Shown in pieces: positions 1 through 64,000 of a DNA stretch of 64,000 nt. Source of the DNA: Streptomyces sp. Y2F8-2 (GTDB lineage: Bacteria > Actinomycetota > Actinomycetes > Streptomycetales > Streptomycetaceae); NCBI RefSeq assembly GCF_014905555.1, contig NZ_BNGS01000002.1, forward strand, positions 806,001-870,000. The letters are read 5' to 3'. The position numbers and the translations under genes are program-made. The notes beneath the pieces were generated by a model. It was not told the DNA's origin. It ran no database searches and saw only the letters and a list, made by a program, of their open reading frames with translations. Within the stretch, counting starts at the first letter, position 1. Each line of letters starts with the position of its first letter.

Positions 1-1
1 C

Positions 2-3000
2 GGCTGCGGGATCGTGCTCGACGTCGCGACCGGTCCAGACGGCCGCCGTCGTGTCGTCAAGGCGTCCGGCGACAAGAAGCACCCGGCCAACCGCGGCCGG
101 CTGTGCACCAAGGGCGCCACCACCGCGGACATGCTGGCCGCGCCCGGCCGGCTGACCACGGCGCTCGTGCGCGACGACCGGGGCGCGGAGCCGGTGCCCG
201 CTCCCGTGGACGCGGCCGTGCGCGAGACCGCCCGCCGACTGCGGGAGATCGTCGACGAGCACGGTCCGGACGCCGTCGCGTTCTACGTGTCGGGCCAGCT
301 GAGCCTCGAGGCGCAGTACCTCGCCAACAAGCTGGCCAAGGGCTTCGTACGGACCAACCAGATCGAGTCGAACTCGCGGCTGTGCATGGCGAGCGCGGGC
401 GCCGGATACAAGCTCTCGCTGGGCGCCGACGGGCCGCCGGGATCGTACGACGACCTGGACGAGGCGGATGTCTTCCTGGTCATCGGCTCGAACATGGCCG
501 ACTGCCATCCGATCCTGTTCCTGCGTCTGATGGACCGGGTCAAGGCGGGCGCCAAGCTGATCGTCGTCGACCCCCGGCGCACCGCGACCGCCGCGAAGGC
601 GGACCTCTTCCTGCAGATCCGGCCCGGCACCGATCTCGCCCTGCTCAACGGGCTGCTGCACCTGCTGCACGAGAACGGGCACACGGACGAGGGCTTCATC
701 GCCCGGCACACCGAGGGCTGGGAGGCGATGCCCGCCTTCCTCGCCGACTACACGCCCGCCGCGGTCGCCGAGATCACGGGCCTGGCCGAGGAGGACCTCC
801 GCCGGGCGGCCCGGCTCATCGGCGAGGCGAAGGAGTGGACGAGCTGCTGGACCATGGGGCTCAACCAGTCCACGCACGGCACCTGGAACACCAACGCGCT
901 CGTCAACCTGCACCTGGCGACCGGCGCGATCTGCCGTCCGGGCAGCGGCCCGTTCTCCCTGACCGGGCAGCCCAACGCCATGGGAGGCCGCGAGATGGGC
1001 TACATGGGGCCGGGGCTGCCGGGTCAGCGGTCGGTGCTCGTGGAGGAGGAGCGGGCCTTCGTCGAGGAGCTGTGGGGGCTCCAGCCGGGCACGTTGCGTG
1101 CGGACGGGGTGGGGCGCGGGACCGTCGAGATGTTCCAGAAGATGGCCGACGGGGATATCAAGGCCTGCTGGATCATGTGCACCAACCCCGTGGCGTCCGT
1201 GGCCAACCGGAAGACGGTAATCGAGGGCCTGGAGGCCGCCGAGTTCGTCGTCGCCCAGGACGTCTTCGCCGAGACCGAGACCAACGCCTACGCCGACGTG
1301 GTCCTTCCCGGTGCGCTGTGGGCCGAGGCAGAGGGCGTCCTCGTCAACAGCGAGCGCGGGCTGACCCTCGCCCGGCCCGCGGTGGACCCGCCGGGCGAGG
1401 CGATGGCCGACTGGCGGCTGATCGCGGCGGTCGCGCGGGAGATGGGCTACGCGGAGGGCTTCTCCTACGACAGCGCCGAGGAGATTTTCGAGGAGATCAA
1501 GCGCGCCTGGAACCCGAAGACGGGCTGGGACCTGCGCGGGGTGACCTACGACCGGCTGCGGACCGGGCCCGTGCAGTGGCCGGCCGCCCGGGAGGACGGT
1601 CCGGCGCGCAATCCGATCCGGTACGTCGACGGCGGGCTGAGGTTTCCCACTCCGAGCGGCCGGGCGGTGTTCCACGCGCGGCCCCACCTGCCGCCCGCCG
1701 AACTGCCGGACGACGACTTCCCGTTCCTGCTGAACACCGGGCGGGTGCAGCACCAGTGGCACACGCTGACCAAGACGGGGAAGGTCGAGAAGCTCAACAA
1801 GCTCAACCCGGGGCCCTTCGTGGAGGTGCACCCCGAGGACGCGGCCGCGCTCGGGATCGCGGACGGCGACCGGGTGGAGGTGGCCTCGCGGCGCGGGCGG
1901 GCCGTGCTGCCGGCGGTGGTGACGGACCGGGTGCGGCCCGGGTGTTGTTTCGCCCCGTTCCACTGGAACGACCTGTTCGGCGAGTATCTGAGCGTCAACG
2001 CGGTGACCAGCGACGCGGTGGACCCGGTCTCCTTCCAGCCGGAGTTCAAGGTGTGCGCGGTGGCACTGGCGAAGGTGGCCGAGCCGGCGAGCCCTCCGGC
2101 GGCCCCCGTCCCGGCGGTCACACGGGTCCCGGTGCCCGTCGCCCCGACCGCCGCCGACCCCTTCGGCCTCGCCCACGCCCCTCCGCCGGTCCTGAGCGCC
2201 CAGGAGCGCCAGTACCTCACCGGCTTCCTCACGGGCCTCGCCTCCGGCGCCCCCGGGGTGCCCGTGCTGCCGCCGGACGCGCCCTTCAGCCCGGAGCACG
2301 CCCTGTGGGTCAACGGCGTCCTCGCCGGCATGTACTCCCGGGCCGGCAGCGCGCCCGAGGAGCGGCAGCCGGCCGGCCGTGAGGTCGTCGTGCTGTGGGC
2401 CTCGCAGACCGGGAACGCGGAGGAGTTCGCCACGGCCACCGCCCAGCGGCTCACCGCGACCGGACACCGGGCCACCCTGGTCGGCATGGACGAGGCCGAC
2501 GTCGGCCGACTCCCGCGTGGTGCCGATCTGCTGCTGATCACGAGCACGTTCGGCGACGGCGACGCCCCCGACAACGGCTCCGGCTTCTGGGACACCCTCT
2601 CCGGCCACGAGGCCCCGCGCCTGGACGGTGTGCGCTTCGCCGTGCTGGCCTTCGGCGACTCGTCCTACGACGACTTCTGCGGACACGGGCGCCGCCTCGA
2701 CGCGCGCATGCAGGAGCTGGGCGGGGTGCGCCTCGCTCCGCGCACCGACTGCGAACCCGACTACGAGCCGTCCGCGGACGCCTGGCTCGAGTCGGTCCTC
2801 GCGGCGCTCGGCGGCGCCCCGGCGGCGGCCCCCGTGCAGCCGAAGCCGGCCAAACCCGCCCCGGCGACCGCCCGCCTAGTCGGCAACCGGCTGCTCAGCC
2901 TGCCCGGAGCGGGCAAGGAGGTGCGCCGGTTCACCTTCGACACCAGCGGGACCGGCCTCACCTACGAGGCCGGGGACGCGCTCGGGGTGCGCCCGGTCAA

Positions 3001-3967
3001 CTCCCGCGCGCTCGTGGAGGAATGGCTGGAGGTGACGGGCATCGACCGCGCCGCCGCCGTCGAGGTCGCGGGAGCCGGAGAGGTGCCCTTCGCCGAAGCC
3101 CTGCTCAGGCATCTCGACATCACCCGGATCACCCCGGACCTGCTGCGCTTCGTCGCCGAACGCGCCCGGGACGACCGGGAGCTGCGACAACTGCTGCGCC
3201 CCGACAACAAGGACGGCCTGGCGCGCTGGTGCTGGGGCCGGCAGGCCGTCGACGTCGCGGCCGAGTACGCGGTACGGGCCACGGCCGAGGAATGGGCCGG
3301 AGTGCTCAAGCGGTTGCAGCCGCGGCTGTACTCGATCTCCTCCAGCCCGCTCGTCGACCCCCACCGGGTGTCGCTGACCGTGTCCGTGGTGCGCTACGAG
3401 AGTCTGCGCGGGCGGCCCCGCGCCGGGGTGTGCGGCGGCTTCCTCGCCGACGCGGAGCCCGATGCGCCGGTGCCGGTCTTCGTGCAGCGCTCGCCCCACT
3501 TCCGGCCGCCGGCGGACGGCTCGACCCCGATGGTGATGGTCGGGCCGGGCACCGGGGTCGCCCCTTTCATCGGTTTCCTCCAGGAACGCCGCGAACTCGG
3601 GCACACCGCGCCGAACTGGCTGTTCTTCGGCGAGCAGCACCGCGCCACCGACTTCTACTACGAGGAGGAGCTGACGAAGCTGCGGGAGGACGGCGTGCTC
3701 ACGCGTCTCGACACCGCCTTCTCCCGTGACCAGCGTGCCAAGGTCTACGTCCAGGACCGGATGCGCGAGCACGGCCCCGAGCTGTGGCACTGGCTCCGGG
3801 AGGGCGCCCGCTTCTACGTCTGCGGGGACGCCTCCCGCATGGCCAAGGACGTCGACCAGGCGCTGCGGGACGTCGCCGTCCTGCACGGCGGCCTGAGCGA
3901 GGCGGAGGCGGCGGCGTATGTGAAGCAGCTCGCTACGGAGAAGCGGTACGTGCGGGACGTCTACTGA
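2..3967 (+). CDS. Nitrate reductase fused to flavodoxin/NADPH reductase (5' partial)
   Basis: Assimilatory-type molybdoenzyme predicted to reduce nitrate to nitrite using NADPH directly. The first 690 or so visible residues are a Mo-bisPGD oxidoreductase: GCGIV and RLCTKG are the last parts of the N-terminal 4Fe-4S cysteine motif, and [10 protein letters not shown] carries the cysteine expected to bind molybdenum (about residue 128). From about residue 794 a flavodoxin domain begins ([18 protein letters not shown]), followed by CysJ/P450-reductase FAD and NADPH domains ([28 protein letters not shown]). The beginning of the gene lies left of the window, so the start codon and first cysteines are not seen. 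It is cytoplasmic; no signal peptide can be judged. The molybdate uptake genes 6 kb away fit its cofactor need. The flavoprotein half resembles sulfite reductase alpha subunit, a common misleading annotation. Confidence 0.9.
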
Positions 3968-4010
3968 CGTCCACCGGGGCCACACCGGAATCTTCACCTC
4001 CGGGCGCTCG

Positions 4011-5783
4011 GTGTTCATGCTGTCCACCTACGTTCCTGGCGTGCACTTGGCAGAAGTGAAGCCGTCGACAAGCACCCGCTGGGTGCGCCCGCTGGTGGCA
4101 CGCGGCGAGGACGAACCGGACCGGGTCCCCGCGCAGTGGCACCGCATACTCACGTTGCTCGCGAACATCAGCCTGTTCATCGGCACGCGCGGCGTGTGGA
4201 ACAGTGCCGCCGGCCATCAGCCGCTGATCGCCGCGGTGATCTCCGTCTGTTATGTGTCGATCCTGGTGACGGGCGTACTGACACTGGTGGTGCGGAGCAG
4301 CCGCTCGCTGGCACGTCTGGACCTCGTGGTGCTGGTGACGGGGATCACGCTGGTCTACTGCGCGACCGGCCTGCGGCACGGCTACAGCGACGAGTCGATC
4401 CTCACGATCCAGGCCGCCCGCGAGCTGCGGCACGGAAACCCGGTGTACGGGCAGGCCTGGCCCTGGCTGTTCGGGCACTACAGCTCCGTCGCCTACACCA
4501 CCACGGTGGACGGCGGTTACGACTACACCTACGCCTATCCGCCGCTGACCGCGATGCTCACCGCGCCGCTGTTGTGGATCGGCCACGACGCGCTGCCCGA
4601 GGTCCTGGTGCCCACCACCGCGATCGTCCTCGGCACGATCGTCATGTGGAAGATGCTGCCGACGCCGTGGCGCTCGGCGGCCACCATGGTCTGCCTGGGC
4701 TTCGGCCTGATCCCGATGTACGCCCGGCTCGGCTACCCGGCGGTCCTCGCGCTGGCGTTCCTGATCCCGGTGGTGGTGCGCTGGACGCGGATGGGCACGG
4801 GCGGCCCGGCCGACTGGGCGCGGGCGGCCTGCCTGGGCGCGGCCTGCGCCAGCCAGCAGTTGCCGTGGTTCCTGACGCCGTTCCTGCTCGCCGGCGTCTA
4901 CGCGCTGCGGCGCGGCGAGCTGGGGGCGCGCGAGGCGGCCCTCGCGGTGGGGCGGATCGTGGGCATCGCCTCCGGAACGTGGCTGCTGATCAACGCGTAC
5001 TTCATCGTGACCGAGCCGCGCACCTGGATCGAGGGCATCGTGCTGCCGTTCACCCAGGGTGCGACCATCCACGGCCAGGGCCTGATCGGCATCTCCCTCT
5101 ACTACACCGACGGCAGCGACCGCCTGTCCTGGTACTCGCACGCGAGCATGCTGCTGGCGGCGGGTCTGCTGGCCCTGTTCGTGCTGTTCGTGCGCCGGCT
5201 GGGTCCGGCGGCGACCGTGCTGCCCTGGTGCGCGTTCTTCCTGGCGACCCGTTCGCAGGACGGCTACTACCTGATGATGACGCCGCTGTGGCTGGCGGCG
5301 GCGGTCACCGCGCCGCCCTCCGCGTTCGCCACCGCGTGGCAGCCCCGGCTGCTGCACGGCCGGCGGAGGGCCCGCGCGGTGCTGGCCGGGGCCCTGGTGG
5401 CGCCGGCCCTGGTGGCCGCGACGCTCGCGGCGACCGGACAACCGCCGTTGCGCATGCAGGCCGTCGGCTCCACCCGGAAGGCCGCGACCGTCAGGACGCT
5501 CACCGTCCGTGTGAACAACACCGGCGGCTCCGCCGTCCAGCCCCACTTCATGGTGACGACCGGCCACGGCGAGAGCCTTTGGTGGAAGGTGCTCCAGGGC
5601 CCGCCGTCCGTCGGCGCCCACGCCACCGCCACGTACCGGATCCAGGCGCCGGGCAAGGGCTTCACCGTGCCCAAGAAGGGCGTCCGCGTCCGGTTGCGCG
5701 CCTTCACCGAGTCGCCGCTGACGCTGTCGAGCCAGGACATCCACCTGGCACCGCAGAAGGACCCGGCCCCGCACGGGAAGTGA
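4011..5783 (+). CDS. Polytopic membrane protein, GT-C glycosyltransferase-like
   Basis: About ten hydrophobic segments span residues 45-460, followed by a soluble, presumably extracytoplasmic beta-rich tail (residues about 480-590). The loop after the second or third helix has acidic and aromatic residues (GYSDESILTIQAARELRHG), a pattern seen in membrane glycosyltransferases of the DUF2029/GT87 kind that use polyprenyl-phosphate sugars. No active site can be assigned with certainty. The start is unclear: GTG 4011, ATG 4017 and GTG 4041 are all possible and none has a strong ribosome binding site. It starts 43 bases after the nitrate reductase gene but has no obvious functional link to it. Confidence 0.6.
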   Translation: MFMLSTYVPGVHLAEVKPSTSTRWVRPLVARGEDEPDRVPAQWHRILTLLANISLFIGTRGVWNSAAGHQPLIAAVISVCYVSILVTGVLTLVVRSSRSLARLDLVVLVTGITLVYCATGLRHGYSDESILTIQAARELRHGNPVYGQAWPWLFGHYSSVAYTTTVDGGYDYTYAYPPLTAMLTAPLLWIGHDALPEVLVPTTAIVLGTIVMWKMLPTPWRSAATMVCLGFGLIPMYARLGYPAVLALAFLIPVVVRWTRMGTGGPADWARAACLGAACASQQLPWFLTPFLLAGVYALRRGELGAREAALAVGRIVGIASGTWLLINAYFIVTEPRTWIEGIVLPFTQGATIHGQGLIGISLYYTDGSDRLSWYSHASMLLAAGLLALFVLFVRRLGPAATVLPWCAFFLATRSQDGYYLMMTPLWLAAAVTAPPSAFATAWQPRLLHGRRRARAVLAGALVAPALVAATLAATGQPPLRMQAVGSTRKAATVRTLTVRVNNTGGSAVQPHFMVTTGHGESLWWKVLQGPPSVGAHATATYRIQAPGKGFTVPKKGVRVRLRAFTESPLTLSSQDIHLAPQKDPAPHGK

Positions 5784-5808
5784 GCCGTCCGCAGGAACCG
5801 ATCCGCCC

Positions 5809-6162
5809 TCAGGTCACCTGCTTGAGCAGCTCGTTCACCACGGGGTCGATCACCCGGTAGCGGACGATCCGTCCCTCCTTCTCACCCGCCACCACCTCGG
5901 CCGTCCGCAGCAGCCGCAGCGCCTGCGAGACGGCCGGGTCGTTCATGCCCGTCGCCACCGCCAGGTCGGAGACGGCGAGCGGCCCGGCCCGGTGCAGGGC
6001 CAGCAGCAGGGCGAGCCGGCCGGGGTCGGCCAGCAGCGAGAAGCGGTCGGCCCAGGTGCGCACGGCCTCGGGGGCGCCGATGGCCTCGATGGCCTCGCAG
6101 ACCCGGTGGCCGTCGATGGTGCGCCTGCCGGCGCGGTCGGCGGGGACGAGATGCATGCGCAC
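5809..6162 (-). CDS. ArsR/SmtB-family winged-helix regulator
   Basis: A 117-residue protein with a winged helix at about residues 38-112; the recognition region reads VATGMNDPAVSQALRLLR and the wing EKEGRIVRYRV. It is divergent from the NicT transporter and its cobalamin riboswitch, so a nickel or cobalt sensor is the natural guess, as in NmtR/KmtR proteins. The histidines seen (H4, H19) and one cysteine (C22) are N-terminal, and the C-terminal histidine set of NmtR is not visible, so the ligand is unknown. A 16-bp palindrome lies 44 bases upstream of the start (6206-6221) and recurs between tatA and the LCP gene (19001-19016), suggesting autoregulation and a second target. Confidence 0.8.
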   Translation of the reverse strand: MRMHLVPADRAGRRTIDGHRVCEAIEAIGAPEAVRTWADRFSLLADPGRLALLLALHRAGPLAVSDLAVATGMNDPAVSQALRLLRTAEVVAGEKEGRIVRYRVIDPVVNELLKQVT

Positions 6163-6205
6163 ATTCTCCCAGGCGCCCCTGTGTGATCTTCGATACCTCC
6201 GGATA

Positions 6206-6221
6206 CCTGCGCAACTGTGCA
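6206..6221. promoter_or_regulatory. Candidate ArsR operator CTGCGCAACTGTGCAG
   Basis: A 16-bp near-palindrome between the ArsR start (6162, minus) and the riboswitch. It matches TTGCGCAACTGTACAA at 19001-19016 in 13 of 16 positions. Binding by the neighbouring regulator is inferred. Confidence 0.5.
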
Positions 6222-6254
6222 GTCTTGCAGGCGTCGCCGCCCCCGCCCTAAGGT

Positions 6255-6446
6255 GGCCGGGCCGTGGTGTTCGGGAAGACCGGTGAAAGTCCCCAGGGAC
6301 TCAGGCCGGAGCGGCCCTCGCCACTGTGATCGGGGAGTTCCCGTCCCGCACCGCCCGCCTCCAGCGGGTGGCGCCACTGGCTGCACGTCGGCCGGGAAGG
6401 TAGGGGCGGGCGCGGTGATCCGTCAGCCAGGAGACCGGCCACGGCA
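6255..6446 (+). ncRNA. Cobalamin (AdoCbl) riboswitch
   Basis: The leader of the NicT gene carries the class landmarks in order: GGTGAAAGTCC (about 6282), GCCACTG (about 6320), GGGAAGG near 6394, and a B12-box-like CAGCCAGGAGACCGGCC (6424-6440). GCCGTGG (6261) and CCACGGC (6439) can close the P1 stem. The short hairpin ATCTCACGAAGTGAT follows and may be part of the expression platform. Cobalamin binding should switch off the transporter, which supports cobalt as its main substrate. Confidence 0.9.
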
Positions 6447-6485
6447 TCTCACGAAGTGATCCACGAGGTGCTGGAGCGTGACCGT

Positions 6486-7589
6486 ATGACCCTGACCGAC
6501 CCTGCCCTGCCCGAGGCCGCCTCCTTCCGCTGGCGACGCGAGGACACCCTGCGGACCGCCGGGCTGCTGGCGGTGATCGCCGCTCTGCACGTGGCCGCGT
6601 TCGGCGTGCTGTTCCTGCTGGTGGTGCCCGAGCACTACCAGATGGGCTCCAAGGCGTTCGGCATCGGGCTCGGCGTCACCGCGTACACGCTGGGCATGCG
6701 GCACGCCTTCGACGCCGACCACATCGCGGCCATCGACAACACCACCCGCAAGCTGATGGCGGACGGCAAGCGTCCGGTGTCGGTCGGGTTCTGGTTCGCG
6801 CTCGGGCACTCCAGCGTGGTGGTGGTGCTCGCCGCGCTGATCGCCGGGGGCACCCAGCTGGCCGGGCGCCTGATGAACGAGAACTCCCGTACGCACCAAG
6901 TGCTCGGCGTGCTGGGCACGACGATCTCCGGCTCGTTCCTCTATCTCATCGCGGCCCTCAACCTGGTGGCGCTGATGGGCATCCTGCGGGTGTTCCGGGC
7001 GATGCGGGCGGGGACGTACGACGAGAAGGAGCTGGAAACCCACCTGGATTCCCGGGGTTTCATGAACCGGATCCTCGGCCGCTTCACCCGGTCCATCAGC
7101 CGCCCCGGACAGATGTTCCCGCTCGGCTTCCTGTTCGGCCTGGGCTTCGACACCGCTACCGAGGTCACGCTGATGGTGATGGCGGGCAGCGGGGCGGCGG
7201 CCGGGCTGCCCTGGTACGCGATCCTGTGCCTGCCGCTGCTGTTCGCGGCCGGGATGAGCCTGTTCGACACCCTCGACGGCACGTTCATGAACTTCGCCTA
7301 CCAGTGGGCTTTTTCGAACCCCGTACGCAAGGTGTTCTACAACCTCACCATCACCGGGCTGTCGATCGCGGTGGCCTTCCTGATCGGCACGATCGAGCTG
7401 GTCGGAGTGCTCCACGACAAGCTGGACCTGCGGGACGCGGTGACGGGCTGGATCGCCGGGCTCGACCTCGACAACGTGGGCTTCGTCATCGTGGGGCTGT
7501 TCGTGGTGGTGTGGGCGGCGGCCCTCACGTACTGGCGGCTGGCGAAGGTGGAGGAGCGCTGGGCCCCCCGCCCCGCCGACGGCAGGTGA
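6486..7589 (+). CDS. nicT: NiCoT-family nickel/cobalt transporter
   Basis: A 367-residue permease of the NiCoT (HoxN/NixA/NicT) family that imports Ni2+ or Co2+. The family signature HAFDADHI is present (about residues 76-83), followed by LGHSSVVV and LGFDTATEV, and about eight hydrophobic helices. ATG 6486 is preferred because GGAG lies nine bases upstream; an in-frame GTG at 6456 also exists. The gene is preceded by a cobalamin riboswitch, so its product probably supplies cobalt for B12 synthesis. The divergent ArsR regulator may add metal control. Confidence 0.92.
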   Translation: MTLTDPALPEAASFRWRREDTLRTAGLLAVIAALHVAAFGVLFLLVVPEHYQMGSKAFGIGLGVTAYTLGMRHAFDADHIAAIDNTTRKLMADGKRPVSVGFWFALGHSSVVVVLAALIAGGTQLAGRLMNENSRTHQVLGVLGTTISGSFLYLIAALNLVALMGILRVFRAMRAGTYDEKELETHLDSRGFMNRILGRFTRSISRPGQMFPLGFLFGLGFDTATEVTLMVMAGSGAAAGLPWYAILCLPLLFAAGMSLFDTLDGTFMNFAYQWAFSNPVRKVFYNLTITGLSIAVAFLIGTIELVGVLHDKLDLRDAVTGWIAGLDLDNVGFVIVGLFVVVWAAALTYWRLAKVEERWAPRPADGR

Positions 7590-7610
7590 CGCCGGCGGGG
7601 CGGTGGCCGG

Positions 7611-8366
7611 TCACTCGCCGCTGGAGGAAGCGGAGGCGCCGCTGCGGCCGCGGGCGATCGCGAGGCCCGCGGCCGCAAGGGCCAGGACACCGACGACCAG
7701 ACCGGCGATGCCGAGCCCGCGGGCGGTGGAGTCACTGGTGGCCGCGGCCTTCGTCGTGGTGGCACTCGGCTTCTCCCCGGTGCCCGCGGGAGCCGCGGTG
7801 GAACCGCCGCCCTCCGCCGTGCCCTTGGCGGTCAGCTGGAGCACCGGCGCCGGGTTCTCCGGCTCGTCCTGCCCCTTCTGGGCCTCCTCGATCCAGCGGA
7901 CGACATTTCCGTCGGAGTAGGTCTGCAGCGTCTTGAACGTCAACTGGTCGGCGTTTTCGGGAAGTTGACCGAAGGCGACGTTGAAGTCCTGGTACTGGCC
8001 GTGCCGGATGCGGCCGCCGGTCCAGGTGATCTGGGAGACCGCGTCGGTGATGGTGCCGTCGTCCGTCTTCACCGGGGTCTTGAGCTTGGTGGTGGTCACC
8101 TGCGCCGTCCAGCCGTCCTGCGGGCTGACCAGCACGCCCAGGATCGGATGCTCGGTGGGCAGGAAGACCTGCACCTTGGTGGTCGCGGCGGTGTCCTCCT
8201 CGTTGGGCACCCGGAAGGTCAGCACACCGTCGGTGGCGCCCTTGGCGTAGCTCTCGGGGTGGACGGTGACATGGGCGAAGGCCGCGCCGGCCGCGGTGAG
8301 GACACCGGCGGCGGCGAGCGCGGCGACGGTGGTGGCGCGGCGCAGGGTGGTACGCATCGGGGACAT
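7611..8366 (-). CDS. YcnI-like copper-associated exported protein (DUF1775)
   Basis: A 251-residue exported protein with a signal peptide ending FA-H, so the mature chain would begin HVTVHP. An N-terminal histidine of this kind is the copper ligand known in the YcnI/DUF1775 family. The domain covers residues about 33-180 (VPNEEDTAATTKVQV, QDGWTAQV, EPENPAPVLQL), followed by a Ser/Thr/Ala linker and one C-terminal helix (residues about 218-240) that would hold it to the membrane. GGAG lies 11 bases before the ATG at 8366. It follows the Met/His-rich membrane protein gene by 39 bases, so the two probably form a copper-handling operon. Confidence 0.85.
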   Translation of the reverse strand: MSPMRTTLRRATTVAALAAAGVLTAAGAAFAHVTVHPESYAKGATDGVLTFRVPNEEDTAATTKVQVFLPTEHPILGVLVSPQDGWTAQVTTTKLKTPVKTDDGTITDAVSQITWTGGRIRHGQYQDFNVAFGQLPENADQLTFKTLQTYSDGNVVRWIEEAQKGQDEPENPAPVLQLTAKGTAEGGGSTAAPAGTGEKPSATTTKAAATSDSTARGLGIAGLVVGVLALAAAGLAIARGRSGASASSSGE

Positions 8367-8405
8367 GGGTGGGCAAGCTCCGTACTAGTGCCGGGTGTTG
8401 GGGGT

Positions 8406-9038
8406 TCAGACGGTGTACGGGGCCGCCGGGGGCGGGCCGCGCCGGTGGAGGGCGTGGCGGAGCAGCGCCTGTCCGGGGAGCCGGTGTCGGCGGGCGTACG
8501 GGCGCGGCGGCCTGACGTACGCGGGCAGCGGTGCCGTACGCCACCGGACGGCGAGGCGCGGGACGAAGGCGGCGGCCTTGCGCAGCAGCGACCACAGGGC
8601 GGCCTCGCCGCGCCGCAGGCACCAGGAGGCCAGCAGGGCGGCGGCCAGGTGCGCGGCGACGGCGTGCGAGGTCATGGCGTGCGGTGGGGCGGCCATGGGC
8701 ATGCCGTGCGCCATGCCCGGCATGCCCGGCATGCCCATCGGCATCTGTGCCGGCCCGGCCGCGTCGAAGGCGAGATGGAGCCCGCCCTGGACCAGGAGCA
8801 TCGCGAAGGCGATACCGGGCAGCGAGCGCTCACGCCCGGCGAGCGCCGCACCGGCGGCGAACACGGGCAGGAACCCCGCCGCGTCCGCCCACACCGGCGG
8901 CACCGCGCCGGTGGCCAGCGTGTGTCCGCCGACGGCGAGCAGCACGCACACGACGGCGAACACCGCCGCGCGCAGGCTCCGCACCGTCCAGGACACGTCC
9001 ATGGGGTGGGATCCTGCCATGCGGACACCCGCGATCAT
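8406..9038 (-). CDS. Met/His-rich membrane protein, probable copper operon partner
   Basis: A 210-residue protein with about four hydrophobic helices. Between the third and fourth is a loop of repeated MPxG units (QMPMGMPGMPGMAHGMPM, nucleotides about 8690-8745) resembling the Met-rich Cu(I) sites of copper-trafficking proteins. The C-terminal 60 residues are basic and cytoplasmic in appearance. It is the first gene of a minus-strand pair with the YcnI-like gene. Three starts are possible (ATG at 9038, 9020 and 9003); the longest is given. No family name is recognised, and the copper role is inferred from composition and context. Confidence 0.6.
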   Translation of the reverse strand: MIAGVRMAGSHPMDVSWTVRSLRAAVFAVVCVLLAVGGHTLATGAVPPVWADAAGFLPVFAAGAALAGRERSLPGIAFAMLLVQGGLHLAFDAAGPAQMPMGMPGMPGMAHGMPMAAPPHAMTSHAVAAHLAAALLASWCLRRGEAALWSLLRKAAAFVPRLAVRWRTAPLPAYVRPPRPYARRHRLPGQALLRHALHRRGPPPAAPYTV

Positions 9039-9121
9039 GTCCGTTTCCGCAGATCCGGCGTGCCGGGGGCACCGTGGGACGCGTTGCGGAGGGGGTGGCG
9101 CGAGCGCCTATCGTGGCGCGC

Positions 9122-9520
9122 ATGCAGTCCTACACAATCGGCCAGGCCGCCCGGCTGCTCGGGGTGAGCCCGGACACCGCGCGGCGGTGGGCGGACGCGG
9201 GGCGGGTGGCGACCCGGCGCGACGAGAGCGGGCGGCGGGTCATCGACGGCAGGGACCTGGCCGCGTTCTCGGTGGAGCTGGCGCGCGGCGGCGCCGGCGA
9301 GGAGGACGCCCCCTCGTACACCTCGGTCCGCAACGCCTTCCCGGGGATCGTCACCGCTGTGAAGCTGGGTGACGTGGCCGCCCAGGTGGAGATCCAGGCG
9401 GGCCCGCACCGCCTGGTCTCCCTGCTGACCCGGGAGGCCGTGGAGGAACTCGGCCTGGAGGTCGGCATGGAGGCCACCGCCCGGGTGAAGTCGACGAACG
9501 TCCATATCGACACGGCCTGA
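9122..9520 (+). CDS. HTH-TOBE molybdate-responsive regulator
   Basis: A 132-residue one-component regulator. Residues about 3-45 form a MerR/excisionase-type helix-turn-helix (IGQAARLLGVSPDTARRWAD), and residues about 62-131 a single Mop/TOBE oxyanion-binding domain (RNAFPGIVTAV, LEVGMEATARVKSTNVHI). It lies directly upstream of modABC on the same strand, so it is likely to sense molybdate and control that operon, replacing the unrelated ModE. ATG 9122 begins the HTH; the same frame stays open upstream but has no recognisable sequence. Confidence 0.85.
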   Translation: MQSYTIGQAARLLGVSPDTARRWADAGRVATRRDESGRRVIDGRDLAAFSVELARGGAGEEDAPSYTSVRNAFPGIVTAVKLGDVAAQVEIQAGPHRLVSLLTREAVEELGLEVGMEATARVKSTNVHIDTA

Positions 9521-9691
9521 GACCGTCGCCGGACGACACCTCCATGCGGACGCACACGCCAGCCCGATCCTCGGACAGACCGGCTTGCGCGATGAGAAGG
9601 AGCACTTATGGGTCGCATCTGCGCCGGTATGATCGGCGTATCGGAGGGTGTCCCTGCTCCCTCCCGGACGAGCAGAGGGAGTGGACCCGTG

Positions 9692-10510
9692 ATGACCCGT
9701 TCCGCGCGCCGGACCCGCCGGATGGTGCAGGTGGCCGGTGCGGGGGCCGCCGCGCTGCTGGCCCTGAGCGCCTGCTCCTCCTCGTCGGACTCCCCCAAGA
9801 CGGCGGCGTCCGCCGCGGCCCCGTCGCCGAAGCCGTCCGGCACGGTCACCGTCTTCGCTGCCGCCTCCCTCAAGGAGAGCTTCACGACCCTGGGCAAGCA
9901 GTTCGAGAAGGAGCACCCCGGCACGAAGGTGTCCTTCAACTTCGGCGGCAGCGACACCCTCGCCGCGAGCATCACCGGCGGCGCCCCGGCGGACGTCTTC
10001 GCGGCGGCCAGCCCCAAGACCATGGCGATCGTGACGGACAAGAAGGACACGGCCACCTCCCCGGTCACCTTCGTGCGCAACCAGCTGGAGATCGCCACCC
10101 TGCCGGGCAACCCGGACAAGGTCTCCTCCCTGAAGGACCTCACCAAGTCCGGCCTGAAGGTCGTCCTGTGCGACAAGACCGTGCCGTGCGGGGCCGCCGC
10201 ACAGAAGGCACTGGCCGCGAGCGGTCTGAAGCTGACGCCGGTGTCGTACGAGCAGGACGTCAAGAGCGCCTTGACCAAGGTGGAGTTGAAGGAGGCCGAC
10301 GCCGCGGTCGTCTACCGGACCGATGTGAGGGCGGCGGGTGACAAGGTGCAGGGCGTGGAGTTCCCCGAGTCGGCCAAGGCCGTCAACGACTATCCGATCG
10401 CCCTGCTCAAGGACGCGCCCAACGCCGAGGCGGCGAAGGAGTTCATCGCGCTGGTGACCTCCGCCGAGGGCCGCAAGGTGCTGACCGAGGCCGGGTTCCT
10501 GCAGCCGTGA
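9692..10510 (+). CDS. modA: Molybdate ABC transporter substrate-binding lipoprotein
   Basis: A 272-residue periplasmic-type binding protein. The signal peptide ends in the lipobox LSAC with the lipidated Cys at residue 28, then a Ser/Ala/Pro linker, then the ModA fold (VTVFAAASLKESF, NFGGSDTL, GAPADVFAAAS). It captures molybdate or tungstate outside the cell. GAGGGAG precedes ATG 9692 by about 11 bases. An in-frame ATG at 9608 has an even better AAGGAG site but would put 28 extra residues before a normal signal peptide, so it is disfavoured. The stop overlaps the modB start (GTGA), indicating translational coupling. Confidence 0.92.
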   Translation: MTRSARRTRRMVQVAGAGAAALLALSACSSSSDSPKTAASAAAPSPKPSGTVTVFAAASLKESFTTLGKQFEKEHPGTKVSFNFGGSDTLAASITGGAPADVFAAASPKTMAIVTDKKDTATSPVTFVRNQLEIATLPGNPDKVSSLKDLTKSGLKVVLCDKTVPCGAAAQKALAASGLKLTPVSYEQDVKSALTKVELKEADAAVVYRTDVRAAGDKVQGVEFPESAKAVNDYPIALLKDAPNAEAAKEFIALVTSAEGRKVLTEAGFLQP

Positions 10511-11358
10511 CCCGGATCGACGCGTCCGACGCCGCGGCCGACACCCTGGTGGGCGGACCGCGGCGCGGACGTGTCCGCCGGCCCGGCGTTCCGCTGCCGC
10601 TGCTGCTGCCCGCGCTCGTGGGCCTGGCGTTCCTGCTGCTGCCGCTGGTGGCGCTGCTCGTGCGGGCGCCCTGGCACACCCTGCCGGACCAGTTGACCAG
10701 CGCGGAGGTGTGGCAGGCGCTGCGGCTGTCCCTGGTGAGCGCCACCGCGGCGACCGCCGTGAGCCTGGTCCTCGGGGTGCCGCTGGCCTGGCTGCTGGCC
10801 CGAACGGACTTCCCGGGCCGGGGATTCGTGCGGGCTCTGGTGACCCTGCCGCTGGTGCTGCCGCCGGTGGTGGGCGGCGTGGCCCTGCTGCTGGCGCTCG
10901 GGCGCAACGGCGTGGTGGGGCGGTGGCTGGACTCCTGGTTCGGGATCACGCTGCCGTTCACGACGGCCGGTGTGGTGGTCGCCGAGGCGTTCGTGGCGAT
11001 GCCGTTCCTGGTGATCAGCGTCGAGGGCACGCTGCGGGCCGCCGATCCGCGCTACGAGGAGGCCGCGACGACACTCGGCGCGTCCCGCTTCACCGCGTTC
11101 CGCCGGGTGACGCTGCCGCTGATCGCACCGGGCGTCGCGGCCGGCGCGGTGCTGGCGTGGGCGCGGGCGCTCGGCGAGTTCGGGGCGACGATCACCTTCG
11201 CGGGCAACTTCCCGGGCCGCACGCAGACCATGCCGCTGGCCGTCTACCTGGCCCTGCAGAACGACCCGGCGGCGGCGATCGCGCTGAGCCTGGTGCTCCT
11301 CGCGGTGTCGATCGCGGTCCTGGCGGGACTGCGGGACCGCTGGATGACGGCGTCATGA
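10507..11358 (+). CDS. modB: Molybdate ABC transporter permease
   Basis: A 283-residue membrane subunit with about six helices from residue 27. The cytoplasmic loop EEAATTLGASRFTAFRRVTL is the EAA motif that docks with the ATPase. The GTG start overlaps the modA stop by four bases, and its stop overlaps the modC ATG, so the three genes are a coupled operon. Confidence 0.93.
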   Translation: MTRIDASDAAADTLVGGPRRGRVRRPGVPLPLLLPALVGLAFLLLPLVALLVRAPWHTLPDQLTSAEVWQALRLSLVSATAATAVSLVLGVPLAWLLARTDFPGRGFVRALVTLPLVLPPVVGGVALLLALGRNGVVGRWLDSWFGITLPFTTAGVVVAEAFVAMPFLVISVEGTLRAADPRYEEAATTLGASRFTAFRRVTLPLIAPGVAAGAVLAWARALGEFGATITFAGNFPGRTQTMPLAVYLALQNDPAAAIALSLVLLAVSIAVLAGLRDRWMTAS

Positions 11359-12446
11359 CCCACACCGACCGGACCACCCCCCGCAGCACCGCCACCGGCG
11401 TACGCGGCGACGGCCTCGACGCGCGGATCGTCGTCGAGCGCGGTTCCTTCCGGCTCGACGTGGCGCTGGCCGCCGCGCCCGGGGAGGTGGTCGCGCTGCT
11501 CGGGCCCAACGGCGCCGGGAAGACCACCGCCCTGCGCGCGCTGGCCGGGCTGGTCCCGCTCTCCGGAGGTCATCTGCGGCTCGACGGGGCGGCGCTGGAG
11601 CGCACTCCGCCCGAGGCGCGCCCCGTCGGCGTCGTCTTCCAGGACTACCTGCTCTTCCCCCACCTGTCGGCACTGGACAACGTGGCCTTCGGTCCACGCT
11701 GCCGGGGCGCGTCCAAGGCCGAGGCGAGGGCGGTCGCCGCAGGGTGGCTGGAGCGCATGGGGCTCGCCGAGCACGCGGGCGCCAAGCCGCGCCGGCTCTC
11801 CGGCGGCCAGGCCCAGCGTGTCGCGCTCGCCCGGGCGCTGGCCACCCGGCCCCGGCTGCTGCTGCTCGACGAACCGCTCGCCGCGCTCGACGCCCGCACC
11901 CGGCTGGAGGTGCGGGGCGGACTCCGCCGCCATCTGGACGAGTTCGAGGCGGTGGCCGTGCTGGTCACCCACGATCCGCTGGACGCGATGGTCCTGGCCG
12001 ACCGACTGGTGGTCGTGGAGCACGGCCGGGTCGTCCAGGAGGGCACCCCCTCCGACATCGCCCGCCGTCCCCGCACCGACTACATCGCCCAGCTCGTCGG
12101 GCTCAACCTGTACCGGGGGACGGCGCAGGGGCACACCGTACGGCTCGACGCCGGTTGCTCGATCACCACTACGGAGGACCTGTCCGGACCCGTCTTCGTG
12201 GCGTTCCGGCCGAGTGCGGTGACCCTGTACCGGGACCGGCCCGACGGCTCCAGCGCGCGCAACCTGTGGCGCTGCGAGGTGGCGGGGCTCCAGACGCACG
12301 GCGACCAGATCCGCGCCGACCTCACCGGTGAGCTGCCCCTGGCCGCGGACCTGACCACTGTCGCCGCCGCCGAACTCGGCGTGCACCCGGGCGCCACGGT
12401 GTGGGCCACGGTCAAGGCGGCACAGACGCACGCCTATCCGGCCTGA
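11355..12446 (+). CDS. modC: Molybdate ABC transporter ATPase with TOBE domain
   Basis: A 363-residue ATPase energising molybdate import. Walker A GPNGAGKTTALRAL is at about residue 51, the signature LSGGQAQRVALARAL at about 146 and Walker B LLLLDEPLAALD at about 168, followed by the H-loop VLVTHDPLDAM. The last 70 residues are a TOBE domain that can bind oxyanion and damp transport. ATG 11355 overlaps the modB stop (ATGA). The final codons, YPA then stop, form the first copy of a tandem DNA repeat that continues for over 100 bases after the gene. Confidence 0.93.
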   Translation: MTHTDRTTPRSTATGVRGDGLDARIVVERGSFRLDVALAAAPGEVVALLGPNGAGKTTALRALAGLVPLSGGHLRLDGAALERTPPEARPVGVVFQDYLLFPHLSALDNVAFGPRCRGASKAEARAVAAGWLERMGLAEHAGAKPRRLSGGQAQRVALARALATRPRLLLLDEPLAALDARTRLEVRGGLRRHLDEFEAVAVLVTHDPLDAMVLADRLVVVEHGRVVQEGTPSDIARRPRTDYIAQLVGLNLYRGTAQGHTVRLDAGCSITTTEDLSGPVFVAFRPSAVTLYRDRPDGSSARNLWRCEVAGLQTHGDQIRADLTGELPLAADLTTVAAAELGVHPGATVWATVKAAQTHAYPA

Positions 12447-12558
12447 GGTGCGGCCGAGACGTACCCGGCCTCAGGCGCGGACCAGGCGTATCCGGCCTGA
12501 GGCGCGGGCCGAGACGTATCCGGCCTCAGGCGCGGGCCGAGACGTATCCGGCCTGACG
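12435..12558 (+). repeat. Tandem 27/28-bp repeat copied from the modC 3' end
   Basis: About 4.6 copies of a 27-28 base unit start at 12435, 12462, 12489, 12517 and 12545. Each begins TAYCCGGCCT and the copies alternate GCCTGAGG with GCCTCAGG, so neighbouring units can pair with each other. The first unit contains the modC stop codon. It may work as a terminator or transcript stabiliser, or be a slippage expansion. Confidence 0.85.
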
Positions 12559-12646
12559 CGCCGCCCGGAGACGGCCCGCGCATCCCGCTACCGTGGGACC
12601 GGCCAGGACAGAATCAGCCATTCTCCACATTCCGCGAGGGCCGCCC

Positions 12647-13066
12647 ATGAACCTGAGCATCCGCAACCAGATTCCCGGCACCGTCACGTCCGTCACGCCG
12701 GGCGAGGTCATGGCAGCCGTCAAGGTCAGGTTGGACGGTGGGCAGGACGTCACGGCGGCGGTCACCGCGGAGGCCGTGGACGAGCTGAACCTCGCTCCGG
12801 GCGCCTCCGTGTACGCCCTGGTCAAGTCCACGGAGGTGGCGCTGGCCACCGCGGCGCTGGAGGGCGTTTCCATCCGTAACCAACTGCCCGGTACCGTCGA
12901 CCGCGTCACCACGGGCGGGGCCATGGCATCCGTGAAGGTCACGATCGTGGGCGGGACGATCACGGCCGCGATCACCAAGGACGGCGCGGAGGACCTCGGC
13001 CTCCTGCCCGGCTCCTCGGTCGTCGCGCTGATCAAGTCCACGGAGATCTCACTCGCGACGCCCTGA
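12647..13066 (+). CDS. Two-domain molbindin (Mop) molybdate-binding protein
   Basis: A 139-residue cytoplasmic protein made of two Mop/TOBE domains (residues about 2-68 and 71-138) that clearly repeat each other: SIRNQIPGTVTSVTPGEVMA and SIRNQLPGTVDRVTTGGAMA, both ending LVKSTEVALAT or LIKSTEISLAT. Di-domain molbindins such as ModG bind several molybdate ions and buffer the intracellular pool. ATG 12647 starts the first domain exactly. It lies 200 bases after modC and the repeat tract, so it may have its own promoter or be a read-through gene. Confidence 0.9.
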   Translation: MNLSIRNQIPGTVTSVTPGEVMAAVKVRLDGGQDVTAAVTAEAVDELNLAPGASVYALVKSTEVALATAALEGVSIRNQLPGTVDRVTTGGAMASVKVTIVGGTITAAITKDGAEDLGLLPGSSVVALIKSTEISLATP

Positions 13067-13090
13067 AAGGAACGTTCGCCACCCGAACAT

Positions 13091-13125
13091 CGTCTACAGT
13101 TCCGTAGACGTCTACACGAATGTAG
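13091..13125. promoter_or_regulatory. Two CTAC/GTAG dyads before dedA (BlaI-type boxes)
   Basis: CGTCTACAGTTCCGTAGACG (13091-13110) is a palindrome, followed at once by CTACACGAATGTAG (13112-13125). Similar dyads stand before the blaI gene at 17274 and before the glycosyltransferase at 17053-17095. BlaI/MecI repressors bind TACA/TGTA dyads, so shared control is likely but inferred. Confidence 0.55.
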
Positions 13126-13183
13126 TCAGCCGCCGGGTGACGCCGCGTCGCGCCCGGTCTCCGCACCGGAAGGGCTCGCGCCG

Positions 13184-13849
13184 ATGGCCACCTCCTTGTT
13201 CCTGGGATCACAACTAGCGGTGAACGTGCTGGACGCCCAGTCCCTGCTCGCCGCTTTCGGGGTGCTGGGCGTGGGTGTGGTGATGTTCGCGGAGACCGGC
13301 CTGCTGATCGGATTCTTCCTGCCCGGCGACTCCCTGCTGTTCACGGCGGGCCTGTTGTGCACCGGCTCGGGGCAGGACGGGGTGAAACTGTCGCTGCCCG
13401 CGCTGCTGGTCGCTGCGGCCGTGGGCGCGCTCGCCGGGTCGCAGTGCGGTTATCTGCTCGGCCGCAAGGCGGGCGGTGCGCTCCTGACCCGCAGCCGCTC
13501 GGCCCGCCTGCACGAGGGCGCGCGCCGCGCCGAGGAGCTCCTGGAGCGGTACGGACACGCGAAGGCGATCGTCCTGGCCCGCTTCGTGCCCGTGGTGCGT
13601 ACGGTGCTGAACCCGATGGCGGGCGCGCTGCAGGTGCCGGTGCGGACCTTCACCGTCTGGCAGGTGGCCGGCGGCCTCCTCTGGAGCCTCGGCCTCACCC
13701 TCGCCGGGTACGCGCTCGGCTCGTCGGTGCCGAACGTCGACAAGTACCTGCTGCCGATGGTCGCGGTGATCGTGCTGATCTCCCTGATCCCGGTCGCCCT
13801 GGAGGTCCTGCGCTCCCGCCGGGCCGCGAAGGAGGGTGTCCGCGGATGA
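13184..13849 (+). CDS. DedA-family membrane protein
   Basis: A 221-residue protein of the DedA/SNARE-associated family, which includes undecaprenyl-phosphate and phospholipid flippases. The hallmark ETGLLIGFFLPGDSLLF is at about residues 41-57 and RFVPVVRTVLNPMAG at about 134-148; the arginines in this second motif are needed for function in the family. Four to five helices are seen. It overlaps the PAP2 gene by four bases (ATGA), so a DedA transporter and a lipid pyrophosphate phosphatase are made together, a sensible pair for recycling the lipid carrier of wall synthesis. Confidence 0.88.
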   Translation: MATSLFLGSQLAVNVLDAQSLLAAFGVLGVGVVMFAETGLLIGFFLPGDSLLFTAGLLCTGSGQDGVKLSLPALLVAAAVGALAGSQCGYLLGRKAGGALLTRSRSARLHEGARRAEELLERYGHAKAIVLARFVPVVRTVLNPMAGALQVPVRTFTVWQVAGGLLWSLGLTLAGYALGSSVPNVDKYLLPMVAVIVLISLIPVALEVLRSRRAAKEGVRG

Positions 13850-14499
13850 CGTACGCCTTCGACGGTGCCCCGATCGACGGCTGGGCCTACACGGACGTGG
13901 TGGACCTGGCCCGCCGTACCCCCTCGTGGCTGGACGCACTGATCTCCGCCTGGTCGACGTACGGGCTCGGGGTGTTCGCCGTGCTGATGGTCCTCGCCTG
14001 GTGGCGTGCGCGCCGCACCGGCTCCGGGGCGGCGCTGCTCGCCCTCGCGGTGCCGCTGCTGGTGGTGCTGGCCTACGCCGTGAACTCCGTGCTGAAGCTG
14101 CTGGTCCGCGAGGACCGGCCCTGCCAGAGCCTGCACGTGGTCACGCTGGAGGCGTGTCCGGCGCCGGGCGACTGGTCGTTCCCGAGCAACCACACGGCGA
14201 TAGCCGCAGGGGCCGCGGTCGCCCTGTTCTTCGTCTCGCGCCGGATCGGGTACGTCGCTCTCGTGGCGGCCGGTGCGATGGCGGTCTCCCGGGTCTGGGT
14301 CGGCGCCCACTACCCGCACGACGTGGTGGCCGGGTTCGTGGTCGGCGCCCTGGTCGCCTCGCTCACGATGATCCCCCTCAGCCGCCGCCCGTACGCCCTG
14401 GCCCACCGCCTGGAGACCACTCGGCTGTATCCCCTGCTGGTGGCGTCCACGGCGACCCGCCGGGACACCGCCCCCGAGCGGACCGGCACTCCCACGTAG
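13846..14499 (+). CDS. PAP2-family membrane phosphatase
   Basis: A 217-residue phosphatase with all three PAP2 motifs: KLLVREDRP, PSNHT (usually PSGH; Asn replaces Gly) and SRVWVGAHYPHD. Five to six helices place the active site at the outer membrane face, as in undecaprenyl-diphosphate phosphatases of the BcrC/PgpB type. ATG 13846 overlaps the dedA stop. The two CTAC/GTAG dyads upstream of dedA probably control both genes. Confidence 0.88.
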   Translation: MTYAFDGAPIDGWAYTDVVDLARRTPSWLDALISAWSTYGLGVFAVLMVLAWWRARRTGSGAALLALAVPLLVVLAYAVNSVLKLLVREDRPCQSLHVVTLEACPAPGDWSFPSNHTAIAAGAAVALFFVSRRIGYVALVAAGAMAVSRVWVGAHYPHDVVAGFVVGALVASLTMIPLSRRPYALAHRLETTRLYPLLVASTATRRDTAPERTGTPT

Positions 14500-14553
14500 C
14501 GCCCGGACCATGCGTCTCGGGCTCCCCGGTCGGCCGCCCGGCGGGCACCACTG

Positions 14554-15531
14554 TCACAGCACCCTGCGCCGTACCAGCAGGCCGAGCACCAGCAGCCCTG
14601 GCAGCAGCGGCAGCCAGACCGTCAGCAGGCGGTAGCCGAGGACCACGGAGGCCGCCGCTGAGCCGGGTGCGCCGCTGAGCGAGAGGGCGAGGGCGAGGGC
14701 GGCGTCCAGCCCGCCGATGCCGCCCGGGGTCGGCAGCAGGACCGCCGCGCTGCTCGCCACGAAATAGGCCAGCGCCACCCGCCCGGGCGGCAGCGGCACG
14801 GCGAGGGACCGGGTCACCGCGATCACCACCAGCGCGTGCAGTGACGCGAAGGCGAGCGAGCCGCCCCACAGGGCCAGCGCCCGCCCGGGCAGCCGGTGCA
14901 CCGCCCGCACGTCCGCCAGTACGGCCCCGGCGGCACGGCGCACCGGCCCGATGAGCAGCAGCGTGAGTGAGGCGGCCACCAGGACGGCGACCACCGCCAG
15001 GACCGTGGAGGCGCGCGGCAGGCGCAACAGCCCGGGCCCGGCGAGCGCGAGGGCGGCGATCAGCGCGCCGCGCGCCATGCCCCCGGCGGTGGCCTTGACG
15101 GCGAGCGCGGTCGCCGAGCGGGTCACCGGCAGCCCGCAGCGGGTCAGGAAGCGCAGGTTGACGGCGCCCGCGCCGACGCCCGCGGGCAGCAGATGGTTGG
15201 CGGCGGACGCGGCGAACTGCACCGCCACCAGCCGCCCGCCGGGCAGCGCCTCGGGCACCGCGCCCTGCTGGGCGAGCGCCGAGCACGCCCAGGTCGCCGT
15301 CGCGGCCGTCGCCCCGAGCAGCAGCCAGCCGGGGTCGGCACCGGTGAGCCGGTCCGCGCCGGACGCGATCACCGGCCAGTGGCGCAGGGCGAGCAGGGCC
15401 GCGGCGGCGAGCACGGCGAGGGTGAGAACCGCCTGCCAGTGGGCGCGGCGGCGCAGGATCGCGGTCCCGGTCCGGGCGGTCGCCGCCACTCTGGTGTCAG
15501 GCGCCGCCTCGGTGGCCGCCGGAGGACTCAT
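14554..15531 (-). CDS. LPG-synthase-like integral membrane protein
   Basis: A 325-residue protein of the lysylphosphatidylglycerol synthase transmembrane (UPF0104) family with about eight helices. HLLPAGVGAGAVNLRFL and LLPTPGGIGGLDAALALALS are the paired loops typical of the family, where the flippase part moves lipids across the membrane. The aminoacyl-transferase half of full MprF is absent, so it is probably a lipid flippase or unrelated transporter. Its ATG overlaps the stop of the upstream glycosyltransferase by four bases (15528-15531), so both are one operon. Confidence 0.8.
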   Translation of the reverse strand: MSPPAATEAAPDTRVAATARTGTAILRRRAHWQAVLTLAVLAAAALLALRHWPVIASGADRLTGADPGWLLLGATAATATWACSALAQQGAVPEALPGGRLVAVQFAASAANHLLPAGVGAGAVNLRFLTRCGLPVTRSATALAVKATAGGMARGALIAALALAGPGLLRLPRASTVLAVVAVLVAASLTLLLIGPVRRAAGAVLADVRAVHRLPGRALALWGGSLAFASLHALVVIAVTRSLAVPLPPGRVALAYFVASSAAVLLPTPGGIGGLDAALALALSLSGAPGSAAASVVLGYRLLTVWLPLLPGLLVLGLLVRRRVL

Positions 15532-17039
15532 CCGCGTCCGCCCCTCGCCGTGGGCGAGACGAGGATGCGGACGCCGTCGACGGTGTGCGCCTCCCAGCCG
15601 CGGGTGTACGACGGCGGGCGGCCGTCGGGGGCGCCCAGGTAGGCCACGGGGATGCGCCCGGCGGTGCTCGCGATGCCCGCGGCGGTGGTGTTGGCGTTGT
15701 GGCCGCTGGTGGCCGCGGAGGCACAGCCGGCGTAGAAGGCGATGGGGACGGCCTCGTTCCCGGTGAGCAGGCAGGGCGGGCGGACCCCGAGCCGGTGCAG
15801 TTCGGCTGCGGTGCGGGACCAGCCCTGGTGGTCGGCGGTGGTGCGGGCCACCGTGCGGTGCAGCACCGCGAATTGGACCGCCAGATGCCCGGCGAGCCCG
15901 ATCGCCACCAGCGTCGCGGTGACCGGGCGCCACCGGCCGTCGGGCCCGGTGACCAGGTGCAGGAGAGCGTCGGCGACGGGGATCGCGAGCAGGGCGTAGG
16001 AGGGGAGCAGGAAACGGGGCGCGGCGTAGCCGATGAGGAAGAGGTACGGGAAGGCCGACGTCGCCGCGCACGCCAGGGGCACGAGGGTGCGGGAAGGGGC
16101 TGCCGGGCGGCGGGCCCTGAGCGCGACGGCCGCCGCGAGCACGGCGAGCAGGGGCAGCACGAACCACCAGGCGGTCACCGCCGGGTTGGGCAGCGGGCCG
16201 GCGCACGGGCGGCACAGGGCGCGCCCGCCGAGGCTGCGCAGCTGGTCGCCTATGGCGATGCTCCAGCCCAGGCCGCCCTGTATCCGGGAGCCCTCGGCGA
16301 GGCGGTGCAGGAGGCTGCCGTAGCCGACGTAGGCCTCGATGATCCACTCGGCCGCGCCGGCGACGAGCCCGCACACCAGGGCCAGCAGCAGCCGCAGCCT
16401 GCGCCACCGGGGGAAGAACAGCGTCAGGGCCAGCAGCGGCGCGGTGATCCAGGCACCGTCGGTGGGCCGCATCCACGTCATCAGCGCCGCGGCCGCGGCG
16501 AGTCCCCACAGGGCCGCCCGGTCGGTGCTGTCGGCGTGGGTGCGCAGGAAAAAGCCGGTGCCGGCCAGGGCACCGATCGCGACCCAGTAGTTGGGCATGA
16601 CCTGCGGGCCGTAGAACAGGGTCACCCACAGGCTCGCGAACAGGGCGCCCCCGAGGGCGAGGACGCGGGGCGGGAACAGCCCGCGCCAGACGCGCAGCGC
16701 GACGAACAGGGCGGCCGAGGAGAGCACCGCCAGATAGACCCTGAGCAGTGCGGTGGAGGAGGACCACCAGGTGACGGGGGCGACCAGCAGCGATATGCCC
16801 CGCGCGCGGGGGGCGCTGAAGTACGCGGCGGGGGCGTGGGCGCTGATCTGGCTGACATAGACCGTCTCGTCCCAGCCGAGTCCCATGCCCGGCTGTACGA
16901 GGACGAGCTGGGCCAGCGCGAAGGCGCCCGCGACCGCGGCGATCAGGCCCTGGCCGCGGTCCCGCCACGACATGCCGGCGACCGACGGCGCTGCGAGCCG
17001 GCGGACGCCTGCGAGCGTGGTGCGCGAGCTGTTGGCCAT
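15528..17039 (-). CDS. GT-C membrane glycosyltransferase (ArnT/PMT-like)
   Basis: A 503-residue polytopic protein with 10-12 helices. The first outside loop carries WDETVYVSQ (about residue 56), the acidic motif that binds metal or sugar-phosphate in GT39/GT83 enzymes such as ArnT, and a C-terminal soluble part of about 110 residues faces outward. The donor would be a polyprenyl-phosphate sugar and the acceptor a wall or membrane component. Two CTAC/GTAG dyads at 17053-17095 sit just before the start. With the LPG-synthase-like gene it forms an envelope-modification pair next to BlaI and M56. Confidence 0.78.
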   Translation of the reverse strand: MANSSRTTLAGVRRLAAPSVAGMSWRDRGQGLIAAVAGAFALAQLVLVQPGMGLGWDETVYVSQISAHAPAAYFSAPRARGISLLVAPVTWWSSSTALLRVYLAVLSSAALFVALRVWRGLFPPRVLALGGALFASLWVTLFYGPQVMPNYWVAIGALAGTGFFLRTHADSTDRAALWGLAAAAALMTWMRPTDGAWITAPLLALTLFFPRWRRLRLLLALVCGLVAGAAEWIIEAYVGYGSLLHRLAEGSRIQGGLGWSIAIGDQLRSLGGRALCRPCAGPLPNPAVTAWWFVLPLLAVLAAAVALRARRPAAPSRTLVPLACAATSAFPYLFLIGYAAPRFLLPSYALLAIPVADALLHLVTGPDGRWRPVTATLVAIGLAGHLAVQFAVLHRTVARTTADHQGWSRTAAELHRLGVRPPCLLTGNEAVPIAFYAGCASAATSGHNANTTAAGIASTAGRIPVAYLGAPDGRPPSYTRGWEAHTVDGVRILVSPTARGGRG

Positions 17040-17052
17040 GACCCACCTCTCA

Positions 17053-17095
17053 CCCCTACGGGCCGCAGGGGCATCACACCCTACAAGCCGTAGGG
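17053..17095. promoter_or_regulatory. Two CTAC/GTAG dyads before the glycosyltransferase operon
   Basis: CCCCTACGGGCCGCAGGGG (17053-17071) and CCCTACAAGCCGTAGGG (17079-17095) lie 14-56 bases upstream of the minus-strand start at 17039. The second is a perfect dyad with a five-base spacer and matches the site before blaI. Confidence 0.55.
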
Positions 17096-17273
17096 TCGAC
17101 GATGGAAATCAGGAAAGAAGCAGGTAAAACACGGACAAGCTAACGCGCGCGGCCACGGGGTGCAGCGCGAAAACGGCGGTCACCCCGCCTGCTCGTGGGC
17201 GCTCTTGCTCCGATGGAGTGAACCGGGCCGTGGCGGTGCGCGGGCGGCACGACTCCGCCACCGCCGACGAACC

Positions 17274-17290
17274 CCCTACGCGCTGTAAGG
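17274..17290. promoter_or_regulatory. Dyad CCCTAC-N5-GTAAGG at the blaI start
   Basis: This site ends eight bases before the ATG at 17299 and has the same half-sites and spacing as CCCTACAAGCCGTAGGG at 17079. It fits autorepression by the BlaI protein. Confidence 0.55.
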
Positions 17291-17298
17291 TTGCGGGC

Positions 17299-17700
17299 AT
17301 GGTCGGCAGAGGCCCTGGGGGCAGGGCGGAACGACGCAGCAGCGGTGAGCTGGAGAGCGAGGTGCTCGCGACGCTGTGGGCCACCGAGGAGGCGCTCACC
17401 CCGGCCGAGATCCAGGCCGAGATCGGCGGCGGCCTCGCCTACAACACCGTGCACACCATCCTCAAACGGCTGTACGACAAGGGGCTGGTGCTGCGGGACG
17501 TGGACGGGCGGCGCGGCGCGTACCGTCCCGCGAAGAACGCGGCCGAACTGACCGCCAAGGCGATGCACGAGGCGCTGGACCGCGGCCCTGACCCCATCGC
17601 CACTCTCCAGCAGTTCGTCTCCGGCCTCAGCCCCGAGGAGGAACAGGCGCTGCGCGACCTGCTCGGCGGGCGCCCCCTCCGCCAGGGCGATGGCGCATGA
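17299..17700 (+). CDS. blaI: BlaI/MecI-family repressor
   Basis: A 133-residue winged-helix protein. Residues about 17-75 match the DNA-binding domain (ELESEVLATLWATEEALTPAEI, YNTVHTILKRLYDKGLV) and the C-terminal helices should dimerise it. In the known BlaI/BlaR1 and MecI systems a membrane M56 peptidase triggers cleavage of this repressor. Here the M56 gene overlaps its stop codon by four bases, although that protein lacks a penicillin-binding sensor domain. ATG 17299 is chosen because the dyad at 17274-17290 would otherwise lie inside the gene. Confidence 0.9.
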   Translation: MVGRGPGGRAERRSSGELESEVLATLWATEEALTPAEIQAEIGGGLAYNTVHTILKRLYDKGLVLRDVDGRRGAYRPAKNAAELTAKAMHEALDRGPDPIATLQQFVSGLSPEEEQALRDLLGGRPLRQGDGA

Positions 17701-18599
17701 AGATCGACGTCTACATTCCGCTCCTGCTGTCGCTGCTGCTGGCCTCCCTCAGCCCGCTGGTCGGCCGTCGGGTGGCACCCGCGCTCGCGGCCCGGGTACT
17801 GACGGCCTCCGCCGTGTTCACCGCGGCCGCCACCGTCTGGTCGCTGCTGCTGCTCGCGATCACCCTGGTGGGCCAGGTGCCGCCGGTCGCCGCGGACGCC
17901 CGCGAGGACGGCCACCGACTGCCGGACCCGGTCCCGGAGGCGATCGCCGTCGCCGCCGTCCTGACTCTCGCAGGGGTGGCCCTGCGCGTGTACCGGGCCG
18001 TCCGCGCGGAACGCGTGACGCGCCGCACGCTGCGGGCCCTGTGCGCCGGACAGCCACCGGAGACGGAACTGGTCGTCGCCGCCTCACCCGTGCCGCGGGC
18101 GTTCGCCATCCCCGGCGGTGGCGGCACGCCGGGCCGGATCCTGGTCACCTCGGCGATGCTCAGCGCACTGGAACCGGCGGAGCGCCGGGTGCTGCTGGCG
18201 CACGAGCGGGCGCATCTGACCCACCGGCACGCGCTCCTGTCGACGGCCGTGGCGCTCGCCGCGGCGGCCGATCCCCTGCTGGCGCCCGTCCACACCACGG
18301 TGACGTTCCTGGTGGAGCGGTGGGCTGACGAGCGGGCGGCCGACGCGGTCGGGGACCGTGGCACCGCGGCCCGCGCCCTGGCGCGCGCCGCGCTCAGCGC
18401 CGGGCGACGCGGTCCGGCGTGCGCGTTGACCTTCACCGACCGCGCGGTCACCCGCCGCATCGCCGCCCTCCAGGCGGGCCCTCCCCCGCACCTGTGGCCG
18501 CTGGCCGCGACCACACTGGCGCTGGGCGCCCTGCCGGCGCTGGGGGCGGCGGACGCCACGGGGGATCTGCTGCAACTGCTGGGGAACGCGCTGGTGTGA
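17697..18599 (+). CDS. M56-family membrane metallopeptidase
   Basis: A 300-residue membrane peptidase with helices at about residues 5-20, 35-60, 80-100 and near the C-terminus. The zinc motif HERAH is at about residues 168-172 and the downstream acidic ligand lies in ERWADERAAD (about 206-215). It lacks the large extracellular sensor of BlaR1/MecR1, as is usual for short actinobacterial M56 proteins. Its start overlaps the blaI stop (ATGA), so the pair is a likely envelope-signal relay in which the peptidase relieves BlaI repression. Confidence 0.88.
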   Translation: MKIDVYIPLLLSLLLASLSPLVGRRVAPALAARVLTASAVFTAAATVWSLLLLAITLVGQVPPVAADAREDGHRLPDPVPEAIAVAAVLTLAGVALRVYRAVRAERVTRRTLRALCAGQPPETELVVAASPVPRAFAIPGGGGTPGRILVTSAMLSALEPAERRVLLAHERAHLTHRHALLSTAVALAAAADPLLAPVHTTVTFLVERWADERAADAVGDRGTAARALARAALSAGRRGPACALTFTDRAVTRRIAALQAGPPPHLWPLAATTLALGALPALGAADATGDLLQLLGNALV

Positions 18600-18659
18600 C
18601 ACGGCTCGACCCCTCAGGCATCTGACGCTGCGTCAAATTCCGGGCGTTACCAAGAGAGT

Positions 18660-18926
18660 TCAGTGGGCCGCGCCGCTCTCCCCCACCGGGCGGGCCGAGG
18701 CCGTCTCTCCGGGAGCCGCCTGGATCAGGCGCTGCGCGGACGGCTCGGCCGAGGCGGAACCTGCGGCGTCGCCGTCCTCCTTCATGGCCTTGGCCTCGCT
18801 CTTGAGGATGCGCATCGACTTGCCCAGCGCGCGAGCGGTGTCCGGGAGCTTCCTGGAGCCGAACAGCAGGATGATGACGATCGCCACGATCAGCAGGTGC
18901 CAGGGTTCCAGGCCGTTGCGGAGCAT
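18660..18926 (-). CDS. tatA: TatA-type twin-arginine translocase subunit (extra copy)
   Basis: An 88-residue protein with one N-terminal helix (residues 6-22, [16 protein letters not shown]), the TatA hinge and amphipathic helix ([21 protein letters not shown]) and a loose acidic tail. The FGS-K-P hinge identifies TatA rather than TatB. There is no tatC nearby, so this is probably an accessory copy. ATG 18926 gives a normal TatA length and follows AAGGGG; a longer frame reaches 18983. A 16-bp palindrome at 19001-19016 sits upstream, shared with the LCP gene transcribed the other way. Confidence 0.85.
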
Positions 18927-19000
18927 CCCCGCCCACCCCTTCTCTTCCTCGAACCGAGGTGCCCGCCGGGCGCGTGGCACCACCTGAGATTATTGCTACA

Positions 19001-19016
19001 TTGCGCAACTGTACAA
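19001..19016. promoter_or_regulatory. Palindrome TTGCGCAACTGTACAA between tatA and LCP gene
   Basis: Second copy of the 16-bp element seen upstream of the ArsR gene (6206-6221). It lies 75 bases before tatA and 58 bases before the LCP gene, so it could control either or both. Confidence 0.45.
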
Positions 19017-19073
19017 CCATCAGGTGGGGCCGGTCGTCCCCTCCGTATGAGTCTCACGGATGAGGGCGCAGCC

Positions 19074-20654
19074 ATGCCGACGAGCCGCCAGGCCACCCCC
19101 TCCCGCCACCGCCACGGGAGCGAGCCCCCGAGCCACCGCCGCGGCAGCGAGCCCCCGAGCCACCGCCGCGGCAGCGAGCCCCCGAGCCACCGCGGCGGTG
19201 CCGCACGGCGCCGCAAGCGGGGCCCGCTTCGCATGGCCCTGGCCGTCGCGCTCACCGTCGTGGTGCTCGGTACGGCCGGCCTGGGATGGATCTACCTCAA
19301 ACTGAACGGCGACATCGACACCTTCGACGCCGGGGGGCTGTCCAAGAACCGACCGGAGGCCGGGGCGTCGAAGGGCGAGAACGTCCTCGTCATCGGCACG
19401 GACGCGCGCACCGACGGCAACTCCGCGCTCGGTGGCGGCGACAGCAACGACATAGGCCGCTCCGACACCACCTTCCTGCTGCACATCCACGCCGACCACC
19501 GGCACGCCGTCGCCGTCTCGATCCCCCGCGACACACTGGTGACCATCCCGCCGTGCAGGCTCCCGGACGGCACGTGGACCAAGGCACAGCCGAACACGAT
19601 GTTCAACGCGGCCTACTCGGTCGGGGAGACCGCCAAGGGCAACCCCGCCTGCACCCAGAACACCGTCGAGAGCCTCACCGGGCTGCGCGTCGACCACACG
19701 GTCGTCGTCGACTTCAAGGGTTTCGCGGCCCTGACGGACGCGGTCGGCGGGGTGCAGGTGTGCGTGCCGCAGAACGTGTACCAGAACGATCTGAACCCCG
19801 ACCTCAGCACCCGGGGCGCGCTGTTGTTCAAGAAGGGCGTGCAGACCGTGTCGGGGCAGAAGGCCCTGGACTACGTGCGCATCCGGCACGGCATCGGCGA
19901 CGGGTCGGACATAGGCCGGATCAAGCGTCAGCAGGCGTTCGTGGCCGGTCTGATCAAGAAGGTGAAGAGCGACGGGCTCACCCCGGCCAACCTGCTGCCG
20001 CTCGCCGAAGCCGCCACCAAGTCCCTGACCGTCGATCCCGGACTCGGCTCGGCTAACAAGCTGATCTCCTTCGCGATGTCGTTGAAGGACATCGACCTGC
20101 ACAACACCAAGTTCGTCACCATCCCCTGGCGGTACGTCGGCGAGCGCGTGGCGATCGTCGAACCGGACGCATCTGAGCTGTGGGCCGGGCTCAGGGCGGA
20201 CCGCACGATCGACGGCAAGAACGCCGCCGGCACGAAGGGCAAGGCCGCCGCCTCGGCCTCACCGAGCCCGAGCGCGGACGTTTTCGGGGCCGGTATCGAC
20301 GTCGCGGTCTACAACGGCACCACCACCGGCGGCCTGGCCTCCCGCGCCGCGGCCACCCTGACCCGGCACGGCTTCACGGTCACCGGTACCACCAACGCGA
20401 GCAGCCAGGACCACGCCACCACCGTCATCGAGTACGGCGCGGGCCTGAAGACCCAGGCCGAAACGGTCGCCCGGCTCTTTCCCGCCGCACAGCTGCAGCC
20501 CCTCACCGGCGCAGGCATCGATGTCGTCCTCGGCCGGTCCTACGCCACCGCCGCCCCCTCGGCCTCCCCCACACCCACCGCGCTGCCCTCCTCGGTGGCG
20601 GCCGACGCCCGCTCCGCCGACGACGACCCGTGCTCCGACCTCTCGTACGGGTGA
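19074..20654 (+). CDS. LCP-family wall-polymer transferase with LytR_C domain
   Basis: A 526-residue membrane-anchored enzyme of the LytR-CpsA-Psr family, which moves anionic polymers from their lipid carrier onto peptidoglycan. Order of parts: basic cytoplasmic tail with three GSEPPSHRR repeats (residues 13-39), one helix (about 49-70), LCP catalytic domain (about 100-290; GTDAR, AVAVSIPRDT, YVRIRHGIGDGSDIGRIKR) and a LytR_C domain (about 408-495, VAVYNGTTTGGLA). ATG 19074 is chosen because GAGGG lies nine bases upstream; ATG 19047 is an alternative. It ends eight bases before the convergent transglycosylase gene. Confidence 0.92.
   Translation: MPTSRQATPSRHRHGSEPPSHRRGSEPPSHRRGSEPPSHRGGAARRRKRGPLRMALAVALTVVVLGTAGLGWIYLKLNGDIDTFDAGGLSKNRPEAGASKGENVLVIGTDARTDGNSALGGGDSNDIGRSDTTFLLHIHADHRHAVAVSIPRDTLVTIPPCRLPDGTWTKAQPNTMFNAAYSVGETAKGNPACTQNTVESLTGLRVDHTVVVDFKGFAALTDAVGGVQVCVPQNVYQNDLNPDLSTRGALLFKKGVQTVSGQKALDYVRIRHGIGDGSDIGRIKRQQAFVAGLIKKVKSDGLTPANLLPLAEAATKSLTVDPGLGSANKLISFAMSLKDIDLHNTKFVTIPWRYVGERVAIVEPDASELWAGLRADRTIDGKNAAGTKGKAAASASPSPSADVFGAGIDVAVYNGTTTGGLASRAAATLTRHGFTVTGTTNASSQDHATTVIEYGAGLKTQAETVARLFPAAQLQPLTGAGIDVVLGRSYATAAPSASPTPTALPSSVAADARSADDDPCSDLSYG
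19110..19190 (+). repeat. Three 27-bp repeats inside the LCP gene
   Basis: Units at 19110-19136, 19137-19163 and 19164-19190, nearly identical and in frame, encoding three copies of a nine-residue basic/proline-rich unit (HRRGSEPPS) in the cytoplasmic tail. Confidence 0.9.
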
Positions 20655-20661
20655 CAGAACG

Positions 20662-21336
20662 CTACGCGCCGACCGCCTGGCCCGCCTTCGTCCAGTCGGC
20701 GTGCAGGCGGTCGAGGTAGGAGCGGGCCTGGGTGCCCGGGGTCGCTCCGCGCGCGAAGGCGAGCATGTTGCCCACGCCGGCGTTGTAGCCGAGGGCCAGC
20801 AGCTCGTCCTTGGTGTAGGAGGCGGGCCAGGTGGCGGGCAGTTGGGCGGCCAGGTCGTGCAGGTACCAGGCCGCGGACTCGATGGCCAGGTCCCGGTCGT
20901 CGGGCAGTTCCTCCCAGCGACGGCCGGCGAAGTCCCGGCCCTGTTTGACCGCGTCGAAGGTGGCGCGGTGCATGTTGGCGATGCCGAAGGAGGCGTCCGC
21001 CTTGTACTTCTGCCAGGCCCGTTCCAGGGCCGGATCGTGCGGTTTGTAGGCCTCGTTGTAGAGGATCGCCATCAGCAGCCGGGCGTCGACCCCCGCCTGG
21101 CGGGCCCGGGCCCGGACCTGCGGGGCGTAGTCGGCCGGGTCGTACGCCGACGCGCTCTTCGACGCGGAAGGACTGCGCGAGGGGGAGGCGGAGGACGGGG
21201 TGGGGGCGGGGGTGGACGCAGCGGCCGGGGGCGGCGCGCTGGACTGCGGAGTGCCGGCGGCACGGACGATGACGTACAGGGCGAGGGCCAGCACCAGCAC
21301 GGGAAGCCACTTGCGCCGCAGCCGGGACTCGGCCAT
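20662..21336 (-). CDS. Lytic transglycosylase-like protein
   Basis: A 224-residue protein with an N-terminal membrane anchor or signal (residues 9-27), a Pro/Ser/Ala linker (about 30-65) and an SLT-type domain. AILYNEAYKPHD contains the glutamate expected to act as catalytic acid, and FGIANMHRATFD and GYNAGVGNM match the later SLT motifs. It would cleave peptidoglycan glycan strands outside the cell. It faces the LCP gene tail to tail, so the two wall genes are neighbours but not an operon. Confidence 0.78.
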   Translation of the reverse strand: MAESRLRRKWLPVLVLALALYVIVRAAGTPQSSAPPPAAASTPAPTPSSASPSRSPSASKSASAYDPADYAPQVRARARQAGVDARLLMAILYNEAYKPHDPALERAWQKYKADASFGIANMHRATFDAVKQGRDFAGRRWEELPDDRDLAIESAAWYLHDLAAQLPATWPASYTKDELLALGYNAGVGNMLAFARGATPGTQARSYLDRLHADWTKAGQAVGA

Positions 21337-21523
21337 CTCTCGCCCCTCTCCCCCTGCTCCTTCGCACCCGGGGAACCGGTGGGCACCCGACGCACCGCGT
21401 GCCCGTACCGAAACGTACTCCCGCCCCTTCTACACCCGGCGCATCAAGGCCCGTGTGAGCGACCATCGGTGGCGTGCGCGGGGCACGGAACCCGAGGTCC
21501 CCTCCGGTTCGCCGCCCGCACCG

Positions 21524-22642
21524 TCATTCCTCGTAGTAGTTGTTGACCACGACCTCCGGTTCGTCGTCGTCGAACGCCTCGTTGAGCAGCGCACCGCCGA
21601 TCAGTCCGGCAGCGCCCGCACCGATGAGCGCGCCCGTGCCGAAGCGGCGGCCGCCCCCGTGCTGGTGGTGGTCCGTGTACTGGTCAGGATGGCCCTGCTG
21701 CGGGTAACCCTGCTGCACGGGCTGCGGGTAACCCTGCTGCACAGGCTGCGGGTAACCCTGCTGCACGGGCTGCGGGTAGCCCTGCTGGGGCGGGGTGTAG
21801 AACGGCGGCACCGTCGTCTGCACGCGCTGCGCACAGCCGCCGCAGGTCTGGATCTGCCGGGGCACGCCCCACTGCGGCGACCAGGTCACCGTCGTCGTGC
21901 CGGGGCCGTGGGTCGGGTCGAAGAAGCACGTCACGGGGGAACTCCCTGGGGGTTGCGGCGGCGCGGTGGGCGCCTGCGGCTGCGACTGCGGGACGGTGGC
22001 GGGCGCGGACGGAAATGACGGACCGGTCTTCGCCGCGGACTCCGGGACGGTGACGGGTGGCGCCGGGCTCCCGCTCTCCTTCAGCACGTTCACGCCGTAG
22101 TCGGTGGCGATGCCCGCAAGTCCGGAGGCGTAGCCCTGGCCGACGGCGCGGAACTTCCACTCCGCGCCGTGCCGGTACAACTCGCCGAAGACCAGGGCGG
22201 TTTCTGCGGACAGAGCGGCGGTCGTGAGGTCGTAGCGGGCCAGTTCGGCGCCGCCGTCCTCGTCGACGACCCGGATGTGGGCGCCGCCGAGGTCTTCGAA
22301 GGCCCGGCCGCGGGCCGGGGCGTCGTGGAGCGACACCAAGAAGACGATCTTCGTGACCTCACCCGGGACTCCCAGGAGGTCGACGTGGATCTGCTGGCCG
22401 TCCCCATCGACCGGGCCGCCGCTGCCGGAGTGACGGACCGTACCGTCCGGGCTGCTCGGGTTGTCGAGGAAGACGAAGTGCTCGTCGGACAGCACCTTGC
22501 CGCTCCGGTCGCACAGCAGTGCGCCGGCATCCGGCTCGTAGCCCGTGCCCGTCTGCCAGCCCAGTCCCACCGTCACGGCAGTCAGGCCGGGGGCCTGCTT
22601 GCTCAGCGACACGTTGCCGCCCTTGGTCAGGGCCACACCCAT
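21524..22642 (-). CDS. TerD-family protein with zinc-ribbon-like and repeat tail
   Basis: A 372-residue protein. Residues 1-185 are a TerD calcium-binding domain (MGVALTKGGNVSLSK, VGLGWQ, ARYDLT, GELYRHGAEWKFRAVGQGY). After a Pro/Ala linker comes a cysteine-containing module (VTCFFDP, then QTCGGCAQRV, residues about 235-275), then repeats of QQGYPQPV, then a glycine-zipper-like stretch (GALIGAGAAGLIGGALL) and an acidic end (DDDEPEVVVNNYYEE). Ordinary TerD proteins are about 190 residues, so the second half is an add-on. It stands alone, away from the usual terABCDEF genes. GGAGGAC precedes the ATG. Confidence 0.85.
   Translation of the reverse strand: MGVALTKGGNVSLSKQAPGLTAVTVGLGWQTGTGYEPDAGALLCDRSGKVLSDEHFVFLDNPSSPDGTVRHSGSGGPVDGDGQQIHVDLLGVPGEVTKIVFLVSLHDAPARGRAFEDLGGAHIRVVDEDGGAELARYDLTTAALSAETALVFGELYRHGAEWKFRAVGQGYASGLAGIATDYGVNVLKESGSPAPPVTVPESAAKTGPSFPSAPATVPQSQPQAPTAPPQPPGSSPVTCFFDPTHGPGTTTVTWSPQWGVPRQIQTCGGCAQRVQTTVPPFYTPPQQGYPQPVQQGYPQPVQQGYPQPVQQGYPQQGHPDQYTDHHQHGGGRRFGTGALIGAGAAGLIGGALLNEAFDDDEPEVVVNNYYEE
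21701..21790 (-). repeat. 24-bp repeats encoding QQGYPQPV in the TerD-like gene
   Basis: Three near-perfect 24-base units (21701-21724, 21725-21748, 21749-21772) and a partial fourth, in frame. Confidence 0.9.
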
Positions 22643-23446
22643 CGACGTCCTCCACGGCCAGTCGTCTCGTCGTCCGCGTCCATCATGATCGACGCTTCCG
22701 GACGCCCATCAGTTCCCGGATTGCGCAAGAGACAAAGCAAGCGAGGGGTACCGTCACCCGGGCGGCGCCATGCGGACCCGCCGCGGGTGGACCGGGGGCA
22801 CGCGCGCCCTCCGCAGGCGAACCAGGGGCGTGCGCGCCATCACGATGCGCCCCCCCTCCAACCAAGGCCCCGAGGATCTCCCCGCGGTCACCGCATCCGC
22901 CTCGGCACGGTCGCCGGCGTCCGCCCGGGCCGGAGCGCGGCCCGCCCAGTATGGGCGGGCCCGCCGGGGGATCCGCCCCCGACGTCGCCGCCCGTAACCC
23001 GACGCGACCCGATCGGCGCCATCGCCCCGAAATCGACGACCCAAGGATCCTGACGGTGCGTCGCGTGACGCGCGACTCGTGCTCAAGTCACGCAACTCAC
23101 AGCCAAGTTGGATATGCATCGAACATGTCTTCGCACCCGGAGCCGTCGGCGGCCCGGTCGCGCGGAGACCTGATGTCGCGTCATCGGCGGGACGAGCGCG
23201 GCACATCGATGTCCGGACGCACGCTCCCCCGCGTCCATTCGTGGTCGGACTAGTACTGACGGGTGTGCTGCCGACCGGGTTACTTTTCGGCCCGCAGGCA
23301 CCCGGAGGGAGTACGAGCTAGCTCGCTTGCCGTGTTCTGCGGTGGTGAGAGGCGGTCCTCGGGTTGAAGGTGATCACGTCACCACTGCGATTTCCCGTGC
23401 CGGCGTGGTGTCGGCCTTCGTGGTGGCGATGAAAGGACTACCTCTC
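22643..23446. other. 804-base region without a recognised gene
   Basis: Divergent upstream region between the TerD-like gene and the sortase substrate gene. It holds a perfect 9-bp hairpin with a three-base loop at 22940-22960 (GCCCGCCCA, GTA, TGGGCGGGC) and GC-rich short repeats near 22790-22850. Open frames here have no codon pattern or similarity that I recognise. The end contains AAAGGA before ATG 23447. Confidence 0.5.
22940..22960. other. Perfect hairpin GCCCGCCCA-GTA-TGGGCGGGC
   Basis: Nine-base perfect stem in the long intergenic region; could be a terminator or an operator. No T-run follows on either strand. Confidence 0.6.
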
Positions 23447-24304
23447 ATGCGAGCGACCCGGACCATGTTCGCCTCCGCGGCGATCGCCGCTGCCGTCGTG
23501 TTCTCAGCTCCCGCCGCGTACGCCCTGTCGGCGCCCGAGCTTCGGGCCGCGGACGGCGGTTCCTACGGCGAGGAGCACGGCGGCCACAAGGGCAAGGAGC
23601 ACGGCCACCACAAGGGCGAGGAATCCAAGGACGAGGAGTACGGCGGCAAGAGCGAGGAGTACAAGGGCGAGGAGAACGGCGAGGAGTCCAAGGGCGAGGA
23701 GCACGGCGGCAAGAGCGAGGAGTCCAAGGGCGAGGAGAACGGCGAGGAGTCCAAGGGCGAGGAGTCCAAGGGCGAGGAGTCCAAGGGCGAGGAGCACGGC
23801 GGCAAGAGCGAGGAGTACAAGGGCGAGGAAAAGAGCGAGGAGGGCAACAACGACAAGGGTGGAGCGTCGAAGGGCAAGGAGAACGGTCGTTCGAAGGACC
23901 AGCCGCGCGGCGGGGTGAAGGCCGGTGGCGGCGCCCTCGCCATGGCCAAGCAGGAGGAGGGCGGCTGGTCGGGCGAGGACGAGCAGTCCTCGCAGGACGA
24001 CGAGCAGGGCGGCGAGCACGCCCGTGGCGGCTCGCGGTCGAAGGGCGATGAGGAGGAGGGCGCGAACGGGAGCGAGGAGCGTGCGAGCGGGCGCGAGGAG
24101 GGCGCGAACGGGAGCGAGGAGGGCGCCAGCGGGCGCCAGGAGGGCTCGTCGAAGCAGCCCCGCGGTGGGGTGAAGGCCGGTGGCGGCGGGCTGGCGGAGT
24201 CCGGCAGCGGCCTGGCCGCGGGCTCGGTGCTGCTCCTCGGCGGCCTCGGCGCGGGAGCGTACATGCTGCGGCGCCGGGGCGCGTCGAGTGTCGCCGGTGC
24301 CTGA
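23447..24304 (+). CDS. Secreted Glu/Lys/Gly-repeat surface protein, probable sortase substrate
   Basis: A 285-residue exported protein: signal peptide (residues 1-26), a low-complexity stretch of ESKGEEHGGKSEE-like repeats (about 35-140), and twice the motif QPRGGVKAGGG(A/G)LA, at about residues 152 and 235. The second copy is followed by LAESGSG, a hydrophobic helix and the basic end MLRRRGAS, the general build of a cell-wall sorting signal, but no LPXTG or LAXTG is present. A class F sortase gene follows 145 bases later, so this is probably its client. AAAGGA lies before ATG 23447. The highly charged body would be disordered. Confidence 0.75.
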   Translation: MRATRTMFASAAIAAAVVFSAPAAYALSAPELRAADGGSYGEEHGGHKGKEHGHHKGEESKDEEYGGKSEEYKGEENGEESKGEEHGGKSEESKGEENGEESKGEESKGEESKGEEHGGKSEEYKGEEKSEEGNNDKGGASKGKENGRSKDQPRGGVKAGGGALAMAKQEEGGWSGEDEQSSQDDEQGGEHARGGSRSKGDEEEGANGSEERASGREEGANGSEEGASGRQEGSSKQPRGGVKAGGGGLAESGSGLAAGSVLLLGGLGAGAYMLRRRGASSVAGA

Positions 24305-24449
24305 TCGGCGGCCCTCGCCGATTGCTGCGCGGTCGCGGCCGCTGTCGCCCCGGAAAGGGTGACGGCGTCCGCGGCTGCGGCGCTTGTGCCGGCCGCTGCC
24401 GGCCCCTGAAGTCCGACCCTCGCCCCCGTCGATGAAGAGGCATTGTCCG

Positions 24450-25226
24450 ATGGCCCCCTCGCAGCCCACCCCACCGGATCGGCCGCAAAGCGGAACCGCG
24501 CCCCGCCGTACGGCCGGCCGAGCACTGCTGTGGCCGGCCGTGGCGGTCGGGCTGGGCGTTCTGCTCATCCACAACTCACTGACCGGCACCCCGGCGGACC
24601 CCAAGCCGGCGGCCCCGCCCGCGGTCGCCGTCTCGCCCGCCAATCTGGACCCTCCCGTGGACGCCGCTCCGCCCGTGGACGCCGCCCCGCCCGCGGCCGT
24701 CACCCCGGTGGCTCCGGGGCCGGACGCGACGGCGAGCCCTCAGAAGCAGGGGCTGCCGCGGTCGGCACCGAAGCGGATCGAGATTCCGCAGATCGGGGTG
24801 GACGCGCCGTTCACGGAACTCTCCCTGGGGGCCTCCGGGCACCTGGACCCGCCGCCGGGCAACAACACCAACCTGGTCGGCTGGTACCGGGGCGGCGCCT
24901 CGCCGGGCGAGCGGGGCACGTCGATCGTGGTGGGGCACGTCGACACCAAGACCGGCCCGGCGGTGTTCGTACTGCTGCGCACCCTCAAACCGGGCAGCAA
25001 GGTGGACATCACCCGTGCGGACGGCACCGTCGCCAGGTTCAAGGTCGACTCGGTCGAGACCTTCAGGAAGGCCGGCTTCCCGGACAACCGGGTGTACGCC
25101 GACGCCCCGACCCCTCAGCTCCGGCTGATCACCTGCGGCGGCGACTACAACCGCAGCGCCCACGACTACGAGGCCAACGTGGTGGTCTTCGCCCATCTCG
25201 CCTCGGTCAAGCGCCCGGCGGCATGA
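24450..25226 (+). CDS. Class F sortase
   Basis: A 258-residue membrane-anchored transpeptidase. One helix (about residues 28-45) and a Pro/Ala linker precede the sortase domain (about 105-255). The catalytic triad is visible as His163 (SIVVGHVDT), Cys229 (LRLITCGG) and Arg235 (DYNRSAHDYEANVVVF). TCGG is typical of class F enzymes. It joins secreted proteins to the cell wall, and the repeat protein just upstream is the obvious substrate. ATG 24450 follows AGAGG by about ten bases; ATG 24432 is possible. A strong hairpin follows at 25289. Confidence 0.9.
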   Translation: MAPSQPTPPDRPQSGTAPRRTAGRALLWPAVAVGLGVLLIHNSLTGTPADPKPAAPPAVAVSPANLDPPVDAAPPVDAAPPAAVTPVAPGPDATASPQKQGLPRSAPKRIEIPQIGVDAPFTELSLGASGHLDPPPGNNTNLVGWYRGGASPGERGTSIVVGHVDTKTGPAVFVLLRTLKPGSKVDITRADGTVARFKVDSVETFRKAGFPDNRVYADAPTPQLRLITCGGDYNRSAHDYEANVVVFAHLASVKRPAA

Positions 25227-25288
25227 CCACGCGGCGGGGCGGACGGGCGTCCCCGGACACCTGGTGACCGGTCGTCCGTGACGCGGTG

Positions 25289-25322
25289 CTGTCCGCGCCC
25301 GCCTTTCGGCCGGCGCGGACAG
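25289..25322 (+). terminator. Hairpin terminator after the sortase gene
   Basis: CTGTCCGCGCC and GGCGCGGACAG form a perfect 11-bp stem with a 12-base loop, 63 bases after the sortase stop. There is only a weak T-rich stretch after it, which is usual in Streptomyces. Confidence 0.75.
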
Positions 25323-25324
25323 TG

Positions 25325-25744
<420 letters not shown>

Positions 25745-25818
25745 GCCGCCCGAACCCGTCCACTCCTCCCACAGGAGAGACACCCCTTGCTCGGTCTCGA
25801 ACTTAGCCATCCGTCCGC

Positions 25819-26262
25819 TCACGTGGGCGGTTCCGTCCCGGCCTGCTCGCTCACCATGTACCGCGCGTACCAGTCCGGCCAGTCCGGGTCCTCCGCACCG
25901 ATGCGCGCCTCGTGCTCGCCGTGCGCCGCCGCGGCCCGCCGCAGGGCGCCCGCCAGGTCCTCGGCCGAGGCGAACGAGGTGGTCGCGGGATCCAGCCGTC
26001 CCGGAAGCCGTGTGGTGACCTCCTGCAGGAGCCAGTCGTTGCCGTCCGGGTCACTGAACGAAAGGAAGGAGCCGTAGCTGCCGCGTTGCGGATCAGGACC
26101 GGGCACCCGGGCGTCGGTGCCGGCGTGGTGGAATCCGCCGCCGGCGTCGCGGAACACATCGCTCGGGTCGGCGCCGTGCCGCGTCAGCTCGTCGCGGGCG
26201 GCCTCGATGTCGTCGACGATCAGGTGCAGGCCACGAGCCGAACCCGGGGCCTGGAACAAGCT
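25819..26262 (-). pseudogene. VOC-family protein lacking its N-terminus
   Basis: About 147 residues of a vicinal-oxygen-chelate/glyoxalase protein: APGSARGLHLIVDDIEAARD, then SFLSFSDPDGNDWLLQEV (normal VOC metal-site strand), then a helical tail WYARYMVSEQAG. Intact relatives have about 70 more residues before this point, including the first half of the VOC fold. Here the frame opens only with a TTG at 26259, and the stop of the lipoprotein gene lies just upstream at 26267, so the gene was probably cut by that boundary. Confidence 0.65.
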
Positions 26263-26266
26263 CAGC

Positions 26267-26827
26267 TCAGAATTGCTGCTGCTTGGCTCCCGGGGGGAGG
26301 AAGCAAGGGGTGGAGACGGAGAGCCGGAGAGTGCCGGGAGGGTTTACCGAGTCCGCGATGAGCGAGTAGCCCTCACTGTCGCTTCTGCCGTACATGATGG
26401 CTTCAGGCGTTGTCGGGCGCTCGGTGTGACTGGTGATGCGGACCCCGTGTTGCTCAAGCGCTTTACGAAGCTTGCGGATGGCGGGGATGTGCTGCTCTTC
26501 GGGGAGCCTGGCATAGCTGGTATAGGTGAGCGTGTACCGCCCGTCCTCGGCCACTTCGTCCTTCTGGCCTACGCAAGTGTCGAAGCGCTTCCTCGGCTCG
26601 GGATCACCGGAGATCTCGACATCGGCATAGCGCGCCATGGTCGAGGTGTACTCCTTGGCCCATGCCAGAGATTCCGCCCTGCTCTTGCGAGGGAGGGGTT
26701 TGTTGATGTCGTCGGTCTGCCGGGACATGCAGGCTCCGGTGAAGATGGTGGTCGTGATTGCCAGGGCGGCTATGAGGGCGCGCTTGTGACGCATCGTTCT
26801 CGCTTTTGAATAGCGGGGGGTGATCAC
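26267..26827 (-). CDS. Hypothetical lipoprotein
   Basis: A protein of up to 186 residues with a basic start, a hydrophobic core (ALIAALAITTTIFTGAC) and a lipobox-like TGAC, so it is probably lipidated and held on the outer face of the membrane. The remaining 150 residues have no family I recognise; two cysteines (TCVG, TPCFLPP) could pair. The GTG at 26827 overlaps the stop of the upstream hydrolase gene by four bases (GTGA); ATG 26794 is an alternative start. This hydrolase-lipoprotein arrangement is common in Streptomyces, but the function is not known. Confidence 0.65.
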   Translation of the reverse strand: MITPRYSKARTMRHKRALIAALAITTTIFTGACMSRQTDDINKPLPRKSRAESLAWAKEYTSTMARYADVEISGDPEPRKRFDTCVGQKDEVAEDGRYTLTYTSYARLPEEQHIPAIRKLRKALEQHGVRITSHTERPTTPEAIMYGRSDSEGYSLIADSVNPPGTLRLSVSTPCFLPPGAKQQQF

Positions 26828-28490
26828 AGGTGTCCGGGTGGTTGGGCCGGCATCGAGGGGGGAGGACTGTATGCGCTCGGCTGGCGGCCGGCGATGATCC
26901 GGCCTTGGTTTGCCAGGCTTTTGCTCATGCCTTCACTGTTTTCATCCCAGTAGCCGCTGTGGCCGCTGGTGTCTGTTTCGAACCGTGTAGCGCCGAAGTA
27001 GTCGGAAGTCACGTTATGACCGACGCTCAGGTCTTGAGCATCTCTGACAGGGTCGTCTTCAGCCAGACCCACACAGACATGGCTCGGGTCAATATTGAGC
27101 TCTTCAGCTCTGTCCACGGTCATGCCGGGGCTGCCGACAACAGCAATGTTGTCCGCGTCCAAACCGTCGTCTCCGGCTGCTGCCGCACCTACAGCGGTGG
27201 ATCCGTAACTGTGGCCCAGCACAGTGAGGTTTGCCCTCTCGCCCTCATGGGAGGCGCGTAGGCCGTGGGTGAAGTCCCTCAGGTCCTGGGCGCCGTCTTC
27301 GGCTCGGCCTGGGCCGGCGACATCGAGGTTGTTGGCCTCGCTGATCGGAATCTCAGGGGCGTCGTAGCCCAACCAGTACACCATTGCGGTATCCGCCGTG
27401 GGATCTGCTTCCCCAGCCGAGTCCTGCAGCTTGCTGACGCGCTCCAATTGCCCACGTGTGGAGTCCATCGTGGTTGCGGTGCCGGGACTTGGACACCGAC
27501 GTTGTCGGCGGTGTCCGGGTTGCCCATGGCTATGATGGCCCGCCCGTCGTCCTTTGAGTCGTAGCCGAGGAGGTACAACTCCTTGCCCTTGGGCGCGGCG
27601 TCCGCGGCTTCGAGCTGGTCGTTGAGCACCTGGAGGTTGTGCAGGCGCCTGCTGACTGTTTCGTCACTCTCTCCCGGGAACCCTTCGTCCCAGTTGCCCT
27701 CCTGGATCAGATTGAGTTCCTGGGCGAGGGCCGTGCGATTGGCGTCGTCGCGTACATTCGACGGCAGACCGTCGGTCGCGCCGATCTCCTTCGGGTAGAG
27801 CGTGGTGTAGGCCTGGCGCTCCTCGGGGCTGAGGGCCTTCCACCACTCGGCGGCGGCCTTCGGGTCGTCGTCGGGGATCTGCGGAGGCTGGACGCCCACC
27901 GCCTTCATGGCGTTCTTGACGTCCTGGGCGGATTCGGCTGCCGCGTCATGGCTGAGCGGGTCGGTGAGGATGCCACCGTTCAGCTCAGCGAGGGCCTTCG
28001 CACCGTCATCGCTTGCCTTGTGCGCGGCGGTCAGGGCCTCGTCGATGGCCGCGCGGTGCTCTCCCAACAGGGCACTGCGGTCCGCGATGATCTGCCGTGC
28101 GTCGGGGTCCTGGCGTGGCAGGCCGGTGGTCGTCGGATCGCTGACCTCACCGTCACCGTCGACCTCGAAGTGGTCCTCTTCCGCACGCCGCACCGCGTTG
28201 CGGAGGTCCGTCTGGGCCTGCTCCATCCAGAACTTCGTGGTGTCCAGGACCTCGGCGATGGCCATGGCCTCCGTCTCGACCACACCGATCCGTAATTCGA
28301 CGTCCTCCAGATAGAAGAGGGCCGCGTCGGCGTCGTCGCCCTTCCAGGACTGGTGCAGTGGTCCCGTCACCTGCCGACGGTGGCGGTCCGTGAGGGAGTC
28401 CATGGTCGTCGACAGGTTGCGCCAGGCCCTGGCCGCGACTTCCAGGTCGGAGAAGTCCTGTTTCATCAGCCGGGAGAAGTCAGAAGCCAC
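26824..28490 (-). pseudogene. DUF1023 alpha/beta hydrolase with a frameshift
   Basis: The 5' part (28490 to about 27486) encodes a helical WXG100-like region (MASDFSRLMKQDFSDLEV, long alpha-helical stretches) and the beginning of a hydrolase (GKELYLLGYDSKDDGRAIIAMGNPDTADNVGVQVP). The 3' part (about 27486-26824) continues in another frame with MDSTRGQLERV, MVYWLGYDAPEIP and the nucleophile elbow GHSYGS, ending PAQPPGHL. Restoring one base near 27482-27486 gives a smooth VQVPGTATTMDST junction. So the gene is either inactivated or the assembly lost one C in a short C/G run. GTG 28490 follows GGGAG. Members are predicted secreted or surface esterases of unknown substrate. Confidence 0.75.
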
Positions 28491-28819
28491 GTCGGCTCCC
28501 GCTCGACCAGCCCAAGGGTCTTTCGAGGCACAACAAGCCGGCGCAACCAGACATGAGGCAACCCCCGTTGCTACTCACTCACGAGTTCGAGGCGCTCAGC
28601 CTAGCCGAAGCCTTCTCCACACAGGGACGAACTCGATCTTCATCTCCGGCCGACGACACGCAGCGGCAACCGCCACTCCGGCTCCCCATGACGTCGGAGC
28701 GCTCCCGTGCCCCCGGTTTGGTCAGCAGCGCTTCCAAGTAGTGGTCCCGCACCGGGTGTTCGGCGCCGCAGCCCGGCAGCGGCCGACGGCAGGCGATCTT
28801 CTCGTCGGCCGTCATGGAC

Positions 28820-28988
28820 GGTCATCCCGGTCGCCGTCAAGACGCTGCACGCCGAGCATGCCACCGTCCCCCGGATCCGGCAGAGCTTCGTGCATGAGGT
28901 GCAGGCCGCGCCGCGCGTCAGCGGGCGTCACACCGTGCCGGTGATCGGCGCCGACACCGAGGGTGAGAGCCGCTGGTTTGCGGTGCCG
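28820..28988 (+). pseudogene. Serine/threonine protein kinase fragment
   Basis: The plus strand reads VAVKTLHAEHATVPRIRQSF followed by HEVQAAPRVSGRHTVPVIGADTE, which matches the beginning of Streptomyces Pkn-type kinases: the VAVK lysine strand, the C-helix and the next strand. Neither the glycine loop before it nor the catalytic loop after it is present. Confidence 0.6.
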
Positions 28989-29037
28989 TGCTCGGGACAT
29001 GCGGTCCCACCGCCGCCGGCCTCGACGAAAACCCAGG

Positions 29038-29115
29038 TCAGGCACCCTTCGCAACAGGCTCAAGAATAGTCACGCACTCCACGTGCGCCGTCATCGGAAA
29101 CATGTCGGCCTGCGC
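29038..29115 (-). pseudogene. 3' scrap of a TrmA-family RNA methyltransferase gene
   Basis: The minus strand reads ADMFPMTAHVECVTILEP and then VAKGA stop. It is nearly the same as the end of the intact gene at 58758-60086 (FDLFPMTSHVECVAILEP, AAKRP stop). Only this tail survives. Confidence 0.7.
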
Positions 29116-29297
29116 CCGCCACGAGAAAGGGCAGGTCAGACGCGGTTTTTCGACTCGCTCTATGGCGCGCGGGCATCCGGAGCGTCAAACGAGCGTCACG
29201 GCCGACAGCCCTTCCTCCTGCTGGGGGCGGAACCAGCTCACCGACTCGCATGGCAGGCTGCAGCCCGCTCACTGGAGACGCCGAGCTCGGGGCGTGA

Positions 29298-31739
29298 TCA
29301 GTGAGCGTGCCCGATGGGCTGTTCGGACCAGATGGTCTTGTGGTTCTGGCCATGGCGGCAGCCCCAGCGCTCGGCGAGTTGGGCGACGAGGAACAGGCCG
29401 CGTCCTCCCTCGTCGGTGGTTCGGGCGCGACGCGGGCGGGGCTGGGTGCTGCTGGAATCGGTGACCTCGCAGATCAGGACGTTGTGACGGATCAGTCGCA
29501 GCTCCGCCGGTGGGCGACCGTGGCGGATCGCGTTGGTGACCAGCTCGCTGACGATGAGTTCGGTGGTGAAGAGCAGGTCGTCCAGTCCCCACAGGGTGAG
29601 TTGGCGGGTCGCCCATTCCCGGGCCTGGGAGACCGCCGCCGGATCGGCCGGGATCTGCCAGTGAGCGGTGTTCTCCACGGGTACGGCGCGGGTGCGTGCC
29701 AGCAGCAGGGTCGCATCGTCACGCGGTGCTTCGTCCACCAGGTCGGTGACGATTGCCTGGCCGGTCTCGTCCAGAGTGCGGTTCGAGCGGTGGGAGGTGG
29801 TGAGCGCATGGGTCAGCCGTCGGAGCCCGCCATCGGTGTCGTCGTCCGCCTCTCGATCGACCAGGCCGTCGGTGTAGAGGGCGAGAACGCTGCCTGGCTC
29901 GAGGTCGATCGTGGTGGTCTCGTACGGCATGCCGCTGACGGCGAGTGGTGGTCCGGGGACAATGTCGACGGCTTCGGCGGTCCCGTCGGGCCGGACCAGG
30001 ACGGGTGGCAGGTGGCCGGCACTGGCCATGGCGCAGCGTCGGGTGACCGGGTCGCAGACCGCGTACAGGCAGGTGGCGCCGACGGTGTCGTGTTCGTCGG
30101 ACGGTGCTTCGGCCGCAAGGCGCTGGACCAGGTCCGCGATACGGGTGAGCACCTCGTCCGGTTCCAGTTCGAGGTCTGCGAGTGTCTGGATGGCGGCGCG
30201 CAGGCGGCCCATGGTGGCGCTTGCGCGTATGCCGTGGCCGACCACGTCTCCGACGACGAGGGCTAGCTGGAGGGAAGGCAGGGCGATGGCGTCGTACCAG
30301 TCGCCGTTGGTGCCCGCTCCCCCACTTGCGGGCCGGTAGACGCCGGCGGTCTCGGCTGCCGGTGTGTCGGTCGTGGCCGGAGGAAGCAGGCTCTGTTGCA
30401 GGGCCATGGCCGCCCGGTGCTCGCGCGTGTAGCGGCGGGCGTTGTCGATGGCGAGTGCTCCCCGGGAAGCGATCTGACGCATGAGATCCGTCTCGTCCTC
30501 GGTGAAGGGTTCGGACAGGCCGGTGCGCCAGATCACGATGGCGCCGAGGGTGAGGCCGCGGGCGTAAAGGGGGGCCGCCATCACCGCATGGGCGTCGTGC
30601 GGGATGAGGTGTTCGGCCAGGTGCGGGCCGCCGAGCAGGGCGGCGAAGTCGTCCCGACTGCAGACGACTGTCTCGCCATGCTGGAAACTGCGCAGGAGGG
30701 GGTGGTCGGACAGCGGGGGGACTAGGTTGCCGTGCTCGATGCCGGCGGGCCATGCTGCGGTGGCGGGCGCCAGGCCCGCGTTGCGCAGATGCAGATCTCC
30801 GCCGCCCAGCCGCTCGGCGGGCTCGTCACCGTAGAAGACGGACTGCGCGAGGTCGACTGCGGCGAGTTCACCGAAAGCGGGTACGAGTACGTCCGCAAGG
30901 TCCTGTGCGGTGCGCACGACGTCCAGGGAGCCCCCCACCCGCTCGGCGACCTCTCGGGCGAGATCCAGCTGCCGGCGGGCGCGCAGCTCAGTGTCGTCGA
31001 TGTAGAGCGCTGCGACCCCGGTGGGACGTCCGCGCGCGTCCTCCAGGCGGAAGGCGGACAGTGACAGCGCGTGCCGCCGCGCCGGACGGTGCCGCAGGCT
31101 CACTTGCCGGCTCCTGTGGACCACCGGAACCCCCGTCTCGAGTACCTGGCGCAGTACCGCCTCGAGGTTCTCGGCGTCCTCGGCGCACAGCACGTCGCAC
31201 AGCCGGGTGCCGGGCTGTACCGGACGGCCGTCGAGAGCGTCCTGCGTGGCATTCGTCTGCACGGTGGTGAGGTCTGTGTCGTGCAGAGCGATGGTGATCC
31301 GGTGCTGTGCGGACAGGGCCCGCAGGAGCGCCGCGCCGTGCTGATGGTCGGCGACGTGATGGGTGGCCGCCGCCAGCACGAGGAGCTCCGCCGAGGTGCC
31401 CAGCCTTGTGGTCCGGAAAGTGACGTCGACGGTGTGGCCGCACCGGTGCCACAGCCGTACCTGGCCGAACGCCGGCGCGTGCGTGGCCCCGCTCAGGTCG
31501 TCCGGGAGGTCGGCCACCAGTTCCCGCACGGGGCGGCCGTGGACATCGTCGGCGGGAAACCCCGTCAGATCCTCTGCTGTCCCGGTCCACCCCACCACCA
31601 CGCCTCGATCGTCGAGCACCGCGGCCGCCAGGCCGTCCAAGGCGGAGATGCTTCCGCCGGGACGGGCACCGGAGTCGCTCATCGCTCCAGGGGAGGCACC
31701 TGCCGAGGCGGCGTTTTCAACGTTCACTGGGTGGTCCAT
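29298..31739 (-). CDS. PAS/GAF/SpoIIE phosphatase/HATPase regulator
   Basis: An 813-residue multidomain signalling protein: PAS domains (about residues 30-140 and 150-270), GAF (about 280-450), PP2C/SpoIIE phosphatase (about 465-670; GDWYDAI, VVGDVVGHG, LYTDGLVD) and an RsbW-like ATP-binding kinase domain (about 690-805; ELVTNAIRHG and GRGLFLVAQL). Such proteins act on anti-sigma factor antagonists, and the fused kinase may supply the reverse activity. AAGGAAG precedes ATG 31739. It is 86 bases downstream of a paralogue of the same design, so the two are probably cotranscribed. Confidence 0.9.
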   Translation of the reverse strand: MDHPVNVENAASAGASPGAMSDSGARPGGSISALDGLAAAVLDDRGVVVGWTGTAEDLTGFPADDVHGRPVRELVADLPDDLSGATHAPAFGQVRLWHRCGHTVDVTFRTTRLGTSAELLVLAAATHHVADHQHGAALLRALSAQHRITIALHDTDLTTVQTNATQDALDGRPVQPGTRLCDVLCAEDAENLEAVLRQVLETGVPVVHRSRQVSLRHRPARRHALSLSAFRLEDARGRPTGVAALYIDDTELRARRQLDLAREVAERVGGSLDVVRTAQDLADVLVPAFGELAAVDLAQSVFYGDEPAERLGGGDLHLRNAGLAPATAAWPAGIEHGNLVPPLSDHPLLRSFQHGETVVCSRDDFAALLGGPHLAEHLIPHDAHAVMAAPLYARGLTLGAIVIWRTGLSEPFTEDETDLMRQIASRGALAIDNARRYTREHRAAMALQQSLLPPATTDTPAAETAGVYRPASGGAGTNGDWYDAIALPSLQLALVVGDVVGHGIRASATMGRLRAAIQTLADLELEPDEVLTRIADLVQRLAAEAPSDEHDTVGATCLYAVCDPVTRRCAMASAGHLPPVLVRPDGTAEAVDIVPGPPLAVSGMPYETTTIDLEPGSVLALYTDGLVDREADDDTDGGLRRLTHALTTSHRSNRTLDETGQAIVTDLVDEAPRDDATLLLARTRAVPVENTAHWQIPADPAAVSQAREWATRQLTLWGLDDLLFTTELIVSELVTNAIRHGRPPAELRLIRHNVLICEVTDSSSTQPRPRRARTTDEGGRGLFLVAQLAERWGCRHGQNHKTIWSEQPIGHAH

Positions 31740-31825
31740 GTCTCTGGCTTCCTTATGAGAGTCCGCGGCTACGGGAGACCGACATGCGCGGACGTTCGCT
31801 GTCGGCCGCCCGGCTCGCCGACGGG

Positions 31826-34288
31826 TCACCGGGCGCCGGCCGTGGAGGGCAGGTCCTGTTCGGCCCAGACGACCTTGCCGTCCGTTGCGGAGCGGGAGCC
31901 CCATCGGCGCGAGAGCTGTGCGACCAGGTGGAGGCCGCGGCCGTGCTCGTCGAGCGTGTGGGGATGGCGGGGGCGTGGCTGGCCGTTGTTGCTGTCGGAG
32001 ACCTCGCACGTCAGCACCCGGTGCTGGATGAGCCGTAGGCGGCTCGGGCCGTCGCCGTGGCGGATGGCATTGGTGACCAGCTCGCTGACGATCGACTCCA
32101 CGGGCGTCACGAGCGGCTCCAGACCCCAGTCCCTGAGCTGACGGGCGGCCAGGCGCCGGGCTGTCGGGACGGTGACCGGTTCGTTCGGCAGGTCCCAGGA
32201 GGCGACCTGAGCGGGCTCGAGCGCGCGAGTCCGGGCAAGGAGCAAGGTGACATCGTCGGCCGGTGCGTGGCCCCGCAGGCCCTGCATCGCTCGCGAGCAC
32301 ATGTCCTCCAGCGACCCACCCGGCTGGGCCAAGGCGGTGCACAGGCGGCGCAGGCCGACGTCGATGTCTTCGTCGCGGGACTCCACCAGCCCGTCGGAGT
32401 AGAGGGCGAGCACACTTCCCTCGGGCAGTTCCAGTTCCACGGACTGGAAGGGCACCAGCCCGAGGCCGAGGCCGAGCGGGGCTCCGGCGGGCAGGTCGGG
32501 GACGGTGACCTCGCCCTGTGCACCGACGATCAGGGCCGGTGGATGCCCGGCCCGCGCCATCGTGCACCGCCGGGTGACCGGGTCGTAGACGGCGTACAGA
32601 CAGGTGGCGCCCACCACCGTGGTGGCCTGCCCGGAGTCATCGGTGTCCTCGTCGTTCAACCGTCGGACCGTGTCGTCGAGGTGTGCCAGCAGTTCGTCAG
32701 GGGGAAGGTCCAGGTCGGCCAAGGTGCGCACGGCGGTGCGCAGCCTGCCCATGGTCGCCGCGGCGTTGATGCCGTGTCCGACGACATCGCCGACGACGAG
32801 GGCCACCCGGGCGCCGGACAGCTCGATCACGTCGAACCAGTCACCCCCCACGCCGTGGTCCATGTCGGCCGGCACATATCGCGAGGCGACCTCGACGGCT
32901 GCACCGCCCTGCACCCGATGGGGCAGCAGGTCGCGTTGCAGCGTGAGGGCGGCGGTGCGTTCACGGGCGTACTGGAGCGCGTTGTCCAGGCAGAGCGCCG
33001 CGCGGGTGACCAACTCCTCGGCGAGGAGCAGGTCGTCCTCCTGGAACGGCGTCTGCTCCACGGAGCGGCCGAACAGCGCCAGTCCCAGCACGCAGCGCCG
33101 CGCACGGATGGGTACCACCATCAAGGAGTGGACGCCGCTGTCACGCACCTTCTGAGCCCGCACCGGGTCGTGGTCGACCCAGGGACCTGAACGGGTGTCC
33201 AGCACCGGCTCCAGGTAGGACCGGCCCGTGCGTACGGCGGCGGTGAACGGCGAGTCCGGGTGGGTGTGGACCACCTCTTCACGCACCCACGGCAGCTCCA
33301 GGACACCCAGGTCGACGGAGGCCACACCGGCGCGGCGCATCAACTGTGGACGGCCACTCCCTGTGCCGATCCGTGCCGACGGCTCGACGCCGAACGGAAC
33401 AGACTCCACCAGATCGACGAGGGCGTGGTCGGCCAGCAGCGGTACGGCCAGCTCGGCCAGTTCCTGCCCGGTCCGCATCACGTCTAGGGTGCTTCCGATG
33501 TGCGTGCTGGCCTCGCTGAGGATGGCGAGGCGGTCACGCGCACGCCTGTTCCCGGTCACGTCCACGGTCATGGAACACACGCCCAGGGGCGTGCCGTCCG
33601 CGCCCTGGAGGCAGAAGAACGAGGCCGAGAACGCATGCTCACGGCGCCGATCCGCAGGCGGCCACGCCCGGTACTCGTGCACCGTCGTGGTACCACTCTC
33701 CAGCACCTGCCGCATCACCACCTCGAGGGCTTCGGCCTCGATGGCGGGCAGCGAGTCCTTCAGGCCGCGCCCGAAGCGTCGGTGACGAGGCACGCCGTCG
33801 TGACACTCCATGGCGTCGTTCACCCAGACACAGCGCAGCCGCGTGTCATAGACGACGATGCCGATCGGGGCTCGGGCAAGGAGTGATTCCCGCACCGGCC
33901 CTCCGGTCGCCCCCGAGGACAGGGAACCTATCTCGGTCACGGACACCAGCCACCGGTTGCCCGCGTCCTGCCCCCACAACAACGAGACCCGCAGCGTCAC
34001 CCTGAGCGTGCGGCCGCCGCGGTGGCGTATCGCTGCCGTCCCCGACCAGCCACCCCGCGCACGGCACTGTTCGGCGAACTCCGAGGCCCTCGGGGCCTCC
34101 TCGGGCGGCGGCAGCAAGTGTACGGCGGACCGGCCCACCACCTCCCCGGCCGCATACCCCACAAGCTGCTGCGCTGCCTGTGTCCACCCCACCACCGTGC
34201 CCTCGGCGTCGACGACCGCTATCGCGGCGTCGGGCACCTCACGGGGGCACGCCGGCTCGGCGAGGGCGGTCTGGTCGGTGTACGTCAT
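31826..34288 (-). CDS. PAS/GAF/SpoIIE phosphatase/HATPase regulator (paralogue)
   Basis: An 820-residue relative of the downstream gene, first in the pair. PAS about residues 18-120 and 135-250, GAF about 255-430, PP2C about 450-660 (GGDWFDVI, VVGDVVGHG, LYSDGLVE), HATPase about 690-815 (ELVTNAIRHG, GRGLHLVAQL). No transmembrane segment is seen, so it is a cytosolic sensor. GAF and PAS ligands cannot be predicted. The 420-base AT-richer leader probably holds the promoter of both. Confidence 0.9.
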   Translation of the reverse strand: MTYTDQTALAEPACPREVPDAAIAVVDAEGTVVGWTQAAQQLVGYAAGEVVGRSAVHLLPPPEEAPRASEFAEQCRARGGWSGTAAIRHRGGRTLRVTLRVSLLWGQDAGNRWLVSVTEIGSLSSGATGGPVRESLLARAPIGIVVYDTRLRCVWVNDAMECHDGVPRHRRFGRGLKDSLPAIEAEALEVVMRQVLESGTTTVHEYRAWPPADRRREHAFSASFFCLQGADGTPLGVCSMTVDVTGNRRARDRLAILSEASTHIGSTLDVMRTGQELAELAVPLLADHALVDLVESVPFGVEPSARIGTGSGRPQLMRRAGVASVDLGVLELPWVREEVVHTHPDSPFTAAVRTGRSYLEPVLDTRSGPWVDHDPVRAQKVRDSGVHSLMVVPIRARRCVLGLALFGRSVEQTPFQEDDLLLAEELVTRAALCLDNALQYARERTAALTLQRDLLPHRVQGGAAVEVASRYVPADMDHGVGGDWFDVIELSGARVALVVGDVVGHGINAAATMGRLRTAVRTLADLDLPPDELLAHLDDTVRRLNDEDTDDSGQATTVVGATCLYAVYDPVTRRCTMARAGHPPALIVGAQGEVTVPDLPAGAPLGLGLGLVPFQSVELELPEGSVLALYSDGLVESRDEDIDVGLRRLCTALAQPGGSLEDMCSRAMQGLRGHAPADDVTLLLARTRALEPAQVASWDLPNEPVTVPTARRLAARQLRDWGLEPLVTPVESIVSELVTNAIRHGDGPSRLRLIQHRVLTCEVSDSNNGQPRPRHPHTLDEHGRGLHLVAQLSRRWGSRSATDGKVVWAEQDLPSTAGAR

Positions 34289-34711
34289 CGCGGTTCATCC
34301 CATCGGTGCGGAGGTGAAGAGAGCGTCGGCACGAGGCGCGGCGGCTCTGTGTGCAGCGGTAGTGAACGGCGTTGTCCGGTTGAGCGGCACACGTGGGGCA
34401 TGTGTCTGGATGCGATATTCTGCCCACTTATGATGAAATAATCAGATATAGTCCTTTCATCGTCAAGCTCCTCGTCGGAATTGATTGAACGATCAGGAGT
34501 GTGGGACGAACATGTGCAAGCCCGGATGATCGGGCTCAGCACCCCGCCGCCGTGCCTTCGACTCAGCGCCTAGCTGCAGCGCAGGCAAGCCTGGGGGACG
34601 GCACGGACGGGAAGCTCCCGCACAGCTTGGCTTCTCCGCGGGCGAAGCCGGCGGCAGCGTACGGCGCCCCCCTTCCCGCCGTAGCCTGACGAGGACGCCG
34701 TGGCCCCTGCT
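34289..34711. other. 423-base intergenic region
   Basis: Lies between the P450 3' end and the SpoIIE-type gene start. A block at about 34420-34500 is unusually AT-rich for this genome (TGATGAAATAATCAG, TTCATCGTC) and may be a promoter or regulatory site for the minus-strand regulator genes. No gene recognised. Confidence 0.45.
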
Positions 34712-35896
34712 TCACAGATGGATGGGCAGGTGGCGGGGGCCGCGGAGCATGGCGTTCTGTCGGTACGGGGGCGGGTCTTCCACCAGGCGGGCGCTGCCGA
34801 GATGCGGAAGCAGGGCGCCGAGCGCGGCGTACGCCTCGACGCGAGCCAGGGGTCCGCCATAGCAGGCGTGGATGCCGCTGCCGAAGCCGAGGTGCTGGTT
34901 GTCGGGGCGGGCGGGGTCGAACCGGTCGGGGTCGCGGAACCGCATCGGGTCGCGGTTGCCCGAGGCCAGCACCAGAACGACGGACGCGCCTGCGGGGACG
35001 AGGGTGCCGGCGATGTCGATGTCGGCGTGCGGGATGCGCTCGCGCATGTGGACCGGGGGCTCGTAGCGCAGCAGCTCCTCCACCGCACGCGGGAGCAACT
35101 CCGGTTCCCGGCGCAGCCGGTCCAGCTGCTCGGGCTGGCGCAGGAGGGTGAGGGCGCCGTTGGTGATGAGGTTGACCGTGGTCTCGTGTCCGGCGATGAG
35201 GAGCAGTACGGCGGTTTCCGCGAGTTCCTCGTCGGTGAGCCGCAGAGCCGGGTCCGGCTCGTTGACGAAGGCGGAGAGCATGTCGTCGCCCGGCTTGCCA
35301 CGGCGCTGCTCGGCCAGGTTCAACAGGTAGCCGCCCATCTCCATCCGTGCCTGGTCGCCGGCCTTGTCCGGCTCGGTGGAGTCGTCTTCGGGCCTGACGT
35401 CGGCGGCGGCGACGATCGCGTCGGACCAGGCCCGGAAGAGGGGTTCGTCCTCGTGCGGCACGCCGAGCAGGCGGCAGATCACGGTGACGGGCAGCGGATA
35501 GGCGAAGTCGTCGACGATGTCGATCTGCCGGCCCGCCTCGAACGGCTCCAGCAGTTCCCTGGTGATCCGGTCGATCTCGCCGCGCATGCCGTCGACCCGG
35601 CCAGGGCTGTGCGGGGGCCCGAAGGGCCGCATGGCCAGGGTGCGCAGCCTGTGGTGTTCGGGGTCGTCGAGCCGCAGGAACGGCGGCTTGTGGGTCGCCT
35701 CGCCGCGGGTGCGGGGGTCGGCACTCATCCGTGGGTCGTGGAGCAGCGCGGCGATGTGGTGGTAGGTGCCGATCAGGTAGCTGCCGTCGGCCTGCGGCAC
35801 CACGGGACCGGCCTCGCGGAGTTCTGCGTACAACGGGTAGGGGTTGGGACGGCTGGCGTAGTCGGTGATCCGTGCCAGCAAGGTCGCGGAGTCCAT
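34712..35896 (-). CDS. Cytochrome P450 (bacterial class I)
   Basis: A 394-residue soluble P450. The I-helix AGHETT is at about residues 233-238, the ExxR motif in EELLRYEPP at about 270, and the heme-binding loop FGSGIHACYGGPLAR has the axial cysteine at about 339. It needs a ferredoxin and a reductase, both encoded just upstream on the same strand (37506-35925), giving a complete electron chain. The substrate cannot be told; it may be a secondary metabolite or xenobiotic. Confidence 0.93.
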   Translation of the reverse strand: MDSATLLARITDYASRPNPYPLYAELREAGPVVPQADGSYLIGTYHHIAALLHDPRMSADPRTRGEATHKPPFLRLDDPEHHRLRTLAMRPFGPPHSPGRVDGMRGEIDRITRELLEPFEAGRQIDIVDDFAYPLPVTVICRLLGVPHEDEPLFRAWSDAIVAAADVRPEDDSTEPDKAGDQARMEMGGYLLNLAEQRRGKPGDDMLSAFVNEPDPALRLTDEELAETAVLLLIAGHETTVNLITNGALTLLRQPEQLDRLRREPELLPRAVEELLRYEPPVHMRERIPHADIDIAGTLVPAGASVVLVLASGNRDPMRFRDPDRFDPARPDNQHLGFGSGIHACYGGPLARVEAYAALGALLPHLGSARLVEDPPPYRQNAMLRGPRHLPIHL

Positions 35897-35924
35897 GGCG
35901 GCTCCTCGTGGGGCGGGATGGGGG

Positions 35925-37280
35925 CTACACCACCGTCAGCCGACGGTCGGGAAGGTGACCGGTGAGTGCGACGGTCGGGCCGTGGGACAGCACGGAGGGG
36001 TCCGGTACGGCGGAGGGGATCGTGATGTCGGCCGCGATCGCGCGGTCCTGCGCGCCGGGCGGCGGCGGGAAGGGAGCGGCGGTCTCGATCAGGTGCCGGT
36101 AGTAGTCGAGCGCCTTGGCCATGTCGACGGTGACCGCTGCGGTGACCCGGCCCTGATAGCCGTAGACCATCGCCAGACGGCGGGCCTCCAGGGAGCCCTG
36201 GGCGATGACCACGTGGTCGGAATAGGTGGGCACGCCCACCGACTTGATGTTGAGCCCGAACTGGGTCGACCAGAAGACCGGGATGGCCAGGTGCGGGCGC
36301 TGCAGCGGTCCGGGGTTGACCATGTTGTGGGCCGCCACCTGGGCCTGCTCGACCGCGTTGCCCCAGTGCTCCAGCGACAGCATCTGGTAGCCGAACAGCG
36401 GGTGGGGGAAGCGGGAGACGTCGCCGGCCACGAAGACATCGTCGGTGACGATCCCGTACATGTTGAAAGCCCGGCAGCCAGCGTCGCAGGCGATGCCGCG
36501 CGGGCCCGCCGCCAGCCCCGACTCCGCCAGCCACTCCACATTGCGGATCGCCCCCAGGGCCACGACGCACACGTCCGCCTCGACGCGGCTGCCGTCGGAC
36601 AGCTGCGCGCCGATGAAGCTGCCGTTGCCGTTCAGGGCGGTGACCGTCACCCCGGTGCGCAGGTCCACGCCGTGGTTGCGCTGCATGACGGCCGCGAGCT
36701 TCGACAGGGTGCCGCCGAGCGCGCCCACCAGGGGTGCGGGACCGCGTTCGGCGACGGTCACCTCAAGGCCCAGTTCCCGGCAGGCCGAGGCGATCTCCGA
36801 GCCGGTGAAGCCGCCGCCGATCACCAGCACCCGCTCCGGCCTCGCGGCCAGCCGCTCGGCCAGTCCCGCGCCGTCCTCGCGCGTGCGCAGGGTGAACACC
36901 CCGTCCAGGGCGCCTTCCTCCGGATTGGGCCAGGGCCGCGCGCGGGTCCCGGTCGCGATCAGCAGCCGGTCGTAGGGCAGGGACTCACCGTCTTCGAGCG
37001 ACACCTGTTTCGCCAGCAGGTCCACACCGGTGGCGCGCACGCCGAGGCGCCACTCGGCGTCCGGGTCCCGCCGCATCGGCAGCTCGAGGGTGTCCGCCGC
37101 CGCCTGGCCCAGCAGCACCTGCTTGGACAGCGGCGGCCGGTCGTAGGGCGCATGGGGCTCGTCCCCCACCACCGTCAGTGAACCCGTGAATCCTTCCTCG
37201 CGCAGCGCCTCGGCTGCTCTCAGCCCGGCCAGCGAGGCGCCGACGATGACGATGCGGCCGCCTTTCAGGTCACCGGGCAC
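35925..37280 (-). CDS. FAD-dependent ferredoxin reductase
   Basis: A 451-residue flavoprotein that should pass electrons from NAD(P)H to the neighbouring ferredoxin. The FAD site is IVIVGASLAGLRAAEAL at the N-terminus, the NAD(P)H site VLVIGGGFTGSEIA at about residue 148, and the second FAD motif VFVAGDVSRFP at about 285. A C-terminal domain of about 120 residues is typical of the putidaredoxin reductase family; the last 30 are extra. The start overlaps the ferredoxin gene by 11 bases and the P450 follows after 28 bases. Confidence 0.9.
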   Translation of the reverse strand: MPGDLKGGRIVIVGASLAGLRAAEALREEGFTGSLTVVGDEPHAPYDRPPLSKQVLLGQAAADTLELPMRRDPDAEWRLGVRATGVDLLAKQVSLEDGESLPYDRLLIATGTRARPWPNPEEGALDGVFTLRTREDGAGLAERLAARPERVLVIGGGFTGSEIASACRELGLEVTVAERGPAPLVGALGGTLSKLAAVMQRNHGVDLRTGVTVTALNGNGSFIGAQLSDGSRVEADVCVVALGAIRNVEWLAESGLAAGPRGIACDAGCRAFNMYGIVTDDVFVAGDVSRFPHPLFGYQMLSLEHWGNAVEQAQVAAHNMVNPGPLQRPHLAIPVFWSTQFGLNIKSVGVPTYSDHVVIAQGSLEARRLAMVYGYQGRVTAAVTVDMAKALDYYRHLIETAAPFPPPPGAQDRAIAADITIPSAVPDPSVLSHGPTVALTGHLPDRRLTVV

Positions 37281-37506
37281 CGGTGCTCACCTCTTCCCCC
37301 AGGAGGATCGCCTGCACCGGACACGCGGCCGCGGCCTGGCGCACATGCTCCACCTGATCGTCAGGCACGGCCGTGGCGTACAGCAGCCCCTCCTCGCCGT
37401 GCAGCTCGAACACCTCCGGCGCGAGGAACACGCACTGCGCATAGCCCTGGCAGCGTGTGAGGTCGACAACGGTCCGCATCTCCACCACTTCTTCCTCCGT
37501 TGTCAC
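37270..37506 (-). CDS. Small [3Fe-4S]-type ferredoxin
   Basis: A 78-residue electron carrier. Cysteines in CQGYAQC and the final ACPVQAI are three of the ligands; the usual fourth cysteine of 4Fe-4S proteins is not seen, as in P450-linked [3Fe-4S] ferredoxins. It heads the operon with the reductase and P450. GTG 37506 has AGGAGG a few bases upstream; ATG 37479 would also keep all cysteines. Confidence 0.9.
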   Translation of the reverse strand: MTTEEEVVEMRTVVDLTRCQGYAQCVFLAPEVFELHGEEGLLYATAVPDDQVEHVRQAAAACPVQAILLGEEVSTGAR

Positions 37507-37546
37507 ACCCCCCTCCTCTCCAGCATGGGGCCAGAGCTGAGTCCCT

Positions 37547-37563
37547 GCATGCGGCCTGCATGC
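37547..37563. promoter_or_regulatory. Inverted repeat GCATGC-N5-GCATGC before the ferredoxin operon
   Basis: Palindromic hexamers 41 bases upstream of the ferredoxin start; a possible operator for an unidentified regulator. Confidence 0.35.
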
Positions 37564-37717
37564 CTTGTGATCGAGAGCTGGTATTCGGGCCGGCAGGGCG
37601 AGGGGGAAGGAGATGAACTCCCGGCAACGACGCTCCAGTTACTGAGAAGCGTTCAGGTGCGTCTCCTTCGACCAGGTGGTCCGGGTGACCCGAGTCACTG
37701 TCACCGTCACCCCATTT

Positions 37718-37768
37718 CCATACGTCGTATGGTTATCCTGGCAGGGCGATTCCATACAACGTATGGAA
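37718..37768. promoter_or_regulatory. Paired operators CCATAC-N3-GTATGG
   Basis: CCATACGTCGTATGG (37718-37732) and TTCCATACAACGTATGGAA (37750-37768), centres about 34 bases apart. The same 15-bp palindrome occurs four times around the TetR and CYP102 starts (44143-44270), so the TetR repressor probably controls the secreted-protein gene at 37863, and perhaps the divergent P450 operon. Confidence 0.7.
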
Positions 37769-37862
37769 CTGCTTGACGGACAACGCCACACAACGCCAGG
37801 CGCCTCACATCGCCTGCAAAAGCAGCCGTTGGTGCAGATCGCACCAACCGGAAGGAAAGATC

Positions 37863-38330
37863 ATGAAGAAGCTCACGAAGCGGATTGCTGTCGCCGTTTC
37901 CTCCGTGGCGGTCGCGGGTGTCGCCGTTGTCGGTGCCGGGGGCACCGCTTCGGCCGCGACTCCCGCCTCTGTGCACGTCCAGCGGTCGGCCGAGGTCAAC
38001 CTCACCGACTACCGCTGGGACCACGGCGTGGGTTACCTGATCGAGCAGGGCTACTGCTGGGACGGAAAGCGTGGCTGGCACCACGACGACCATGTCGCCG
38101 GCTCCCTCTGGCACAGCCGCGACGGTCGCTGCTACCGCTGGGACGATGAGCGGCGCGGATGGAAGTCCGACAGGTCCTACCGGCTCGACTGGAACCGCTA
38201 CGAGAGCGACGGCCGGGGCTGGGACCACCATCCCTGGAATCGCGGTGACCGGGACTACTTCGGCTGGGACCACTACGACCGGAACCACGGTGGCTGGGAC
38301 CACTACGACCGGAACCACGGTGACCAATAG
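37863..38330 (+). CDS. Secreted Trp/Asp/His/Tyr-rich protein of unknown function
   Basis: A 155-residue protein with a clear signal peptide (MKKLTKRIAVAVSSVAVAGV and onward, cut near TASA-ATPA). The mature part has two cysteines (GYCWDG, GRCYRW) and ends in a stretch dominated by W, D, H, Y and R with the unit GWDHYDRNHG twice. I do not recognise a family. GGAAGGAAAG gives a good ribosome site for ATG 37863. The paired TetR-type operators 95-145 bases upstream suggest it is induced together with the CYP102 enzyme. Confidence 0.75.
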   Translation: MKKLTKRIAVAVSSVAVAGVAVVGAGGTASAATPASVHVQRSAEVNLTDYRWDHGVGYLIEQGYCWDGKRGWHHDDHVAGSLWHSRDGRCYRWDDERRGWKSDRSYRLDWNRYESDGRGWDHHPWNRGDRDYFGWDHYDRNHGGWDHYDRNHGDQ

Positions 38331-38673
38331 GACGGGTCCCGCCTGTGCCCCTGAGCGGAGGCTGTACCCCTCGCCTTGATGCCTGTCGGCGGCAGGGATG
38401 CGACCGCTGGTCACGGATCAGCGGTCCCCTGCCCGCCGCCCGGGCGGGTGATCCAGCGAGGGCCTGCTCCCTGCTCCCCTCTGAACCTGCCTGCGGCACC
38501 ACCTCGTGCCACAGGCGCGCGTCGCCCAACTGCCGCGACGCCACGACCCGCGCGGTCCGCCGATGCTGTCCGGCGCCCGGGCCCTGCTGAACACCTCCTG
38601 ATTCGATGCGTGCTTGTCGCCACGAGCGCCGGGGCGCAGCCGAGGCAAGGAGGGTGCCTTGGAGTGAATGCCC
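38331..38673. other. 343-base region without a recognised gene
   Basis: Between the secreted protein and the first SsgA-like gene. Short open frames exist on both strands but none has a start with a ribosome site or a known motif. The last 30 bases carry the AAGGAGGG and GGAG sites used by the SsgA-like gene. Confidence 0.45.
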
Positions 38674-39093
38674 ATGGAGTCTTCGAGGACCGTGGTTCGG
38701 GCGGTGATCGCGCAGCTCGTCGTCTCGCGCACCTACACACAGCCCTTGTGCATGCGGCTGCGGTACGAGCCTGCTGATCCCTACGTCGTCCGTGCCGCCT
38801 TTTTCGTCCACAGCGACGAGCCGGTCGAATGGGTCCTGGGGCGGGATCTTCTGGCTGACGGTCTGGAGGGTTCCGCAGGTTACGCGGACGTCCGGATCTG
38901 GTCGGCCGCAGGGCGGGGTGACGAGTCGATCTACATCGCCCTCGGTTCTTCCGGAGGCACCGCCTTGCTCGAGGTCCCCGTGCAGGACATCTCGTCCTTC
39001 CTTCAGGACACCCAGGCTTTGGTGCCACGGGGTACCGAGTCCGGACTCATCGACTGGGATGCCGAACTGGCACACCTCCTCCCCCGAGGCTGA
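38674..39093 (+). CDS. SsgA-like sporulation/cell-division protein
   Basis: A 139-residue protein of the SsgA/SsgB family, which is found only in morphologically complex actinobacteria and helps place septa and wall remodelling during sporulation. Family landmarks: LRYEPADPYVVRAAFFVHSD, VEWVLGRDLLADGLEG and GDVRIW-like ADVRIW. ATG 38674 has GGAG nine bases upstream; ATG 38668 is also open. A second, similar gene lies at 40016. Confidence 0.9.
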   Translation: MESSRTVVRAVIAQLVVSRTYTQPLCMRLRYEPADPYVVRAAFFVHSDEPVEWVLGRDLLADGLEGSAGYADVRIWSAAGRGDESIYIALGSSGGTALLEVPVQDISSFLQDTQALVPRGTESGLIDWDAELAHLLPRG

Positions 39094-39133
39094 CCGCCGA
39101 CCATCCGTGCTCAGAAGTAAAGGAACCAGTGTC

Positions 39134-39463
39134 ATGCCCCAGTACCAGCTTCGCGTCTACACCCTGCGCAGCTCCGACGCGCTCTCCGCCTACAAGAAGA
39201 TCTGGGCCCAGCACATTCCCGGTATGGCCAAGCACCGGATCACCACCCACGGCGTCTGGACGGTGCCCGCGGCGCCCGGAAGCGACACCCCCCGGCTGTA
39301 CGCCCTCGTTTCCTACAAGGACGCCGAGGACGTGCAGGAGCGGCTGGAGGCATACCTGTCGAGTCCTGAATTCCGCGCGGACATGGAGGGCTTCGACATC
39401 AAAGAGATCGTCGGCCTCGACGAGACCCTGCTGACGCCCACCGTGGACTCTCCCTTGCGCTGA
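39134..39463 (+). CDS. NIPSNAP-family protein
   Basis: A 109-residue alpha/beta-barrel protein (YQLRVYTLRSSDALSAYKKI, LYALVSYKDAEDVQERL) of the NIPSNAP/dimeric ferredoxin-like superfamily. The biochemical role of bacterial members is unclear. ATG 39134 follows AAAGGA. It begins 40 bases after the first SsgA-like gene and is likely cotranscribed with it. Confidence 0.85.
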   Translation: MPQYQLRVYTLRSSDALSAYKKIWAQHIPGMAKHRITTHGVWTVPAAPGSDTPRLYALVSYKDAEDVQERLEAYLSSPEFRADMEGFDIKEIVGLDETLLTPTVDSPLR

Positions 39464-39477
39464 CGATCGGCCTGCGA

Positions 39478-39611
39478 CGAGTGACGCGGCCAGAAGGGCC
39501 GGTATCCGGCGGCCCTGCGATGGTGGTTCCGGTGTCGTCGATGGCGACCCACCAGTGGTGGCCCTTGCCGGCATCGATACCGACCCATAAGCAGGGCACC
39601 TGTGTGGTCAT
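39478..39611 (-). mobile_element. IS110-family transposase N-terminal remnant
   Basis: The minus strand from ATG 39611 reads MTTQVPCLWVGIDAGKGHHW then VAIDDTGTTIAG, the start of an IS110 (DEDD) transposase with its first aspartate. After about 40 residues the similarity stops; the C-terminal serine domain is absent. It is a dead scrap between the SsgA-like genes. Confidence 0.75.
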
Positions 39612-40015
39612 GTGCGTCTCCTCGGACTCGGACAGCGTGCCGTTCCGGTCCAAGGACGGCTCTGCCCTGCGTGACCGGGCCCCGGCAACCACGGCCCGCG
39701 TCGAGGTGGGGACCGTGACGAGTCGGTTCACTACAACCACGACCGGTACAGCGTCGATCGCTGACACCAAGGGCGCCCTTTGTCCGGCAACCACCGTTGG
39801 CCACATCTCCGTGATGGCCCCGGCCGGCAGTGGTGGCCTCGCCTGCTCCCGTCGGCTGGGCGCCCTTGCGACGGCACGAAGAACTGCTCCTGCGGGTGTC
39901 ACCGTGCCGCCCCCGGTCCTCGCAGTAACCGCGTCTCTGTGCAGCCCCTTTGAATCCGACGACAGCCCTTCCGGTGGCCCTCCCCGGATGACTCGAAGCA
40001 CCAGGAGTATGACCA
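39612..40015. other. 404-base region upstream of the IS110 scrap
   Basis: No gene recognised on either strand. It may contain part of the IS110 left end, where intact elements encode their guide RNA, but no element boundary can be seen. The end contains AGGAG for the GTG at 40016. Confidence 0.4.
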
Positions 40016-40441
40016 GTGAAGTCATTGAGAACTGTGATCCAGAGGCTACCTGTGAAGCTTGTCGGCATGCATGCGACGTCCTTGCCCATGATCATGAACC
40101 TGCGGTACGAGCCGAGTGATCCCTATGCGGTCCATGCCGCATTCACCACCGATGTCGACAGCGACGAGCCGGTGGAATGGATCACCGGGCGCGATTTGCT
40201 GATCGACGGTCTGGAGGGCCCCGCCGGCGAGGGAGACGTTCGCATATGGCCCACCGGCGAGGAGGGCAGCCGCGATTTGTACATCCTTCTCAACCCGCCG
40301 TCCGGTACGGCCCTGCTCAAGGCCCCAGCGCAGGAATTCAAGGCGTTCCTGCAGGAAACGGAGGCAGTGGTGCCCCGGGGGGCCGAGCTCGGCCACAGCG
40401 ACTTCGACCCGTTGCTGACGCACTTCCTCGCCGAAGGGTGA
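40016..40441 (+). CDS. Second SsgA-like sporulation/cell-division protein
   Basis: A 141-residue paralogue of the gene at 38674, with the same landmarks (LRYEPSDPYAVHAAF, DEPVEWITGRDLLIDGLEG, GDVRIWPTGEEG) and a C-terminus LTHFLAEG. About half of the residues are the same, so the pair looks like a local duplication later separated by an IS110 insertion. GTG 40016 follows AGGAG by nine bases. Which stage of septation it serves is not known. Confidence 0.9.
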   Translation: MKSLRTVIQRLPVKLVGMHATSLPMIMNLRYEPSDPYAVHAAFTTDVDSDEPVEWITGRDLLIDGLEGPAGEGDVRIWPTGEEGSRDLYILLNPPSGTALLKAPAQEFKAFLQETEAVVPRGAELGHSDFDPLLTHFLAEG

Positions 40442-40816
40442 GTCCTGTCAGGGTGCGACCCGAGGCAGGCACACGGACGTCTGCGCCTCGGTGTTCACCG
40501 CCATGGTGAGTGGATATCCGCAGTCGGGGCGTCGAGGGCGGCCGGGTCGATGCCGGCCTCGGTCAGGATGTTCGCCGCGACTCCGCGGCCGACCCGCCCC
40601 GGTGAGACCAGCCGTCACGCGGCAACCCGCTACCTGCGTCGCATCGCCCACCTTCCCGCGCTCCGTAGCTCGCCGCTCATCGGCAGGCTCTGCCGCAGGG
40701 ACGCACCTGAAGGCGTTTACGTCGTCGTGGTGCGCCCTGCAGCGGAAGTCTGGCCGCCGTTTGTCCGCTTCGCGCTCGCCCCGCAAGCCCGCTGGTGGAC
40801 GACGGCCGAGTTGGGG
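40442..40816. other. 375-base region with unplaced fragments
   Basis: No intact gene. The minus strand at about 40600-40500 reads ANILTEAGIDPAALD, which looks like coding sequence from a lost gene that I cannot name. The remainder is featureless. Confidence 0.35.
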
Positions 40817-41461
40817 TCAGCCGGAGTGCTGGCCGAACCTGCTGAACTGCTCGACTCATGGATGGCTACTGGGACGGGCGGCTGCCCGACGAAGAAACGC
40901 TCGAAGAACAGCGGCCCGGCGGTGGCCATGGCGAATGGTCGGGGGTGACGTCGAGCCGGAGCTGGCCGCGCTCGACGGCTGTGGTAACCGCGGGACACAG
41001 GGCGTCGGCGATCTGGTTCAGCAGTGACTCCCGAAGGCGGCGCATACCTTCGTCGTGCCGTGAGCTCCCGAGGACCGCGGCAAGGACGGCCCCCGATTGC
41101 TCGTCGTCCCAACGCTCGGCGAGCACGTTTAGACGGTAGATGAGCTCCGCTCGCGGATCGTTGCCGAAGCGGCCCGAAGCTCCTCGGGTACCGGAGGGAG
41201 AGGGGGCATGCCGGCCTCCAACGCGGCCAGGCGGAGGTCGAGAAGGCTCGGCCAGTGCCGGTAGACGGTTGTCCTGCCCACGCCGGCACGAGTCGCAACC
41301 GTTTGATGTGTCACGGCCTCCAGCCCACCTTCCGTGAGCAACGCGGTGGCCGCCGCGACCATGGCCTCACGACTGCGCAATAGACGCGGATCTGTTCGAT
41401 CTTCCGCCTGGTACACCTTCCGCTGATAGAACCCGAGTCGCAGCCACGATGGGACATCCAT
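40817..41461 (-). pseudogene. TetR-family regulator with several frameshifts
   Basis: From ATG 41461 the frame gives a normal TetR helix-turn-helix (LLTEGGLEAVTHQTVATRAG, VGRTTVYRHWPSLLDLR) and stops early. The remainder continues in other frames: AELIYRLNVLAERWDDEQSG, then AMATAGPLFFERFFVGQPPV, then EQFSRFGQHSG stop at 40817. Three one-base changes (near 41165, 40945 and 40865) would restore one gene of about 215 residues. It lies downstream of the MFS exporter on the same strand and probably once regulated it. Confidence 0.8.
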
Positions 41462-41536
41462 TGCGCAGGGGAGGGGAGCCGCAAAGACCCTGTTCGCCCC
41501 CCTCGAAGGTGGGCCCTAAAAGCACTGCTTGTCCCA

Positions 41537-43045
41537 CTACATGTGCACGACGGATGCAGCGTTCCCGTTCTGCTGGGGCACACCCCGGCGGTAGAGCAGG
41601 GCGGTGACGACCAGGCCGGTGACGAAGACGGCCGCCGACCACCAGTAGGCCGTGGAATAGCCCTCCAGGCCGGCCTGAGCCAGCACGCCGGGGTTCTTGG
41701 GATTGCGGCCGGAGAGGTAGCCGGTGGCGGCGTCGGAGGCCATCGTGCTGAGCAAGGCGATGCCAATGGAGCCGCCCACCTGCTGAAGCGTATTGACAGC
41801 GGCCGACGCAACGCCGGCATCGGCGGCCGCCACCCCGGAGGTCGCCAGGCTCATGGCGGGCGCGATGACCGTGCCCAGCCCGATGCCGACGAGTACCAGC
41901 TGGGGCAGTACCTGCGTCACGTATCCGCTGTTCAGGTCCAGCTTGGTCATCCAGATCAGCCCGGCGGCCGCAATGGCCATGCCCAGCGGGACCACCGGCG
42001 TCGGTCCTACGCGCGCCACCAGGACGTTGTTCGCCGCCGCGGAGGCGGACGACGAGGCCACGATCAGGGGCAGGAAGGCGAAGCCGGTGTCCAGAGCGCT
42101 GCAGCCGAGGCTCTGCTGCAGGTAGTAGGTCAGGAACAGGAACACGCCGAACATGCCCGCGCCGGTGACGAAGAGGGCGGCGAAGGAGGCACCGCGGTTA
42201 CGGTCCAGCAGGACCCGCAGGGGCAGCAGCGGAGACGCCGCCCTGCTCTGCCACCGGGCGAAGACGGCCACCAGTACGGCGCCGACTGCCAGCATGCCCC
42301 AGGTCGCCACCGAGCCCCAGCCGTGCGTTTCGGCGTTCGAGAACCCGTAGACCAGGCAGAACAGTCCGATGGAGGCCAGCAGAGTGCCGGGGACGTCGAG
42401 CTTGGAGGTCGTGTCACGCGGGGTGCGGTGCAGCAGGGCTGCCCCACCGACGAACGCCACCACCGCGAAGATCACGTTGACGTACATGGTCCAGCGCCAG
42501 TCCAGGTACTGGGTCAGCACGCCGCCGAGGATCAGGCCGATGGCTCCGCCGGCACCGGCGACCGATCCCGCGACAGTGAAAGCTTTCGCCCGCTCGCGCG
42601 GATCGGTGAAGGTGGTCATCAGGACCGACAGGGCCGACGGGGCCAGCAGGGCGGCGAACAGGCCCTGGACGGCGCGCGCGATGACGAGCATGGCGAAACC
42701 GTTCGCCGCGCCTGCCACCATGGAAGCGGCCGCGAAGCCGGCCAGACCCACCAGGAACGTCACCTTCTGCCCGACGAGGTCTGCGACCCTGCCGCCGAGC
42801 AGCAGCAGGCTGCCGAAGGCCAGCGCATAGGCGGTGACCACCCACTGCCGGTCGGCGTCCGAGAAGCCCAGGTCGTGCTGGGCGGACGGCAGGGCGATGT
42901 TCACGATGGTGCCGTCGAGGACACCCATCAGCATCGACAGGGAAATGACCAACAGAATCCACCAGCGACGCCGGTGCGACAGGTCGGGCACATTCTCAGC
43001 TGTGGTCTCGGCGCCGCAAGCAGCGACGGTGGCGTTCTGGGACAT
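41537..43045 (-). CDS. MFS drug exporter, DHA2 (EmrB/QacA) family
   Basis: A 502-residue exporter with 14 predicted helices. Motif A-like GGRVADLVGQKV follows helix 2, motif C GSVAGAGGAIGLILGGVL is in helix 5, and helix 1 has LDGTIVNIALP, all typical of drug:H+ antiporters. ATG 43045 has GGAGG about ten bases upstream; the frame stays open to 43123. The broken TetR gene lies just downstream, and the intact TetR at 43445 lies upstream on the same strand beyond a folded region, so control may have passed to the latter. Confidence 0.9.
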   Translation of the reverse strand: MSQNATVAACGAETTAENVPDLSHRRRWWILLVISLSMLMGVLDGTIVNIALPSAQHDLGFSDADRQWVVTAYALAFGSLLLLGGRVADLVGQKVTFLVGLAGFAAASMVAGAANGFAMLVIARAVQGLFAALLAPSALSVLMTTFTDPRERAKAFTVAGSVAGAGGAIGLILGGVLTQYLDWRWTMYVNVIFAVVAFVGGAALLHRTPRDTTSKLDVPGTLLASIGLFCLVYGFSNAETHGWGSVATWGMLAVGAVLVAVFARWQSRAASPLLPLRVLLDRNRGASFAALFVTGAGMFGVFLFLTYYLQQSLGCSALDTGFAFLPLIVASSSASAAANNVLVARVGPTPVVPLGMAIAAAGLIWMTKLDLNSGYVTQVLPQLVLVGIGLGTVIAPAMSLATSGVAAADAGVASAAVNTLQQVGGSIGIALLSTMASDAATGYLSGRNPKNPGVLAQAGLEGYSTAYWWSAAVFVTGLVVTALLYRRGVPQQNGNAASVVHM

Positions 43046-43318
43046 GGGGGCAGTCCTCCGGACAGCGAATGGGGGATGGAGGAAGAGAGAAAAGAACGGA
43101 TCGAGAGATCGGGTAGGTCTCATCCGGTACGGGGCGACACTTCGCGCTCACGGGCGGGAGCACTCGGCGGCGTAGCCGCCTCGGTGAACGCGGATGATGC
43201 AGCTCGACGAGGCCGACGGTCTCCCCCTCAGGAGGGAGACCAGGAACAAGCCGACGACCATGGTCATTTCACGGTTCAGCGTCGGCATGCGGCTGCCGTG
43301 TAGAGGCTGGATGTGGAA

Positions 43319-43357
43319 CCACCCCGCCGGGCGGTCTCACCCGATGTGACGGGGTGG
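43319..43357. terminator. Hairpin CCACCCCG / CGGGGTGG
   Basis: An 8-bp perfect stem between the TetR gene end and the MFS gene start; possible terminator for the TetR transcript. Confidence 0.5.
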
Positions 43358-43370
43358 CTCCCGTGTGTCG

Positions 43371-43438
43371 CAGCCTGAGATCGCCCGACTGCGGGCGCGC
43401 CTCAGGCGCCAGCGCCTGGGGCGCAGCGTCTCAGGCTG
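43371..43438. other. Cloverleaf-like nested inverted repeats
   Basis: Outer arms CAGCCTGAGA (43371-43380) and TCTCAGGCTG (43429-43438) enclose two further perfect hairpins: CGCCCG/CGGGCG (43382-43397) and CGCC-CAGGCGC/GCGCCTG-GGCG (43398-43423). The 68-base element folds as a three-way junction on either strand. It starts six bases after the TetR stop, so it may be a terminator, but the design is richer than usual. Confidence 0.7.
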
Positions 43439-43444
43439 ACTAGC

Positions 43445-44146
43445 TCAATGGCCGGCATGCCGGCCGTCACGACCGGCGGTGAGGCGGCTTTCCAGGCCCG
43501 TGATCAGCGTGTCCATCACGAGGCGGAACATGTGGTCCTGGTCAGGGCCTTCGGGGGCCGCACTCGTAGAGCCAGGGTCTGCGTCCGCGGCCCCGTCTTC
43601 GTCGGATTCAGGGCCGTGGGACTTGAGGGTCGACCACTGATGGAGAGCGCCGTTTAGTTCTGCGGTGAGGACACCGATGACGACGGCGACCATCAGCGCG
43701 GCGATCTCCGAGACCTCTGACTGCGGCACACCGGCAGCGGCCACGATGGCGGTGAGGGCGGTCCAGAACGGGTCGTCGGGCTGGATGAAGTCCGGCTGGT
43801 GGCTGAACGAGTACGCCAGCAGCTTAGGGTGACGGTGCGCCAGCGTCCGGAAGTCCGTGGCGAGCAGACGGATCCGCTCCTGCCAGGGAGCGTCCTCCAG
43901 GGTCACGGTGCGGAACTGCGCTCCGACCATTCTCGTCACGCCGCGCAGCACGGCTTCCTTGTTCGGCACGTGGTGGTACAGCGACATCGGGTTCGCGTCG
44001 AGCGCGGTGGCGAGTTTGCGCATGGTGAGCGCCTCGACCCCGTCCTCGTCGATGAGCCGCAGGGCGGCGGCATAGATCCCGGCCTCCGTCAGAGGCACGT
44101 CTCTCTTCCTCGTTCCCCGCGGGGGACGCCTCACCTTCTTTTCCAT
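43445..44146 (-). CDS. TetR-family repressor divergent from CYP102
   Basis: A 233-residue repressor with an N-terminal HTH (ALTMRKLATALDANPMSLYHH, V-NKEAVLRGV) and a TetR C-terminal ligand domain; a Glu/Asp/Ser-rich insert lies at about residues 180-205. The palindrome CCATACCCCGTACGG (44143-44157) overlaps its own ATG, and a second (44166-44180) follows, so it should repress itself. In Bacillus the related arrangement is known: Bm3R1, a TetR repressor, controls CYP102A1. A longer frame from GTG 44173 would start within the operator. Confidence 0.88.
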   Translation of the reverse strand: MEKKVRRPPRGTRKRDVPLTEAGIYAAALRLIDEDGVEALTMRKLATALDANPMSLYHHVPNKEAVLRGVTRMVGAQFRTVTLEDAPWQERIRLLATDFRTLAHRHPKLLAYSFSHQPDFIQPDDPFWTALTAIVAAAGVPQSEVSEIAALMVAVVIGVLTAELNGALHQWSTLKSHGPESDEDGAADADPGSTSAAPEGPDQDHMFRLVMDTLITGLESRLTAGRDGRHAGH

Positions 44147-44180
44147 ACCCCGTACGGTACCAGTTCCGTACACGGTACGG
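44143..44180. promoter_or_regulatory. Paired TetR operators at the repressor start
   Basis: CCATACCCCGTACGG (44143-44157) and CCGTACACGGTACGG (44166-44180), centres 23 bases apart, both fitting CCRTAC-N3-GTAYGG. Confidence 0.75.
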
Positions 44181-44232
44181 AAATGAGCTTCACCACAGCT
44201 TCACCCGGGCTACCGGGGTTGCGCTCCACTTT

Positions 44233-44270
44233 CCATACCCCGTATGGTTCAAGTTCCATACGACGTATGT
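44233..44270. promoter_or_regulatory. Paired TetR operators before CYP102
   Basis: CCATACCCCGTATGG (44233-44247) and CCATACGACGTATGT (44256-44270), centres 23 bases apart as in the pair before the repressor gene, 80-118 bases upstream of ATG 44351. Confidence 0.75.
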
Positions 44271-44350
44271 TTCTGTACGGCGCCACGGCATCGACCTACG
44301 CAGCGCGCCCTTGCCCATCCCCCTCCACCCCCTCCGCAGAGGAGCAAGAC

Positions 44351-47300
44351 ATGACCACGCACTCCGCGAACGACCTTCACCCCATCCGGTCCCCGCGCGG
44401 GATCCCCCTCCTCGGCAACACGCCGCAGATCCCCGACAGCAATCCGGTGGAGTACTTCGGTGAGCTGTCCAAGCAGTTCCCCGAGGGCATCTACGGCATG
44501 GACATCGCCGGCATCGAGCAGGTCTTCGTCTACGACCCGGACCTGGTGGCCGAGGTCTGCGACGAGACGCGGTTCTTCAAGCAGATCGACAAGACGCCGC
44601 TGCACCACGTCCGGGACTTCGCGGGGGCGGGCCTGTTCACGGCCCACCAGTACGAAGAGGAATGGGGCATGGCACACCGTGTCCTGCTGCCGGCGTTCAG
44701 CCAGCGGGCCATGAAGGCGTACTTCGGGCAGATGCTGGAGATCGCCCAGAACCTGGCGGGCAAGTGGGAGCGCCGGGAGGGTCAGCCGGTCAACATCACC
44801 GACGACTACACCCGCCTGACGCTCGACACCATCGCCCTGTCGGGGTTCGGCTACCGGTTCAAGTCCTTCGACAAGGAGGAGCTGCACCCCTTCCTCAACG
44901 CGCTGCTGGAGGCGCTGATCGAGTCGTTGCGGCGCTCGCAGGAGCTGCCGATGATGACCAGGCTCCGCAAGGCGGACGACCGGAAGTACCGCGACAACAT
45001 CCGGCTGATGCAGGACCTGGTCGAGAGCGTGATCAAGGAGCGCCGCGAGGGCAAGGGCACCGGTGAGGAGGACCTTCTGGGCCTGATGCTGGAGGCCACG
45101 GACCCGGAAACCGGCAAGCTGCTGGCCGACGACAACGTCCGCGACCAGGTGCTGACGTTCCTGATCGCCGGCCACGAGACCACCAGTGGTCTGCTGTCGT
45201 TCGCCACGTACTCGCTGATGCGCAACCCGCACGTCCTGGCCCAGGCGTACGCCGAGGTGGACCGCCTGCTGCCCGGTGACACCGTCCCGGACTACGACAC
45301 GATCATGCAGCTGGACGTCATCCCGCGGATCCTGGACGAGACCCTGCGCCTGTGGGCTCCCATCCCGGCGTTCGGCAAGGCCCCGCTGGAGGACACCGTC
45401 ATCGGTGGCCGCTACCTTCTCAAGAAGGGCACGCGGGTCAACATCCTCGAGGGTCCCCTGCACACCCACCCCAAGGCGTGGGACCGTCCCGACGAGTTCG
45501 ACATCGACCGGTGGCTGCCGGAGAACCGCGCCCAGCAGCACCCGCACGCCTACAAGCCGTTCGGCAACGGTGTGCGTGCCTGCATCGGCCGGCAGTTCGC
45601 GCTCACCGAGGCCCGCCTGGCCCTGGCGCTGGTGCTGCAGAAGTTCAAGCTCTCGGACACCAGCGACTACAAGATGGACGTGCGGGAGGCGTTGACGCGC
45701 AAGCCCGGCAACTTCGAGCTGATCGTCCGTCGCCGTCAGGAGCACGAGCGGACCGTCTTCGGCGCCGCGGACCGGCAGACCGGCGACACGCAGGCGCAGG
45801 CAGCGGTCAGCGGCGTCGGGGTGAACCTGACCGTCGCCTACGGCTCCAGCCTCGGCTCGTGCGAGGACCTGGCCCGCACCATCGCCGACCGCGGCGAGCG
45901 CTCCGGCTTCGGCACCACGCTGGTGAGCCTGGACGAGCTGGGCGACAACCTGCCCTCCGAGGGCCTGCTCGCCGTCGTGGCCGCCAGCTACAACGGCAAG
46001 GCTCCCGACAACGCCCAGCGCTTCGACGACCTGCTCGCCGCCGGGCTGCCCGAGGGCTCGCTGGCGGACGTGCGGTACGCGCTGCTGGGCGCCGGCAACA
46101 CCCAATGGGTGGCCACCTACCAGGCATTCCCCAAGCGGGTCGAGGAAGGTCTGCTGGCCGCCGGCGCCACCCCCATCGTCGAGCGCGGCATCGCGGACGC
46201 CGCCGGTGACTTCGACGGCATGGCCACGCGGTGGATGGACAACCTGTGGGCCACTCTGGCCGAGGAGTACGCCGCCGACACCTCCCAGGCCAGCGGCCCG
46301 CGCTACCAGGTCCAACTGCTCACCGAGTCCGACGTGCGCCCCGCCATCGTCTCCGAGCAGGCGTACCCGCTCACCGTGGTGGCCAACGAGGAACTCGTGG
46401 CCGACGCGACCGGCCTGTGGGACTTCAGTATCGAGCCGCCGCGCCCGTCCGCGAAGTCCATCACCTTCGAGCTGCCCGAGGGCGTCACCTACGACACCGG
46501 CAACCACCTGGCCGTTTTCGCCAAGAACGAACTCGCCCTGGTGGAGCGCGCACTGAGGCGGCTCGGCGTCGAGTACGACCAGGTGCTCCGGCTCGACCAG
46601 CCGGCCGGTGGCCGTACCCACCTGCCGGTCGGCACGCCGGTCACCGCCGGCATCCTGCTCACCGAGTTCCTGGAGCTGCAGGACGTGGCCACCCGGTCCC
46701 AGATCCAGACGCTCGCCGAGTACACCGAGTGCCCGTGGACCCGGCCGCAGCTCCAGGCGTACACCGCCGACACCCAGGAGGCCGAGGAGCGCTACCAGAA
46801 GGAGATCCTCGGCAAGCGCATCTCGGTGCTGGGCCTGCTGGAGCGCTTCCCGGCCGTCGAGCTGCCGCTGGCGGTTTTCCTGGAGATGATGGGCCCCATC
46901 CGCCCGCGCTTCTACTCCATCTCCTCCGCCCCGTCGGCCAACCCGCGTCACGTGCGCCTGACCGTCGGCCTGCTGGAGGGCCCGGCCCTGTCCGGCGACG
47001 GCCAGTACCGCGGCACCTGCTCCGCCTACATCGCGGCCCTCGAGCCCGGAGACGTCGTCTACGGCTACGTCCGCGTCCCCTCCCCGACGTTCGCCCCGCC
47101 CGCCGACCCCGCCACGCCGCTGATCCTCATCGGCCCCGGCACCGGCATCGCGCCGCTGCGCGGCTTCCTGGAGGAGCGGGCGACACAGCACGCGAACGGC
47201 ACCCAGGTAGGCGCGTCGCAGGTCTTCGTCGGCTGCCGCCACCCGGAGCACGACTACTTCTACAAGCAGGAGATGCAGGACTGGGAGCAGGCCGGGATCG

Positions 47301-47572
47301 CGCAGATCCACACCGCCTTCTCCGCGGTGACCGGCCACCCGGCCCGCTTTGTGCAGAACGCCATCGCCCATGCCGCCGACACGGTGTGGCAGGCCATCGA
47401 GGACGGCGCGTACATCTACGTCTGCGGTGACGGCCGCCGCATGGCCCCCGCCGTCCGCGAGGCACTCGCCGCCATCCACCGCCAGAAGACCGGCAGCGAC
47501 GACGAGAGGGCCCAGCAGTGGCTCGCCCAGCTCGAAGCGGACGAGCGCTACCAGCAGGACGTCTTCGCCTGA
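44351..47572 (+). CDS. CYP102-family P450-reductase fusion (BM3-type fatty acid hydroxylase)
   Basis: A 1073-residue self-sufficient monooxygenase. Heme domain 1 to about 470: AGHETT with T277/T278, ExxR in ETLR, and FGNGVRACIG with the axial Cys411. FMN domain about 490-640 (VAYGSSLGSCEDLA, ASYNGKAPDNA). FAD domain about 670-900 (RFYSISSAP, GTCSAYI) and NADPH domain to the end (GPGTGIAPLRGF, YVCGDGRRMAP). The order and length match P450 BM3, which hydroxylates long-chain fatty acids near the omega end. GAGGAG precedes ATG 44351. The divergent TetR and four palindromes indicate inducible expression; the alcohol dehydrogenase downstream could oxidise the product. Confidence 0.95.
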   Translation: MTTHSANDLHPIRSPRGIPLLGNTPQIPDSNPVEYFGELSKQFPEGIYGMDIAGIEQVFVYDPDLVAEVCDETRFFKQIDKTPLHHVRDFAGAGLFTAHQYEEEWGMAHRVLLPAFSQRAMKAYFGQMLEIAQNLAGKWERREGQPVNITDDYTRLTLDTIALSGFGYRFKSFDKEELHPFLNALLEALIESLRRSQELPMMTRLRKADDRKYRDNIRLMQDLVESVIKERREGKGTGEEDLLGLMLEATDPETGKLLADDNVRDQVLTFLIAGHETTSGLLSFATYSLMRNPHVLAQAYAEVDRLLPGDTVPDYDTIMQLDVIPRILDETLRLWAPIPAFGKAPLEDTVIGGRYLLKKGTRVNILEGPLHTHPKAWDRPDEFDIDRWLPENRAQQHPHAYKPFGNGVRACIGRQFALTEARLALALVLQKFKLSDTSDYKMDVREALTRKPGNFELIVRRRQEHERTVFGAADRQTGDTQAQAAVSGVGVNLTVAYGSSLGSCEDLARTIADRGERSGFGTTLVSLDELGDNLPSEGLLAVVAASYNGKAPDNAQRFDDLLAAGLPEGSLADVRYALLGAGNTQWVATYQAFPKRVEEGLLAAGATPIVERGIADAAGDFDGMATRWMDNLWATLAEEYAADTSQASGPRYQVQLLTESDVRPAIVSEQAYPLTVVANEELVADATGLWDFSIEPPRPSAKSITFELPEGVTYDTGNHLAVFAKNELALVERALRRLGVEYDQVLRLDQPAGGRTHLPVGTPVTAGILLTEFLELQDVATRSQIQTLAEYTECPWTRPQLQAYTADTQEAEERYQKEILGKRISVLGLLERFPAVELPLAVFLEMMGPIRPRFYSISSAPSANPRHVRLTVGLLEGPALSGDGQYRGTCSAYIAALEPGDVVYGYVRVPSPTFAPPADPATPLILIGPGTGIAPLRGFLEERATQHANGTQVGASQVFVGCRHPEHDYFYKQEMQDWEQAGIAQIHTAFSAVTGHPARFVQNAIAHAADTVWQAIEDGAYIYVCGDGRRMAPAVREALAAIHRQKTGSDDERAQQWLAQLEADERYQQDVFA

Positions 47573-47590
47573 CCGGCGCAGGCCCCAGCC

Positions 47591-47635
47591 GCCGGGAGGC
47601 GTGCGGACGTCCTGCCTCCCCGCACGCCTCCCGGC
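47591..47635. terminator. Perfect 16-bp hairpin after CYP102
   Basis: GCCGGGAGGCGTGCGG and CCGCACGCCTCCCGGC pair perfectly with a 13-base loop, 19 bases after the CYP102 stop and 79 before the alcohol dehydrogenase start. It probably ends or attenuates the CYP102 transcript. Confidence 0.75.
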
Positions 47636-47713
47636 CCCACCAGCCATTCAGACACCCCATGGCACCCATGGCCCGAACCACCGGGCCGTGCCGCTCACAG
47701 AAAGCAGATCACC

Positions 47714-48760
47714 ATGGACACCATGCTCGCCGGACGCTTCCACCTGGACAGCAAGAAGTTCGCCGTGGAGGAAGTCCCGATCCCCGTGCCGGGCCCGGGC
47801 GAGGTCCTCATCGAGGTCAAGGCCGCAGGCGTCTGCCTCTCCGACGTCCACCTGCTCGACGGCTCCCTCGTCCCGCTGTTCGCCACCTCCGACACCATCA
47901 CCGTCGGCCACGAGGTCTCCGGTGTGATCCACACGCTCGGCCCCGACCTCAAGCGCGGCTTGGCCGTCGGCACCCACGTCACCCTGGAGGCCGGCAAGAC
48001 CTGCGGCAAGTGCGCCGGATGCGTGCGCCACCGCCCCTGCACCCAGATGCTCACCGCCGGCATCGACTACGACGGCGGCTGGGCCGAGTACGTGATCGCC
48101 CGCGAGGACACCCTCATCCCCATCCCCGACAGCCTCCCCTTCGACCAGGCCGCGATCATCCCCGACGCGGTCTCCACCCCCTACGCCGCCGTCGTCGCCA
48201 CCGCGGGCGTCCGTGCCGCCCAGTCCGTCGGCGTCTGGGGAGTCGGCGGAGTCGGCGCCCACAACGTACGCCTCGCCCGCCTGGTCGGCGCCGCCCCGAT
48301 CATCGCCATCGACCCACTGCCCAGCGCCCGCGAGCGCGCCCTGGCCTTCGGCGCGGACCTCGCGCTCGACCCGGCAGCCCCCGACTTCGCCGACCAGGTC
48401 CGCGCAGCCACCGGCGGACGCGGCCTCGACTTCGCCTTCGACTGCGCCGGCGTCCCCGCCGTACGCGACCAGGCCGCCTCCGTGCTCGGCCTGGGCGGCT
48501 CCCTGATCCTGGTCGGCATCACACCCCGGCCACTGACCATCACCGAGGGCCTGACCTTCAACTACCTGCAGAAGCAGGTGCGCGGCCACTACGGCGGCTT
48601 CCCCGAGTCCGTCTCCGAGCTGGTGCAGCTGACCGCGGCCGGCCGCCTCGACCTGGCCCCCTCCATCACCGACCACATCCCGCTCATCGAGGCCGCCGAC
48701 GCCGTCCACCGACTGGAGAACAAGATCGGCGACCCGATCCGCCTCATCCTCGTCCCCTGA
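47714..48760 (+). CDS. Zinc-dependent alcohol dehydrogenase (MDR family)
   Basis: A 348-residue dehydrogenase with catalytic zinc ligands Cys41 (GVCLSDVH) and His in VGHEVSG (about 67), structural zinc cysteines in CGKCAGCVRHRPC (about 97-109) and the NAD(P) loop GVGGVGAH (about 176). It oxidises an alcohol to an aldehyde or ketone in the cytoplasm. Position right after the CYP102 gene suggests it handles hydroxylated fatty acids, but the perfect hairpin between them makes a single operon uncertain. A hairpin terminator follows at 48801. Confidence 0.9.
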   Translation: MDTMLAGRFHLDSKKFAVEEVPIPVPGPGEVLIEVKAAGVCLSDVHLLDGSLVPLFATSDTITVGHEVSGVIHTLGPDLKRGLAVGTHVTLEAGKTCGKCAGCVRHRPCTQMLTAGIDYDGGWAEYVIAREDTLIPIPDSLPFDQAAIIPDAVSTPYAAVVATAGVRAAQSVGVWGVGGVGAHNVRLARLVGAAPIIAIDPLPSARERALAFGADLALDPAAPDFADQVRAATGGRGLDFAFDCAGVPAVRDQAASVLGLGGSLILVGITPRPLTITEGLTFNYLQKQVRGHYGGFPESVSELVQLTAAGRLDLAPSITDHIPLIEAADAVHRLENKIGDPIRLILVP

Positions 48761-48800
48761 CGCCGTCAGCAGGACGACAAGCCACCCTGGGCAGGGGTGA

Positions 48801-48836
48801 GTGGGCGCCGGTGCGTGAGGGAGCACCGGCGCCCAC
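48801..48836 (+). terminator. Perfect 14-bp hairpin terminator
   Basis: GTGGGCGCCGGTGC and GCACCGGCGCCCAC with an eight-base loop, 41 bases after the dehydrogenase stop. No T-run follows. Confidence 0.75.
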
Positions 48837-48867
48837 GGCTTTCCGGCAACCGCGGAGAGAAAGAACC

Positions 48868-49519
48868 ATGCAGACGACCGACACCCCGGGCCGTACTGTG
48901 CAGCGCAAGGATGCTCACTCCAACCGCCGACGCATCCTCGCGACCGCCCGGCGGAAACTGCGGGAGGACCCGGACGCGAGTCTCGACAGCATCTCTCAGG
49001 CGGCCGGCGCCGCCCGTCGCACCCTCTACGGACACTTCCCCAGCCGGCATGCGCTGATCGCCGACCTGACACAGGAAGCAGGCCGTGAACTCCGGCAGGC
49101 GTTCGCCGGAACCCGTACCGCGGATGCCGACCCGGTCGAGGCGATGACACGGATGGTGCTGGCGGCATGGACGGTGGGCGACCACTACCGCATGCTCATC
49201 GCCTTGGGACGGCGCCACCTGGGAGAGGACGCGATCCGCACCACCCTGGGCACCGGCCCGCGCAGAAGCCGTCGCAACCCTACGACGTGGTCAGCGCGAA
49301 GGCGCCTTCGCGGACCACCTTGCAGCACCTGTCCTCGCCCAAGCGCTGGAGGCACTCATGCTGGCCCTCGCCGAGGAGAACGCCGCATGCCCGTGGGCGG
49401 ACCCTACGGGTGAGGCCGCGGCAACCGCGTTCCTCGTCGCCGCTGGCGTAGCACCACAGAGGGCCGCGCTTCAGGTGCAGGAGGTCATCGGGCGAGTTCG
49501 GGCAGCGAGCGACGGGTGA
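48868..49519 (+). pseudogene. TetR-family regulator with one frameshift
   Basis: The N-terminal HTH is intact (LDSISQAAGAARRTLYGHF, PSRHALIADLT). After about residue 130 the frame turns into Arg/Pro-rich nonsense, whereas the frame beginning at 49262 continues sensibly: AEAVATLRRGQREGAFADHL, then APVLAQALEALMLALAEENA, ending ASDG stop at 49519. One inserted base (or two lost) near 49255-49262 explains it. It runs into the convergent TetR gene by 35 bases. It could have controlled the dehydrogenase upstream; a sequencing error is possible. Confidence 0.78.
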
Positions 49520-50123
49520 CCTCGTGGGCGTCGTCCGCAGCGAGGCCGAGCATGCGCAGGACCATCTCGGCCAGGTCGGAGGCGGTCTCGTCGCCGTCGA
49601 GGTCCGGGCGGTCCAGCCGGAGAGCCACCAGGGACAGCAGGGTGCCGCCCAGGGCGGACAGGGCGGTGGTCGCGTTGCCGCAGGTGAAGCGGCCCGAGGC
49701 GATGCCGATCTCCAGGTCGCGCAGGGCGCGTGGGGCGAGGCCGCGGTCGGAGTGGATGTGGGACAGGCCGCGGTCGCGCAGGATCCGCATGAGTTCCGGG
49801 TGGGAGTCGGCCATCCGGGCGGTGAGCCGGAAGCCGGCCGCGACCAGCTCGGCCGGGTCGTCGATGCCTTCCACGCGCGCGTCGATGACCTGCCCGAACT
49901 CCTCCAGGGCGTCCGTCACCGCCGCGTCGAACAGCTCCGTCTTCGACTCGAAGTGGTTGTAGAAGGACCCGAAGCCGACATCGGCGCGCTCGGCGATGGC
50001 CTGGATGCTCGCGCTCGTGTCTCCGGTCTCCGCGAGGATCTGCCGGGCCGCGCGGACGAGCGCCTGGCGGGTCTCGGCACGGCGTCGCTCGAAGCGGTTC
50101 TTGGGCGGGGCTGACGTCGGCAT
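49485..50123 (-). CDS. TetR-family regulator of the catabolic operon
   Basis: A 212-residue repressor with HTH at about residues 38-60 (ASIQAIAERADVGFGSFYNH) and an all-helical ligand domain. It is divergent from the dioxygenase-hydrolase-hydroxylase operon, and two similar 18-base sites lie between them (50166 and 50221), so it most likely represses that operon until an aromatic substrate or its ring-cleavage product binds. Confidence 0.87.
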   Translation of the reverse strand: MPTSAPPKNRFERRRAETRQALVRAARQILAETGDTSASIQAIAERADVGFGSFYNHFESKTELFDAAVTDALEEFGQVIDARVEGIDDPAELVAAGFRLTARMADSHPELMRILRDRGLSHIHSDRGLAPRALRDLEIGIASGRFTCGNATTALSALGGTLLSLVALRLDRPDLDGDETASDLAEMVLRMLGLAADDAHEVTRRSLPELAR

Positions 50124-50152
50124 ACGGCCCAGTGTAACCGCCGCGACGATGA

Positions 50153-50245
50153 CACTGCCATTACTGATGAGATCCTCAATTATTTGGGCTGCCCCTATTG
50201 ACGACGAGAAACAGCAGAGTTGATGATTTCCTCATTACGGCAGTG
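50153..50245. promoter_or_regulatory. Divergent operator region with repeated TGATGA..TCCTCA sites
   Basis: TGATGAGATCCTCAATTA (50166-50183) and TGATGATTTCCTCATTAC (50221-50238) match in 14 of 18 positions. CACTGCCATTACTGATGAG (50153) and CTCATTACGGCAGTG (50231-50245) also form an inverted repeat around both. The region is AT-rich for this genome, fitting two divergent promoters. Confidence 0.6.
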
Positions 50246-50261
50246 TTGCTTGGAGGACACC

Positions 50262-51407
50262 ATGTCCCACATCCCCGTTAACAAGGGCGGTCCTCTGACG
50301 CCCCACCAAGACCTCCACAGCGAGCAGGGCGCCCTACGCGGTGAACACCCCGGACGAGCCCGGAATCCCGTGATCAAAGTGGCGGACCTGGCCTGGCTGG
50401 AGTTCGAGAAGCCGGACCTGGACCGGGCCGAGGTGTTCGCCCGTGACTTCGGCTTCGCGATCGCCGCCCGCACCGATCACGAGCTGTGGCTGCGCGGCAC
50501 GTTCGCGGGCTCGCCCTGCATGGTCATCCGGCGTGGGCGGGCGTCCCGCTTCCTCGGGCCGGCGTTCCGCGCGGCCGAGCGGGCCGATGTGGACCGGCTC
50601 GCCGCCGCCGTCGGACACACCGTCCGGGACATCGACGTCCCCGGCGGCGGCCGGTCGGTCGCCCTGTTCGATCCCTCGGGACTCCCGGTGCGGGTGGTGC
50701 ACTGCGCCGAACCGCTGCCCGCGCTGCCCGGGCAGCAGCCGCTGATCCTCAACACCGGCATCGAAGGCCGTCGTACGAACACCACCCAGCGCCCGCCCCG
50801 TGAGCCGTCCCGCATCCAGCGCCTCGGCCATGTGGTGCTGGAGACGCGGACGTTCACCCGCACGCTGGACTGGTACCTGGACACCCTTGGCATGATCGTG
50901 TCCGACTTCCTGTTCCTGGACGGGCAGCGCGAGCGCGGGCCGACCATGGCGTTCATCCGCTGCGACCAGGGCAGCGTCCCCGTGGACCACCACACCCTCG
51001 CACTGCACCTCGGGCCGGGCACCGGATACGTCCACTCCGCCTACCAGGTCACCGACCTCGACGCGATCGCCGCCGGCGGCGAGTACCTCGCCGAGCGCGG
51101 CTACCAGCGCAGCTGGGGGATCGGCCGGCACATCCAGGGCAGCCAGCTGTTCGACTACTGGCGGGACCCGGACCGCTTCATGCTGGAGCACTTCGCCGAC
51201 GGTGACCTGTTCTCCTGCGACCTGGAACCAGGCTGGGCACCGATGTCGGCGAGCGGCCTCGCCCAGTGGGGCCCGCCCGTCACCCGCGACTTCCTGGGCA
51301 CCAGCCCCTCCCCCGCCAAGCTCCGCGAGGTCATGACGGCCCTGCGCGACGACAACGAACTCGACCCCGCACGCCTGCTGGGCCTGATGAAAGCGATGAG
51401 CTCATGA
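50262..51407 (+). CDS. Extradiol ring-cleavage dioxygenase (VOC type)
   Basis: A 381-residue two-domain dioxygenase of the catechol 2,3-dioxygenase kind. The C-terminal VOC domain carries the iron ligands: His in RLGHVVLETRTF (about 188), His in VDHHTLALHLG (about 247) and Glu in FMLEHFADGD (about 308). It should open a catechol ring next to the two hydroxyls. GGAGGACACC gives a strong ribosome site for ATG 50262. It is the first gene of the operon and overlaps the FAH-family gene by four bases. Confidence 0.88.
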   Translation: MSHIPVNKGGPLTPHQDLHSEQGALRGEHPGRARNPVIKVADLAWLEFEKPDLDRAEVFARDFGFAIAARTDHELWLRGTFAGSPCMVIRRGRASRFLGPAFRAAERADVDRLAAAVGHTVRDIDVPGGGRSVALFDPSGLPVRVVHCAEPLPALPGQQPLILNTGIEGRRTNTTQRPPREPSRIQRLGHVVLETRTFTRTLDWYLDTLGMIVSDFLFLDGQRERGPTMAFIRCDQGSVPVDHHTLALHLGPGTGYVHSAYQVTDLDAIAAGGEYLAERGYQRSWGIGRHIQGSQLFDYWRDPDRFMLEHFADGDLFSCDLEPGWAPMSASGLAQWGPPVTRDFLGTSPSPAKLREVMTALRDDNELDPARLLGLMKAMSS

Positions 51408-52381
51408 GCACCAACGTGCTGCGCACCCCCGACGGCTGGTGGGCCGTCCTCCCCCAAGCTCTCGACTCCGCTCGAGCAGGGGGGACCCCCACCGAGCGTG
51501 CCGTCCGCATCGAGACCAAGGCGGTCACCACCGCCGAACTGCTCGCCGACCGGGCCGCCCTCCGGGAGGCCGCCGCCTCCGGCGAGAGCGGCACGCCTGT
51601 CGCCGACCTGGTGGCGCTGCCCCCGGTCACCACCCCCTGCCGGGTGGTCGCCCAGATGGTCAACTACCGCAGCCACGCCAAGGATTCGGGCTTCACGGGC
51701 GACATACCGCCCACCTTCTTCCGCAAGGCGTCCGGCTCGGTCAGCGGTCCGCACGACACGATCGTCCGCCCGGCACACGTGAACTTCCTCGACTACGAAG
51801 TCGAACTCGGCCTCGTCATGGGCGCGACGCTCCCGGTGGGCACAGTTGTGGAGGAGCAGGACCTTCCTTCGTACGTCGCCGGGCTCGTCCTCACCAACGA
51901 CGTCAGCGCCCGCGACGTCCAGCTGACCAAGACCCAGTTCTACGAGAGCAAGTCCTACCCGACCTTCACGCCGACGGGTCCGTACCTGGCCCTGCTGGAG
52001 CCGGAGGACTTCGACCGTCTGATCGACCTGCGCCTGCGGCTGTCGGTGAACGGTGTAACGCGTCAGGACCGCACCCTGGCCGACATGATCGTGCGGCCCG
52101 CGCAGGCGCTCACCCTGCTCTCCCGTTTCCAGACCCTCGACCCGGGCGACCTGCTGCTGACCGGTACACCCGGCGGCACCGCCCTGAAGGCCCCGCCCAA
52201 GCCGGTCGAGAAGATCTCCGCGCTGCTGCCGCCCGCGCTGAAGTGGAAGGCGTTCTTCAACGGCCAGGCCAAGAATCCCCTGTACCTGCGCGACGGTGAC
52301 CTCGTCACCGCCACGATCGCCACCCCCGACGGGCGGATCGACCTGGGCGAGCAGCGGACGGCTGTGAGGGCCGCGACGTGA
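51404..52381 (+). CDS. Fumarylacetoacetate hydrolase-family enzyme
   Basis: A 325-residue hydrolase. The FAH domain begins near residue 80 (VVAQMVNYRSHAKDSGF) and includes the metal-site DYEVELGLVMG and TNDVSARDVQLTK, then TPTGPYLA and LLTGTPGGTA. It would hydrolyse a C-C bond in the product of the dioxygenase. ATG 51404 overlaps the previous stop (ATGA). A short interspersed DNA repeat lies inside the N-terminal coding region (51449-51490), adding about 14 residues. Confidence 0.9.
   Translation: MSTNVLRTPDGWWAVLPQALDSARAGGTPTERAVRIETKAVTTAELLADRAALREAAASGESGTPVADLVALPPVTTPCRVVAQMVNYRSHAKDSGFTGDIPPTFFRKASGSVSGPHDTIVRPAHVNFLDYEVELGLVMGATLPVGTVVEEQDLPSYVAGLVLTNDVSARDVQLTKTQFYESKSYPTFTPTGPYLALLEPEDFDRLIDLRLRLSVNGVTRQDRTLADMIVRPAQALTLLSRFQTLDPGDLLLTGTPGGTALKAPPKPVEKISALLPPALKWKAFFNGQAKNPLYLRDGDLVTATIATPDGRIDLGEQRTAVRAAT
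51449..51490. repeat. Short interspersed hairpin element inside the FAH gene
   Basis: The 42-base stretch begins CTCCCCCAAGCTCTCGA and ends CTCGAGCAGGGGGGACCCCC. Its halves form an imperfect hairpin. From memory, sequences of this type recur between genes in Streptomyces; here it is in frame and read as part of the protein (residues about 16-29). Confidence 0.65.
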
Positions 52382-53991
52382 GCGCCACACCCCGCAGACC
52401 GGTGGTGATCATCGGGGCGGGGCCTGTGGGAGTCACGGCCGCGCTCCTGCTCGCCCGTTACGGGGTGCGCAGCCTGCTCCTCGAACGTCACCGGGACGTC
52501 TACCCGCTGCCGCGTGCCGTCGTCGTGGACGACGAGGTCCGGCGGATCCTGCAGAGCGTCGGTGTCCACGAGGAGTTCGCCGCCCTCGCCCGTCCGGCGC
52601 CCGGGTTGCGGCTGCTGGACGCCCGGCGCCGCGTGATCGCCGAGTTCCCGCGGTCCCTGCACGGGCACCACGGCTTCCCGCAGACCAGCATGTTCGACCA
52701 GCCGGAGCTGGAACGGCTGCTGCGCGACGCTCTGGCCCGACGCCCCGAGTGCGAGCTGTGGGGCGGGGTGGAGGTTGTGTCTGTCACCCAGGACAGCGAC
52801 GGATCGCCCGCTGCCTCAGGTCCGGTGCGGGTCACCTTCCGCCGCGACGGCAGCGACAAGGACGAGCACGTGTGGGTCGATGCCGTCCTCGGCTGCGACG
52901 GCGCGGGCAGCATCACCCGCGACGCCATCGGCGCGAAGTGGGAGGACCTGCACTTCGAGGAGAGCTGGCGGGTGATCGACGTGCGCACCAGCCTGCCGGT
53001 GCGCACCTGGGAAGGCGCCGAGCAGATCTGCTGCCCCACCCGGCCGGCCACCTTCATGCGAGTCGGCGAGGACCGCTACCGCTGGGAGTTCCGGCTGGCC
53101 GAGGGTGAGCCCTTGGACGGCCCGGAGGGGCTGGAGCGGTTGCACGAGCTGGTCGCGCCCTGGGTCGACCTGCCGTCCGCTGCCCACGGGGGCGACGACT
53201 TCGAGGTGATCCGGCAGGCGCGATACACCTTCCGGGCCCGCCTCGCCAACCGGTGGCGCGGTGGGCGCGTCTTCCTGCTGGGCGACGCGGCCCACCTCAC
53301 CCCGCCCTTCATCGGGCAGGGCCTGTGCGCGGGCCTGCGCGACGCCCGCAACCTCACCTGGAAACTCGCCCGCGTCCTTCAGCAGGGCGCGGACGACCGC
53401 CTGCTGGACACCTACCAGCAGGAGCGCAAGCCGCACGCCCGCCACGTGATCCGTGTCGCGGTCGCCGTCGGCTGGGCCATGACCGGCGGACAGGACCGCG
53501 GTGCGGCCATCCGCCGGGCCGTGGTGGGCGCGGCCTGCCGCATCCCCGGTGTGACCGCGGCGGTGAGCCGCGACCTCAGTCCCGCACTGACCGCCAATCC
53601 GCTGGTACGACGCCGCCCCCGGCTGACCGGCCGCTCACTGGCCGGCACCTTCTGCCCGCAACCCTGGGTGATCGTCGACGGCAGGCGAGAGCGCCTCGAC
53701 GACATCCTCGGGGACTCCTTCGCCGTGCTGACCGCCGTGCCGCCCACGGCACGGATGACGGGCGTGGCCACGGCCCTTGACGCATCCGTGATCCATGTCG
53801 GCGACTTGGACGACGACGGCACGCTGGCCGCCTGGCTGGCACGCGGCCGGGCGGACGCCGTCCTGCTGCGCCCCGACCGCGTCGTGATGGACACCGTCCC
53901 CACCGGCACCGGCGACTTCACCGACGCCGCCGCCTGGGCTCCCCTGCTGCACACGGCCCGCCGCCCCGCCGAAGCCCGGCCCGCACCCTGA
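52378..53991 (+). CDS. mhpA: MhpA-like FAD aromatic hydroxylase
   Basis: A 537-residue flavoprotein monooxygenase. Motifs: VVIIGAGPVGVTAALLLARY (FAD), VLGCDGAGS (about residue 172, the DG motif) and VFLLGDAAHLTPPFIGQG (about 298). It resembles 3-(3-hydroxyphenyl)propionate hydroxylase, adding a second hydroxyl to a phenol so the dioxygenase can cut the ring. GTG 52378 overlaps the FAH stop by four bases. The natural substrate is not certain; other PHBH-type hydroxylases look alike. Confidence 0.87.
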   Translation: MSATPRRPVVIIGAGPVGVTAALLLARYGVRSLLLERHRDVYPLPRAVVVDDEVRRILQSVGVHEEFAALARPAPGLRLLDARRRVIAEFPRSLHGHHGFPQTSMFDQPELERLLRDALARRPECELWGGVEVVSVTQDSDGSPAASGPVRVTFRRDGSDKDEHVWVDAVLGCDGAGSITRDAIGAKWEDLHFEESWRVIDVRTSLPVRTWEGAEQICCPTRPATFMRVGEDRYRWEFRLAEGEPLDGPEGLERLHELVAPWVDLPSAAHGGDDFEVIRQARYTFRARLANRWRGGRVFLLGDAAHLTPPFIGQGLCAGLRDARNLTWKLARVLQQGADDRLLDTYQQERKPHARHVIRVAVAVGWAMTGGQDRGAAIRRAVVGAACRIPGVTAAVSRDLSPALTANPLVRRRPRLTGRSLAGTFCPQPWVIVDGRRERLDDILGDSFAVLTAVPPTARMTGVATALDASVIHVGDLDDDGTLAAWLARGRADAVLLRPDRVVMDTVPTGTGDFTDAAAWAPLLHTARRPAEARPAP

Positions 53992-54007
53992 CGAGGAACA
54001 CCACACC

Positions 54008-56041
54008 ATGACCACCCCGCACTCCACGCCCTGTCCGGAGCCCTTCCTGCCGCCCGACCCCCAAGCGGCCGCCGGCAGCCGCATCGCGGACTTTGCCCGC
54101 TGGGCCGCCCGGCACCAGGGCGCCGAAGGGATTCCGGACCCGACCGACTACCAGGCCCTGCACCGCTGGTCCGTCACCGACCTGGAAGGATTCTGGGCCG
54201 CGGCGTGGGAGTACTTCGACATCGACGCCACCACTCCGTACGAGCGGGTGCTGGCCGAGGAGACCATGCCCGGCGCCCGCTGGTTTCCGGGCGCCACCCT
54301 CAACTACGCCCACCACGCACTGCGCAACCTGCACCCGGACGCCCCCGCGATCACCGCACTGGACGAGACCGGAGCCGCCTACGAGATCACGGGCCGGCAG
54401 CTCCGCGCCCAGGTCGCCTCCGTCGCGGCCACCCTGCGCGACCTGGGCGTCGGACCGGGCGACCGGGTGGTCGGCTACCTGCCCAACACCCCCCACGCCG
54501 TCATCGCCTTCCTCGCCACCGCCAGCCTGGGCGCGGTGTGGTCCGTGTGCGGCCAGGACTACGCGCCCAAAGCCGCAGCCGACCGCTTCGCCCAGCTCGA
54601 ACCCACGGTGCTCATCACCGCGGACGGCTACCTCTTCAACGGCACCGCGCACGACCGCCGCGCGGCCTCCCTCGACCTGGCCGCCGCCCTGCCCACGCTC
54701 AAGGCCACGATTCTCGTGGACCACCTGGGTCTTGCGTGGCCCGCGTCCCGGGCCGCGAGGCTGACGGTTCCCTGGGAGGACGCGGCCGGCCGCACCGAGT
54801 ACCTCACCATCACCCCGGTGCCGTTCGACCACCCGCTGTGGATCGTCTTCTCCTCCGGCACCACCGGGCTACCCAAAGGCATCGTCCACGGCCACGGAGG
54901 CGTCCTGCTGGAACACCTCAAGACCCTCGGCCTGCAGTGCGACCTCGGCGTCGGTGACCGCCTGCTGTGGTACACCACCACCCACTGGATGATGTGGAAC
55001 CTGGTCGTCTCCACCCTGCTGACCGGTGCCGCCACCTGCACCTACGACGGCAGCCCCGCTCCGGTGGCGCGCCCGGACGTCCTGTGGGAGCTGGCGGCCC
55101 GCCACAAGGTCACCGTCTTCGGCACCAGTCCCCAGTACCTGCTGGCCATGGCCAAGCTCGGCGTCGACCCCGCCGTGCACGACCTTTCGGCGATCCGCGT
55201 CATCGGCTGCACCGGCTCCACCCTGCCGGCCTCCGCCTACCCCTGGGTCCGCGACCACGTCGGCGCAGGCGTCCAGCTGGCCTCCACCAGCGGCGGCACG
55301 GACGTCGTCTCCGGCTTCGCCGGCAGCGCCCCCACCACCCCGGTGTGGGCGGGTGAACTGTCGGCTCCCAACCTCGGCGTGGCGCTCGCGGCGTACGACG
55401 GCGCGGGACGGCCGGTCGTCGACCAGGTCGGCGAACTGGTCGTCACCCGGCCCATGCCCTCCATGCCGCTGTATTTCTGGAACGACCCCGACGGCAGCCG
55501 CTACCGCGACGCCTACTTCAGCGCCTACCCGGGCGTGTGGCGGCACGGCGACTGGATCACTCTCACCTCCCACGGCTCGGTGATCGTCCATGGCCGCTCC
55601 GACGCCACCCTCAACCGCAACGGCGTACGCCTGGGCAGCGCCGACATCCACGACATCGTCGAACGACTCCCCGAGATCACCGAGGCCCTCGTCATCGGCG
55701 CGGAGGAACCCGACGGCGGCTACTGGATGCCGCTCTTCGTCGTCCTCACGGACGGGAACGTCCTGGACGATGCCCTGTGCGAGAAGATCCGCGACGCGAT
55801 CCGCGCCGGCGCCTCCCCCCGCCATGTCCCCGACGAGATCCTCGCCGTGCCGGCCATCCCGCACACAAAGACCGGCAAGAAACTCGAGGTCCCGGTCAAG
55901 CGCCTCCTTCAGGGCGCCCCCGCCGAGCAGGTCCTCAACCCCTCCGCGGTCGACAACCCCGACCTGATCGCCTACTTCGCCGGCCTGGGAGCCGAACGCC
56001 GCCAGGCCCCTTGTCCGCACACCCCCGAGGGCGTCTCGTGA
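54008..56041 (+). CDS. Acetoacetyl-CoA synthetase
   Basis: A 677-residue ANL-family ligase with the AMP-binding loop IVFSSGTTGLPKGIVHGHGG (about residue 280), TSGGTDVVSGF and the C-terminal lysine KTGKK. The N-terminal extension (WAARHQGAEGIPDPTDYQAL) and length match acetoacetate-CoA ligases. It would turn acetoacetate or a similar keto acid from ring cleavage into its CoA ester for central metabolism. It starts 17 bases after the hydroxylase gene and overlaps the next gene by four bases. Confidence 0.92.
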   Translation: MTTPHSTPCPEPFLPPDPQAAAGSRIADFARWAARHQGAEGIPDPTDYQALHRWSVTDLEGFWAAAWEYFDIDATTPYERVLAEETMPGARWFPGATLNYAHHALRNLHPDAPAITALDETGAAYEITGRQLRAQVASVAATLRDLGVGPGDRVVGYLPNTPHAVIAFLATASLGAVWSVCGQDYAPKAAADRFAQLEPTVLITADGYLFNGTAHDRRAASLDLAAALPTLKATILVDHLGLAWPASRAARLTVPWEDAAGRTEYLTITPVPFDHPLWIVFSSGTTGLPKGIVHGHGGVLLEHLKTLGLQCDLGVGDRLLWYTTTHWMMWNLVVSTLLTGAATCTYDGSPAPVARPDVLWELAARHKVTVFGTSPQYLLAMAKLGVDPAVHDLSAIRVIGCTGSTLPASAYPWVRDHVGAGVQLASTSGGTDVVSGFAGSAPTTPVWAGELSAPNLGVALAAYDGAGRPVVDQVGELVVTRPMPSMPLYFWNDPDGSRYRDAYFSAYPGVWRHGDWITLTSHGSVIVHGRSDATLNRNGVRLGSADIHDIVERLPEITEALVIGAEEPDGGYWMPLFVVLTDGNVLDDALCEKIRDAIRAGASPRHVPDEILAVPAIPHTKTGKKLEVPVKRLLQGAPAEQVLNPSAVDNPDLIAYFAGLGAERRQAPCPHTPEGVS

Positions 56042-56385
56042 TCCTCTCCGCCTCGCTGACCTGTCTCATCGCGTTGATCTTCGCCCTGCTGGGCGTGGCC
56101 AAGATCCTGGCCCTGGGTCCGATGCCCGAGCTGGCCGCCCACGCCGGCTTCACCACCGCGGCCTACCGGGTCATCGGCGGGCTGGAGCTGGCGGGCGCCA
56201 TAGGCGTGGCCCTCGGCCCGGTCGTACCGCTGTGCGGCGGCCTGGCCGGCATCGGACTGCTGGCGCTGCTCGCCGGTGCCGTGACGATGCACGTACGCAG
56301 GGGCGACGGGCTGACCAAGCTCCTCCCCGCCGTGACATGCGCGGCCCTGGTCGCCTGGTATCTCGTATTCCTCGCCGGCCTCTGA
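56038..56385 (+). CDS. DoxX-like small membrane protein
   Basis: A 115-residue protein with four hydrophobic helices and the pattern FALLGVAKILALGPMPELAA, like DoxX-family proteins, which occur with oxidoreductases. GTG 56038 overlaps the ligase stop (GTGA), so it belongs to the operon. Its role there is not known. Confidence 0.8.
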   Translation: MILSASLTCLIALIFALLGVAKILALGPMPELAAHAGFTTAAYRVIGGLELAGAIGVALGPVVPLCGGLAGIGLLALLAGAVTMHVRRGDGLTKLLPAVTCAALVAWYLVFLAGL

Positions 56386-56457
56386 CCCGTTCCGGGAGAC
56401 TGTCGGCGGCCACTCGTCCTGTTAGCGAGCCCACGGCGGGGCTGGCAGACTGACTCT

Positions 56458-57159
56458 GTGGTTCCGCTGATGGTCGCGGCGGATCAGATCGCGTCCTCAT
56501 CGCTTACCGGCGCCAGTGTGGTATCAGTCTGCGCACTGCTCTTCACCGTCGCGTCGTTCTGGTGGCTCAACGCCCGACAGGGACGCCTGCAGGCGTGGGA
56601 ACCTCATTCCTTCGCGGCGATCGTCCACGGTTCCACGGCACGCCTACGACTGCCTCTCGTCCTGCACAACACCGGTCCCAAACCGATCGTCGTGCAGGAC
56701 CTCATCCTGACCTTCCCTGATGAACCCGCCTCTCATCTGCCCCTCCTGTGGGTGTCCTCCCCGCCCCGGCTCCAACCGGGGCCGGACGAGGAGGCGAAGC
56801 TGCCCGCCGGATTCGTCGTGCCCGGCAGAGAAGCGCAACAACTCTTCCTCGAGTTCGACGCACCGTTTTCCGGATTCCTCCCGGAGGCCCGTGACTACAA
56901 GGCCCAGCTACAAGTTCGGGTCGGCCACCGCAAGGGTTGGCGCCCCCTTTTGACGTTCACCTTGAGAGCGGCCAACATCATCGATCCGGATCGCTACACC
57001 GTCTACAACAACGCACCGGTCGAGCTGACGAAGGAAGATCAGAGAAGAGCGGACGCGGCGCTCCTCGAGTTGCTGGAAGAGCACGGGGACGGCTCCCCTC
57101 CGAGCGGCAGGAAACAGAGAGACCCGCCGAATGACGGCGACGCCGACACGAACAGCTGA
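56458..57159 (+). CDS. Unknown membrane-anchored protein
   Basis: A 233-residue protein with one N-terminal helix (residues about 17-36, TGASVVSVCALLFTVASFWW), then a beta-rich domain (FAAIVHGSTARLRLPLVLHN, FVVPGREAQQLFLEF) like an immunoglobulin fold, and a charged tail. No family recognised. GTG 56458 is close to the end of the catabolic operon (72 bases) and lacks a clear ribosome site; ATG 56470 is an alternative. Base composition is slightly less GC-rich than neighbours. Confidence 0.6.
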   Translation: MVPLMVAADQIASSSLTGASVVSVCALLFTVASFWWLNARQGRLQAWEPHSFAAIVHGSTARLRLPLVLHNTGPKPIVVQDLILTFPDEPASHLPLLWVSSPPRLQPGPDEEAKLPAGFVVPGREAQQLFLEFDAPFSGFLPEARDYKAQLQVRVGHRKGWRPLLTFTLRAANIIDPDRYTVYNNAPVELTKEDQRRADAALLELLEEHGDGSPPSGRKQRDPPNDGDADTNS

Positions 57160-57494
57160 TACGAAGTCTCGGATCGGCGTCACCGGGAATTTGCTCCGTG
57201 GTCATGTTCCGCCGCCGAGAGCCTTCCCGAAGCCGGGCGTAGCGTGAAGTGACGGATGCCTGTCCGAACTCGTGCTGCAGCGAGCGGGTCCAAGGCACGA
57301 GCACGGGCCTCGGCAGACCTATGAACCCAGAGCACTTACATGCTCGCCTTGTTTGAGTCGGTAAGGGGTTGGAGGAGTCCGATGCCGATCACAGCCTCGC
57401 CAGCGGCCAGGGCGCCCACCTCAGCATCGCCGCCTGAAGCCTTTGCCGAATTTCTCGCGGACCGAGAGACGGAAGGCCGCTCATCCCTCGATCC
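57160..57494. other. 335-base region without a recognised gene
   Basis: Short frames exist on both strands, for example minus-strand frames near 57300-57180, but none carries motifs I know. No strong hairpin or palindrome was noticed. Confidence 0.4.
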
Positions 57495-58607
57495 ATGCGC
57501 GCGCTCGTAGCCGTAGCGGCCGGCGAGCCCACCGATGTCCTGCGGCTGGAATCCCGGCCTGTTCCCACGCCGGACGCCGGTCAGGCGTTGATCCGTGTGA
57601 AGGCGACCCCGGTTCACGCGAGTGATCTGCACGTGCTGCGCGGCCGCTACGGCTTCTCGCCGGAGTTTCCCGCTGTCGGGGGCTACATGGAGTGCGTGGG
57701 CCGTGTCGCGGACCTGGGCCCGCAAACCGAAGGGCTGAAGGTCGGTGAGCGCGTGGTGGCCGCCGCGATCCCGGCTGTACCCGGACCCCCTGTGGCAGGC
57801 ACCTGGCAGGAATACCTCGTCGCCGACACGCGCAGGCTGCTGTCGGTCCCCGACCATCTGAGCGACTCCACCGCCTGTCAACTCGCCGTCAATCCATTGA
57901 CCGCGCTGCTCCTCGTTACGCGCGAACTCGACGTACAGCCGGGCGAATGGCTGTTGCAGACCGCCGCCGGCTCCACAGTGGGCCGGCTCGTGATCCAGCT
58001 GTCCCGGCATCTGGGGATTCGTACGATCGATGTCGTGCGCCGACGTGCTGCTGTCGAGGAGATCACAGCGCTCGGTGGAGGCGAGGTCATCTGCACAGAG
58101 GACGAGGACCTGGTGCAGCGCGTCGCTGAGATCGCGGGACCGACCGGCGTTCGGTAGGCCGCCGACTGTGTCGCGGGCCCCGTCGGCGCCCAAGTGTCCC
58201 AGGCACTGGCTCCCGGAGGAGAGCTGGTCGTATACGGCGCGCTCTCCACCCACCGAAAGACCGACCCAGCAGCGCTGACGATCCCTCTCCAGGCGCGCTC
58301 GGTCATCTACGAGACCAAAAAAGTCCGTGGCTTCTGGCTGAACCGCTGGTTCGGCAGCGCCTCGCCGGAGGACGCGCTGCGCGCGCTGGCCCAGGTGCGC
58401 GGTCTCGTCGCCGATGGGGTGCTGAGCATCCCCCAGGGCCGGCCGTTCCCGCTCGAAGCTTTCGCAGAAGCCGTCACGCTCGCCGAAGCACCCGCACACG
58501 GCACCAAGCCACTGTTCGTCTTCGATGACGAGCGGGACGAACATGACAGCACATCAGAAGGAGCGTCATCTCAGCGTCGAGATGATGTGCCGCCGTCCGC
58601 GCCGTAA
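57495..58607 (+). pseudogene. MDR zinc-free oxidoreductase interrupted by a TAG stop
   Basis: A quinone-oxidoreductase/enoyl-reductase-like MDR gene. From ATG 57495 it reads MRALVAVAAGEPTDVLRLES, then AAAIPAVPGPPVAGTWQEYL and TAAGSTVGRLVIQLSRHLGI (NADPH loop). At 58155-58157 an in-frame TAG interrupts GPTGVR-stop-AADCVAGPVGAQ; the frame then continues normally to 58607 (LAPGGELVVYGALSTHRKTD, AEAPAHGTKPLFVF). A single C-to-T change of a CAG glutamine codon would account for it. The product is probably truncated at 220 residues and inactive unless the stop is read through or the base is wrong. Confidence 0.8.
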
Positions 58608-58757
58608 CGGTGAACGTTCACCCGTCGACCCGGCACGACGTCACGAAACGGCAGGTCAGCGTCGTTCGTGAGGCATACGACGCGCTTCACGTCATGCACT
58701 TCGGGGAACAGGTCGAGCACACCCGGCCACGCCTGAGAAACCCGAGAAAGCTGCAGG

Positions 58758-60086
58758 TCAGGGCCGCTTTGCAGCGGGTTCCAGAATCGCCACACACTCC
58801 ACGTGCGACGTCATCGGAAACAGATCGAACGCCCGAAGCGTCCGCACCCGGTACCCGCCCTCCCGGAAGTACGCCAGGTCCCGTGCCAGGGCGGCCGGGT
58901 CGCAGGCGACGTAGGCGATCCTGCGTGCGCCCAGCGAGGAGAGGTGGGCGACCGCCCTGCGGCCCGCGCCCGCCCGCGGCGGGTCGAGGACGATCAGGTC
59001 GACCTCCGTGATGCCCGTGCGCGGCAGGACCGATTCGACCTTGCCCTGTTCGATGCGGACGCGCGGGAAGTCGGCGAGGTTGTGCCGGGCGTCCTCCACC
59101 GCGCGCCTGCCCGACTCGATGCCGAGCACCGCGCCCTTCTCGCCGACCCGGTCGGCCAGCGCGCCCGCGAAGAGGCCGACGCCGCAGTACAGGTCGAGCG
59201 CCATGTCGCCCTTGCGCGGCAGCAGGCCCTGCATCACCGCCGTGACCAGGGTGTCCGCCGCCTTGGGGTGGACCTGCCAGAAGCCGCCGGCCCCGACGCG
59301 GTGCGTACGGCCGTCGGCGCGTTCGCGGACGAAGGGGCGGCCGTGGACGCGGTGGATGCCGCCCGTCTTCTCGTCGACGCGCAGGACGGAGACCGGCTTG
59401 TCCAGTTCCACCAGCGGCAGGCGCGCGCCAGGCTTCGGGGTCAGGATGACCTGGCGGTCCTGGGAACCCGTCGCCGCGATCGCCTCGACGGAGTCCATCC
59501 CCGTCCAGTCCCGCTTTTCGATGCCCAGCTCACTGACGCCCTCGGCGGCGATCAGGCAGTGGTCGATCGGCTCCACCTCGTGCGAGCGGTGCCGGCGCAG
59601 GCCCGCCCTGCCGGACGCGTCCACCGCGTACTGCACCCGCGTACGCCACTGGGGCACCTCGCCCGCCGGCAGCTTGTCACCCTCCGCCGGCACCACCGTG
59701 CCGTCCCAGCCCGCCTCCTCGGGCGTGAGGCCCGCGAGCCGGTGCAGCTGCTCGGCGATCACCTCGGCCTTCAGCCGGCGCTGTGCGCCCGGCTTGGCGT
59801 GCTGCCAGTCGCAGCCGCCGCAGCGGCCGGGGCCGGCGTAGGGGCAGGGGGCCTCCACGCGGTCCTTCGACGCCTCCAGCACGCGTACGGCGTCCGCGCG
59901 CAGGAAACGGGCTCCCTCCTCCCCCTCGGTCACCCGGGCCACGACCCGCTCGCCGGGCAGTGCGTGCCGGACGAAGAGGACCTGACCGGCGGCCGTACGG
60001 GCGATGCAGTGGCCGCCGTGGGCGACGGGGCCGATCTCGACCTCGTACTCCTCCCCCACCAGCGACTTCTTCGGTTCTGCCTGCAT
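58758..60086 (-). CDS. TRAM-domain TrmA/RlmD-family RNA uracil-C5 methyltransferase
   Basis: A 442-residue SAM-dependent enzyme that methylates a uridine in rRNA or tRNA. Residues about 10-65 are a TRAM domain (GEEYEVEIGPVAHGG); cysteines in CPYAGPGRCGGCDWQH form a likely Fe-S site; the SAM region is ALDLYCGVGLFAGALADRVG, and the catalytic cysteine lies in YVACDPAALARDLA. ATG 60086 has GGAG ten bases upstream; the frame is open to 60164. The last residues (FPMTSHVECVAILEPAAKRP) also survive as a scrap at 29038. Confidence 0.92.
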   Translation of the reverse strand: MQAEPKKSLVGEEYEVEIGPVAHGGHCIARTAAGQVLFVRHALPGERVVARVTEGEEGARFLRADAVRVLEASKDRVEAPCPYAGPGRCGGCDWQHAKPGAQRRLKAEVIAEQLHRLAGLTPEEAGWDGTVVPAEGDKLPAGEVPQWRTRVQYAVDASGRAGLRRHRSHEVEPIDHCLIAAEGVSELGIEKRDWTGMDSVEAIAATGSQDRQVILTPKPGARLPLVELDKPVSVLRVDEKTGGIHRVHGRPFVRERADGRTHRVGAGGFWQVHPKAADTLVTAVMQGLLPRKGDMALDLYCGVGLFAGALADRVGEKGAVLGIESGRRAVEDARHNLADFPRVRIEQGKVESVLPRTGITEVDLIVLDPPRAGAGRRAVAHLSSLGARRIAYVACDPAALARDLAYFREGGYRVRTLRAFDLFPMTSHVECVAILEPAAKRP

Positions 60087-60222
60087 GGGGGGCGACTCCA
60101 GATCCAGAAATGCGGGAAACGGGCGCGAACACGACGACGGCGTGTCGACGGTTCGGCCGGACAACAGCCCACCAGTCTACGTGGGTGCCGTCCGGCCGTT
60201 CACCATGGTCCGGGGGCGGGCC

Positions 60223-62283
60223 TCAGCTCTGCGACGCCTGAGAGGCCGACGACTCCCGCGTCCGCTCCTGCGCCGGTCCGCGCCGCACCGCACCCGGCGC
60301 GTTCCACTCCTGCCGCTTGCGGGCGCGCCGCTTGGCCGCCTCCGAGGACGCCAGCTGGTACGGCACCGAGGTCACCATGACGCCCGGCGTGAACAGCAGC
60401 CGGCCCTTGAGCCGCAGTGCGCTCTGGTTGTGCAGCAGATGCTCGTACCAGTGGCCCACCACGTACTCGGGGATGATCACCGAGACGGCGTCGCGCGGGG
60501 ACTCGCGGCGCAGGCCCTTGACGTACTCGATCACGGGGCGGGTGATCTCCCGGTACGGCGAGTCGAGGACCTTCAGCGGCACGTCGATGCCGCGCCGCTC
60601 CCACTCCTCCCTCAGCGCCTTCGTCTCCGCCGGGTCGACGTTGACGCTGAGTGCCTCCAGGCTGTCGGAGCGCAGCAGTTTGGCGTAGGCGAGGGCGCGC
60701 AGCGTGGGTCGGTGGATCTTGGAGATCAGGACCACCGAGTGGACCCGGGAGGGGCGCACACTGTCGTCGCTGGGGCCCTCGGGCGCGGCGAGTTCCTCGG
60801 CCACACCGTCGTAGTGGCGACGGATCGCGGTCATCGTCGCGAAGAAGATGCACATGCCGAGCAGGGCGACCCAGGCGCCGTGCGTGAACTTCGTGACCAG
60901 GACGACGACCAGCACCAGACCGGTGAAGAAGGCGCCGAAGGCGTTGATGGCGCGCGAACGGATCATGTGGCGGCGCTTGGCCTGGTCCTTCTCCACGGCC
61001 AGGTGCCGGTTCCAGTGCTTGACCATGCCGGTCTGGCTGAGCGTGAAGGAGACGAACACGCCCACGATGTAGAGCTGGATCAGCCGGGTCGAGTCGGCGC
61101 CGTAGATGAAGATCAGCAGTGTCGCCGCGCCGGCCAGCAGCACGATGCCGTTGGAGAAGGCCAGGCGGTCGCCGCGGGTGTGCAGCTGGCGCGGCAGGTA
61201 GCGGTCCTGGGCGAGGATCGAGCCGAGCAGCGGGAAGCCGTTGTAGGCGGTGTTCGCGGCGAGGAACAGCACCAGCGCGGTGGCGGCCGCAAGGACGACG
61301 AACAGGAAGCTGCCCTTGCCGAAGACGGCCTCGGCGACCTGCGAGATCACCGGGTTCTGGACGTATCCGGAGCCGAGCGGGTTGCCGTTGTGGAGCAGGT
61401 CGGTGGCCGGGTGCTCGGCCATGCGGACCTTGGTCGTCATGGCGAGGACGATGATGCCGCAGAACATGGTGACGGCGAGCAGGCCCATCATCGCGAGCGT
61501 GGTCGCCGCGTTCTTCGACTTGGGCTTGCGGAAGGCCGGGACGCCGTTGGAGATCGCCTCCACACCGGTGAGGGCGGCGCAGCCGGAGGAGAAGGCGCGC
61601 AGGAGGAGGAAGACGAGCGCGAAGCCCGCTATGCCCTGGTGCTCGGCCTTGATCTGGTACGCGGCCGTGGGCGCCCGCATGGTGTCGTCGAGGACCAGCC
61701 CGCGGAAGGCACCCCACGCGATCATGATGAAGACGCCCGCGACGAAGACGTAGGTCGGGATCGCGAACAGCGTGCCGGACTCCTTGACGCCGCGCAGGTT
61801 CATCAGTGTGAGCAGCACGACCACGGCGACCGCGCAGAACACCTTGTGCTCGACGACGAACGGGATCGCCGAGCCCAGGTTCTCGATGCCGGACGAGATC
61901 GACACGGCGACCGTGAGGACGTAGTCGACGAGCAGGGCGCTGGCGACGGTGAGGCCGGCCTTGGGACCGAGGTTGGTGGTGGCCACCTCGTAGTCGCCGC
62001 CGCCGCTGGGGTACGCGTGCACGTTCTGCCGGTAGGAGGCGACCACCGTGAACATGAGCACGACGACGGCGACGGCGATCCAGGGGCTGAAGTGGTAGGC
62101 CGACACGCCCGCGATGGAGAGGACCAGCAGAACTTCTCCGGGCGCGTACGCGACGGAGGAGAGCGGGTCGGAGGCGAAGACGGGGAGTGCGATGCGCTTC
62201 GGCAGGAGCGTTTCCCCCAGCCGGTCGCTGCGCAGTGCGCGCCCGATCAGGATCCGTTTGGGCACGTCGGTCAGTTTGGACAC
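60223..62283 (-). CDS. APC-superfamily permease, KimA-like potassium transporter
   Basis: A 686-residue protein: twelve helices (about residues 30-480) and a cytosolic C-terminal domain of about 170 residues. The beginning (LIGRALRSDRLGETLLPKR, LPVFASDPLSSVAYAPGE) follows the pattern of KimA (YdaO), the high-affinity K+/H+ symporter. Databases usually call it an APC amino-acid permease. Two RCK proteins of the TrkA type are divergent from it, which favours potassium. The GTG at 62283 starts the conserved part (MSKLTDVPKR); a longer frame with ATG 62400 exists. Confidence 0.8.
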   Translation of the reverse strand: MSKLTDVPKRILIGRALRSDRLGETLLPKRIALPVFASDPLSSVAYAPGEVLLVLSIAGVSAYHFSPWIAVAVVVLMFTVVASYRQNVHAYPSGGGDYEVATTNLGPKAGLTVASALLVDYVLTVAVSISSGIENLGSAIPFVVEHKVFCAVAVVVLLTLMNLRGVKESGTLFAIPTYVFVAGVFIMIAWGAFRGLVLDDTMRAPTAAYQIKAEHQGIAGFALVFLLLRAFSSGCAALTGVEAISNGVPAFRKPKSKNAATTLAMMGLLAVTMFCGIIVLAMTTKVRMAEHPATDLLHNGNPLGSGYVQNPVISQVAEAVFGKGSFLFVVLAAATALVLFLAANTAYNGFPLLGSILAQDRYLPRQLHTRGDRLAFSNGIVLLAGAATLLIFIYGADSTRLIQLYIVGVFVSFTLSQTGMVKHWNRHLAVEKDQAKRRHMIRSRAINAFGAFFTGLVLVVVLVTKFTHGAWVALLGMCIFFATMTAIRRHYDGVAEELAAPEGPSDDSVRPSRVHSVVLISKIHRPTLRALAYAKLLRSDSLEALSVNVDPAETKALREEWERRGIDVPLKVLDSPYREITRPVIEYVKGLRRESPRDAVSVIIPEYVVGHWYEHLLHNQSALRLKGRLLFTPGVMVTSVPYQLASSEAAKRRARKRQEWNAPGAVRRGPAQERTRESSASQASQS

Positions 62284-62567
62284 AACAGAGGATCGTAAGG
62301 GGTCGTTCGGGCGCCCCTCCACCCGCGGGAGGAGATCTGCCTCACGAGTGAAATGCGTGAGGGGGCGCGCTGCGGATTCCGCAGGTGAGGGGTTCGGCAT
62401 GACTCTATGACAAAACCCCTTCGGCTGCCGCCCGGGAGGTTGCCCGTACGACGGGCGCGGCATGGTGCACGGGGGTCCCCTGTACGGACCGCGCGTGTGT
62501 AGCTTGGGCGGCGGTCTGAGAACCTGGTTGGACTGAGTCATAAACCATTGACATCGGAAGGACGGTC
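62284..62567. promoter_or_regulatory. Divergent promoter region of the potassium genes
   Basis: 284 bases between the permease and the TrkA pair. GGAAGG precedes GTG 62568. A c-di-AMP (ydaO-type) riboswitch was looked for and its conserved elements were not seen. Otherwise no clear operator. Confidence 0.4.
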
Positions 62568-63239
62568 GTGCACATCGTCATCATGGGCTGCGGAAGAGTG
62601 GGTTCCGCTCTGGCCCAGACCCTGGAGCAACAGGGGCACACGGTCGCAGTGATCGACCAGGACCCCACCGCCTTCCGACGACTGGGCTCCGGGTTCGGCG
62701 GCCGTCGTGTCACCGGCGTCGGCTTCGACCAGGACACCCTGCGCGAGGCGGGCATCGAGGAGGCCGGTGCCTTCGCCGCCGTCTCGAGCGGCGACAACTC
62801 GAACATCATCGCGGCGCGGGTCGCCCGCGAGATGTTCGGCATCGAGAACGTCGCGGCCCGGATCTACGACCCCCGCCGCGCCGAGGTCTACCAACGGCTC
62901 GGCATCCCGACCGTGGCCACGGTCCGCTGGACGGCGGACCAGATGCTGCGGCGTCTGCTGCCGTCCGGTGCGGAGCCGCTGTGGCGCGACCCCACCGGCG
63001 GGGTCCAGCTCGCCGAGGTGCACGCGTCGGCGAAGTGGGTCGGCCACAAGATCAGCAAGCTGCAGGAGGAGACCGGCGTCCGGGTCGCGTTCCTCACCCG
63101 GCTGGGCGAGGCGATGCTGCCCACCTCGCAGACGGTGCTGCAGGAGGGCGACCTCGTGCACGTGATGATGCGGACGGACGACGTCGAGAAGGTCGAGACG
63201 GCGTTCGCCGAGGGCCCTGAAGAGGAGAGCGGTCACTGA
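62568..63239 (+). CDS. trkA: TrkA-family potassium regulator (RCK)
   Basis: A 223-residue protein: RCK_N domain with the NAD-binding loop MGCGRVGSALA and the acidic strand end VAVIDQDPTAF, then an RCK_C domain from about residue 140 (VQLAEVHASAKWVGHKISKL). It gates K+ transporters in response to nucleotide. GTG 62568 follows GGAAGG. The stop overlaps the ATG of the second TrkA gene (ATGA), so both are produced together, as in CeoB/CeoC pairs. Confidence 0.93.
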   Translation: MHIVIMGCGRVGSALAQTLEQQGHTVAVIDQDPTAFRRLGSGFGGRRVTGVGFDQDTLREAGIEEAGAFAAVSSGDNSNIIAARVAREMFGIENVAARIYDPRRAEVYQRLGIPTVATVRWTADQMLRRLLPSGAEPLWRDPTGGVQLAEVHASAKWVGHKISKLQEETGVRVAFLTRLGEAMLPTSQTVLQEGDLVHVMMRTDDVEKVETAFAEGPEEESGH

Positions 63240-63916
63240 TGAGGGTCGCCATTGCCGGTGCCGGCGCGGTCGGTCGCTCGATCGCGGGCGAACTGCTGGA
63301 GAACGGCCACGAGGTCCTTCTCATCGACAAGGCGCCGACCGCGATCTCGGTCGAGCGCGTCCCGCAGGCGGAGTGGCTGCTGGCCGACGCCTGTGAGATC
63401 ACATCCCTGGACGAGGCGGCGCTCCAGCGCTGCAACGTGGTCATCGCCGCGACGGGCGACGACAAGGTGAACCTGGTCGTGTCGCTGCTGGCGAAGACGG
63501 AGTACGGCGTCCCGCGCGTCGTCGCCCGGGTCAACAACCCGAAGAACGAGTGGCTGTTCAACGAGGCGTGGGGCGTGGACGTGGCCGTGTCCACCCCGCG
63601 CCTGATGTCGGCGCTGGTGGAGGAGGCGGTGAGCGTCGGCGACCTGGTCCGTCTGCTCCGCTTCAGCCACGGCGACGCGAACCTGGTCGAGCTGACCCTG
63701 CCGCCCGAGTCGGCCCTGGCGGGTACGCAGGTGGGCGATGTGCAGTGGCCCGAGGACACGTCCCTGGTGACGATCATCCGCGGCACCCGGGTCCTGACCC
63801 CGTCCCGGGAGGACTCCCTGGAGGCGGGCGACGAACTGCTCTTCGTGGCGGCCCAGGCACGCGAGGGTCAGCTGGAGGAACTGCTGTCGGTGCGCAGGGA
63901 GGACGCGGCGGGCTAG
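63239..63916 (+). CDS. Second TrkA-family potassium regulator (RCK)
   Basis: A 225-residue paralogue of the previous protein, with GAGAVGRSIAGELLENGHEV (NAD loop), VVIAATGDDKVNLVVSLLAK and an RCK_C domain from about residue 140 (LVELTLPPESALAG). ATG 63239 overlaps the previous stop. The two RCK subunits probably form a mixed ring controlling a potassium carrier, most simply the divergent KimA-like permease. Confidence 0.92.
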   Translation: MRVAIAGAGAVGRSIAGELLENGHEVLLIDKAPTAISVERVPQAEWLLADACEITSLDEAALQRCNVVIAATGDDKVNLVVSLLAKTEYGVPRVVARVNNPKNEWLFNEAWGVDVAVSTPRLMSALVEEAVSVGDLVRLLRFSHGDANLVELTLPPESALAGTQVGDVQWPEDTSLVTIIRGTRVLTPSREDSLEAGDELLFVAAQAREGQLEELLSVRREDAAG

Positions 63917-64000
63917 GCCGCGAGGCTGCGGGCTTCGGGTGCGCCTGGCATCTCCGGGCGCACCACACCCTTCAGCGGAGCACCCTTGGGTAGCGGCCCC

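Follow-up and report, generated by a model that had tools for sequence, protein, structure and literature searches.

Putative paired TetR-type operators at a CYP102 gene and before a secreted-protein gene in Streptomyces sp. Y2F8-2

Genes and paired palindromes of the locus

The analysed stretch of the Streptomyces sp. Y2F8-2 genome (64,000 nucleotides, hereafter the window) carries a tetR gene divergent from a CYP102 gene and, about 6 kb away, a gene for a small secreted protein. Predicted operators (S1 to S6) stand in pairs in front of these genes:

34712-37506, minus strand: divergent ferredoxin, ferredoxin-reductase and P450 genes
37718..37732, no strand: operator S1, CCATACGTCGTATGG, exact match; upstream member of the secreted-gene pair
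37752..37766, no strand: operator S2, CCATACAACGTATGG, exact match; 34 bp after S1
37863..38330, plus strand: secreted protein, 155 aa, Trp/Asp/His-rich; signal peptide identified by eye (..GTASA)
38386..38441, plus strand: hairpin between the secreted and SsgA-like genes, from RNA folding
38674..39093, plus strand: SsgA-like protein (SALP) 1; Pfam SsgA (PF04686), 3.4e-30
39134..39463, plus strand: NIPSNAP-family protein; Pfam NIPSNAP, 9.4e-19
40016..40441, plus strand: SsgA-like protein 2; Pfam SsgA (PF04686), 1.9e-32
41537..43045, minus strand: DHA2/EmrB-type MFS exporter, downstream of tetR
43445..44146, minus strand: TetR repressor; Pfam TetR_N, TetR_C_33
44143..44157, no strand: operator S3, exact match; contains the likely tetR start codon
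44166..44180, no strand: operator S4, exact match; 23 bp after S3
44233..44247, no strand: operator S5, CYP102 promoter, exact match; centre 111 nt before the CYP102 start
44256..44270, no strand: operator S6; centre 88 nt before the CYP102 start
44351..47572, plus strand: CYP102-type P450-reductase fusion, 1073 aa; Pfam p450, Flavodoxin_1, FAD_binding_1, NAD_binding_1
47714..48760, plus strand: zinc-binding dehydrogenase; Pfam ADH_N, ADH_zinc_N

Exact copies of CCRTACNNNGTAYGG occur at five window positions, S1 to S5. The three palindrome pairs described in the earlier sequence-only reading are thus confirmed with two corrections: S2 starts at 37752, not 37753, and S6, ending in GTATGT, has one mismatch at its last base. 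Within the pairs, the site starts are 34, 23 and 23 bp apart. The pairs at 44.1-44.3 kb both fall inside the TetR/CYP102 intergenic region, and the 37.7-kb pair sits 145 and 111 nt upstream of the secreted-gene ATG. S2 has the full 19-bp TTCC..GGAA form. The window sites satisfy the wider CCRTACNNNGTAYGG, while the published CCRTACRVYGTATGS is not matched at every position.

The exact motif is found at 11 places in the 8.57-Mb genome, five of them in the window. The six places outside correspond to about 0.045 expected per 64 kb, against five seen (Poisson p ~1.5e-9). All six are of the CCGTAC/GTACGG type, and a search for the 19-bp TTCCRTACNNNGTAYGGAA allowing two mismatches recovers none of them; as candidate targets they were set aside as background. 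Exact occurrences of the CCATAC type are confined to the window. Looser searches discriminate poorly. When two mismatches are allowed, the window has 13 matches (shuffle mean 6.35), a number reached by 4 of 100 shuffles, and the loose motif taken by itself counts for little; at up to one mismatch the whole genome has 111 places versus 66 for the reversed pattern, and background is therefore common at that level.

TetR is 233 aa long from the ATG inside S3 (GT-ATG-G), or 218 aa from a GTG at 44101. At the longest ATG start of tetR, 74 of 80 ORFs read GTATGG (redundant loci are counted, and the window's own ORF is one of the 74), although four of these GTATGG copies are part of the adjacent site. 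The conserved TetR N-terminus supports a start at GTATGG, and by this conservation the operator would overlap the repressor's start codon. Within the 260 bp upstream of tetR, a site with at most one mismatch is present in 52 of 54 named loci. The recognition segment ANPMSLYHH is invariant among 19 aligned TetR proteins of both subtypes; an Arthrobacter TetR outside this alignment has ANPMSLYYH.

The secreted protein had been described as belonging to no known family, and this is borne out: no Pfam or NCBIfam match was found at E 0.001, and its single PDB match has an E value of 0.91. A structure model (mean pLDDT 43.6) was too poor for use, and a by-eye -35/-10 assignment for the promoter was set aside. 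The gap of ~340 bp to the SsgA-like gene contains the hairpin, a possible attenuator or 3' stabiliser; the fold of 38331-38470 reaches -77.4 kcal/mol (z -2.21) and 4 of 200 shuffles are equally stable. SALP 1, for which an alternative start at 38668 is possible, shares the SsgA domain with SALP 2 (genes at 38674 and 40016). It scores under the NCBIfam SsgD cut-off and differs from known SsgA-like proteins in its tie to the secreted protein and the TetR operator. The window scan detected no operator within one mismatch upstream of SALP 2.

Conservation of the 37.7-kb pair and its linkage to TetR

Across 295 Streptomyces genomes, this TetR is present in 21, the exact operator pair in 19 and the secreted gene (E below 1e-20) in 15. 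The sets are nested: all 15 secreted-gene genomes fall within the 19 pair genomes, which in turn fall within the 21 TetR genomes. A control pair of the reversed pattern occurs in 0 of the 295. Treating genomes as independent, with no correction for descent, Fisher tests give p = 5e-28 for pair and TetR and 9e-21 for secreted gene and TetR. Secreted-protein homologues in seven TetR-less genomes (best E 1.6e-6 to 9.4e-4) were taken as chance similarity; the stretches holding their best matches (L035-L041) contain no site within one mismatch.

Since Streptomyces genomes encode many TetR proteins, another regulator might read the 37.7-kb sites, their likeness to the TetR/CYP102 operators being coincidence or convergence. 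We consider this very improbable. The TetR is present in 15/15 secreted-gene genomes and 19/19 exact-pair genomes, the 19-bp form is the same as at the TetR/CYP102 promoters, and the source genome has one TetR of the SAV576/SAV577 type at E 1e-25 or better (10 candidates scored).

All 39 secreted genes that differ in their upstream DNA are preceded by an exact operator; this set was drawn solely from loci fetched for TetR or the secreted protein. When two mismatches are tolerated in each site, 36 of the 39 have a pair 33-35 bp apart, and it is upstream of these 36 paired homologues that counterparts of S1 are present; in the pair of L115 the second site has two mismatches. The other three, a divergent subtype (L123, L126, L130), have a single site only. 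A plasmid-borne cluster (L221) also encodes the secreted protein behind an exact pair 34 bp apart.

Sequence conservation was measured on upstream blocks less than 90% identical to one another. Of 45 secreted genes, 8 showed no 34-bp pair over the range scanned and 13 were near copies, one of them the row of the window itself; setting both groups aside left 24 blocks with a mean pairwise identity of 55%. Information per column is 1.94 and 1.86 bits in the half-sites, 0.98 and 0.92 in the N3 centres, 0.85 in the spacer and 0.69 and 0.52 in the flanks. Four loci were omitted from the 45, the match not reaching the start or being absent: L168 has a pair 33 bp apart upstream, the gene of L140 is cut by the end of its stretch, and in L116 and L129 upstream pairs precede the secreted-like genes, that of L129 with a mismatch.

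The patchy distribution of the secreted gene (15/295 genomes), and a cluster that may spread as a block, with one complete copy on a linear plasmid, would suit the view that this upstream DNA is functionless and conserved merely through recent common descent. That view is hardly credible, because among the 24 blocks the half-sites hardly change, in contrast to the variable N3 centre, spacer and flanks.

The conserved pair might instead mainly serve the divergent ferredoxin, ferredoxin-reductase and P450 genes, leaving the secreted gene a bystander. The pair does sit in the intergenic region between the P450 cluster and the secreted gene, and many relatives have a similar P450 cluster beyond it, as does the plasmid of L221. 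However, the secreted gene and pair persist where no P450 cluster was matched in the fetched stretch (e.g. L139, L165, L167). In L108, L112 and L118 the reductase is ~62% and the P450 ~48% identical, and the reductase begins ~0.9 kb beyond the pair. For 34 of the 39 secreted genes, the upstream site precedes the gene start by 127-145 nt. We therefore regard the bystander explanation as unlikely; the divergent genes could nevertheless share the 37.7-kb sites.

An SsgA-like partner accompanies the secreted gene in 33 of 39 cases and a NIPSNAP gene in 32 of 39; six have no SsgA-like gene inside 3 kb on the same strand. The third target, first proposed as the secreted gene by itself, thus appears usually to be an operon-like unit of secreted protein, SsgA-like protein and NIPSNAP protein.

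Extent of the target set

A genome scan had been expected to reveal further targets; when run, few appeared and the strong sites proved mostly local. Across the 21 TetR-bearing genomes, 126 of 129 extended matches fall inside the clusters, and the three outside (G273, G218, G236) are all CCGTAC/GTACGG. Twenty-one TetR-less genomes contain 9 extended matches, 7 of them CCGTAC/GTACGG. The outlying match of G273 (L202), situated between predicted genes that diverge, may mark one more target or belong to a different regulator. Outside the window, the source genome has five places that differ from the 19-bp form by one or two bases, each of them within a predicted gene; gene calls outside the window follow a simple GC3 rule and are hints only. 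On these sequence comparisons the target set looks nearly closed and local. The G040 homologue of the MFS exporter has its own operator pair ~0.5 kb upstream.

Relation to known CYP102 repressors and proposed regulation

The operator, the TetR type and the CYP102 target were already published for S. avermitilis (PMC3742746, PMC4051647), the switch itself in 2013. There, SAV576 and SAV577 repress SAV575 (CYP102D1) via CCRTACRVYGTATGS. Binding of SAV576 to this sequence before SAV575 was established by DNase footprints, EMSA with mutated palindromes and deletion mutants, one site overlies the repressor's own start codon (PMC3742746), and SAV577 acts on the same sites (PMC4051647). The two systems share the palindrome, the divergent TetR/CYP102 arrangement, a dehydrogenase after the P450 and an operator on the repressor start. 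From the published positions, the CYP102-side site centres of S. avermitilis lie ~108 and ~81 nt before the start, and SAV574 and SAV575 are co-transcribed (PMC3742746); the window dehydrogenase gene, the SAV574 counterpart, is probably co-transcribed with CYP102. S. avermitilis was not found in our scan of named genomes. One of its published primer strings is absent from the 220 loci, and another equals a conserved CYP102 end in 58 of them. In the relatives L122, L126, L160 and L171, the arrangement of the genes and their product lengths (218-219 and 265 aa) would fit counterparts of SAV576/SAV577.

The window genome differs in having a single TetR of this type, apparently SAV577-like, in the SAV576 position, plus a second operator pair. 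S. avermitilis has nearby the co-transcribed SAV579-SAV580 (ssgZ)-SAV581, including a putative secreted protein; PMC3742746, in the text consulted, does not examine SAV581 as a target. Searches of open-licence main texts yielded no paper on the secreted-protein branch beyond this mention of SAV581. As far as searched, the third promoter is a new branch of the regulon.

The sequence-only reading had named Bm3R1 as precedent, but SAV576/SAV577 are closer, with a footprinted operator that is this palindrome and CYP102D1 as target. Bm3R1 (CYP102A1, Bacillus megaterium) and FatR (cyp102A3, B. subtilis) are likewise TetR-family repressors of CYP102 fatty-acid hydroxylases and are released by fatty acids (PMC3814354, PMC9281120). 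FatR shares one operon with its P450 and has an 18-bp palindrome (PMC9281120), whereas the window TetR is divergent from its P450. Against a profile of the window's TetR family, ActR and TetR class structures scored better than 3he0, which is described as a FatR homologue in PMC3814354 and came last of 39.

Conservation and co-occurrence strongly support the first proposal that TetR, CYP102 and the secreted gene are under common control. We consider it very likely that a TetR of the SAV576/SAV577 type (43445-44146) would bind paired 15-19-bp palindromes at three places: its own start codon, the CYP102-dehydrogenase promoter and the promoter of the secreted-protein unit. With ligand absent, two dimers per promoter would stop RNA polymerase; a small molecule, most likely fatty-acid-like or otherwise membrane-active, would free the promoters, and once the repressor was released the three units would be transcribed together. 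Binding and repression at the secreted-gene promoter are predicted from its sites. The identity of the ligand, a common lipid-like or toxic inducer of the P450 and the secreted protein, and a joint function in lipid defence and at the cell surface are what we infer from this arrangement.

Rather tentatively, the cluster may represent a mobile, nearly closed TetR regulon that couples sensing of membrane-active lipids or antimicrobials to chemical removal (CYP102, the dehydrogenase and, in some genomes, an exporter) and to a surface or septum response by the Trp/Asp/His-rich secreted protein and its dedicated SsgA-like partner. A strong developmental role is disfavoured: no evident difference was seen for the SAV576 mutant on three solid media, and its growth was unchanged, although SAV577 was still present in that strain (PMC3742746).

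Since SAV576 and SAV577 affect avermectin yield, the complete target set is of practical interest. CYP102 repressors are known mainly for control of the P450 itself, and the SsgA-like family is tied to Streptomyces cell division. A conserved second target joining secreted and SsgA-like proteins would suggest that the inducer also alters the cell surface or septation, and the secreted family gains a testable expression condition.

Genes and palindromes of the region

Between 37.8 and 48.8 kb the window holds a secreted-protein gene, two SsgA-like genes with a NIPSNAP gene between them, a short TetR-like ORF, and genes for a DHA2-type exporter and TetR, followed by those for the CYP102-type fusion and zinc-binding dehydrogenase.

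34712-37506, transcribed away from the secreted gene: ferredoxin, ferredoxin-reductase and P450 genes
37863-38330, plus strand: secreted protein
41129-41461: TetR-like ORF of 110 aa, only its DNA-binding domain matched (Pfam)
43445-44146, minus strand: TetR
44351-47572, plus strand: CYP102-type fusion
47714-48760, plus strand: zinc-binding dehydrogenase

The sequence-only reading had placed pairs of the palindrome CCRTACNNNGTAYGG before the secreted gene and between the divergent tetR and CYP102 genes. This is borne out, with five exact copies and one near-exact copy in place; one lies at 37752, not 37753, and the copy at 44256 has one mismatch. Of the genome's 11 exact copies, 5 lie inside the window and the remainder all have the CCGTAC form. 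One-mismatch copies are common genome-wide (111, where the reversed pattern gives 66). Chance explains the exact window copies poorly; for those with two mismatches it nearly suffices. A genome scan, proposed as a route to further targets, gave next-best 19-bp places that all lie inside predicted genes. The palindrome CCGTACGAAGTACGGTG is present away from the cluster in two genomes, at G000:C2:937838 and at G273:C1:3899685 (locus L202), the latter between divergent predicted genes; these copies are perhaps another regulator's site.

Two features make 44146 the most likely TetR start: conservation of the N-terminus (MEKK..PRGTRKRDVPLT), and the presence of an operator half, GTATGG, at the longest ATG start in 74 of the 80 tetR ORFs (redundant loci included). 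The secreted protein matches neither Pfam nor NCBIfam, and its family shares a conserved block around DYRWDHGVGYLLEQGYSWDE. It had been described as a Trp/Asp/His protein; these residues are indeed abundant in its tail, but they are not a defining trait because the tail changes fast and is absent from some homologues. A GC-rich hairpin (38386-38441) between the secreted and SsgA-like genes may set their relative expression; the 38331-38470 fold has -77.4 kcal/mol (z -2.21), with 4 of 200 shuffles equally stable.

Several smaller features accompany these genes. An inverted repeat seen by eye at about 37831-37850 (TTGGTGC-AGATC-GCACCAA), just 5' of the secreted-gene ribosome-binding region, is partially retained among relatives. 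The ferredoxin, reductase and P450 genes often, not always, adjoin the secreted gene in relatives. The TetR-like ORF is possibly truncated; homologous stretches of similar length repeatedly adjoin the exporter in relatives. A minus-strand ORF stretch, CLWVGIDAGKGHHWWVAID, lies at about 39500-39620 in the gap separating the NIPSNAP gene from the second SsgA-like gene, and looks like the start of an IS110-type transposase.

The S. avermitilis precedent

The operator, the regulator type and the CYP102 target are already known from work on SAV576 and SAV577 of S. avermitilis. Through CCRTACRVYGTATGS, SAV576 represses its own gene as well as SAV575 (CYP102D1) and the dehydrogenase gene SAV574, as ChIP, EMSA, footprinting and mutated probes established, and one of its sites overlaps its own start codon (PMC3742746); SAV577 competes for SAV576 sites (PMC4051647). 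SAV579, SAV580 (ssgZ) and SAV581 form one transcriptional unit with a putatively secreted product, similar sites before other genes are reported in a supplementary table, and orthologues of SAV576-SAV579 and SAV581 were reported absent from other sequenced Streptomyces (PMC3742746). No test of SAV581 as a target was found in the accessible parts of the published S. avermitilis work.

SAV576 has 218 residues and lacks a C-terminal stretch of 47 found in SAV577 (PMC3742746, PMC4051647). Two TetRs, of 218-219 and 265 aa, occur together in relatives L122, L126, L160 and L171, and pairs of 218 + 262 aa and 218 + 240 aa in G034 and Rhodococcus L164. The window TetR is nearer the 265-aa type (72% versus 58-59%, for L122 and L126). 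From these relatives we infer that it is SAV577-like.

Conservation of the secreted-gene promoter

Among 295 Streptomyces genomes, TetR was found in 21 (E 1e-25 or better), the exact operator pair in 19 (reversed pattern, 0) and the secreted protein strongly in 15 (E below 1e-20) and weakly in 7. The sets are nested, secreted gene within operator pair within TetR, with Fisher values uncorrected for shared descent. In G003 and G172, which have TetR without the exact pair, the sites adjoin tetR, some with a mismatch or starting CCGTAC, forms that the pair pattern does not take; neither genome gave a secreted-gene match in this search.

A scan of named genomes, partly overlapping this set, gave 54 loci that include Rhodococcus, Arthrobacter, Saccharothrix, Actinoallomurus, Actinacidiphila and Peterkaempfera. 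All but two (L181, L188) have a site with at most one mismatch within 260 bp 5' of tetR (52/54), and secreted-protein matches among them are confined to Streptomyces. Peterkaempfera (L179) has a pair spaced 30 bp apart, its second site with one mismatch, ahead of a short ORF in which a similar signal peptide is fused to an SsgA-like end. The loci examined contain 45 secreted genes, 39 with distinct upstream DNA. An exact site stands before every one of the 39, and before 36 of them a pair 33-35 bp apart (at most two mismatches per site); SsgA-like and NIPSNAP genes lie downstream in 33 and 32. Across 24 upstream blocks of less than 90% mutual identity, the half-sites are nearly invariant and the three central bases, spacer and surroundings vary, a pattern that selection for a bound protein would predict.

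The set of strong sites is nearly closed. In the 21 TetR genomes, 126 of the 129 CCRTACNNNGTAYGGAA matches belong to these clusters (both strands counted for fully symmetric sites); the reversed-pattern control gave 5, and 21 genomes without TetR gave 9, spread over 8 genomes. G040 has a further pair about 0.5 kb 5' of an MFS exporter; G040, G034 and G273 have second secreted-like/SsgA-like units with pairs upstream; and in Arthrobacter L173 and L178 a pair lies 5' of an ORF resembling, by eye, an ABC exporter.

On the 998-kb linear plasmid of Streptomyces sp. NBC_01136 (NZ_CP108633.1), a protein annotated "hypothetical" is a clear secreted-protein homologue, preceded by an exact pair spaced 34 bp apart. 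The plasmid groups this gene and its operator pair with TetR, CYP102, dehydrogenase, NIPSNAP, SsgA-like and ferredoxin-P450 genes; a TetR match is present as well in three other plasmid records from Streptomyces and in one record from Rhodococcus. In G218 the secreted gene and pair occur twice on one 8.5-Mb contig, about 23 kb from either end, and the two copies score equally, as terminal inverted repeats would. G117 has a second cluster in which TetR remains together with the secreted unit and that unit's pair; the 19-kb stretch gave no CYP102 match.

Proposed control and significance

The SAV575 sites lie about 108 and 81 nt 5' of the start codon, one covering the potential -10 region and one the transcription start (PMC3742746); the window CYP102 site centres lie 111 and 88 nt 5' of the start. 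As at SAV575, bound TetR would block RNA polymerase at the CYP102 promoter, and would do likewise at the secreted-gene promoter, where the 34-bp spacing exceeds 23 bp by about one helical turn. Fatty acids are the first guess for the ligand, because CYP102D1 oxidises them (PMC4051647) and they displace Bm3R1 and FatR (PMC3814354, PMC9281120); exporters that share this operator in certain genomes suggest a toxic compound. A strong developmental role is disfavoured, since the SAV576 mutant looks normal on solid media (PMC3742746). Shared control of TetR, CYP102 and the secreted gene is a proposal that is likely right. The S. avermitilis work lowers its novelty, and the conserved secreted/SsgA-like/NIPSNAP branch raises it.
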